From a virus: a stretch of 21,264 nucleotides of DNA. Below, in pieces: positions 1 to 21,264 of the stretch; within the stretch, counting starts at the first letter, position 1, and the number at the start of each line of letters is the position of its first letter. Both the position numbers and the translations under genes were made by a program. The stretch spans positions 1-21,264 of the IMG/VR virus record IMGVR_UViG_3300034104_001894; one strand, written 5' to 3'. The notes under the pieces were generated by a model, which searched no databases, was not told the DNA's origin, and saw nothing but the letters and a program-made list of their open reading frames with translations.

Positions 1-785
1 ATTAGTCTGCCACAAGTTAGGTGTAAGTAGCAAATATTATCAAGGATTGCAACCTTGTGAGAGTACAAATTAAATTGTAATACATAGGCATAAGACTACA
101 GTTGTAGTTATAAATCCATACAGAGTTTAATTAACTCCAAGGTGGTATAGTTATGTCTGGTTTGCTAACACTTCAATCATTTAGCTAATGATTTGTGGAA
201 ACCACTATACATTTTACGCTTGTTAATGGAAATCTACATGAAAGTAGTATTCTTACTGAACCTTCTTATTAAAAAGTCCCTAGACTTGTAGGTTGTGTAA
301 AGGTAACAATGTATATGTATTACAATTTATATTAATGCACCATTCCTGATTCCCAAGGTCAGGCAGTTGTAATATTTATACTTTAGTAATTAAAGATAGA
401 TTAATCACACCTAAAATAATACACTTGATGTATATACTAATAGGTCAATGAAGTAATTAAGCTTGTGAAAAAGTGGTATTACAACTGAGTGCAGAGGGGT
501 ATTTAACCAAGTATAAAGTGAGGCAAAATCCGGAAACCTCTTAGAGTATAGTTAGACTGCAGATAACTGCTATATGCTCATATACGATAAAATCTGCTGA
601 AATGAAGGTGTCAGCATACTTGGTTTTTTAATGCACCACTAGTTATAATATGTAGATGCCGAGTATACAGGCATAGGTTGTAATACCCTCTAGGAAAGTA
701 GTTATGCTCTAATATTCTCATAGTAGTATAAGAAACATAGTCCCGGAAGAATAAGAGAAACTACATGTTATAACTGGTGCATTAT
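1..785 (+). ncRNA. Candidate large structured noncoding RNA (multi-domain)
   Basis: No convincing reading frame exists here, but long complementary arms define successive domains. A perfect 16-bp helix pairs 71-86 with 314-329. An 11-bp helix pairs 364-374 with 477-487. A 10-bp helix pairs 505-514 with 616-625. A 24-bp helix pairs 629-638 and 642-655 with 761-784, broken only by a 3-nt bulge at 639-641. Smaller hairpins sit inside: 41-57, 95-108, 123-137, 274-287, 420-434 and 656-674. In the longest helix one pair is U-G if the + strand is transcribed but an A-C mismatch on the other strand, which favours a + strand RNA. Size and architecture recall ornate phage RNAs such as ROOL or GOLLD, but I cannot match it to either. 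The RNA may begin before the window. Confidence 0.6.
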
Positions 786-828
786 TTTTATTAAATTATT
801 TGTATTTCCGGAACTTTTTATTATTTTT

Positions 829-964
829 GTAATACCACATAAGTATTAGAAGAATTAAAATAATTATTGAGTTCTGACAATACACATACTAGGAACAGGT
901 AGCTATTTTAATCTTATGTGGTAATCTGATTATAATTCTTCTATCTGAAAGGTTATCTGTTCCT
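829..964 (+). ncRNA. Structured RNA element with competing helices
   Basis: ACCACATAAG at 834-843 pairs with 913-922, and ATTAAAATA at 854-862 pairs with 904-912, giving a stacked 19-bp arm with a 5' side bulge. AGAAGAATTA at 848-857 can instead pair with 933-942, and AGGAACAG at 891-898 with CTGTTCCT at 957-964, which is followed by a T run. The last two cross the first helix, so they form either pseudoknots or an alternative fold. The closing hairpin plus T run could act as a terminator or attenuator. It may be the 3' part of the large RNA upstream or a separate element. Confidence 0.45.
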
Positions 965-1030
965 TTTTATACAAAAACTGAGAGACTTTAGTACACAATA
1001 CTATTGGATCAGGTAAAATAAGACCCTATA

Positions 1031-1126
1031 ATAAGTCACAACTTCTTTGGAATTTTCTCATGGCACCCAGGTTGTATCACTGTTATATGGCATTAGACTT
1101 ATAACTTAAAATTCCGGAGGGGTGCC
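1031..1126 (+). ncRNA. Pseudoknot-like leader element before the first gene
   Basis: Four perfect pairings lie here: 1031-1037 with 1096-1102, 1038-1042 with 1071-1075, GGAATTTT at 1049-1056 with 1108-1115, and GGCACCC at 1062-1068 with 1120-1126. The third and fourth are interleaved, the signature of an H-type pseudoknot, and both cross the first two. The element ends about 30 nt before the first start codon at 1157, so it could control the first operon or be the end of the upstream RNA. No known riboswitch family was recognised. Confidence 0.45.
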
Positions 1127-1156
1127 CACTAACTAGTAACTTTTAAAAACAAATAT

Positions 1157-1390
1157 ATGAATGCAACTATGATTAACAACAGAGAGTTTGTAGAAACTCT
1201 GCATGCAATGGAGTCTAACATTAACTTAAGACTTCTTGTTTCCGCAACAAAATTCTACGGAAAGGGATTGGATGACAGATCCAAACAACAACTATTTGCT
1301 CTTCCATTGGAGGATAAACTGTGGTTATTAAATGAGTATGATCAGGAGATTGTACCTTATCCACCTGCAGATTTGGATAATATTTATTAA
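1157..1390 (+). CDS. Hypothetical protein, 77 aa
   Basis: This is the first gene after the long noncoding region. The ATG at 1157 follows an A-rich leader with no Shine-Dalgarno sequence, usual for Bacteroidetes; a second in-frame ATG lies four codons later. The product is soluble, with no signal peptide or membrane segment, and has a mixed helical composition with a C-terminal DLDNIY end. I do not recognise the family. It heads a short unit that continues into the lipoprotein gene 16 nt downstream. Confidence 0.6.
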   Translation: MNATMINNREFVETLHAMESNINLRLLVSATKFYGKGLDDRSKQQLFALPLEDKLWLLNEYDQEIVPYPPADLDNIY

Positions 1391-1406
1391 TTTATTAATT
1401 TACAGT

Positions 1407-1538
1407 ATGAAAACAATATCAGCAGTAGTTGTATGGTTTGTGGTAGTTATTACAATAGCAGTATTATTTGCTAGTTGTGGTACAAGCGGTCATGCATGTG
1501 ATGCCTATGGTCAGGTAGACACAGAAGAAAGAATTTAG
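1407..1538 (+). CDS. Small predicted lipoprotein, 43 aa
   Basis: The chosen start, ATG 1407, directly precedes a charged KT, a hydrophobic run at about residues 5-22, and a lipobox LFASC with the lipidation cysteine at residue 24. The mature part is only about 20 residues. A start at 1332 would add an implausible N-terminal extension overlapping the previous gene. A small envelope lipoprotein in a phage could alter receptor access, exclude superinfecting phage or act in lysis; none of these can be decided from sequence. A strong terminator follows. Confidence 0.65.
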   Translation: MKTISAVVVWFVVVITIAVLFASCGTSGHACDAYGQVDTEERI

Positions 1539-1560
1539 TATCTAAGGTACTAAGGGTTAT

Positions 1561-1592
1561 AGGAGCCGGGGAAACTTGGCTCCTTTTTTATT
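1561..1592 (+). terminator. Intrinsic terminator after the lipoprotein gene
   Basis: AGGAGCC at 1561-1567 pairs with GGCTCCT at 1578-1584 and is followed by a run of six T. It separates the 1157-1538 unit from the gene that begins just downstream. Confidence 0.8.
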
Positions 1593-1595
1593 ATT

Positions 1596-1612
1596 AAAAA
1601 CTTATGATTATG
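1596..1612 (+). promoter_or_regulatory. Recurring translation leader ending ATGATTATGAA
   Basis: The block AAAAACTTATGATTATGAA also occurs, slightly varied, before the genes at 3321 and 7116. Before 4827 the related form is AAAACTTAATGTTATGAAC. In that copy the first ATG is out of frame and runs into a stop, so the shared functional start appears to be the second ATG. No Shine-Dalgarno sequence is present. I infer an A/T-rich leader used by first genes of transcription units. Confidence 0.5.
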
Positions 1613-1861
1613 AACTTAGAAGAATTAGAACAAGAAAAAGCAAAGTGCCAATTACACTTAGAACAGCTTCATATTTATGAGCCTAGTGAAGAATGGTACA
1701 AAATGAGAAGAGAAGAACTTGAGTATCAAATAGCCTGTATAGAAGAAGCTATAGAAGCTGAGAAAGAGTCAATAAGAGAAAACAACAATGTGAGTACTGC
1801 ATTTCTTGTAGTATTATGGACAATGGTTGTATTAGGTTTAACAATTTTAATATTTATGTAA
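1610..1861 (+). CDS. Coiled-coil protein with C-terminal membrane anchor, 83 aa
   Basis: Residues 1-55 are rich in Glu, Lys and Leu with heptad-like spacing, predicting a cytoplasmic or periplasmic coiled coil. A hydrophobic segment of about 20 residues (roughly 62-82, FLVVLWTMVVLGLTILIF) ends the protein, so it is probably a tail-anchored membrane protein. I place the start at the second ATG of an MIM start, by comparison with the recurring leader; the upstream ATG at 1604 adds two residues. It is 2 nt from the next gene, a secreted protein, suggesting joint expression. Function is unknown. Confidence 0.65.
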   Translation: MNLEELEQEKAKCQLHLEQLHIYEPSEEWYKMRREELEYQIACIEEAIEAEKESIRENNNVSTAFLVVLWTMVVLGLTILIFM

Positions 1862-1862
1862 G

Positions 1863-2135
1863 ATGAAAAAGTTATTTATGATTGTGGCACTTATGATTGC
1901 CGGAGCTGGTTACTCACAAAACTTACCAAAGAATCTTACTAAAAGTGAGAAGAAATTTGTAAACAATGTAATAGAACTCACTAATGATGTTCTAGTGGAT
2001 GTAACTAAAAGAAAAGATGGTGTAATTGTAGTAGAATTTTGGAATACTATGTATACTCTCACAGAAAATGGTTATATTGATGAAATGTGGATCCTTGAAG
2101 ATGAGGATTGGATGGCATTAGGTAGAGAGTATTAA
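1863..2135 (+). CDS. Secreted hypothetical protein with signal peptide, 90 aa
   Basis: The N-terminus (MKKLFMIVALMIAGAGYSQ) is a typical Bacteroidetes signal peptide with a likely cleavage just before or after the Gln near residue 19. The mature part, about 70 residues, is charged and may form a small beta-rich domain (DVLVDVTKRKDGVIVVEFWN). It probably acts in the periplasm. It follows the membrane-anchored coiled-coil gene by 1 nt, so both may act at the envelope. No family was recognised. Confidence 0.65.
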   Translation: MKKLFMIVALMIAGAGYSQNLPKNLTKSEKKFVNNVIELTNDVLVDVTKRKDGVIVVEFWNTMYTLTENGYIDEMWILEDEDWMALGREY

Positions 2136-2153
2136 CCTTTAAATCAGAATAGA
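2134..2153 (+). promoter_or_regulatory. Recurring leader AACCTTTAAATCAGAATA (copy 1)
   Basis: These 18 nt occur identically at 14038-14055, in each case ending 2-3 nt before an ATG. A 13-nt core, TTAAATCAGAATA, also precedes the gene at 12988, and CAGAATAAGATG spans the start at 14197. The fixed position next to start codons suggests a translation or mRNA-processing signal rather than a promoter. This is inferred from recurrence only. Confidence 0.5.
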
Positions 2154-2693
2154 ATGGCAAGAGTAGCAAAAACAATGAAAAAAGACCTACACAGAACAAA
2201 GCACAAATGTGTAGGTAAAAAGATGGAAGGATTTAAGTTTGCTGATACTAAAAATACTAGGTATGCTAGTTGTATGAATGAATACATTGGTAGACTGGGT
2301 AAAATTACAGAGTACAATGAGAAAACTGATGAGTTCAAAGTAGTGTTTAAAGATGACTACTGGTTTTATCCAGCTAAGTTAGGCTTGAAACATATTGTAG
2401 AAGAATCTGATGTGGTTATAGAAAATGTAACTGAAGAAGAAATTGATGATGCATATGTAAAAATGCTTAAGGAAGAGATAGCAGATTTATCAGCCAGATT
2501 AGATGCTGCTTTTAAAGAACAGGAAGAAATGCTTGAAGAGTTAAGCTCATGGTTAAAACCATTTCCTAGTGCTTTTACAAAGCTTCAGGAACATGCTGGT
2601 GTAATTACTCCGGAAGATGTTACTTATCACACAAATCTTATTCTTAAGATTATGGAGAATAAGTTTGGTTACAAACCTAAATCTTGGGAGTAA
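2154..2693 (+). CDS. Basic N-terminal domain plus coiled coil, paralogue of the 12455 gene, 179 aa
   Basis: The first 80 residues are basic and carry a small beta-rich segment (GRLGKITEYNEKTDEFKVVFKDDYWFYP) resembling an SH3-like or MIB-type binding fold. Residues about 95-130 form an acidic coiled coil. The C-terminal 65 residues match the protein at 12455-12976 in pattern: L..LD.A..EQE.M..EL..W, then ITP.DV.Y..(N/D)LI.(K/R)IM..KF. It overlaps the next gene by one base in a TAATG junction. The function of this phage family is unknown. Confidence 0.7.
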   Translation: MARVAKTMKKDLHRTKHKCVGKKMEGFKFADTKNTRYASCMNEYIGRLGKITEYNEKTDEFKVVFKDDYWFYPAKLGLKHIVEESDVVIENVTEEEIDDAYVKMLKEEIADLSARLDAAFKEQEEMLEELSSWLKPFPSAFTKLQEHAGVITPEDVTYHTNLILKIMENKFGYKPKSWE

Positions 2694-3007
2694 TGAAAAA
2701 GTCTGATGAACTAAAACAAGCTGCTGCTCAAGAAGAAAATGATCTTAAAGCTCTCGGTCTAATGACCGGGAGTTTGAGAGAAGGTAGACTAGAAAGGTTT
2801 ACTGAAACTTACTTGCCTCAATTACTGAAAATGGGATATGACATTGCTCAAGATGATGAGATGGTCAGATATACCATTGATACAGAAATGGGAGGAAAAA
2901 CATTTGGTATAGTAGATTACTATCCAAAGGCAAATAATCTATGCATTAGGAAGAGTAATAAATGGGTTAAGCCCGGTCTCAAATGGATAGTAAATAATTT
3001 GTTGTAA
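2693..3007 (+). CDS. Hypothetical protein, 104 aa
   Basis: The ATG at 2693 shares its A with the preceding TAA stop, a translational-coupling junction; an upstream start at 2684 is unlikely. The protein has an N-terminal helix (KKSDELKQAAAQEENDLKAL) and then a compact mixed domain (FGIVDYYPKANNLCIRKSNKWVKPGLKWIVNNL) that looks beta-rich. There is no signal peptide or membrane span. I do not recognise it. A structured RNA and a tRNA-like gene follow directly. Confidence 0.65.
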   Translation: MKKSDELKQAAAQEENDLKALGLMTGSLREGRLERFTETYLPQLLKMGYDIAQDDEMVRYTIDTEMGGKTFGIVDYYPKANNLCIRKSNKWVKPGLKWIVNNLL

Positions 3008-3022
3008 ATTCCTAAATGTATT

Positions 3023-3114
3023 GACACATAAACTTCAGTTCCCACACAGCAGTGAGATGGGCTAAGTTATATACAATTCCTCGGAGCTGGAAGTAGAAAG
3101 CTGAAGAGTGTGTC
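3023..3114 (+). ncRNA. Duplicated structured RNA motif, copy A
   Basis: This 92-nt element has an outer helix GACACA/TGTGTC (3023-3028 with 3109-3114), a conserved internal loop (TAAA on the 5' side, AG on the 3' side), an inner helix CTTCAG/CTGAAG (3033-3038 with 3101-3106) and two inner short stems: CCCA/TGGG at 3041-3044 with 3058-3061, and TTCC/GGAA at 3077-3080 with 3089-3092. Its 74-nt core matches copy B near 13950 except for two transitions. The outer helix has a different sequence there but stays paired, strong evidence for an RNA structure. It ends 6 nt before the tRNA-like gene. No riboswitch or ribozyme class was recognised. Confidence 0.8.
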
Positions 3115-3120
3115 TTTTAT

Positions 3121-3230
3121 GGTCCCATAGCTCAGTTGATAGAGCGGAACCTCTGAAAATGTAAAGGATAGCCTGTTAGGGCATGCAATACATCAGGTTC
3201 AGGTCACAGGTTTGAATCCTGTTGGGATTA
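3121..3230 (+). tRNA. tRNA-like gene with a 44-nt anticodon loop
   Basis: The cloverleaf is clear. The acceptor stem is 3121-3127 with 3223-3229, including two G-U pairs. The D arm is GCTC/GAGC at 3130-3145. The anticodon stem is GAACC/GGTTC at 3147-3151 with 3196-3200. A normal AGGTC variable loop follows, then the T arm ACAGG-TTTGAAT-CCTGT at 3206-3222 and discriminator A3230. No CCA is encoded. The anticodon loop is 44 nt instead of 7 and contains an extra hairpin, ATGTA/TACAT at 3159-3163 with 3189-3193. The base at position 33 is C, not U, so I assign no amino acid. It could hold a tiny intron, or be a tRNA mimic or decayed tRNA. Confidence 0.7.
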
Positions 3231-3274
3231 CTAAAAAATGCTATTGTGGGAGTGACTTACTTCAACCCTCTGAC

Positions 3275-3298
3275 AGCCGGGAAAGACTGGCTTTTTAT
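3275..3298 (+). terminator. Intrinsic terminator after the tRNA-like gene
   Basis: AGCCGG at 3275-3280 pairs with CTGGCT at 3287-3292 through a GAAAGA loop, with one G-U pair, followed by five T. It would end the transcript carrying the structured RNA and the tRNA-like gene. Confidence 0.75.
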
Positions 3299-3320
3299 TG
3301 TTTAATTTAAATCTATGATT

Positions 3321-3650
3321 ATGAACTGGTTAGGAAAAATGTTCAAGAAAAAGAAAAAAGGTTATAATACTGATGGTCAGTATAAACTGCTAATCATTGA
3401 TGATAAGGCAGAGTTGCTACACCACAATCTTGGTATTACGGACAAAAGAGCAGATGAGTTACTTGAATTGTGTGTAAAAACACATGATGAGTATGACATT
3501 CTGCATGAAGCATTAGAGAAACTTGTTAGTGAGTGTAAACATACTAATGAAATAGTGTTTACTTCACTTATGATGCAAAGACTAATTGATAAGCTCAATA
3601 GTTCAAACAGGGTACATAATATGCTTAAAAACATGTTTGGCCGTGGATAA
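3321..3650 (+). CDS. Hypothetical helical protein with basic N-terminus, 109 aa
   Basis: The start is taken as the second ATG of the recurring leader ATGATTATGAA, shared with the genes at 1610 and 7116; 3315 is the alternative. A short amphipathic start (MNWLGKMFKKKKKG) may touch a membrane or nucleic acid, and the rest is mainly helical (ADELLELCVKTHDEYDILHEALEKLVSEC). It is the first gene after a terminator, so it probably begins a new transcript. No family was recognised. Confidence 0.65.
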   Translation: MNWLGKMFKKKKKGYNTDGQYKLLIIDDKAELLHHNLGITDKRADELLELCVKTHDEYDILHEALEKLVSECKHTNEIVFTSLMMQRLIDKLNSSNRVHNMLKNMFGRG

Positions 3651-3855
3651 GTATTTAATTAGTTCTGTCTTAGGATTTAATCTTAAGGTAGAGATAGTTG
3701 ATCAGAATGGTGAGAAAGTTAAAAAAGGTTTTGTTAAAGGTGCCTGTCCAAAACGGGCAAAAAAGATCAAGCCAAGGTTATTTGACAAGACCTTTTTTAC
3801 TCACTATAATGAGGAACTGATAGCAAAGATTAGAGATTTAAGAAAATATGACTAG
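3643..3855 (+). CDS. Small basic hypothetical protein, 70 aa, likely GTG start
   Basis: A GTG at 3643 overlaps the end of the previous gene (GTGGATAA) and gives a protein beginning (M)DKYLISSVLGFNL. Upstream in-frame ATG 3586 would overlap the earlier gene by 65 nt and give an unlikely sequence. The body is basic (KGACPKRAKKIKPRLFDK), which suggests nucleic-acid or protein binding. The gene ends 2 nt before the next start. The start codon is uncertain; the reading frame is supported by the tight gene packing. Confidence 0.55.
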   Translation: MDKYLISSVLGFNLKVEIVDQNGEKVKKGFVKGACPKRAKKIKPRLFDKTFFTHYNEELIAKIRDLRKYD

Positions 3856-3857
3856 TC

Positions 3858-4277
3858 ATGAGAATATCTGTAAACTATGATGATACTGATGTAGCAAAAG
3901 CACTCAGTAAGATCATCAAAGATTCTAATTCTGAGGAGTTTGTTAAATTACTTACTCCTATGTTATGTGGTACTAGTTATGGTACCGATCATTTCTTCAA
4001 GCTTATGATTGGTAATAAGTTGCCGGACATTATACCCATTGGTACACTATGCAGAATGGATGTACTTAATGTTGGATATGGTATAGATAAGGTACTTACT
4101 AAACAAAAGTTTGCAGATACAGATGATAAGATAGTGGTAACTGTAAAAGAGTTCAGAGGTTATCATGAATACAGCCCATATATTGTAGAATATACAGGAG
4201 TTGTAGGTACTGGAACCACTAAACTTGATACTGTTTATGTTAGAGAAGATCAACTAGAAGTTATTGAGGAATTTTAA
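3858..4277 (+). CDS. Hypothetical protein with C-terminal beta domain, 139 aa
   Basis: Residues 1-50 are helical (DDTDVAKALSKIIKDSNSEEFVKLL). Residues from about 55 look like an SH3-like small beta-barrel: IPIGTLCRMDVLNVGYGIDK, then DKIVVTVKEFRGYHEYSPYIVEYTGV and a closing strand LDTVYVREDQLEVIEEF. That pattern is common in phage regulatory and host-interaction proteins, but no family assignment is possible. It is the last gene before a hairpin at 4321, so it likely ends an operon. Confidence 0.65.
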   Translation: MRISVNYDDTDVAKALSKIIKDSNSEEFVKLLTPMLCGTSYGTDHFFKLMIGNKLPDIIPIGTLCRMDVLNVGYGIDKVLTKQKFADTDDKIVVTVKEFRGYHEYSPYIVEYTGVVGTGTTKLDTVYVREDQLEVIEEF

Positions 4278-4320
4278 GAAGTGTATTCTGTGAATATACT
4301 TTTCCTGACCAAAATGATAG

Positions 4321-4345
4321 AGGGAGTAGAAATGCTCCCTTCTCA
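4321..4345 (+). terminator. Terminator-like hairpin
   Basis: AGGGAG at 4321-4326 pairs with CTCCCT at 4335-4340 through an 8-nt loop. The downstream tract is T-rich but interrupted (TCTCATTGTTT), so termination may be weak. Positions 4346-4430 hold no gene. Confidence 0.55.
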
Positions 4346-4430
4346 TTGTTTAGCTATATAGTGCTAAATTTTATTGGTTTAAACTTCTAAGTGTTGGGAT
4401 AAATGAATTACATTTACTAGCATATTTTTT

Positions 4431-4709
4431 ATGCCAGTAATGCAGTATCAACTCCCCAATGGGAAAGTAGTTCATCTCTCACTAGAAGAATATCTTGATT
4501 TAACAGATGAAGATGTGCAGTACTTGATGTCTCTAGACTATGGAGAACATATCTTAGATCCATTCACAGGATCAGCAGTAGAAAAAAACAAACAAGAAAA
4601 ATATTATGACTTTGATTATCTAGCAGATGATGAAAGTGATGATGATGTGATATCAGATGATGATCCATTTGATGATATCATAGACTTAACGGGCCCTTTG
4701 GATATATAA
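4431..4709 (+). CDS. Acidic hypothetical protein, 92 aa
   Basis: The N-terminal half begins MPVMQYQLPNGKVVHLSLEEYLDLTDEDVQYLMSLDYGEH, a compact domain. From about residue 60 the protein is a highly acidic tail rich in Asp (DDESDDDVISDDDPFDD). Such tails can mimic DNA or bind basic partners, but that is only inference here. The gene stands alone between two intergenic stretches, so it probably has its own promoter. The composition suggests an early small phage protein. Confidence 0.65.
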   Translation: MPVMQYQLPNGKVVHLSLEEYLDLTDEDVQYLMSLDYGEHILDPFTGSAVEKNKQEKYYDFDYLADDESDDDVISDDDPFDDIIDLTGPLDI

Positions 4710-4789
4710 TACCTGAATTGCAATAAGGTATTAACAACTTATCACTTAGCATGAGTAACTAATGATATAGTAAAATCTACTCAAACAAT

Positions 4790-4826
4790 CAATTATTTAT
4801 TTATTTATTTTTTAAAACTTAATGTT
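4790..4826 (+). promoter_or_regulatory. AT-rich leader of the 4827 gene
   Basis: Tandem TTTA units around 4793-4810 run into AAAACTTAATGTTATGAAC at the start of the gene. This matches the leader used at 1610, 3321 and 7116. The stretch 4710-4826 has no gene and probably contains the promoter of a monocistronic transcript, but I cannot place -33 and -7 boxes with confidence. Confidence 0.4.
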
Positions 4827-5312
4827 ATGAACACAAGTAAAGTTAAAGTTGTAGCTGATGCTACTACAGGTGCAGTTATTAATCAATCTGTTAACAACCC
4901 AGAGTATGGTTATGTAAGATTAGAGCAAAAGAGATCAATTGTAGATGACAATGGATTCTTGCGTGTGAAACCAGTTAGTACTTTATTACATGGTACAGTT
5001 ACTGAGCTTAAGGCTGCTGGTTTCTTTGCAGGTCAAGAGTTACCAGGTCAAATTGTAATCCAAGAGCGTCTTACACCATTTAATGACAAGACTCCAGAGA
5101 AGGATCTTAAAGTAGCTGGTTCAACAGGTATTGTATGTACCTTAGAAGGACAGCCTATTTACCGTAGAACTTTGTACACTGCAGTATCTAATGCAGCTGA
5201 CACATTAATCAAACATGATAATGTTGAGCAATTGCGTAATGCTTATGCAGCACAATCAGGTACTTCAAGTGCTATAAACAATGCACGTCCAGCTGAAGAC
5301 TTATCTATCTAA
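4827..5312 (+). CDS. Probably abundant hypothetical protein, 161 aa
   Basis: This gene stands apart. It has its own leader and a strong terminator, and its codon use differs: five of eight arginines use CGT while neighbours use almost only AGA. That suggests high expression. The protein is beta-rich through residues 25-120 (YGYVRLEQKRSIVDDNGFLRV, LPGQIVIQERLTPF, STGIVCTLEGQPIYRRTLYT), followed by a helical and flexible Ala/Asn/Ser-rich tail. The middle could be an OB-like fold, so a DNA-binding or abundant early structural role is possible; I cannot name the family. Confidence 0.75.
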   Translation: MNTSKVKVVADATTGAVINQSVNNPEYGYVRLEQKRSIVDDNGFLRVKPVSTLLHGTVTELKAAGFFAGQELPGQIVIQERLTPFNDKTPEKDLKVAGSTGIVCTLEGQPIYRRTLYTAVSNAADTLIKHDNVEQLRNAYAAQSGTSSAINNARPAEDLSI

Positions 5313-5337
5313 GATAGTCTAAGCTATTAGTTAATAT

Positions 5338-5372
5338 GAGAGAGTGTCATTAGTGATGCTCTCTCTTTTTAT
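5338..5372 (+). terminator. Strong intrinsic terminator
   Basis: GAGAGAG at 5338-5344 pairs with CTCTCTC at 5359-5365, with an inner TCAT/GTGA extension and five T afterwards. It closes the 4827 gene as a single-gene transcript. It ends only a few bases before the first possible start of the next gene. Confidence 0.85.
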
Positions 5373-5374
5373 TT

Positions 5375-5875
5375 ATGATTAAAAAAATGTATAAAATGGA
5401 AAAGTTAAAACAGGAAATTAAAAATTATCAGTTAAATGCAGGCAAAACTTATATGCAGTATGAGACTGACAGATATTCACAGTATCAAAATTATTTGTAC
5501 AAGAGAGCACTTTATGGTCTAAATGCTCTTTCTGAACAAGAACTGGCTACAATGTGTAGTAAGAAGAAACAAAGAATTGTAAATGTTTATAAGAGAGCTC
5601 AAGTAGTAATCAATAAACTTAAGCAGGAGTTTACTATAAGATATACTAATTTTATATTCAAGACTTTGTTTCCAAATAGCCCTCTAACTGACTCATTACT
5701 AGCATGTACTGAGTTTGATGATAAGTTCAAAAATACTTTAACTTTTAAAGATTTAGACATCACAAAAGAGGATATTATTACTATCTTTATAGCAGAAGGG
5801 ATCTTACCTAAAAACTTTTTAAGTTTAAATAAGGATCCAAATCAATTACCAAAACTTAAAAACCAAAAAGCATGA
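5375..5875 (+). CDS. Hypothetical basic helical protein, 166 aa
   Basis: The reading frame is certain but the start is not: ATGs at 5375, 5387 and 5396 are all in frame, and 5375 lies right behind the terminator T run. The N-terminal 100 residues are Lys/Tyr/Gln-rich and helical (KLKQEIKNYQLNAGKTYMQYE), followed by a second domain (NFIFKTLFPNSPLTDSLLACTEFDDKF). Basic charge suggests nucleic-acid contact. It overlaps the next gene by 4 nt (ATGA type), so it is the first gene of a five-gene overlapping or near-overlapping run to 7081. Family unknown. Confidence 0.65.
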   Translation: MIKKMYKMEKLKQEIKNYQLNAGKTYMQYETDRYSQYQNYLYKRALYGLNALSEQELATMCSKKKQRIVNVYKRAQVVINKLKQEFTIRYTNFIFKTLFPNSPLTDSLLACTEFDDKFKNTLTFKDLDITKEDIITIFIAEGILPKNFLSLNKDPNQLPKLKNQKA

Positions 5876-6204
5876 AAACATTTTATGACAGAAGAAGTGG
5901 AGACAGAGCTCCCTATAATACTTCCATAGATGAAGTTGAAGCAACAGTTATTTGGAAAACAAAAACTCATTGGCTTATTTATGTAGATAAAAATGATTAC
6001 TACAGTTCAGCTATGAGTTTTAGAAACAATGAAGATATGTATCATACTGATCTTATTGGGTATATTGTTATTCCAAAAGGTGTAATTATTCAGAGCTGTT
6101 ACATAGCAAAAAGTTTCTGGGATGGCGTTAAAGCTTTATTTAGAAGTGGAGAGACTCCTGCAGTGACTAAGACTAAAGGTGAGTTTCCAGAAGAACTACT
6201 ATGA
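5872..6204 (+). CDS. Hypothetical protein, 110 aa
   Basis: It begins inside the end of the previous gene at an ATGA junction. The sequence looks like a small beta-rich domain (VEATVIWKTKTHWLIYVDKNDYYSSAMSFRN, then GYIVIPKGVIIQSCYIAKSF), with no signal peptide or membrane segment. The last 20 residues are polar and probably flexible. No family was recognised. The junction with the HNH-like gene downstream is again a 4-nt overlap, implying coupled translation. Confidence 0.65.
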   Translation: MKTFYDRRSGDRAPYNTSIDEVEATVIWKTKTHWLIYVDKNDYYSSAMSFRNNEDMYHTDLIGYIVIPKGVIIQSCYIAKSFWDGVKALFRSGETPAVTKTKGEFPEELL

Positions 6205-6605
6205 AACTTAAAATTTGTGATGGTTGTCAAAAAGAAACCATTATTTGGAAGAACCATGAGGGATTCAAATACTGTAAATATTGTTGGAGTTGCCAAAAAG
6301 CCATTAATAATGACAGTTCACAGAAACCAACTGATTATAAAATCCCTCAGGTTTCTTCTAAAAGAAAGAAAAAAGACCAAGAGTATCTTAAGTTAAGGGA
6401 AAAGCATTTATTGGTGAATAACCTGTGTCAGGTAAGAGTGAATGGATGTAGTCATAATGCTACTGATATTCACCATACCTATGCGGGAGCCAACAGAGAT
6501 GCTTTTTATTTAGTTCAGAGTACATGGTTAGCGGTCTGTAGAAATTGTCATGATTGGATTCATGCAAATCCAGCAGAAGCTAGAGTAATGAATTGGTTAA
6601 AATGA
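6201..6605 (+). CDS. Zinc-ribbon plus HNH-like (NinG-like) protein, 134 aa
   Basis: The N-terminus has cysteines at 6, 9, 25, 28 and 31 (CDGC, then CKYCWSC), a zinc-binding knuckle. A basic linker follows (SSKRKKKDQ, residues 52-60). The C-terminal half has C76 and C83, a DIHHTYAG motif with H91 and H92, and CRNCHDWIH with C113, C116, H117 and H121. This matches the beta-beta-alpha-metal HNH architecture with structural zinc cysteines, as in phage NinG-type recombination proteins. A nuclease or DNA-binding role is therefore likely. Which histidine is catalytic cannot be decided without a structure model. Confidence 0.7.
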   Translation: MKLKICDGCQKETIIWKNHEGFKYCKYCWSCQKAINNDSSQKPTDYKIPQVSSKRKKKDQEYLKLREKHLLVNNLCQVRVNGCSHNATDIHHTYAGANRDAFYLVQSTWLAVCRNCHDWIHANPAEARVMNWLK

Positions 6606-6611
6606 TTAATT

Positions 6612-6905
6612 ATGGGATCAAGATCAAATATGGTTATTGTACAGACAATTTTACAATATAATATAGAAAGAAAACGTGAGTTTAATAGACTTAAAGAACA
6701 ATTAAAAACATGTTGTTGCTTTCCAACCAGAAGAAAAATAAAACTTAGGATGGAGGAGCTTAATGAGATTTTAAGTAGAGATTATATGCTTCCTAAGTAT
6801 GATTTAGTTCAGACATTAGGTATTAAGTATAAAGAACTTAAAAAGTATCCAGAGTTGATTGAAATTACTAGAAAGAAAAGAGAACTTAAAAGATTAATAG
6901 CATGA
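6612..6905 (+). CDS. Basic helical hypothetical protein, 97 aa
   Basis: The body is strongly basic and helical (IERKREFNRLKEQLKTCCCFPTRRKIKLRMEELNEIL) with an unusual CCC run, then a second helical part ending KKRELKRLIA. The start could be 6612 or 6630, both in frame. A nucleic-acid-binding role is possible from charge alone. It overlaps the next small gene by 4 nt. No family was recognised. Confidence 0.6.
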   Translation: MGSRSNMVIVQTILQYNIERKREFNRLKEQLKTCCCFPTRRKIKLRMEELNEILSRDYMLPKYDLVQTLGIKYKELKKYPELIEITRKKRELKRLIA

Positions 6906-7081
6906 GTGATTTTGATAAAAAACAAATTAAAGAGGTTGCTGACAAATCAGAAGATGTTGGTAACACACTGTATGATGAATACAAGAAAAATAAGAAGCTT
7001 GAAACAGCAAAAGTTTCAATTGCAGCATTTAGAAATACACTGTATGCAAACAGTTTATTGATCAAAGCAGAAAAGCTTTAA
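6902..7081 (+). CDS. Small helical protein, 59 aa
   Basis: The ATG overlaps the TGA of the previous gene (ATGA), and the frame runs uninterrupted to TAA at 7079-7081. The protein is Lys-rich and helical throughout (MSDFDKKQIKEVADKSEDVGN to AAFRNTLYANSLLIKAEKL). The coupling junction and tight fit between neighbours support it as a real gene. The function is unknown. Confidence 0.6.
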   Translation: MSDFDKKQIKEVADKSEDVGNTLYDEYKKNKKLETAKVSIAAFRNTLYANSLLIKAEKL

Positions 7082-7115
7082 AATGATTTTATTAATGATT
7101 TAAAAATTTATGATT

Positions 7116-7859
7116 ATGAAAAAAGGATTTATTCAAATTGCAGTTACAACAGATTATACATTGTTTAACTATTTACCAATGAACAGAGTTATTAAGTCTG
7201 CTCAAGTAGAATTACTAGTTCAAAGTATAAGAGCAATGGGCTTAACAAGACAAGTTATATGTATTAAGACATCTTGTATTGATGGTGTATTAAGAACCTA
7301 TATTATTGATGGTCAGCACTTATTGCATGCTTGTCAAAGGGAAGGTATTCCAGTAAGATATGAGTACATTGAAGTTGTAGACCAGGAGGATATTGTTGCA
7401 AAAATGGCTTTTTATAACAATTCATCTGAGTCTTGGAAGCTTATGGATTATGTAAATGCCTGGTTGTATGTTCACCCAGATTATCTTACACTCAAAAAGT
7501 TCAAGAACTTATATAACTTAGAACCATTGATGATTGCTAGCATTTGTAGTAATACAGACAGTACTGTATTGTCAGGTTCTATTAGTGATATAATAAAGAA
7601 TGGTAAATTTAGGGTTACTAATCCTAATTCTGAAGCTATGTGTAAAGATTTCAGTGATTTGTTTATTAAAATTGGTAAAGCTGACAGATGGGTTAAGCAT
7701 AATTTCCTGAGAGTATTTATTCAGGCTTATAGTGGTAAGAATTATAATCATAAAGCAACTTTGCTAAATATTGATGCTAATATTGCTACTATTAAAGCTA
7801 TGACAGATGTATCTGAGGCTAACCAGTTTATCCAAAAGAATGTATTTAATTTAATTTAA
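7116..7859 (+). CDS. ParB-like (sulfiredoxin-fold) protein, 247 aa
   Basis: Residues 18-70 match the ParB/sulfiredoxin N-terminal domain: a conserved start (NYLPMNRVIKSAQVELLVQSIRAMGL) and the box IIDGQHLLHAC at 63-73, where this superfamily binds nucleotide. The C-terminal 150 residues are helical and lack an obvious helix-turn-helix. In phages such proteins act in partition, transcription control or as nucleases; which applies here is not shown. I use the second ATG of the recurring leader; 7110 is the alternative. It precedes the SF2 helicase by 4 nt. Confidence 0.7.
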   Translation: MKKGFIQIAVTTDYTLFNYLPMNRVIKSAQVELLVQSIRAMGLTRQVICIKTSCIDGVLRTYIIDGQHLLHACQREGIPVRYEYIEVVDQEDIVAKMAFYNNSSESWKLMDYVNAWLYVHPDYLTLKKFKNLYNLEPLMIASICSNTDSTVLSGSISDIIKNGKFRVTNPNSEAMCKDFSDLFIKIGKADRWVKHNFLRVFIQAYSGKNYNHKATLLNIDANIATIKAMTDVSEANQFIQKNVFNLI

Positions 7860-7863
7860 AAAA

Positions 7864-8804
7864 ATGAACAGGCAAGAAGTCCAAGAAGAAGCAATCAAAG
7901 CTACAGAGGGTAAACAACGTGTTTCAGTGGTACTTGGCACAGGGGTCGGCAAGACCCTTGTTGGCCTAACTCATATAGAGCAAAACACTACAGAGTTGAT
8001 GCGGTGCCTTATTGTAGCACCAAAGAAAGCAATCTTCCAATCATGGAAAGATGATGCTGTGAAATTTGGTAAACAAAATTTATTAGGTAGAATGGTATTT
8101 ACTACTTATCTAAGTCTGAATAAACATAACCCTAATGATTATGATGCTGTCTATTTGGATGAGATGCATAGTTTATTAGATAGTCACCGGGGATTCTTGC
8201 AGTTATACAAAGGCAAGATCCTCGGTCTTACTGGTACTCCACCAAAGAGAGACTATTCAGAGAAAGGTAAGTTAGTAAATGAATTCTGTCCTGTGGTATT
8301 TACATTTAAGGCAGATGATGCTGTAGAGAGTGGAATACTAAATGATTATCAGATCATTGTGCACCAATTGAGATTAACTGATCAGAAAGTATATCCGGTC
8401 AAAATGGGTAACAGACAGTACATGGCATCTGAGATAGATAACTATACTTATTGGTCTAGAAGATTAGATGTAGGGTCAGGAAATGTTCATATGATTAGAG
8501 TAATGAGAATGAAAGCATTAATGGATTATCCTAGCAAAGAAAGATATACTAAAAAGCTAATGGAAAGCATTAGTACAAAGTGTATCATATTTGCTAATAC
8601 TCAAGCTCAAGCTGATAAGTTATGTAAATATAGCTACCACAGCAACAACAAAGAGTCTGAAGATAATCTTGAAATGTTTAAAGCAGGTAAGATTACTAAG
8701 TTATCTACTGTACTGCAGTTAAATGAGGGTGTGAACATCCCAAATCTTAAACAAGGTATCATTATGCATGCATATGGTAATGAGAGAAAAGCTGCACAGA
8801 GGAT
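7864..8804 (+). CDS. SF2 DNA helicase, exon 1 (residues 1-313 plus split codon 314)
   Basis: This is a DEAD/DEAH-like superfamily 2 helicase. Motif I is GTGVGKT (residues 25-31), Ia is VAPKKA (51-56), II is LDEMH (98-102), III is LTGTPP (122-127), and motif V is QLNEGVNIPNLKQGII near 284. The frame reaches the start of motif VI (AAQR) and then runs into nonsense. Joining base 8804 to 9901 restores the motif as QRIGRLLR and yields 364 residues, so the gene is split by a group I intron. The helicase probably unwinds DNA or remodels replication or recombination intermediates. Confidence 0.9.
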
Positions 8805-9900
8805 AAAAATACCTGTCCTCTTTAAATCCCTTTAATTGTCTGGAAAGCTAAGGAGAAATCTATGCCAATCAGCAGCCAAGCTTAAGCAGTCCGCTTATGA
8901 AGGTTCAGAGACTATCTAGAAATAGAGTACATGTAATTAGCTACTACATGGAAACGGGGGACATTTGCATAATTAAATATTTTTATCTACCTTTACTTTG
9001 CATATATACAAAGAAATGGGAGATATAAAATACAAACTTTATTCATTAAGTGATGAAACTGGTGTTAGATATATTGGGATAACAAAACAAAAGTTATCAT
9101 ATAGACTATCTGGACACTTAGCATCATGTAGACAAGCATTTAAAAATAAAAAGTCTAGACATTATAGACATTGTTGGATAAAATCTTTACTTGATAGAGG
9201 TATCAAACCTACAATGTCTTTAATAGCTGAATTTAATTCTTCTGAAGAGGTAAAACAAGCTGAAATTAATACTATTAAGTTATATAAAAACTTAGTAAAT
9301 GGAACAGCTGGTGGAGATGGAGTAAGAGATTATAAATTTAGTGAAGAATATCTAGAAACTAAAAGATTTAAAGTAGATCAATATGATTTGCAAGGAAATC
9401 TTTTAGCAACATTTAAAAGCTTGTCAGAAGCTTCATTAGTAGTAACAGGAACTGAAAAATATAATGGAAAAATTTCAGCTGTTACAAAAGGGAAACATGG
9501 AAGGAGAACAGCTTTTGGTTATGTATGGAGAATACATGGTGAACCATTTGACAAATATCCAGTTACTCCTCAAATAAATATTACTGAAGCACAAAGAAAA
9601 GCAATAAGTATGAGACAGTTGGAAAATAATGTAATGAAAGGCAAGTTAGGTTTACAAAATGTTACAAGTAAACCTGTATTAATACTAGATACTGAAAATG
9701 TAATATTAAATATTGCAGAATCTGTCAGAGAAGTATCAGAACTTACTACATTATCAAGAAGAACAGTTTCAAAATTGCTTAAAGGAAATAAAGATTTTGC
9801 TGGTTATAAACTAGCATATGCAAATGAAGATATAGTCCAATCCTTACAGAAATGTAAGAGTTCAACATTAAAAGCTTTTGTTGGACAAATTTATGCCTAG
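8805..9900 (+). mobile_element. Group I self-splicing intron in the helicase gene
   Basis: The 5' exon ends in T8804 and the intron ends in G9900, as the class requires. The internal guide GTCCTCT at 8815-8821 pairs with exon bases AGAGGAT at 8798-8804, with the usual U-G at the splice site. TACCT at 8810-8814 pairs with the first exon-2 bases AGGTA, forming P10. Core elements are P (AATTGTCTGGAAA, 8834-8846), Q (AATCAGCAGCC, 8867-8877), R (GTTCAGAGACTA, 8903-8914) and S (AAGATATAGTCC, 9827-9838). P7 is GACTAT at 8910-8915 with ATAGTC at 9832-9837. The endonuclease gene occupies the P8 region between R and S. Confidence 0.93.
9016..9900 (+). CDS. GIY-YIG homing endonuclease within the intron, 294 aa
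   Basis: The GIY-YIG fold spans about residues 5-100: YSL at 9-11, YIG at 19-21, R30 and H34, a catalytic Glu in QAEINTIK at 83, and N95 in LVNGTAGG. Repeated DNA-binding modules of NUMOD/IENR type follow: VDQYDLQGNLLATFKSLSEAS, GKISAVTKGKHGRRTAFGYVWR, and KPVLILDTENVILNIAESVREVSE. It should cut intronless helicase alleles to spread the intron. I start it at ATG 9016; an in-frame TTG at 8998 is weaker. Its stop codon TAG is the last three intron bases, and codons for NEDIV encode the ribozyme's S element. Confidence 0.9.
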   Translation: MGDIKYKLYSLSDETGVRYIGITKQKLSYRLSGHLASCRQAFKNKKSRHYRHCWIKSLLDRGIKPTMSLIAEFNSSEEVKQAEINTIKLYKNLVNGTAGGDGVRDYKFSEEYLETKRFKVDQYDLQGNLLATFKSLSEASLVVTGTEKYNGKISAVTKGKHGRRTAFGYVWRIHGEPFDKYPVTPQINITEAQRKAISMRQLENNVMKGKLGLQNVTSKPVLILDTENVILNIAESVREVSELTTLSRRTVSKLLKGNKDFAGYKLAYANEDIVQSLQKCKSSTLKAFVGQIYA

Positions 9901-10054
9901 AGGTAGGCTATTAAGACTAAATCCAGATGATAAAGCTATTGTCCACATACTATGTTACATGGATACTGTAGATGAGAAATGGGTAAAAGAGGCATTAGAA
10001 AACTTTGATCAGACCAAAATTATTTGGAAAGATTTTAATATTTCATTATATTAG
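9901..10054 (+). CDS. SF2 DNA helicase, exon 2 (C-terminal 51 residues)
   Basis: Exon 2 supplies the third base of the split Ile codon, then GRLLRLNPDDKAIVHILCYMDTVDEKWVKEALENF and a stop at 10052-10054. This completes motif VI, including the arginine finger region of SF2 enzymes. It has no start of its own and shares no frame with the intron gene that reads over the junction. The ClpS-like gene begins 4 nt after the stop. Confidence 0.9.
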
Positions 10055-10058
10055 TAGT

Positions 10059-10316
10059 ATGGAAGATTACAAAACACATAAACTAGTTATCTATAATGAT
10101 GATGTAAATTCTTATGACTACATTATGGCATGCTTGATTAGGTTTTGTAATCATGAAAGGTTACAAGCTGAACAGTGTGCCGTTATAGCTCATAATACTG
10201 GAAAATGTACTGTAAAATCTGGAGATTACATGGAAATGTTTGAGATAAAAGGTACATTTGATGATTTAGATATAAAATCAGAAATTAGAGAACATGCTCA
10301 GAGTGATATGTATTGA
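10059..10316 (+). CDS. clpS-like: ClpS-like N-degron adaptor, 85 aa
   Basis: The sequence follows the ClpS pattern: HKLVIYNDDVNSYDYIMACLIRF at residues 7-29 with the hallmark NDD (13-15), then AEQCAVIAHNTGKC with the conserved His 45 and Gly 48 that shape the N-degron pocket, and a Glu-containing strand. It is slightly shorter than bacterial ClpS and lacks a long N-terminal extension. Known ClpS proteins deliver substrates with destabilising N-termini to ClpAP or ClpCP. A phage copy could redirect host proteolysis or block the host adaptor. The start is ATG 10059; an earlier start at 10005 would overlap the helicase exon. Confidence 0.8.
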   Translation: MEDYKTHKLVIYNDDVNSYDYIMACLIRFCNHERLQAEQCAVIAHNTGKCTVKSGDYMEMFEIKGTFDDLDIKSEIREHAQSDMY

Positions 10317-10572
10317 CAGCAGTAATAAACCAAAAAGAATCTCTCCAGTAGAATGGTTAGAAGAAGGTAGAGTTTATACAGTAGTAGAAATTGCTAAAAT
10401 GAATCTTCAGAATAATAAATTAGGATACAGACTTAAAGAAGTACAACTATCAGAACAGTCTTTTCCTTATGAGTATTATGATGCTGAGAGATTTATTCAA
10501 GTAGAAATATTAGTACAAGTTGCTGAAGAGCAAATATCTGAAGAAATTCCTGCAGACCTAGAATTAGTTTAA
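10294..10572 (+). CDS. Hypothetical small beta-domain protein, 92 aa
   Basis: It begins inside the ClpS-like gene with a 23-nt overlap. The core, MLRVICIDSSNKPKRISPVEWLEEGRVYTVVEIAKMNLQNNKLGYRLKEVQL, looks like a small SH3-like barrel often seen in phage early proteins of Bacteroidetes. A polar Glu-rich tail follows. The product has no signal or membrane segment. Its link with the adaptor gene is positional only. Confidence 0.65.
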   Translation: MLRVICIDSSNKPKRISPVEWLEEGRVYTVVEIAKMNLQNNKLGYRLKEVQLSEQSFPYEYYDAERFIQVEILVQVAEEQISEEIPADLELV

Positions 10573-10573
10573 T

Positions 10574-11020
10574 ATGGATTATACATATGAAGATGTTCTT
10601 GCAGCATGTCAAGCTGTCAAGGAGAAAATGAGCATCAAAAAAAATAGGCAAAACATGGATATGAGAAACTATTTGATTGCTCTGCGGTATTATAAGTACC
10701 TTGAAACAGAGGAGAAAATAGCAGCTACATTTGGTATTGACCGGTGTAGTGTTCACAGTGCAAAGTATCAGCCTTATAACTTATTATCTATAAATGATAT
10801 AAGTTTTGCAGCTAATGTTTCTGAACTTGTTATTAAATTTCCATTTGATTTTCCTAAGTCAAGAAACCAGGGAGCTAGAAAACACAGTAGTGTGATAGTA
10901 TATTTGGATCCTGATGTAATTAAAAAAATGGATTTATACATGATGGTTAAGGATATTAGTAGAAGGGATGTTGCAGCAAAAGAATTAATAAGTAAAGCTT
11001 TGAAGTTATGGGAAGGATGA
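10574..11020 (+). CDS. DNA-binding protein combining DnaA-C-like HTH and RHH domains, 148 aa
   Basis: Residues about 30-65 (MRNYLIALRYYKYLETEEKIAATFGIDRCSVHSA) resemble the helix-turn-helix of DnaA domain IV, whose signature is an IG..F..R..STV.HA-like stretch. Residues 106-145 (SVIVYLDPDVIKKMDLYMMVKDISRRDVAAKELISKALKLW) look like a ribbon-helix-helix of the CopG/Arc type: a beta strand followed by two helices. A protein with both modules would be a transcription regulator or an origin-binding factor. The downstream start overlaps its stop (ATGA). The assignment is by pattern, not by alignment. Confidence 0.6.
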   Translation: MDYTYEDVLAACQAVKEKMSIKKNRQNMDMRNYLIALRYYKYLETEEKIAATFGIDRCSVHSAKYQPYNLLSINDISFAANVSELVIKFPFDFPKSRNQGARKHSSVIVYLDPDVIKKMDLYMMVKDISRRDVAAKELISKALKLWEG

Positions 11021-11265
11021 AAGAAGTTTGTATACAGATTATGGAAGAAAATGGGGGAATACCAGAAGGTATGACCGTAGCAGATGTTGCTAGAATGAAA
11101 GAATTAGAAATGTATAATTGGGAAGAGTATGAGAGAAACCAGCAAGAAACTAGATTACAATTTAGAAAATCTGAAAATTCAAGAGAGATTGAAAAGGTAC
11201 AACAGGCCGGAGAAATCTTTGAAGAATCCCTCAGAGAAAACCAAGAAAAAAACAGTGAACAATGA
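11017..11265 (+). CDS. Acidic helical hypothetical protein, 82 aa
   Basis: ATG 11017 overlaps the TGA of the preceding gene (ATGA), which I prefer over ATG 11008. The protein is rich in Glu, Gln, Asn and Arg and is likely helical or partly disordered (YERNQQETRLQFRKSENSREIEKVQQAGEIFEESL). It has no signal peptide. The next gene, a secreted protein, overlaps by 4 nt. No family was recognised. Confidence 0.6.
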   Translation: MKEVCIQIMEENGGIPEGMTVADVARMKELEMYNWEEYERNQQETRLQFRKSENSREIEKVQQAGEIFEESLRENQEKNSEQ

Positions 11266-11714
11266 AGAAGGTGATTAATTTATTAGGAGCAATACTAATT
11301 ACAGGATGTGTTAGTGCTCAATGGACTTACAAAACAATAAATAATGGTTTTGATGATCCTTATAAAGTTGCATATACAGAAACAGATAACAATGCTTTTC
11401 TTAAGCTGGAAAGAGTAGATACTAATACTATACTTTTTATTAAAGGTGGTTATTATTGTGATGATAACCCTGAAGTAGACATAGTATTTGTAGTAAACGG
11501 TTTAGATAAGAAGTACAAAAAGACTTGTGATAAAGGTAGTAAAAATAACATAGTTTTTCTAACTTGGTCACTAGAATTAAGGCCTGATATGCTTGCTGAT
11601 TTTAAGGAAGCATCATCTGTAAAAATTAGAATAAATGAGAGTTATTGTACTACAGAGATTTATACTTTTAAAATGACTGGTAGTAAAGCTGCTTATGAGT
11701 TTATGATCAAATAA
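11262..11714 (+). CDS. Secreted or lipid-anchored hypothetical protein, 150 aa
   Basis: The N-terminus MKKVINLLGAILITGCVSAQW carries both a possible lipobox (LITGC, Cys 16) and a normal signal-peptidase I site (SAQ), so lipoprotein and soluble periplasmic forms are both possible. The mature part is rich in beta strands (NAFLKLERVDTNTILFIKGGYYC, EVDIVFVVNGLDKKYKKTC) with several cysteines that could pair in the periplasm. It precedes a predicted outer-membrane barrel by 14 nt, so both may act at the host surface. Confidence 0.65.
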   Translation: MKKVINLLGAILITGCVSAQWTYKTINNGFDDPYKVAYTETDNNAFLKLERVDTNTILFIKGGYYCDDNPEVDIVFVVNGLDKKYKKTCDKGSKNNIVFLTWSLELRPDMLADFKEASSVKIRINESYCTTEIYTFKMTGSKAAYEFMIK

Positions 11715-11728
11715 TTAAAACAAAATAC

Positions 11729-12262
11729 ATGAAAAGGATAATTACTTTATCATTAGCAATTCTGCTATCTATAACTTTTACTTATGCTCAAAATTTTAAA
11801 GGACATATATCTGGAACCTTTGGGATAATTAATCCAAAAGCCCGTATTCAGTGTGAAATACCACTTAAAAACAGGGCTAGTTTGGGAGTAAACATGAATT
11901 ATTATTTCTATGGTTGGAAAGGGCCTATTTTTGAACCATTTGTAAGATTATATGACATAAAAAGTGGTAATGTTAAAGGTTCATTTATCCAGGCAAAATT
12001 GATGTATGGAAATCTTTCAACATATAGTTTACCATACTCAGTTGAAGAGACTTCGGAGAACAAAAATTGGTCTACTTTTGGTTTTGGTATATGTGCTGGT
12101 AATAAACTCTTATTTGCCAAACACTTTACAATTGAACCATTAATAGGATTTAGATTTCTTTCACCTCCACCAAACTTTGCAAAGGCAGATGATGATATAA
12201 CATGGAAACTTACTACAGGTTTTCTATTAGATCTTCAACTTAAATTTGGATATCAATTCTAA
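11729..12262 (+). CDS. Predicted outer-membrane beta-barrel protein, 177 aa
   Basis: A signal peptide, MKRIITLSLAILLSITFTYA, is followed by alternating hydrophobic and polar strands (FKGHISGTFGI, ASLGVNMNYYFYG, STFGFGICAG, FTIEPLIGFRF, WKLTTGFLLDLQLKFGYQF). The final residue is Phe, the typical barrel assembly signal read by BamA. The size fits a small eight-strand barrel. A phage-encoded surface barrel could block superinfection or change receptors, as inferred from location beside secreted proteins. It is not a known named family to me. Confidence 0.65.
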   Translation: MKRIITLSLAILLSITFTYAQNFKGHISGTFGIINPKARIQCEIPLKNRASLGVNMNYYFYGWKGPIFEPFVRLYDIKSGNVKGSFIQAKLMYGNLSTYSLPYSVEETSENKNWSTFGFGICAGNKLLFAKHFTIEPLIGFRFLSPPPNFAKADDDITWKLTTGFLLDLQLKFGYQF

Positions 12263-12263
12263 A

Positions 12264-12458
12264 ATGCTTCACTTTATTAAATATCTAGTGGTATGGATAA
12301 GCCAAAACTTGTCCATACCCTTCTGGATGGTAGGTCATGTGCACCTGTCTGTAAATATTTACCAAGACATATATGAGATATTAGCATCATTTGGTATGAA
12401 TGTACTAGTTGCTGCTGGATTTATTATTGATTATTTAGAACAAAAAAAGAAGTTATGA
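12264..12458 (+). CDS. Small membrane protein, 64 aa
   Basis: ATG 12264 lies just after the barrel gene's stop, whereas an in-frame start at 12246 would overlap it. Two hydrophobic segments are visible, around residues 4-26 and 40-57 (FGMNVLVAAGFIIDYLEQ). It ends with basic residues (KKKL), so the C-terminus is likely cytoplasmic. A small membrane protein in a phage may serve in lysis or exclusion, but this is not shown. It overlaps the next gene by 4 nt. Confidence 0.6.
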   Translation: MLHFIKYLVVWISQNLSIPFWMVGHVHLSVNIYQDIYEILASFGMNVLVAAGFIIDYLEQKKKL

Positions 12459-12976
12459 AACAGAAAAAATGGGATGAGCTTCATAAAGAACTTGATAAGG
12501 CTTTAGATTCAGAGTTTGGTTCAGAGGAAGAACTTAAACTAGATTCTGTATTTGAAAATGCTAAATTAGCCCTTAGAAAGTATATTTCTGATAATAAAGA
12601 AAAGGTTGCTGATGATTTAAATGAAATGATAAAGAAAAGTAAAATAAAAACTATGAAAATAGAAAAGAAAAAACCCGGAGGACTGAGAAAAGTAAAAAAA
12701 CCTGTTATTACAGTGCTTAATCAAGCAGAGATTGATCTTGAACATGCTCAAAAAGTAATTACTGCAAGAAATGAGTGTATTGCAGACTTAGAAACTAAGT
12801 TAGATGAGGCTTATGTAGAACAAGAGCAAATGATTAAGGAACTAGACAAATGGATATTTCAAGTAATACATCATTGTGCTGAAGTAGAATCTAACACAGG
12901 TAGAATTACACTACATGATGTAGACTACTGTGTGGATTTAATTAGAAGAATAATGAAACATAAGTTTGTTGATTAA
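12455..12976 (+). CDS. Coiled-coil protein, paralogue of the 2154 gene, 173 aa
   Basis: The N-terminal part is a charged helical region with a basic patch (KKSKIKTMKIEKKKPGGLRKVKK, residues about 54-76) that could bind nucleic acid. The C-terminal 70 residues repeat the pattern of the 2154 product: LETKLDEAYVEQEQMIKELDKW, then ITLHDVDYCVDLIRRIMKHKF. The two share a C-terminal module but have different N-termini. Each lies one gene upstream of a copy of the same structured RNA. The function is unknown. Confidence 0.7.
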   Translation: MKQKKWDELHKELDKALDSEFGSEEELKLDSVFENAKLALRKYISDNKEKVADDLNEMIKKSKIKTMKIEKKKPGGLRKVKKPVITVLNQAEIDLEHAQKVITARNECIADLETKLDEAYVEQEQMIKELDKWIFQVIHHCAEVESNTGRITLHDVDYCVDLIRRIMKHKFVD

Positions 12977-12987
12977 ATCAGAATAAG
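12973..12987 (+). promoter_or_regulatory. Recurring leader TTAAATCAGAATA (copy 2)
   Basis: The 13-nt core shared with the leaders at 2134 and 14038 sits 2 nt before ATG 12988. Its upstream flank differs from the other copies, so the core alone may be the functional part. Confidence 0.45.
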
Positions 12988-13929
12988 ATGGAAAATAAAT
13001 CTTACTTAAATGCAGACTTAATTGGTTCTAATGAACAGTTTGAAAAATCTATAACTAATGACTTTATAGGTAATGACTTTGAAGAACAATTAGAATGGTC
13101 TATGCTAATGATACAGAGTAAATTTAAGCAAATAAGATTAAGTAATGATGCTAATATAACAGCAAATACCTTTGATAAAGCTTACTTAATGTCTGCATCA
13201 CTAAATGAAGACTTAAAATATCTTAAACCTTTTGGTGATTTACAAGCTACACCGGAAATGTTTCCAAATCTGAACATAAAGTTCATGATTGTATCAGATA
13301 CCATTTCTCTTCAAAAGCACAAAGAGTTAACAGCAGTAGAAAAAAGAAATTTGTCCATAAAAAGTAAGCATGCTTATGAGAAATCAATTGCTTTTTATAA
13401 TAAGGATACAGAGTCTTTCTATACAGCAAAAGAAGGTTATGAAGTAAATCCCTCTTTCTTTAATGGTATTAATAGTCCAAGTGATCTACCTAAACCAATA
13501 TCTTTAAAGCCAAATTACAAGACTAATAAAAGTATTATGGAATTAGGTGTTGATTCTGCAGCAGAAGTTATAAATGGGATTAGTATGTCTTATCAAGTAG
13601 CACTATCATTGTATTATGAATGGTCTATATACATCAAAGAATATGATAATATTGGTTTAGTAATACCTATAAATCCTGAAATATTATCAGAAATTTATAA
13701 AACTTCTTTGTTGCAGTTTGAAGATAAAAAGAGAATGATTCATTTTGTTAAAGAACATTACCGTAGAAAAAAGGCAGATGTAAATCAAGATTATTCTGTT
13801 TTTATACAAAAGTATTTAAGAGGAGAGAATAAATTTAATTATAAAGGATTTAAAGCTGAAATAATTCCTCCTAAATATGATCTAAATAGAGTAAAAACAA
13901 GAAAAACTTTTATTGACACATTAACTTAA
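12988..13929 (+). CDS. Hypothetical protein, 313 aa
   Basis: This is one of the largest unassigned products in the window. It is mixed alpha/beta with no signal peptide, no membrane segment and no nucleotide-binding motif that I can see. The C-terminal third is basic (HYRRKKADVNQDYSVFIQKYLRGENKFNYKGFKAEI). It is preceded by the recurring leader and followed 9 nt later by copy B of the structured RNA. Its size and isolation suggest an early protein, but I do not recognise the family. Confidence 0.65.
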   Translation: MENKSYLNADLIGSNEQFEKSITNDFIGNDFEEQLEWSMLMIQSKFKQIRLSNDANITANTFDKAYLMSASLNEDLKYLKPFGDLQATPEMFPNLNIKFMIVSDTISLQKHKELTAVEKRNLSIKSKHAYEKSIAFYNKDTESFYTAKEGYEVNPSFFNGINSPSDLPKPISLKPNYKTNKSIMELGVDSAAEVINGISMSYQVALSLYYEWSIYIKEYDNIGLVIPINPEILSEIYKTSLLQFEDKKRMIHFVKEHYRRKKADVNQDYSVFIQKYLRGENKFNYKGFKAEIIPPKYDLNRVKTRKTFIDTLT

Positions 13930-13938
13930 ATGAAAAAG

Positions 13939-14032
13939 ACATTAGTAAACTTCAGTTCCCACACAGCGGTGAGATGGGCTAAGTTATATACAATTCCTCG
14001 GAGCTGGGAGTAGAAAGCTGAAGAGCTAATGT
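13939..14032 (+). ncRNA. Duplicated structured RNA motif, copy B
   Basis: The outer helix is ACATTAG/CTAATGT (13939-13945 with 14026-14032), different in sequence from copy A yet fully paired. The internal loop (TAAA / AG) and inner helix CTTCAG/CTGAAG (13950-13955 with 14018-14023) are unchanged. The core differs from copy A only by A to G at two sites; the second changes a U-A pair to U-G in the TTCC/GGRA stem, so pairing is kept. It lies between the 12988 gene and the small zinc-ribbon gene. Confidence 0.8.
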
Positions 14033-14037
14033 TAAAT

Positions 14038-14057
14038 AACCTTTAAATCAGAATAAG
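14038..14057 (+). promoter_or_regulatory. Recurring leader AACCTTTAAATCAGAATA (copy 3)
   Basis: This is identical over 18 nt to the leader at 2134-2151 and ends just before ATG 14058. It lies 5 nt after copy B of the structured RNA. CAGAATAAGATG at the start codon recurs once more at 14188-14199 before the following gene. Confidence 0.5.
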
Positions 14058-14195
14058 ATGGAAGAAGAATGCTGTCCAAGCTGTGGTGAATGTGAAAACA
14101 TTCATACTAATTATGATTGGAGTAAAAAAGAAAGACCAGTAGAAGAGTATTTATGTAATGAGTGTGGGACATATTTTCCACCTAAACCAGAATAA
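14058..14195 (+). CDS. Small zinc-ribbon protein, 45 aa
   Basis: The frame encodes MEEECCPSCGECENIHTNY, a linker, and YLCNECGTYFPPKPE. The two knuckles CPSCGEC and CNECG give a clear four-cysteine zinc ribbon with some spare cysteines. Such mini-ribbons in phages often bind RNA polymerase or nucleic acids, but the role here is unknown. The gene is supported by the recurring leader in front of its ATG and a 1-nt gap to the next gene. Confidence 0.65.
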   Translation: MEEECCPSCGECENIHTNYDWSKKERPVEEYLCNECGTYFPPKPE

Positions 14196-14196
14196 G

Positions 14197-14430
14197 ATGA
14201 AAACATACAAAGGAAGTTTAGAAACTAAATTCTTATGGTTAATACCATTTGTATTGGGTGTAAGTAAAAGTAATATAGATAATAAAGCAAAAGTATTTGC
14301 ATTACACATTACTCCATTTTTGGAGATAGGGTTTAATTGGAAAAATATGGATAACCTTAAAAATACAGGTCATGATCCTTTAATGATGAATACAGATGAT
14401 CCATTAAACTCTATTATTGATCATTTTTAG
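14197..14430 (+). CDS. Hypothetical protein, 77 aa
   Basis: ATG 14197 is chosen because it follows the previous stop by 1 nt and carries the recurring CAGAATAAGATG start context. A start at 14158 would lie inside the zinc-ribbon gene. The N-terminal half is moderately hydrophobic (FLWLIPFVLGV) but too short and interrupted for a sure membrane span. The C-terminal half is polar and Asn/Asp-rich. No family was recognised. Confidence 0.6.
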   Translation: MKTYKGSLETKFLWLIPFVLGVSKSNIDNKAKVFALHITPFLEIGFNWKNMDNLKNTGHDPLMMNTDDPLNSIIDHF

Positions 14431-14432
14431 TT

Positions 14433-14711
14433 ATGACACTTAGAGATACAGAACTAATAGGTAATAAGCTTGTAAAGTATGGATTCTACAGATCTAATGC
14501 AGATCATCAGTATTATAGAGGAAGTGTGTTTGGTGGATGGGTAACAATACAGTTTAAAATACAAGGTATTGTATGGAATGCTTTAATAACTCATGACATA
14601 GATACACATACTACAGTTCATTTTACAGATCATCAAGCTGTATTTACTCCAGAGTGGTTAGTAGAAGAACATAAGAAATTACAAGCAATGTTTAAATTTA
14701 TAAGAGGATGA
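14433..14711 (+). CDS. Hypothetical small alpha/beta protein, 92 aa
   Basis: The N-terminal helix (TLRDTELIGNKLVKYGF) leads into beta strands (YYRGSVFGGWVTIQFKIQGIVWNALITHDI, HTTVHF), then a C-terminal helix (EWLVEEHKKLQAMFKFI). This looks like a compact single-domain fold with no catalytic motif. It overlaps the next gene by 4 nt (ATGA). Function unknown. Confidence 0.65.
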   Translation: MTLRDTELIGNKLVKYGFYRSNADHQYYRGSVFGGWVTIQFKIQGIVWNALITHDIDTHTTVHFTDHQAVFTPEWLVEEHKKLQAMFKFIRG

Positions 14712-15115
14712 TAAAAGTATTTAGTGATCCCAAAATTATGGGTATGATTAGGAAAATTGCTAATGAACATTGGGGAGTTTCAAAATCCAATGACAGCAAT
14801 ATTGGATATTTATGGTATATGTATGCATCAGGTACCAAAGCAGGAACATTCAGACCCTTTATCTTTTTATCAGAGTTGAACCTACTAGTTAAAACAGGTT
14901 ATACTACTGAAGATGAAAAACAGAACATGCTTGGTATGTTACTTAGTGAGGATGAAGATAATGCTAATATAATGGCATATTCTTTAATGACTTTGAGAGA
15001 AAATAGGATAAAGGATATGGGATTATGGACTCCTGATAATGATAAGTACAAAGAAATTGATTATATTAGAGATATTATTAACACTGAAATATTTATGAAC
15101 CAATGGCAGAAATAA
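14708..15115 (+). CDS. Hypothetical helical protein, 135 aa
   Basis: Translation appears coupled to the previous gene by an ATGA overlap. The protein is mainly helical (PKIMGMIRKIANEHWGVS, PFIFLSELNLLVKTGY, DEKQNMLGMLLSED, IMAYSLMTLRENRIKDMGL) with no signal peptide or membrane span. The next gene overlaps its end by 13 nt. I do not recognise the family. Confidence 0.65.
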   Translation: MIKVFSDPKIMGMIRKIANEHWGVSKSNDSNIGYLWYMYASGTKAGTFRPFIFLSELNLLVKTGYTTEDEKQNMLGMLLSEDEDNANIMAYSLMTLRENRIKDMGLWTPDNDKYKEIDYIRDIINTEIFMNQWQK

Positions 15116-15324
15116 TTTTAAAATTTAAAGAAGATGAATTTGAAGATGCTAGAACAGCATTGGATGGTTGGAAATGGAAAATGGCTATGCAGGATCTTGA
15201 TCAATGGCTTAGAGGTGAGATAAAGTATAATGAAAAATTATCTGCAGAAACAGATAGAGCTTATCAAGCTGTTAGAGATAAGATCCGGGAGATTTTAAAT
15301 GATGATAACTTAAATATAGAATAA
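15103..15324 (+). CDS. Small helical phage protein, 73 aa
   Basis: The sequence, with LKFKEDEFEDARTALDGWKWKMAMQDLDQWLRGEIKYNEKL and a final helix (YQAVRDKIREILNDDNL), has the look of a widespread small phage protein in which the DLDQWLR segment is typical. I recall this pattern in many unrelated phages, always without an assigned function. It overlaps the preceding gene by 13 nt and its stop shares a base with the start of the next membrane peptide. Confidence 0.65.
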   Translation: MAEIILKFKEDEFEDARTALDGWKWKMAMQDLDQWLRGEIKYNEKLSAETDRAYQAVRDKIREILNDDNLNIE

Positions 15325-15419
15325 TGGAATTTGTAATTGGAGCAGTTATAGTAATTGTAATTGCAGGTTTAATAATTTATAAGTTAAGAGATGAAGACTA
15401 TCATGGATGGGATGATTAA
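15324..15419 (+). CDS. Single-span membrane peptide, 31 aa
   Basis: The ATG shares its A with the preceding TAA. The peptide is one hydrophobic segment (FVIGAVIVIVIAGLIIY, residues 3-19) followed by a charged tail (KLRDEDYHGWDD). Size and topology fit a small phage membrane peptide with an N-out or N-in orientation that cannot be settled. The tight stop-start junction supports it despite its length. Confidence 0.55.
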   Translation: MEFVIGAVIVIVIAGLIIYKLRDEDYHGWDD

Positions 15420-15469
15420 TTGTATGTTTACAGTTATCATCAGTATTATTTATAGAAATTTAGAATAGT

Positions 15470-15721
15470 ATGACAGAACAAGAGTTAATAGATCTTGACT
15501 TTGAAAGAGTTAGTATTACTGATGATGAGAGTCAAAATGGATATGATTACTATTATTACCAAAAAGAAATGTGTAGTGGTGTAGTATTGCACAGTTCAGA
15601 TAGTGTGGATACTAAAAATAATAACTGGACACTCAAATGTTTTGAGATTCCTGCTATTAACATTAGTACTAAAGATCATTATGAACAGTTTTTAGAGGTA
15701 ATGAACAATATAATTTGTTAA
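15470..15721 (+). CDS. Hypothetical protein, 83 aa
   Basis: The sequence (MTEQELIDLDFERVSITDDE, then YDYYYYQKEMCSGVVLHSSDS, and a helix DHYEQFLEVMNNI) resembles a small alpha/beta domain common in Bacteroidetes and their phages, where a Glu-rich N-terminal helix precedes strands. No catalytic residues are evident. It ends 2 nt before ATG 15724 of the next gene. Confidence 0.6.
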   Translation: MTEQELIDLDFERVSITDDESQNGYDYYYYQKEMCSGVVLHSSDSVDTKNNNWTLKCFEIPAINISTKDHYEQFLEVMNNIIC

Positions 15722-15723
15722 TT

Positions 15724-16077
15724 ATGTTTACAGGAAAGTTTATTAAGAAAGATGGTAAATTAACCTATGCTGATCCTAAGGATAAATTGGCTTATGATAT
15801 TTTTATTAGTAAGTTAGAAGAGGGTCAGATAATAGATATGTATTTGGATCTAGCCTCAGTAGATCACAGTAAAGCACAACTTGCAAAAGTACATGCTTGT
15901 ATTAGGGAGTTAGCAAAAGAATCCGGTTATAGTTTTGATGATATGAAATTACTCATAAAACAGAATGCTGGTTTAGAAGGCAAATCTTTTGCAGAATGTA
16001 GTAAAGAACAAATAGCTCTGGCTATTGAATCTTGTATACAAATAGGTAGAGAAAATTTTAATCTTAGTCTTGGGTAG
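15724..16077 (+). CDS. NinB-like recombination protein candidate, 117 aa
   Basis: After a short N-terminal strand, the helical core SKAQLAKVHACIRELAKESGYSFDDMKLLIKQNAGL and the later SFAECSKEQIALAIESCIQIG follow the layout of NinB (lambda Orf), in which a S.(D/E)QN..YW-like helix is followed by a GY.....M...K segment and a late helix. NinB proteins aid recombination by loading on ssDNA. The match is by pattern only. I start at ATG 15724; an in-frame TTG at 15715 is less likely. Its end overlaps the end of a minus-strand gene by 14 nt. Confidence 0.5.
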   Translation: MFTGKFIKKDGKLTYADPKDKLAYDIFISKLEEGQIIDMYLDLASVDHSKAQLAKVHACIRELAKESGYSFDDMKLLIKQNAGLEGKSFAECSKEQIALAIESCIQIGRENFNLSLG

Positions 16078-16378
16078 GTTCAACATAACCTTCATCACCA
16101 GGTTCCAGAACTTCTTTTTCTACAAACATGTTGTTAGCAATAGCTTGTCTTTCAATTTCAGCAAGTAAAAGTGTGGTAGTATAAAAGTGTTGTTGAAGTT
16201 CAGTTTCTAGTTCATTATATTTTTTGGACATAACAGCTTTGATATCCTCTTCAATAGTTTCTTTTGGTAGGTTTTTAAATATATAGTATGACAAACCCTT
16301 TACCATTAAATAGAAAGCCTTATTGACCTTGATATCAACAACTACATCATCTTTCAACTCTTTTACTTTAATTGCCAT
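16064..16378 (-). CDS. Lone minus-strand hypothetical protein, 104 aa
   Basis: This is the only convincing minus-strand gene in the window. It fills the gap between two plus-strand genes that otherwise lacks coding, begins with a clean ATG after an AT-rich leader, and encodes a natural-looking protein (MAIKVKELKDDVVVDIKVNKAFYLMVKGLSYYIFKN, a helix YNELETELQQHFYTTTLLLAEIERQAI, and an acidic tail). Its start faces the uracil-DNA glycosylase gene 32 bp away, so a divergent promoter lies between. It converges on the NinB-like gene. Function unknown. Confidence 0.7.
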   Translation of the reverse strand: MAIKVKELKDDVVVDIKVNKAFYLMVKGLSYYIFKNLPKETIEEDIKAVMSKKYNELETELQQHFYTTTLLLAEIERQAIANNMFVEKEVLEPGDEGYVEPTQD

Positions 16379-16410
16379 TGTATTTAATTTTAAACAAAAA
16401 TAGAAAAAAA
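16379..16410. promoter_or_regulatory. Divergent AT-rich promoter region
   Basis: These 32 bp separate the minus-strand gene from the uracil-DNA glycosylase gene and are almost pure A/T. They must hold leaders for both strands, although plus-strand transcription may also come from upstream. No consensus boxes can be placed with confidence. Confidence 0.35.
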
Positions 16411-17109
16411 ATGGATTTAGAAGAAATTAAACAAAAAATGTTTACTAAACTTGAGCCTAGTGGTTGGGGTAGAGTTTTTAAATCTTTTATATTTAGTGGT
16501 GACTTTGATAATATACTTATCAAGTTATATAAACTAACTCAAGGGGATAAAAGATTTACTCCACCACTTAAACATGTATTTAGAGCATTTGAAGAATGTC
16601 CGTATGATAAATTACAAGTGGTAATAGTGGGTCAGGATCCTTACCCACAATTGGGTGTGGCAGATGGGATTTCATTTAGTTGTGGAAATACAGGTAAACT
16701 ACAACCTAGTCTTAAATTTATTTTTGAGGAAATAGAAAGGACTGTATATCAAGAATATCCTACTCAACAAGATCCAGATTTATCTAGATGGTCTAAACAA
16801 GGTGTATTGATGTTAAATACAGCTCTTACAGTAGAAGTAAATAATATTGGTAGTCATTATGATATCTGGAAGTCCTTTACTACATATTTACTAGACTGGT
16901 TAAATAGTTACAATCCGGGATTAGTTTATTTGTATATGGGTAAGAAAGCTGAAGAGTGGTCTGAACTTACTAATGATAACAGTCATAAGTTTGTAGTTAA
17001 ACATCCAGCAAGTGCTGCATACAGCGGAGGTAAATGGGACTGTAATGATGCATTTAATAAAATCAATGAAGTTCTTAAGAGTACAAATGGTAATAAGATA
17101 ACTTGGTAG
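16411..17109 (+). CDS. ung: Family-1 uracil-DNA glycosylase, 232 aa
   Basis: The water-activating loop GQDPYP lies at residues 74-79 with catalytic Asp 76. Phe 89 for base stacking is followed by N136 in LMLNTALT, and HPASAAYSG holds catalytic His 198 and the minor-groove loop. All hallmarks of active Ung are present. The enzyme removes uracil from DNA. I start at ATG 16411 because upstream in-frame codons cross the intergenic region. In crAss-like phages this gene belongs to the replication set, as here where it precedes the helicase genes. Confidence 0.93.
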   Translation: MDLEEIKQKMFTKLEPSGWGRVFKSFIFSGDFDNILIKLYKLTQGDKRFTPPLKHVFRAFEECPYDKLQVVIVGQDPYPQLGVADGISFSCGNTGKLQPSLKFIFEEIERTVYQEYPTQQDPDLSRWSKQGVLMLNTALTVEVNNIGSHYDIWKSFTTYLLDWLNSYNPGLVYLYMGKKAEEWSELTNDNSHKFVVKHPASAAYSGGKWDCNDAFNKINEVLKSTNGNKITW

Positions 17110-17110
17110 T

Positions 17111-17698
17111 ATGACAGATATATTTACAAGGTTAATTCAGGAAGGATTAACACCAAATACATACTATGTTTTACATTGTATAAGAGAGAAAATTGTTCCC
17201 CATAAATCTGTCAACAAAGAATTAGAATGCAAGAGACTGCAAACGGATCATTGGCTGACAGAAAACTTGGAATTAACAAGTAAAAGTCTTATCTTTATGG
17301 AAGAAATTAATGGTTACTTTAAGAGAACCAAGAAGAAAACTTCACAAGATTTAATGGGGCAAGACTTTGTAAGAAATATAGAGAAATATGTAGAAATATT
17401 TCCTAATAAGAAACTCTCATCTGGTAAATATGCCAGAGTTAATGCTAAGAATCTTGAAGCACCATTTAGATGGTTCTTTGAGAACTATGACTATGATTGG
17501 GAGGAGATAATGAAAGCCACAGAAAAGTATGTAGATGAATTTAGTATAAGAAGATATGAATTTATGAGAACTGCTCAATATTTTATTAGAAAGCAAAACA
17601 TAGATAAGTCTTTTGAATCTGATTTAGCTACATATTGTGAGATAATTAGAAGTGGTGATGATGAAGAACAAGTATATTTTAGTGAGAAAGTAGTATGA
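17111..17698 (+). CDS. Putative helicase loader or replication initiation protein, 195 aa
   Basis: The N-terminal part (LIQEGLTPNTYYVLHCIREKIVPHKSVNKELECKRLQTDHWL) resembles a winged-helix domain. The C-terminal part (FRWFFENYDYDWEEIMKATEKYVDEF, then YEFMRTAQYFIRKQ) has a helical pattern similar to DnaD/DnaB-type loaders. With only a small membrane-protein gene between it and a DnaB-like helicase, a role in helicase loading is plausible but not shown. It sits 1 nt after ung and overlaps the next gene by 4 nt. Confidence 0.55.
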   Translation: MTDIFTRLIQEGLTPNTYYVLHCIREKIVPHKSVNKELECKRLQTDHWLTENLELTSKSLIFMEEINGYFKRTKKKTSQDLMGQDFVRNIEKYVEIFPNKKLSSGKYARVNAKNLEAPFRWFFENYDYDWEEIMKATEKYVDEFSIRRYEFMRTAQYFIRKQNIDKSFESDLATYCEIIRSGDDEEQVYFSEKVV

Positions 17699-17871
17699 TT
17701 AATCTAAAACTGACTATGATTGCTGTGGTGGGGTCTTTATTTTGCTTTACTGTTATAGATCAATTTATAGTTACTATAAATATCTGGCAGTATTTGGTAA
17801 TTGAAGTAATCATGGCAGTTGTACATAGTTTTTATAACTATGTTAAAAACAAGCATTTAACTAATACATAA
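17695..17871 (+). CDS. Small two-span membrane protein, 58 aa
   Basis: The ATG overlaps the previous TGA (ATGA), and the frame ends 4 nt before the helicase gene. Two hydrophobic segments at about residues 4-27 and 33-48 (MIAVVGSLFCFTVIDQFIV and LVIEVIMAVVHSF) precede a basic tail (YVKNKHLTNT). A membrane protein inside a replication operon may help anchor replication or act as a small holin-like protein; neither is shown. Confidence 0.6.
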   Translation: MINLKLTMIAVVGSLFCFTVIDQFIVTINIWQYLVIEVIMAVVHSFYNYVKNKHLTNT

Positions 17872-17875
17872 ACAT

Positions 17876-18901
17876 ATGGCAGAATTATTTAATGGTGCTA
17901 GAGCACTACAACCGGTAAGTGAAAGAGATGCTTTATACAAAGCATTAGCAAAGATGGCGGCAAGAAGCCGTGGAGATATTAAATCTTTAAGGAGTGCCTG
18001 GCCCAAATTTAATGATGCCTTTTGTGATGGATTAGAATGGAGAACTATCACTGTAGTAGGTGCTAGACCTGGTACCGGAAAAACTTTATTTATGGAACAA
18101 TTGATTAGTGATATCATAATAATGAATCATGATCAAAGATTCCGAGTGTTAAAGTTTCAGATGGAAATGGTTGATGAAACCAGTGGTATAAGAAAATTTA
18201 GTTTGAATACAGGTGCTGATTACAATACTCTTATGAGTAAAGGTAAGAAGATAGATAAGACTCTTTTTGACAAGTGTAAGCAGTATTATCAGAATACAGC
18301 TCACAAAGATATAATAGATGTAGTCTATGATGCCTGTACAGTAGATGAGATGTGTGCTACTATACATTACCAGATGGAGAAGTATTCTAAAATGATTGTG
18401 GATGAAGAAGGTAATGAAAAGAAAGAGTACACTAACATGCTTGTTGCAATAGATCACTCAGCTTTATTTAAAAATGGTAAGGGACAAAAAGATAAATTTG
18501 AAATGTTAGGAGCCTTAGGTGAAGCACTCACTATGTTAAAGAAAAGGTATCCAGTAGCTTTTGTAGTCCTCAGTCAGTTAAATAGAAATATAGATGATCC
18601 CAAGAGAGCCCTTGATGGTGATTATGGTAACTATGTATTGGATTCAGATATTTATGGATCAGATGCATTATTGCAACATGCAGACGTTGTGCTGGGTATA
18701 AACAAACCCTCTCTGAGAAAAATAAGACAGTATGGTCCAGACAGATATATCATAAATGATGAAGATATTCTAGTCTTTCACTTTTTGAAATCAAGAAATG
18801 GTACCACAAGGATAAGTTTCTTTAAACTTGACAGAGGAGAAATGAGAATAGTAGAGATACCTACTCCAGCATGTGCAACTAAAAAAGTATCAACACAGTA
18901 A
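17876..18901 (+). CDS. DnaB-like replicative helicase (RecA-type), 341 aa
   Basis: After an N-terminal helical region, the RecA-fold ATPase holds Walker A GARPGTGKT (62-70), a catalytic stretch QMEMVDETSGIRKF, a Walker B strand NMLVAIDHSAL, and the sensor VVLSQLNRN, which matches the SQLNR motif of DnaB family helicases. A later VLGINKPS and FLKSRNGTT carry DnaB-like H4 features. The N-terminal primase-interacting domain of bacterial DnaB is missing or replaced. It unwinds DNA at the phage fork, and the primase gene lies downstream. Confidence 0.88.
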   Translation: MAELFNGARALQPVSERDALYKALAKMAARSRGDIKSLRSAWPKFNDAFCDGLEWRTITVVGARPGTGKTLFMEQLISDIIIMNHDQRFRVLKFQMEMVDETSGIRKFSLNTGADYNTLMSKGKKIDKTLFDKCKQYYQNTAHKDIIDVVYDACTVDEMCATIHYQMEKYSKMIVDEEGNEKKEYTNMLVAIDHSALFKNGKGQKDKFEMLGALGEALTMLKKRYPVAFVVLSQLNRNIDDPKRALDGDYGNYVLDSDIYGSDALLQHADVVLGINKPSLRKIRQYGPDRYIINDEDILVFHFLKSRNGTTRISFFKLDRGEMRIVEIPTPACATKKVSTQ

Positions 18902-18910
18902 ATTTTAAGT

Positions 18911-19570
18911 ATGAATATAAGAAAAGAAAGAGAAAAAGAGTTCTTTGTAGAACACATTGAGACTTTTAAAAAGCTGGGTCTTGCAGATCCGTTTTTTGTA
19001 ATTAAAACAGCATTCTTCCAGAAAGGTAAATTTGGTAGACAAGTACAGTTATTTGAATCTGAGATTAGCAAAGGTGAGGATATCTATATTGAGTTCTATG
19101 ACAATGTTACTGATGATAAAGGTAATGTAACTGATGTAGTTCCTTTTACAGAAGACAGACAGTTATTTAAGTACAAAGCTAATCCATTCTATGCAGAAGA
19201 GTATGAAACAAAAGAAGGTACAAACTTTAAAGGTGAGCCTTATATTCTTTATACTGTTCCCATGTCAGAGTTAGTAGCAGTACTTAAAGATGGTACTGAG
19301 ATTACACATGCTCTTTATGAGAAGAGAAAAGAAGAAGCTAAGAAAGAAGACTCTTTACCTAAGTTACAAAAGAGTCTGGCATTGTTTCCAGATTTTGAAG
19401 AGGAGTTTGCTCCAGTAAAAAATGAAGAGATTCTTCTTAATGGAGAAATTGCAGATGCACCTTTGTCAGAAATTACTATTAGAGATCTTGCAGCAATCAT
19501 GTTGATCAAGCCTGTAAGTTCTAGACCTTGGTTAAATGAGCTGATTAAACAAACAAAAAGTGAAATATGA
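18911..19570 (+). CDS. Hypothetical replication-module protein, 219 aa
   Basis: The first 115 residues form a mixed domain (FVEHIETFKKLGLADPFFVIKTAFFQKGKFGRQVQLFESEI, IYIEFYDNVTDDKGNVTDVVPF). A charged helix (YEKRKEEAKKEDSLPKLQKSLALF) then leads to a C-terminal helical segment (EITIRDLAAIMLIKPVSSRPWLNELI) that could dock a partner. It lies between the helicase and the RecA-like NTPase and overlaps the latter by 4 nt, so it likely works with them. No family was recognised. Confidence 0.65.
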   Translation: MNIRKEREKEFFVEHIETFKKLGLADPFFVIKTAFFQKGKFGRQVQLFESEISKGEDIYIEFYDNVTDDKGNVTDVVPFTEDRQLFKYKANPFYAEEYETKEGTNFKGEPYILYTVPMSELVAVLKDGTEITHALYEKRKEEAKKEDSLPKLQKSLALFPDFEEEFAPVKNEEILLNGEIADAPLSEITIRDLAAIMLIKPVSSRPWLNELIKQTKSEI

Positions 19571-20289
19571 GTATAGTACTTCCAACTAAAAAAGTAAAGG
19601 CTGAAAGACAGAATCCAAAGAGAATGATTATTTATTCTAAGCCTAAGACTGGTAAGACAACAGCCTATGCTGGTCTTGATGACAACTTAATTCTAGATTT
19701 GGAAAGTGGTTCTGATTATGTTGAAGCTCTAAAGATTAAAGTGAATACTTTGCAAGAGTTGCTAGATGCTGGTAAAGCTATCAAAGCAGCCGGTAATCCT
19801 TATAAGTATGTTACTGTAGATACTGTAACTGCATTAGAGGATATGATACAACCTCTTGCAATAAAACTTTACCGTCAGACACCAATGGGTAAAAACTATG
19901 ATGGGGACAATGTAACTACACTGCCAAATGGTGCTGGTTATTTATATATCCGTCAAGCATTCTTCCAAGTTTTAGATTTTATTGATACCTTAGCTCCCCA
20001 CATTATTTTATCTGGTCACATTAAAGACAAGGTAGTTGATGATAAAGGTGAGATGGTTATGTCTGCTAACATAGACTTAACTGGTAAAATAAAGTCTTTG
20101 ATTTGTGCTAATGCTGATGCTATTGGGTACATGTACAGAAAAGGAAACAAAACTATTCTGAGCTTTAAGACTAATGAAGAAGTTACTTGTGGTGCAAGAC
20201 CAGAACATCTCCGTAATGAAGAGATAGTAGTAACTGAGATGAATGAAAAAGGTGAATTGCAATTTCACTGGGATAAAATTTATGTATAA
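19567..20289 (+). CDS. RecA-like AAA_24 NTPase (Sak4-type), 240 aa
   Basis: The Walker A SKPKTGKTT is at residues 24-32, followed by a DLESG strand at 44-48, a Walker B-like segment YVTVDTVTALEDM near 80, and later LSGHIKDK. This is the AAA_24 layout (phage nucleotide-binding protein), a RecA relative that includes Sak4 annealing proteins. In phages it often pairs with an SSB, and a candidate SSB lies directly downstream. It likely promotes recombination-linked replication. The start overlaps the previous stop. Confidence 0.85.
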   Translation: MSIVLPTKKVKAERQNPKRMIIYSKPKTGKTTAYAGLDDNLILDLESGSDYVEALKIKVNTLQELLDAGKAIKAAGNPYKYVTVDTVTALEDMIQPLAIKLYRQTPMGKNYDGDNVTTLPNGAGYLYIRQAFFQVLDFIDTLAPHIILSGHIKDKVVDDKGEMVMSANIDLTGKIKSLICANADAIGYMYRKGNKTILSFKTNEEVTCGARPEHLRNEEIVVTEMNEKGELQFHWDKIYV

Positions 20290-20312
20290 TAACAAATAAA
20301 AAATAAAAAACA

Positions 20313-20996
20313 ATGGGATTAAGTACAACTGACTTAGGAACTGGTGGCAGTGGGCTACCTAAAACAATTTCTCCAGGAAATCATGTGTTAAAGATTAACT
20401 ATGTGGAGCTAGAAGATTTTAAATTCATTGATAATGCAAAACATTTGCTTTTGCATGTGGAAACACAACCTATTGATGGTTTTGAAGGCTTCATGCTTGA
20501 CAAGGATGATGAAAGCAAAGGTAGATATGCTGGTCAAATTGGTAAAGTTAAAGCTAGCCAGTATGCATATGCAGATGGTGAAACTAAAACAGGTATCAAG
20601 ATTCAGAGAGATAGATCTATCTTGATTTTTCTACAAAGCTTGTGTAAAACTGCAGGAATTAATGAGTGGTTTACTGAACAAGATGGTAAGCATGACACTA
20701 TTGAAGACTTTGTAGAAGCATTTAATGCTACTGCACCTATCAAAGATAAGTTTCTTGAGTTCTGTATTGCTGGTAGAGAGTATGAAGGTAAGACAGGTTA
20801 TACAAACTATGATATGTGGTTGCCAAAAGCAGAAAATAAAAAGTATGCTTATGGTGAGGTAGAGGAAGGAAAAGTTATTACTTTTGATGAATCCAAACAT
20901 TTGAAAAAATTAGAAACAAAAGAAGTAAAAAGCTTTGGAGAGGATGATGACTTCACACCTCCAACTAAAACATCTTCTGACTTCAGCCTAGACTAA
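20313..20996 (+). CDS. ssb: Single-stranded DNA-binding protein candidate, 227 aa
   Basis: The N-terminal 130 residues contain beta strands (SPGNHVLKINYVELEDF, HLLLHVETQPI) compatible with an OB fold. The protein ends in an acidic, flexible tail with a hydrophobic tip (GEDDDFTPPTKTSSDFSLD), the classic interaction tail of SSB proteins. It follows the RecA-like NTPase, the usual partner. Sequence similarity to bacterial SSB is weak, so the call rests on tail, fold pattern and context. A terminator follows. Confidence 0.75.
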   Translation: MGLSTTDLGTGGSGLPKTISPGNHVLKINYVELEDFKFIDNAKHLLLHVETQPIDGFEGFMLDKDDESKGRYAGQIGKVKASQYAYADGETKTGIKIQRDRSILIFLQSLCKTAGINEWFTEQDGKHDTIEDFVEAFNATAPIKDKFLEFCIAGREYEGKTGYTNYDMWLPKAENKKYAYGEVEEGKVITFDESKHLKKLETKEVKSFGEDDDFTPPTKTSSDFSLD

Positions 20997-21004
20997 TAAG
21001 TTAT

Positions 21005-21038
21005 AGGGGGAGTTAGAAATGACTTCCCCTTAATTTTT
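21005..21038 (+). terminator. Terminator-like hairpin after ssb
   Basis: AGGGGGAGT at 21005-21013 pairs with ACTTCCCCT at 21022-21030, including one G-U pair, through an 8-nt loop, followed by TAATTTTTAA. It separates the recombination genes from the primase gene. Confidence 0.7.
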
Positions 21039-21050
21039 AAACTAGGTAGT

Positions 21051-21264
21051 ATGATTTCAACAAAGAATTTAATTACTGATTTAGAACAGGTTCCAAGGGA
21101 GTGGGTCTTTGAACACTATCTCAATCTAAAAGAAAAGCTTACTGGTCAAGATGTAAAAATGTTATCAGCATTTAATGCCAGAGATAAAGTTCCATCCATG
21201 TTTGTTTATTTTGATGTAGCTTCTAACTTTTATAAGTTTAAGGATTTTTCATCAGGTTATCAGG
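21051..21264 (+). CDS. DnaG-like primase, N-terminal part (cut by window end)
   Basis: The 71 visible residues include the pattern KLTGQDVKMLSAFNARDKVPSMFVYFD, then NFYKFKDFSSGYQ. This resembles the start of phage DnaG-type primases, where a short zinc-ribbon-like region has R.D..PS...Y and KDF..G steps before the TOPRIM domain. The catalytic domain lies beyond the window. Position after the helicase and SSB genes agrees with a primase. The call is by pattern, so moderate. Confidence 0.6.
   Translation, partial: MISTKNLITDLEQVPREWVFEHYLNLKEKLTGQDVKMLSAFNARDKVPSMFVYFDVASNFYKFKDFSSGYQ

Follow-up and report, generated by a model that had tools for sequence, protein, structure and literature searches.

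Two recurrent structured RNA modules, exchanged as cassettes and often located near start codons, in uncultured relatives of crAss-like phages

The left end of IMG/VR virus record IMGVR_UViG_3300034104_001894 carries a tandem array of seven domains, about 1.1 kb long, ahead of accessory genes. The window analyzed here is this entire 21,264-base virus record. Two of the domains, designated modules A and B, recur in far more than a hundred uncultured phages related to the crAss-like group, usually immediately upstream of small accessory genes. They are conserved folds, biased to the + strand, that behave as exchangeable cassettes, run in the same direction as the genes and often lie near start codons. 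They define new RNA families that are supported by covariation and absent from Rfam 15.

The initial annotation had described positions 1-785 as a gene-free region organized by four long helices, and all of these are present. A perfect 16-bp inverted repeat joins 71-86 to 314-329 (21 nt at 90%), 24 pairs join 629-655 to 761-784 (629-638/775-784, a 3-nt bulge at 639-641, and 642-655/761-774 with one U-G pair; contained in the MFE structure), and two further long helices are formed by 364-374/477-487 and 505-514/616-625. In 60 dinucleotide shuffles of 1-785, perfect repeats reached 13 at most (mean 9.7), and the + strand of this region folds with an MFE of -192.7 kcal/mol, compared to -170.7 +/- 5.4 for shuffles (z -4.1). 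Since the - strand also yields a low value (z -3.2), folding energy alone leaves the strand undecided. No ORF of at least 50 aa lies within 1-1156, in agreement with a gene-free 1-785. The proposed limits of the feature hold only in part: the helices do lie within them, but the structure continues to about 1127 (820-843/913-936 and 1062-1068/1120-1126), where a final hairpin (1062-1126) stops 30 nt upstream of the ATG at 1157. The contig start also truncates the feature on its 5' side, given that its module A match covers only model positions 36-101.

Comparison by blastn of 1-1160 with loci obtained through neighboring proteins yielded short, strong and spaced matches, and nhmmer resolved three conserved blocks at about 40-73, 330-373 and 475-501. 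Compact loci present a fourth block, UACUCUCAUCCAAGCAGG, upstream of the first and pairing around it. Pattern scans of IMG/VR recovered at least 119 stretches each, and covariance models were built for module B (R1) and module A (R2). Altogether, module A or B was located in at least 230 viral loci, counted as loci without deduplication by phage. In 18 records of 100-124 kb, R1 and R2 identified mostly one A and one B, adjacent and on the same strand, and neither module in 4 of the 18.

All domains of the window array lie on the + strand. Module A (1-66; R2 match of 38.8 bits, E 9e-8) retains its hairpin (41-45/53-57, with loop AUUGCAA at 46-52) and the 3' arm of its closing helix (58-65, UGAGAGUA), while the 5' arm of that helix and the UCCAAGCAGG block fall before the contig start. 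It is followed by a linker domain, X (71-329), which is closed by the perfect 16-bp repeat and is unique to the window in nhmmer searches, and by module B (330-501; R1 match of 88.8 bits, E 1e-21). Module C (505-625), whose closing helix 505-514/616-625 is part of the MFE structure, has relatives in L035, L281 and L266, located immediately 3' of B in the latter two. Module D (629-784), comprising the 24 pairs, has B-like ends (UAAUGCACCA and UGGUGCAUUA) without the pseudoknot tail and matches R1 weakly (E 0.23); a relative follows B in L119, and identical ends follow B in L011. Domain E (820-943) contains the alternative inverted repeats 820-843/913-936 and 847-861/929-943, and domain F (1047-1127) contains the hairpin 1062-1068/1120-1126. 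Among the loci compared, nhmmer detected no relatives of 71-329, 800-960 or 960-1150. The array gives way to an AT-rich, unstructured leader (1127-1156), with the spacing seen in A and B leaders, and then to the first ORF (1157-1390), which encodes a 77-aa protein kept in relatives and assigned to no known family.

The consensus of module A consists of UACUCUCA UCCAAGCAGG, a segment of variable sequence, CAAGG RUUGCAA CCUUG, and UGAGAGUA. Its closing helix covaries, as illustrated by the arm combinations UACUCUUG/CAAGAGUA, UACUCUUA/UAAGAGUA and UGUUCUUG/CAAGAACA; 99.8% of alignment cells are paired, and 8 two-sided changes are observed versus 0.4 after shuffling, a count reached by none of 500 shuffles. 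The inner hairpin hardly varies, so that its backing comes from conservation and fold. Its palindromic UUGCAA loop is invariant in 53 sequences, and in a search for diverged loops every exact M0 block tested was accompanied by the standard hairpin. One might guess that UUGCAA kisses the loop of another copy; this arrangement and pairing with the GCAG of the same module look alike in these alignments because neither element varies.

Module B folds into a three-way junction whose 3' tail forms a pseudoknot with a hairpin loop. Its consensus reads UAAUGCACCA, a P2 hairpin that has UUCCCAAGG as its loop, CAGUUGUAAU, a segment of variable sequence, and AUUACAACUG A GUGCA GAGGG. In the window, P1 corresponds to 336-340/489-493, P2 to 345-349/359-363 and P3 to 364-374/477-487; the P2 loop occupies 350-358, and 351-354 pair with 496-499. 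Unconstrained folds recover P1 in 15, P2 in 18 and P3 in 18 of 19 cases. In the alignment 97.9% of cells are paired and two-sided changes number 91, compared to 23.6 after shuffling and again beyond all 500 shuffles. Across the loci, compensatory changes affect the closing helices of the two modules as well as P2, P3 and the pseudoknot. The latter joins UCCC of the P2 loop to GGGR located 3' of P1 (tail GAGGG), and of 83 distinct parsed modules, 82, 83 and 81 have Watson-Crick pairs at its three core positions. Compensatory variants include UUCACAAGG/GAGUGG (loop CAC, tail GUG; L164 and L193) and UUCCAAAGG/GAUGGG (loop CCA, tail UGG; L164), with L267 as an uncompensated exception. Some B copies do not present this loop, and their tail pairs instead with a 5' extension of P1 (L195, L185).

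The structures in alignments A1 (module A) and A2 exceeded all 500 shuffles on every measure, although relatedness among sequences inflates shuffle tests of this kind. Slid controls and the pairs in which both partners have changed, 5 in A and 11 in B, favor genuine structures. The absence of covariation in homologs had been put forward as grounds for discarding an RNA at this site, and covariation is strong in both modules. Module B also informs on the strand: non-Watson-Crick cells in its P1-P3 comprise 41 G-U and 9 A-C, and this large excess of G-U indicates that the + strand is the RNA, as had been proposed.

The arrangement of the modules is variable. A precedes B in 91 cases and follows it in 9, but the two also occur apart, a small ORF separates them in 7 of 66 pairs (in L002 it encodes 70 aa), variable loops and neighbors are exchanged, and further recurring modules exist beyond A and B. 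One large discrete RNA as the unit of conservation is not supported: what is conserved are individual modules of some 80-200 nt, which shuffle and between which a small gene can lie. The 1.1-kb chain of the window represents a single local arrangement. Conserved frames with exchangeable loops indicate that structured RNA can evolve in phages as mosaic cassettes, in the same way as genes. A broader proposal, which we put forward tentatively and regard as somewhat unlikely, is that environmental crAss-like phages build long leaders from a combinatorial toolkit of interchangeable pseudoknotted modules, reshuffled by recombination together with accessory genes and possibly serving as a fast-evolving interface with host factors. 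The blocks might also be kept mainly as DNA, providing recombination boundaries for the swapping of accessory cassettes. Variable slots are shared singly, in a mosaic pattern, among loci, and sequence similarity between the window and its close relatives begins sharply at 1130-1135, as such linkers would predict; compensatory changes, the excess of G-U over A-C and the covarying partners of the B pseudoknot are not expected of a plain linker, and we deem this explanation very unlikely.

Other hairpin modules were noted at the same intercistronic positions: J precedes A, H is also found ahead of AT-rich leaders, and K lies just before B in some loci. Recurring hairpins of the J, H and K type are found at L002:4719, L204 (rc) 11382 and L182 (rc) 10333, among others. 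The fetched stretch of L015, a sequence 93% identical over 5.5 kb, contains module J and neither A nor B. Several B-type modules are arrayed within single contigs in L195, L281, L267, L180 and L129.

The position of A and B relative to genes suggests a role in cis. The nearest downstream ORF of at least 100 aa is on the same strand as B in 100 of 102 loci, and the nearest upstream one in 81 of 100; a strong terminator separates B from the next ORF in only 2 of 73 cases. ORFs starting less than 26 nt away are depleted (0 of 107 for A, with 10.4 expected; 2 of 145 for B, with 16.7 expected), and starts peak at 26-36 nt (14 versus 5.2 expected for A, and 18 versus 5.8 for B). Both modules often lie some 26-60 nt upstream of a start codon, and the leaders in between are 82-83% AT, even if ORF calling by ATG and length alone introduces some error in these spacings. 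A and B thereby mark start-codon-proximal positions in a very common order of phages. The same gene families appear downstream of B, of A or of other hairpins. Same-strand location, a short set distance and the scarcity of terminators are seen as a trend and not at every locus.

Location before start codons and invariant loop nucleotides would also suit a riboswitch or another specific regulator of the next gene. Association with a single gene function was not found: many unrelated families are represented among the genes downstream, and members of one family may follow different modules, making this interpretation extremely improbable. A gene encoding a DUF2828/DUF7788 protein lies closely downstream of B in five contigs (L010, L132, L185, L193 and L202). 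The protein was considered as a Ro60/TROVE-like partner of the RNA and set aside as a general one, since a protein search found it in just 1 of 21 records.

The leader RNAs of processive antitermination, HK022 put and Bacillus EAR, suggest a different function in cis, whereby nascent modules would modify RNA polymerase for read-through of terminators in the gene array. The position of the RNA at the head of an array and its co-direction with the genes are compatible with such a role, as are the same-strand terminators found farther down the window (1563-1582, 3275-3292 and 5340-5363) and the scarcity of terminators in the first 2 kb downstream of the start of the RNA. Terminators are nonetheless commonest upstream of the RNA rather than downstream, and antitermination does not need a spacing tuned to the start codon; we consider it improbable.

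The interpretation we favor, and to which we assign an even chance, is that A and B are structured, exchangeable, cis-acting leader or intercistronic modules that set AT-rich leaders for ribosome entry apart and protect mRNA ends or process them. The modules would be co-transcribed with their genes as leader or intercistronic elements, each forming a compact folded boundary that keeps the downstream ribosome-entry leader in single-stranded form and separates it from the RNA upstream. Judging from position and fold, the module may shield or process the mRNA end at this boundary, and recombination at conserved module ends would exchange loops, modules and genes. Strand, terminator scarcity, spacing, intervening ORFs and the variety of gene families all make leader or intercistronic modules a better fit than one fixed large RNA. 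Several observations run counter to a cis role: the mostly single A and B copies in the 18 long records are unusual for a general mRNA element and more reminiscent of an RNA gene, many B copies lie 100-500 nt from the next ORF or are followed by further modules, and the window array, at about 1.1 kb, is long for a leader. Owing to the single copy number and the many longer spacings, a processed trans-acting RNA retains some probability.

Such a trans-acting RNA would resemble GOLLD and ROOL, with A and B as the conserved body, cut from a longer transcript, and the variable modules as its periphery; self-assembly would perhaps proceed through the palindromic loop of A. One A and one B in most genomes, the predominance of A-first order, the lack of conservation among neighboring genes and the invariance of UUGCAA are all consistent with this view, and several loci carry a tRNA-Arg(UCU) gene no more than a few kb away, recalling the tRNA genes found near GOLLD and ROOL (PMC12286853). 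The occurrence of A and B apart or divided by a small gene, the missing terminator after B and the tight spacing to start codons argue against it, and we judge it unlikely.

GOLLD and ROOL assemble into homo-oligomeric RNA-only cages. GOLLD is a large phage RNA with many helices, frequently located close to tRNA genes, with variable beside conserved parts, and ROOL is phage-encoded, contains pseudoknots and lies near tRNA genes; the functions of both are unknown (PMC12286853). The window array is likewise large, many-helixed and phage-encoded, with variable next to conserved parts and a pseudoknot, and several related loci have a nearby tRNA gene, but its conserved units are small, separable modules directly before ORFs. 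Its suspected membership in these classes was not borne out by model searches, whereas the reported failure to match any known RNA was confirmed: cmscan of 1-1200 against all Rfam 15 families returned none at gathering or permissive (E<=10) thresholds, ROOL (RF03087) included, and the compact homolog L204 gave no credible match. For GOLLD (RF02032), the window record gave nothing at E<=10, and the score in a single one of eight related records was only 4.4 bits (gathering threshold 150); the ROOL model detected nothing in the window or in eight related records, with control genomes also unmatched. Group I or II introns were likewise dismissed for 1-1200, where no Rfam intron matched; the same library detects a group I intron at 8736-9022.

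The manA and wcaG motifs of cyanophages are also structured phage RNAs, known mostly from environmental DNA and thought to regulate genes (PMC2864571). The modules described here differ in having no Rfam match, in not preceding one kind of gene and in forming chains. In flaviviral exonuclease-resistant RNAs, a three-way junction located at an RNA boundary has a hairpin loop that pairs with a downstream 3' tail. Module B has a similar topology, with the loop contributed by another hairpin, and we claim no sequence relation.

The AAA protein of the window is 45-48% identical, and its DnaB about 27-31% identical, to those of named gut crAss-like phages, relating the window phage to the Crassvirales and upholding the initial placement of the RNA in a relative of crAss-like phages, where it heads an array of genes that run in its own direction. 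In ten gut Crassvirales records only marginal hits and no convincing module were found. One of these hits, a weak B-like match (17 bits) on the - strand of PV686213.1 (L307, a Bohxovirus of the Crassvirales; 73527-73647), has pairs that fit P1 and P3 by eye, with an E-value (0.04 over ten genomes) at chance level. Neither blastn of the window against 50,697 phage records nor blastn of a compact A-B locus in phages at E up to 1 produced a match to A or B, a scan of GTDB genomes gave a single pattern hit, on a short contig from a Lake Lanier MAG, and a search of open-licence papers returned no description of the modules. The two covariance models and the clear predictions that accompany them make module function directly testable.

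Elsewhere in the window, an insert in the helicase gene (8805-9901) is present in L018 and absent from the aligned L016, L017, L020, L021, L022 and L030; it carries a GIY-YIG/NUMOD1 ORF, and the Rfam Intron_gpI match at 8736-9022 scores 53.7 bits. The ORFs at 2154-2693 and 12455-12976 have C-terminal halves that look alike by eye. A tRNA at 3121-3230, detected by the Rfam tRNA model and missed by ARAGORN, has about 36 nt inserted in the region of its anticodon loop.

Follow-up and report, generated by a model that had tools for sequence, protein, structure and literature searches.

A previously undescribed family of small structured RNAs beside phage tRNA genes

The window analyzed here is a stretch of 21,264 nucleotides of viral DNA, positions 1 to 21,264 of IMG/VR record IMGVR_UViG_3300034104_001894. 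Genes encoded in the window include a uracil-DNA glycosylase, an SNF2-type helicase, a DnaB-like helicase and Sak4, and the window resembles crAss-like phages. A helicase ORF (7864-8835), which perhaps stops prematurely, is directly followed by a GIY-YIG endonuclease ORF (8998-9900), and a homing endonuclease or intron within the helicase gene is possible.

The window contains two near-identical copies of a small RNA element. An earlier note on this DNA had placed them at 3023-3114 and 13939-14032, with a core differing by two transitions; both the positions and the near-identity of the core were confirmed, and a repeat finder set the common register at 80 nt (3029-3108 and 13946-14025), over which the copies are 98% identical and differ by two A/G transitions. 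Copy 1 is followed by a tRNA gene at a distance of 7 nt, while copy 2 is located between two protein genes. Copy 2 lies just upstream of an ORF, and so does the copy in locus L012. The features are as follows, with the basis for each in parentheses; internal features of copy 2 are found at copy 1 coordinates + 10917.

3023..3114, + strand: copy 1 including outer helix P1 (sequence; 118 bits)
3023..3028, + strand: copy 1 P1 5' strand GACACA, paired with 3109-3114 (sequence; covariation helix 1)
3033..3040, + strand: copy 1 P2 5' strand CTTCAGTT, paired with 3099-3106 (covariation; P2 pairs rank 1, 3 and 5 among all column pairs)
3041..3043, + strand: copy 1 putative pseudoknot 1 5' strand CCC, with GGG 3059-3061 (near-invariant complementarity)
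3047..3050, + strand: copy 1 P3 5' strand CAGC, with GCTG 3086-3089 (covariation AT/CG/TA, rank 2)
3054..3056, + strand: copy 1 P4 5' strand GAG, with CTC 3080-3082 (covariation GAG/CTC, ACG/CGT, GCG/CGC, CAG/CTG)
3059..3061, + strand: copy 1 putative pseudoknot 1 3' strand GGG (near-invariant complementarity)
3062..3066, + strand: copy 1 CTAAG, forming the conserved C(UAA)G lone pair, which covaries with U(UAA)A (columns 41-45: CG 111, TA 6)
3076..3079, + strand: copy 1 pseudoknot 2 5' strand ATTC, with AAGT 3091-3094, C-A mismatch here (rank 7; CG 76, TA 33, TG 6, CA 2)
3080..3082, + strand: copy 1 P4 3' strand CTC (covariation)
3086..3089, + strand: copy 1 P3 3' strand GCTG (covariation)
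3091..3094, + strand: copy 1 pseudoknot 2 3' strand AAGT, family consensus RAGT (covariation)
3099..3106, + strand: copy 1 P2 3' strand AGCTGAAG (covariation)
3109..3114, + strand: copy 1 P1 3' strand TGTGTC (sequence; covariation helix 1)
3121..3231, + strand: tRNA-Phe(GAA), its anticodon arm enlarged by about 35 nt, 7 nt past copy 1 (Rfam tRNA match; sequence)
3275..3299, + strand: hairpin and T run resembling an intrinsic terminator, 3' of copy 1 and tRNA-Phe (read from sequence)
13939..14032, + strand: copy 2 including outer helix P1 (123 bits)
13939..13945, + strand: copy 2 P1 5' strand ACATTAG, paired with 14026-14032 (sequence; covariation helix 1)
14026..14032, + strand: copy 2 P1 3' strand CTAATGT (sequence; covariation helix 1)

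The mismatch in copy 1 is due to one of the two transitions, an A in place of G at 3091, within a covarying pair of pseudoknot 2. Directly before copy 2, ATTGACACATTAACTT at 13914-13930 is similar to ATTGACACATAAACTT on the 5' flank of copy 1 and is perhaps the remnant of an older copy. The insert of about 35 nt in tRNA-Phe(GAA) is conserved in L027 and L047, and similar inserts were observed in many element-adjacent tRNAs of other phages. Such tRNAs, if functional, need a route for removal of the insert; we know of none in phages.

Relatives were collected from IMG/VR. A 15-mer scan yielded about 36 true copies among 59 loci, the other 23 or so loci being chance matches, and degenerate-pattern scans supplied further copies. 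The family comprises at least 207 copies with duplicates included, at least 155 with distinct flanks and at least 117 distinct cores, nearly all on IMG/VR phage contigs. A covariance model built from 76 relatives scored the window copies at 118 and 123 bits, whereas the next-best place in the window reached 11 bits. Outside this collection, a strict pattern search of 84,980 species genomes returned a single contig, from a metagenome bin, and BLASTN found nothing relevant in isolate phages, with several subtypes as queries, or in plasmids, with one subtype as query. Neither copy was matched when the whole window was searched with Rfam 15 at the gathering threshold, the sole match being the tRNA at 3121-3230, and at E<=10 the copy 1 region gave nothing except this adjoining tRNA. 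Divergent members (loci L196, L082, L268 and L210) likewise gave no above-threshold match on the element at E<=5; in L082 its end is touched by a weak tRNA-model match (24.4 bits vs a threshold of 29). The core sequence was not found printed in the open-access papers searched. The element is a previously undescribed RNA family absent from Rfam 15.

Comparative analysis supports the fold well. The strand order is P2-CCC-P3-P4-GGG-AUUY-P4'-P3'-RAGU-P2', with a P2 of 8 bp. Across 76 sequences, P1 to P4 and the two pseudoknots show 91.4% standard pairs, and both sides changed in 21 of 32 pairs; the covariation score is 0.358, whereas shuffles gave 0.139 and slid controls no more than 0.104. RNAalifold recovers the nested part unaided. 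An all-against-all scan of column pairs in the 117 cores, run blind to the model, placed only model pairs and one lone pair among the top eleven, these belonging to P2, P3, P4, pseudoknot 2 (C-G, U-A, U-G), P1 and the C(UAA)G to U(UAA)A exchange. Pseudoknot 2, AUUY with RAGU, thus covaries; pseudoknot 1 (CCC/GGG) is near-invariant, with one U-G variant, which places it beyond a covariation test, and we infer it from complementarity. P4 occurs as GAG/CTC, ACG/CGT, GCG/CGC and CAG/CTG, and in some copies it is followed by an additional hairpin. Folding of single sequences did not convincingly find this structure (z -2.3 and -1.4), so the claim is carried by the comparative evidence. The strand order suggests a model in which pseudoknot 1 is stacked on by P2 and pseudoknot 2 by P4-P3. 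The near-invariant unpaired letters are those of the apical loop 3' of GGG and of AGAA, and the most conserved part is the apical loop past GGG together with GRAGUAGAA, not the outer helix.

The earlier note had described the outer helix as changing from GACACA/TGTGTC to ACATTAG/CTAATGT while remaining paired, and the family-wide covariation bears out such exchanges. At least six consecutive P1 pairs are possible in 88% of distinct flank pairs vs 43% of swapped and 26% of shuffled flanks. Swapped flanks pair fairly often because P1 sequences fall into a few recurring types (ACACA, TATTAG, GACGA), and P1 changes are for the same reason not all independent. The helix is not kept throughout: about 7% of distinct flank pairs allow four P1 pairs or fewer, nearly all of them squeezed against tRNAs, as in the P1-less arrangement tRNA-Gly(UCC)-AA-P2...P2'-tRNA-Gln(UUG), and the conserved core of the element resides in P2-P4 and the two pseudoknots. 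P1 is therefore a common yet dispensable clamp. The TAAA/AG internal loop, previously described as fixed, also occurs in the family as TGAA, TTAA, TCAA and other forms.

The element is closely associated with tRNA genes. Of 155 copies, 87 have a tRNA no more than 25 nt away, whereas this is true of 4.1% of positions drawn at random from these loci. At distances up to 150 nt, 170 tRNAs were counted on the strand of the element and 0 on the opposite strand. These counts are probably underestimates since many neighboring tRNAs carry inserts. Both sides are occupied by tRNAs within 25 nt in 19 of 155 copies. In 11 copies P2 begins 1-3 nt past the upstream tRNA, with a tRNA-Gln 5 nt after P2 in most of them, an arrangement in which tRNA processing alone would define the ends of the element. 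Complete tRNAs abut the element on both sides in several arrays, for which reason its reading as a tRNA intron, or as a piece of a permuted tRNA, was rejected. As a structured non-coding RNA beside phage tRNA genes and on their strand, the element adds a family to a kind already known, the phage RNAs at tRNA islands.

Copy number was examined in 100 phage records (8.7-296 kb) searched whole. The element was detected in 98, of which 93 held one copy and five held two; most records may be fragments, so a single copy per record is a lower bound. The two negative records had been picked up by a loose pattern, perhaps by chance. Two copies are thus true of the window and exceptional in the family. 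In one of the five two-copy records (G080) both matches are weak; its locus L200 (122103-122204 and 122770-122884) holds two highly divergent relatives of 24 and 22 bits, one of which resembles the motif chiefly over the 3' half. Unlike the window, two-copy phages carry two different subtypes (L177, L196, L214, 1011 nt apart; L110/L137, 174 nt apart). The loci are rich in tRNAs, 119 of them containing 820 tRNAs vs 122 elements. Among the 38 larger records, 21 encode the T4-type capsid protein Gp23, and five other records encode relatives of the DnaB-like helicase of the window (four 55-80% identical, one 29%). The two sets do not overlap, indicating that unrelated phages share the RNA; its carriers include T4-like and crAss-like phages. 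The Rfam results and the covariation uphold the view of the earlier note, namely a functional structured RNA of no known class with a covarying outer helix.

Several known RNAs invite comparison. Phage T4 makes RNAs C and D, small stable non-tRNA RNAs of unknown function, within its tRNA cluster, a setting like that of the element; the likeness is one of description only. Twister ribozymes consist of a stem, an internal loop starting UAA, a second stem and an apical loop held by pseudoknots, and the element is similarly built, but its apical loop pairs with strands flanking P3 rather than with the P1-P2 loop. Membership of twister was rejected given the variable UAAA loop and no Rfam match at E<=10. 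HDV/theta membership was also rejected, as the strand order differs from the nested double pseudoknot of HDV and no HDV-type match was found in Rfam. The freshwater-1 RNA (RF02979), a small-RNA family present in carrier locus L010, occupies a separate place with no overlap. GOLLD (RF02032) and ROOL, two structured RNAs that phages encode, frequently close to tRNA islands, likewise have no known function (PMC12286853). They share this setting with the element but are several hundred nt long vs about 80 nt, and differ in sequence and fold; in L108 the GOLLD model matches elsewhere in the locus and not on the element.

The earlier suggestion of a ribozyme, riboswitch or protein-binding element can be narrowed toward an RNA gene kept in single copy within tRNA islands. 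A small self-cleaving ribozyme of a new class, cutting tRNA-island transcripts in a theta-like manner with another fold, would account for a small RNA with an invariant core, a variable outer helix and an apparent double pseudoknot, located directly 3' of tRNA ends. Phage precedent exists in the HDV-like theta ribozymes, small RNAs directly 3' of phage tRNAs and nearly all in phages (PMC10879173). Yet 77% of tRNA-associated theta ribozymes lie within 1 nt of the tRNA (PMC10879173), whereas the distance from the upstream tRNA 3' end to P2 ranges from 1 to 20 nt. Together with the usual single copy against many tRNAs, a dispensable P1 and internal loop, and no match to any Rfam ribozyme, this renders self-cleavage rather unlikely. 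The invariant core and variable closing helix also recall riboswitch anatomy, and some copies (copy 2 and that of L012) precede ORFs, as expected of a cis-acting aptamer or protein-binding element that controls the adjacent tRNA or gene. A riboswitch should be tied conservedly to the downstream gene it regulates; here, the element is followed by tRNAs of many kinds and by different ORFs, and the downstream sequence differs even among close relatives with the same upstream flank (L051 vs L058/L061). With tRNAs on both sides of 19 copies, P1 sometimes absent and no shared expression platform, cis control seems distinctly improbable.

Insertion of a mobile or selfish repeat beside tRNA genes would explain the same core within different flanks in unrelated phages and the near-identical pair in the window. 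Against this stand the single copy in 93 of 98 records, compensatory changes in the core helices, which denote selection on the RNA, the constant orientation on the tRNA strand, and no target-site duplication seen; we give this explanation very little credence. One gene among many tRNAs, ends set by tRNAs, varied downstream genes and conservation across lineages are best fitted by a trans-acting RNA. We accordingly favor, at about an even chance of being correct, a stand-alone small RNA gene whose product is freed by tRNA-processing enzymes and acts in trans on a putative partner.

Under the trans-acting reading, large phages would carry a small RNA gene, usually one per genome, that is co-transcribed with the neighboring tRNAs. 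The 5' side of the element would be freed by 3' processing of the upstream tRNA and the 3' side by the RNase P cut at the downstream tRNA, leaving a compact, persistent RNA, about 70-95 nt long, that is closed by P2 and, if present, P1. The pseudoknot-stacked helices would display the invariant apical loop and AGAA, a surface whose most probable role is trans binding of a partner (a host protein, RNP or metabolite) met alike by unrelated phages. More tentatively, the element may be a small RNA of a new class, catalytic or ligand-binding and with a double-pseudoknot fold of its own, kept as a single-copy accessory gene across unrelated phages, for example as a counter-defense or host-takeover RNA. 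A near-invariant compact core, usually as one gene, in both T4-like and crAss-like phages implies a strongly selected function in infection, outside annotated families. The RNA is small enough for structural and binding studies to begin at once, and its distribution allows a direct test of a trans function of phage tRNA-island RNAs, a question open for GOLLD and ROOL. Neither complementarity to nor mimicry of E. coli 16S/23S rRNA by the element exceeded shuffles. A likeness to the 690/790 loops of 16S rRNA (AGCGGTGARATG, TTAGATAC) was rejected, being not above shuffles and not retained in subtypes.

Further RNAs were noted in the window and in carrier loci. GOLLD (L108 4864-5270), a tmRNA (L108 5619-6026) and freshwater-1 RNA (L010 1382-1443) mark the carrier phages as rich in non-coding RNA. 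Odd tRNA-like genes 3' of the element in L002, L025, L084 and L122 share, in their D/anticodon region, the sequence TAATGAGGC ... GGTGCCGAGTCC or slight variations of it. A recurring sequence with complementary ends, TGTGTTGTTCCCTTGAGAAAG ... ACAACACAGAGG ... CTC, occurs just upstream of the element in L004, L032 and L081 and downstream in L134, and is possibly a further unlisted RNA. In the window, the ORF-free region 630-790 has a very stable predicted fold (z -5.4), with a long closing stem TGCACCA...TGGTGCA and a branched interior, and possibly forms another structured RNA. Next to it, 834-945 contains a possible pseudoknot, in which TACCACATAAG would pair with CTTATGTGGTA and AGAAGAATTA with TAATTCTTCT.

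Follow-up and report, generated by a model that had tools for sequence, protein, structure and literature searches.

What would a phage do with a gene that keeps the body of a tRNA and carries a loop of 44 nt in place of an anticodon loop? The gene lies at positions 3121-3230 of a 21,264-base virus record, the whole of which we call the window. Its structure is conserved, its anticodon is lost, and the slot in which it stands turns over among related phages. The window around it encodes phage replication genes, among them a ParB-like protein, helicases and a Sak4-like annealing protein. A helicase gene of the window holds a 1.1-kb insertion (8805-9901) that is absent from the contigs L015 and L011/L012; a GIY-YIG endonuclease ORF lies within it (8998-9900), and a group I intron match of 53.7 bits was found at 8736-9022 in the same helicase gene. 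A ClpS-like adaptor protein is also phage-encoded (10053-10313; Pfam PF02617, E 7.5e-14).

Anatomy of the tRNA-like gene

An initial sequence-only reading had described intact cloverleaf stems and an intact T loop around an overlong anticodon loop without U33, and our analysis bears out each of these points. The gene gives a full-length tRNA match in Rfam (cmscan, RF00005, model positions 1-71, 47.7 bits, cut-off 29, E 1.5e-07), and its stems have the canonical lengths of 7, 4, 5 and 5 bp, with 98.4% of cells paired across six alleles. The 7-nt anticodon loop with U33 that a canonical tRNA has is missing, and all six alleles have 44 nt and C33 instead. CCA is not encoded after the discriminator; CTA stands there. 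A19 can in principle pair with U56, where normal relatives have G19-C56. ARAGORN reported no normal tRNA and no tmRNA in the window and passed over the copy at 3121-3230. A tmRNA identity for this gene was considered and ruled out, as ARAGORN finds none and the D and anticodon stems are normal.

The extra hairpin that had been described in the loop was also recovered: the 44 nt are predicted to fold into a hairpin with internal loops, yet with an energy only modestly better than that of dinucleotide shuffles (z about -1.3 to -2.0). The predicted folding energy is by itself weak evidence for the hairpin. We place the hairpin above chance because the 110-nt RNA is conserved in six alleles, whose acceptor stems differ by compensatory changes. 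The positions of these features, and of the RNA element discussed below, are collected in Table 1.

Table 1. Coordinates in the window of the tRNA-like gene, its parts and the neighbouring RNA features
Feature	Position	Strand	Remarks
tRNA-like gene	3121..3230	+	110 nt to discriminator A73; Rfam RF00005, 47.7 bits; 6 alleles
Acceptor stem, 5' strand	3121..3127	+	Partner 3223-3229; 7 bp
D arm	3130..3145	+	4-bp stem; position 19 is A
Anticodon stem, 5' strand GAACC	3147..3151	+	Partner GGTTC 3196-3200; 5 bp
Anticodon loop, 44 nt	3152..3195	+	Between C31 and G39; position 33 is C
Inner hairpin of the 44-nt loop	3159-3163/3189-3193 and 3171-3173/3180-3182	+	Predicted fold
Apical hexaloop TGTTAG	3174..3179	+	Sole variable part of the insert
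T arm ACAGG-TTTGAAT-CCTGT	3206..3222	+	5-bp stem; Rfam match and 6-allele alignment
Terminator-like hairpin, then T run	3275..3292	+	3' flank common to L188, which has another tRNA-like
Conserved structured RNA element, copy 1	3023..3113	+	Just 5' of the tRNA-like; covarying pairs
Same RNA element, copy 2	13938-14032		Second window copy

Conservation of the fold and turnover of the slot

Pattern searches found the long-loop tRNA-like in at least seven phage contigs, where it occurs as six alleles (the window; L004/L013 with L005/L014; L015; L011/L012; L168; L195). Their length is constant, at 110 nt in six of six without gaps, and the 44-nt loop is invariant except at its apex, which reads TGTTAG in the window, TGTTAT in L168 and TACCAT in L195. 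In the acceptor stem every cell is paired across the six alleles, and three pairs are changed on both sides, the stem of L195 being AGTCATG/CATGACT as against AGTCCCA/TGGGACT. The covariation score of the six-allele alignment was reached by 2 of 500 shuffles, and controls in which the pairing partner was slid by 1 to 3 columns had only 19-44% of cells paired, compared with 98.4%. No covariation is seen within the insert, because the insert hardly varies. The elbow contact 18-55 is intact in all alleles; position 19/56, which is G-C in normal relatives, is G-U in L015 and A-U in the window, L004, L011 and L195, so that it is A-U or G-U in five of the six, and it is broken in L168. The loop-proximal pair of the anticodon stem, 31-39, is a C-A mismatch in two of the six alleles. 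Free decay of the arms, which the sequence-only reading had named as evidence against itself, is thus not what is seen: the stems keep pairing through compensatory changes.

How far does this conservation reflect common transfer? The tRNA-like of the window is 98% identical to that of L012, while the downstream genes are mostly 58-80% identical. The opening bases of the next ORF show the same degree of conservation where relatives carry a normal tRNA, and the block is therefore not just one recent transfer. The phage of L195 is distant, with a replicative helicase only 37% identical, yet only the tip of its loop is different. The near-identity across distant phages may therefore owe something to horizontal transfer of the tRNA-like as well as to selection. 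Judged from the alignment, the fold mattered with or without such transfer, as the compensated acceptor stem shows. The long-loop gene is the only tRNA-like matched in its contigs of 111-123 kb. The locus had no similar DNA in the annotated phages or plasmids searched, and the 44-nt loop was not found in the bacterial and archaeal genome contigs searched.

Related phages were sought in two ways. A search with the upstream gene (2693-3004) gave nine related loci, of which five have a normal tRNA-Arg(UCU) in this position and two have the long loop. The second survey used the downstream gene (3858-4274) and gave 80 contigs, whose slot content was sorted by inspection: 31 of the 80 have a normal tRNA-Arg(UCU) and six, L168 included, have the long-loop form. 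Other contigs hold other tRNA-likes in the slot, of 159 nt in L188 (which shares its 3' flank with the window), 84 nt in L190 (= L030), 157 nt in L194 (= L079) and 116 nt in L141, where it stands beside a normal tRNA-Arg. The slot is empty in L115-L119, the closest relatives by the downstream gene, and there the neighbouring genes nearly abut. Between L030 and L079, 296 downstream bases are 98% identical and the tRNA-likes are unrelated. On these comparisons the locus is a variable slot with cassette exchange. Relatives with a normal 7-nt loop at this locus had likewise been named in advance as evidence against the unusual gene. Such relatives exist, but they show that the slot changes its content and do not make the long loop accidental.

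Several smaller observations concern tRNA genes and their flanks. A hairpin, TGACAGC..GGAAAGAC..GC, followed by a T run, recurs after tRNA-likes in the window (3271-3292) and in L030, L033, L079 and L188. An RNA-like block, GTGTTGT...ACAACACAGAGG...CTCAAG, recurs directly 5' of the slot in L015 (6646-6724), L030, L033, L079, L168 and L195. In L024, ARAGORN called a suppressor tRNA at 8808-8882 ('Pyl cta'), which we rejected, since read directly it is a tRNA-Arg(UCU) with a slipped, imperfect stem; tRNA-Pyl (cta) is also called in L141 and L178, with the same loop, CCCTTCTAAGG, as in L024.

Just upstream of the gene in the window is a structured RNA element that is new. Its core is CCCAYACAGCGGTGAGATGGGCTAAGTTAKATACAATTYCTCGGAGCTGGRAGTAGAA, and 45 distinct sequences of constant length were found in the fetched phage contigs. 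Covarying pairs lie in its basal stem and in an inner hairpin; at columns 18-85, for instance, 27 sequences have C-G, 13 have A-T and 4 have T-A. No Rfam model matched it at E<=10, and it is absent from the genome, phage and plasmid collections searched. It often stands between tRNA genes or before ORFs, and because of its frequent place between tRNA genes it is a reasonable guess that it is a processing element or ribozyme, though still a putative one. Its position is like that of theta ribozymes, structured RNAs that lie beside tRNAs of Bacteroidota and Bacillota phages (Kienbeck et al. 2024, PMC10879173), but unlike these it matched no Rfam model. The idea that the element and the tRNA-like form an obligate unit was dropped, as no copy of the element adjoins the tRNA-like in L011/L012, L168 and L195.

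Origin of the body and other abnormal tRNA-likes

The body of the gene resembles two normal tRNAs. The slot tRNA-Arg(UCU), as in L003, has the same position and a nearly identical acceptor stem and T arm; it differs in its own 7-nt loop CTTCTAA, a 9-nt D loop and an anticodon that reads AGA. The stretch from D arm through anticodon stem to variable loop, TAGAGCGGAACC...GGTTCAGGTC, recurs in a canonical tRNA-Gly(GCC) of L210, in which the end of the D arm, the anticodon stem and the variable loop (GGAACC...GGTTCAGGTC) are identical to those of the long-loop gene. That tRNA-Gly(GCC) has the loop TTGCCAA where the long-loop gene has 44 nt, and the acceptor stem and T arm of the long-loop gene match the slot tRNA-Arg rather than it. 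With this one viral hit as the guide, the gene looks like a tRNA-Gly(GCC) that retains T32 and A38 but has 42 nt in the place of positions 33-37. The 37-nt insertion of the sequence-only reading holds relative to a 7-nt loop; relative to tRNA-Gly(GCC) the change looks like a replacement of 5 nt by 42.

The long-loop gene is not the only abnormal tRNA-like in these phages. The fetched loci were scanned mechanically, which gave about 40 distinct tRNA-likes without a recognisable anticodon arm of 5 bp and 7 nt; a few short sequences among them, of about 68-72 nt, are probably scanner misses. Most share the acceptor AGTCAGG and a Leu-type D arm, and their anticodon domains vary greatly in length. 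Anticodon domains of about 36-110 nt without a normal loop, in bodies with a normal T arm and mostly with an AGTCAGG or AGCAAGG acceptor and a Leu-type D arm, were observed in L017, L020, L021, L028, L033, L077, L079, L081, L083, L085, L086, L096, L105, L141 and L188. Identical variable domains occur across phages, as in a 116-nt tRNA-like found in both L085 and L141. An insert of about 100 nt is 95% identical between L085 (reverse, 1538) and L105 (reverse, 320), while the acceptor and T stems around it differ. Counted as sequences in the fetched loci and not as independent events, and by a scan that misses some tRNA types, abnormal tRNA-likes stand to normal tRNAs as 8 to 3 directly 3' of the upstream element and as 27 to 142 elsewhere.

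Possible functions of the RNA

The simplest reading, that of a decoding tRNA that functions despite its 44-nt loop, is extremely improbable: the body is intact by its Rfam match, but U33 and a 7-nt loop are both absent, and we know of no tRNA that decodes with such a loop. A normal tRNA could still arise if the gene were an intron-bearing pre-tRNA whose insert of 35-42 nt is removed by an unknown small-intron mechanism or by a host or phage endonuclease and ligase. tRNA introns classically sit in the anticodon loop, a CTGAAAA motif directly follows the 5' strand of the anticodon stem, and the insert shared by L085 and L105 lies in tRNA bodies with different acceptor stems. One product would be the loop CTGAAAA (Phe GAA) on a 6-bp stem, but the 6-bp stem that it requires is broken in two alleles, and with the paired 5-bp stem, position 33 is C or A after any excision, never U. 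No intron family matched in Rfam at E<=10, even though the group I intron of the window helicase gene was detected; in particular, no group I catalytic core was found in or across the insert at that threshold, with the helicase intron at 8736-9022 as the positive control, in agreement with the doubt that had been expressed about a group I intron. By inspection, the predicted fold lacks the bulge-helix-bulge (3-nt bulge, 4-bp helix, 3-nt bulge) that marks the exon-intron junction of archaeal and eukaryal-type tRNA introns. A T4-type RNA ligase is encoded in 2 of 15 related records, neither of which carries the long-loop gene, and the contigs L012, L013 and L015 have neither RtcB nor a T4-type ligase. 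RtcB occurs in 0 of the 15 records, a count that covers phage records. With no intron-less allele of the long-loop tRNA found either, the intron reading is unlikely, and the mini-intron suggested from the sequence is disfavoured on the same points.

Decay was another of the early suggestions, and we considered it as a tRNA pseudogene spread through recombination. C56 is lost in six of six alleles, two carry the C-A mismatch, and the slot of relatives holds a working tRNA-Arg, all of which would suit decay. The compensatory acceptor changes, the constant length and an insert that is invariant except at its tip contradict it, and we consider it very unlikely. The tRNA-mimic option, in turn, is favoured by the conserved alleles and their compensatory changes. 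We conclude that the gene at 3121-3230 is probably a conserved, non-decoding tRNA mimic that presents a hairpin.

The gene could also encode a structural or regulatory small RNA for which the tRNA body is only a scaffold for processing and stability, and whose hairpin binds a protein or RNA of phage or host with no link to defence. The conserved internal loops and variable tip suit a regulatory RNA as well as they suit a decoy. The window, however, holds no complementary target beyond chance: only two 10-nt matches to the loop were found on the + strand, with duplex energies no better than those of shuffles. The slot is often empty or filled by a normal tRNA, a pattern that suits a conditional advantage more than it suits a core regulator. 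We regard a regulatory role as quite improbable.

For the tRNA mimic, we propose instead that the intact body (cloverleaf, elbow nucleotides and A73) would direct a 5' cut by RNase P, trimming and CCA addition by the host, giving a stable RNA. This RNA would display the conserved hairpin, with its variable 6-nt tip, where the anticodon (positions 33-37) would be. Its most likely role during infection would be to divert or compete for host proteins, as a decoy whose hairpin may be the exchangeable part that sets specificity. We infer this role because the anticodon is lost, the slot turns over, and published tRNA-cutting defences select phage anticodon loops. A decoy role against host proteins that bind or cut tRNAs is a tentative suggestion and, taken alone, on the unlikely side.

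The published precedents share features with the gene but differ from it. Phage tRNA bodies altered in the anticodon loop, as here, were described by van den Berg et al. 2023 (PMC10264068), who found that anticodon-loop mutations let phage tRNAs escape host anticodon nucleases. Those tRNAs were treated as working and have point changes in the loop, whereas in the window a hairpin replaces the anticodon; the words 'insertion' and 'decoy' are absent from the main text of that paper. Selection of phage tRNA anticodon loops by tRNA-cutting defences is also described in PMC11555353. The cultured Tenacibaculum phage pT24 (LC168164) has two tRNA-Undet genes, bodies with abnormal anticodon arms, as here, but its arm is a stem lengthened by a few pairs and not a 44-nt loop, and its sequence is unrelated to that of the window. 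Judged from titles, abstracts and word counts, the literature holds no matching description of long-loop or decoy phage tRNAs.

The 44-nt-loop gene and the several dozen abnormal tRNA-likes, which reach about 160 nt, may together form an undescribed class, a possibility to which we give somewhat less than even confidence. Its members would be phage tRNA bodies with a swappable domain in place of the anticodon arm, and it is possible, with the same reserve, that they are exchanged as cassettes and act as mimics against tRNA-handling or tRNA-cutting host factors. Programs that find tRNAs miss such genes or give them a wrong label, as in the silence of ARAGORN on the window's copy. The usual explanations for phage tRNAs are codon supply and the replacement of tRNAs cut by defences. 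A conserved tRNA body without an anticodon can do neither directly, and the idea of a decoy or mimic thereby becomes testable on a single gene.
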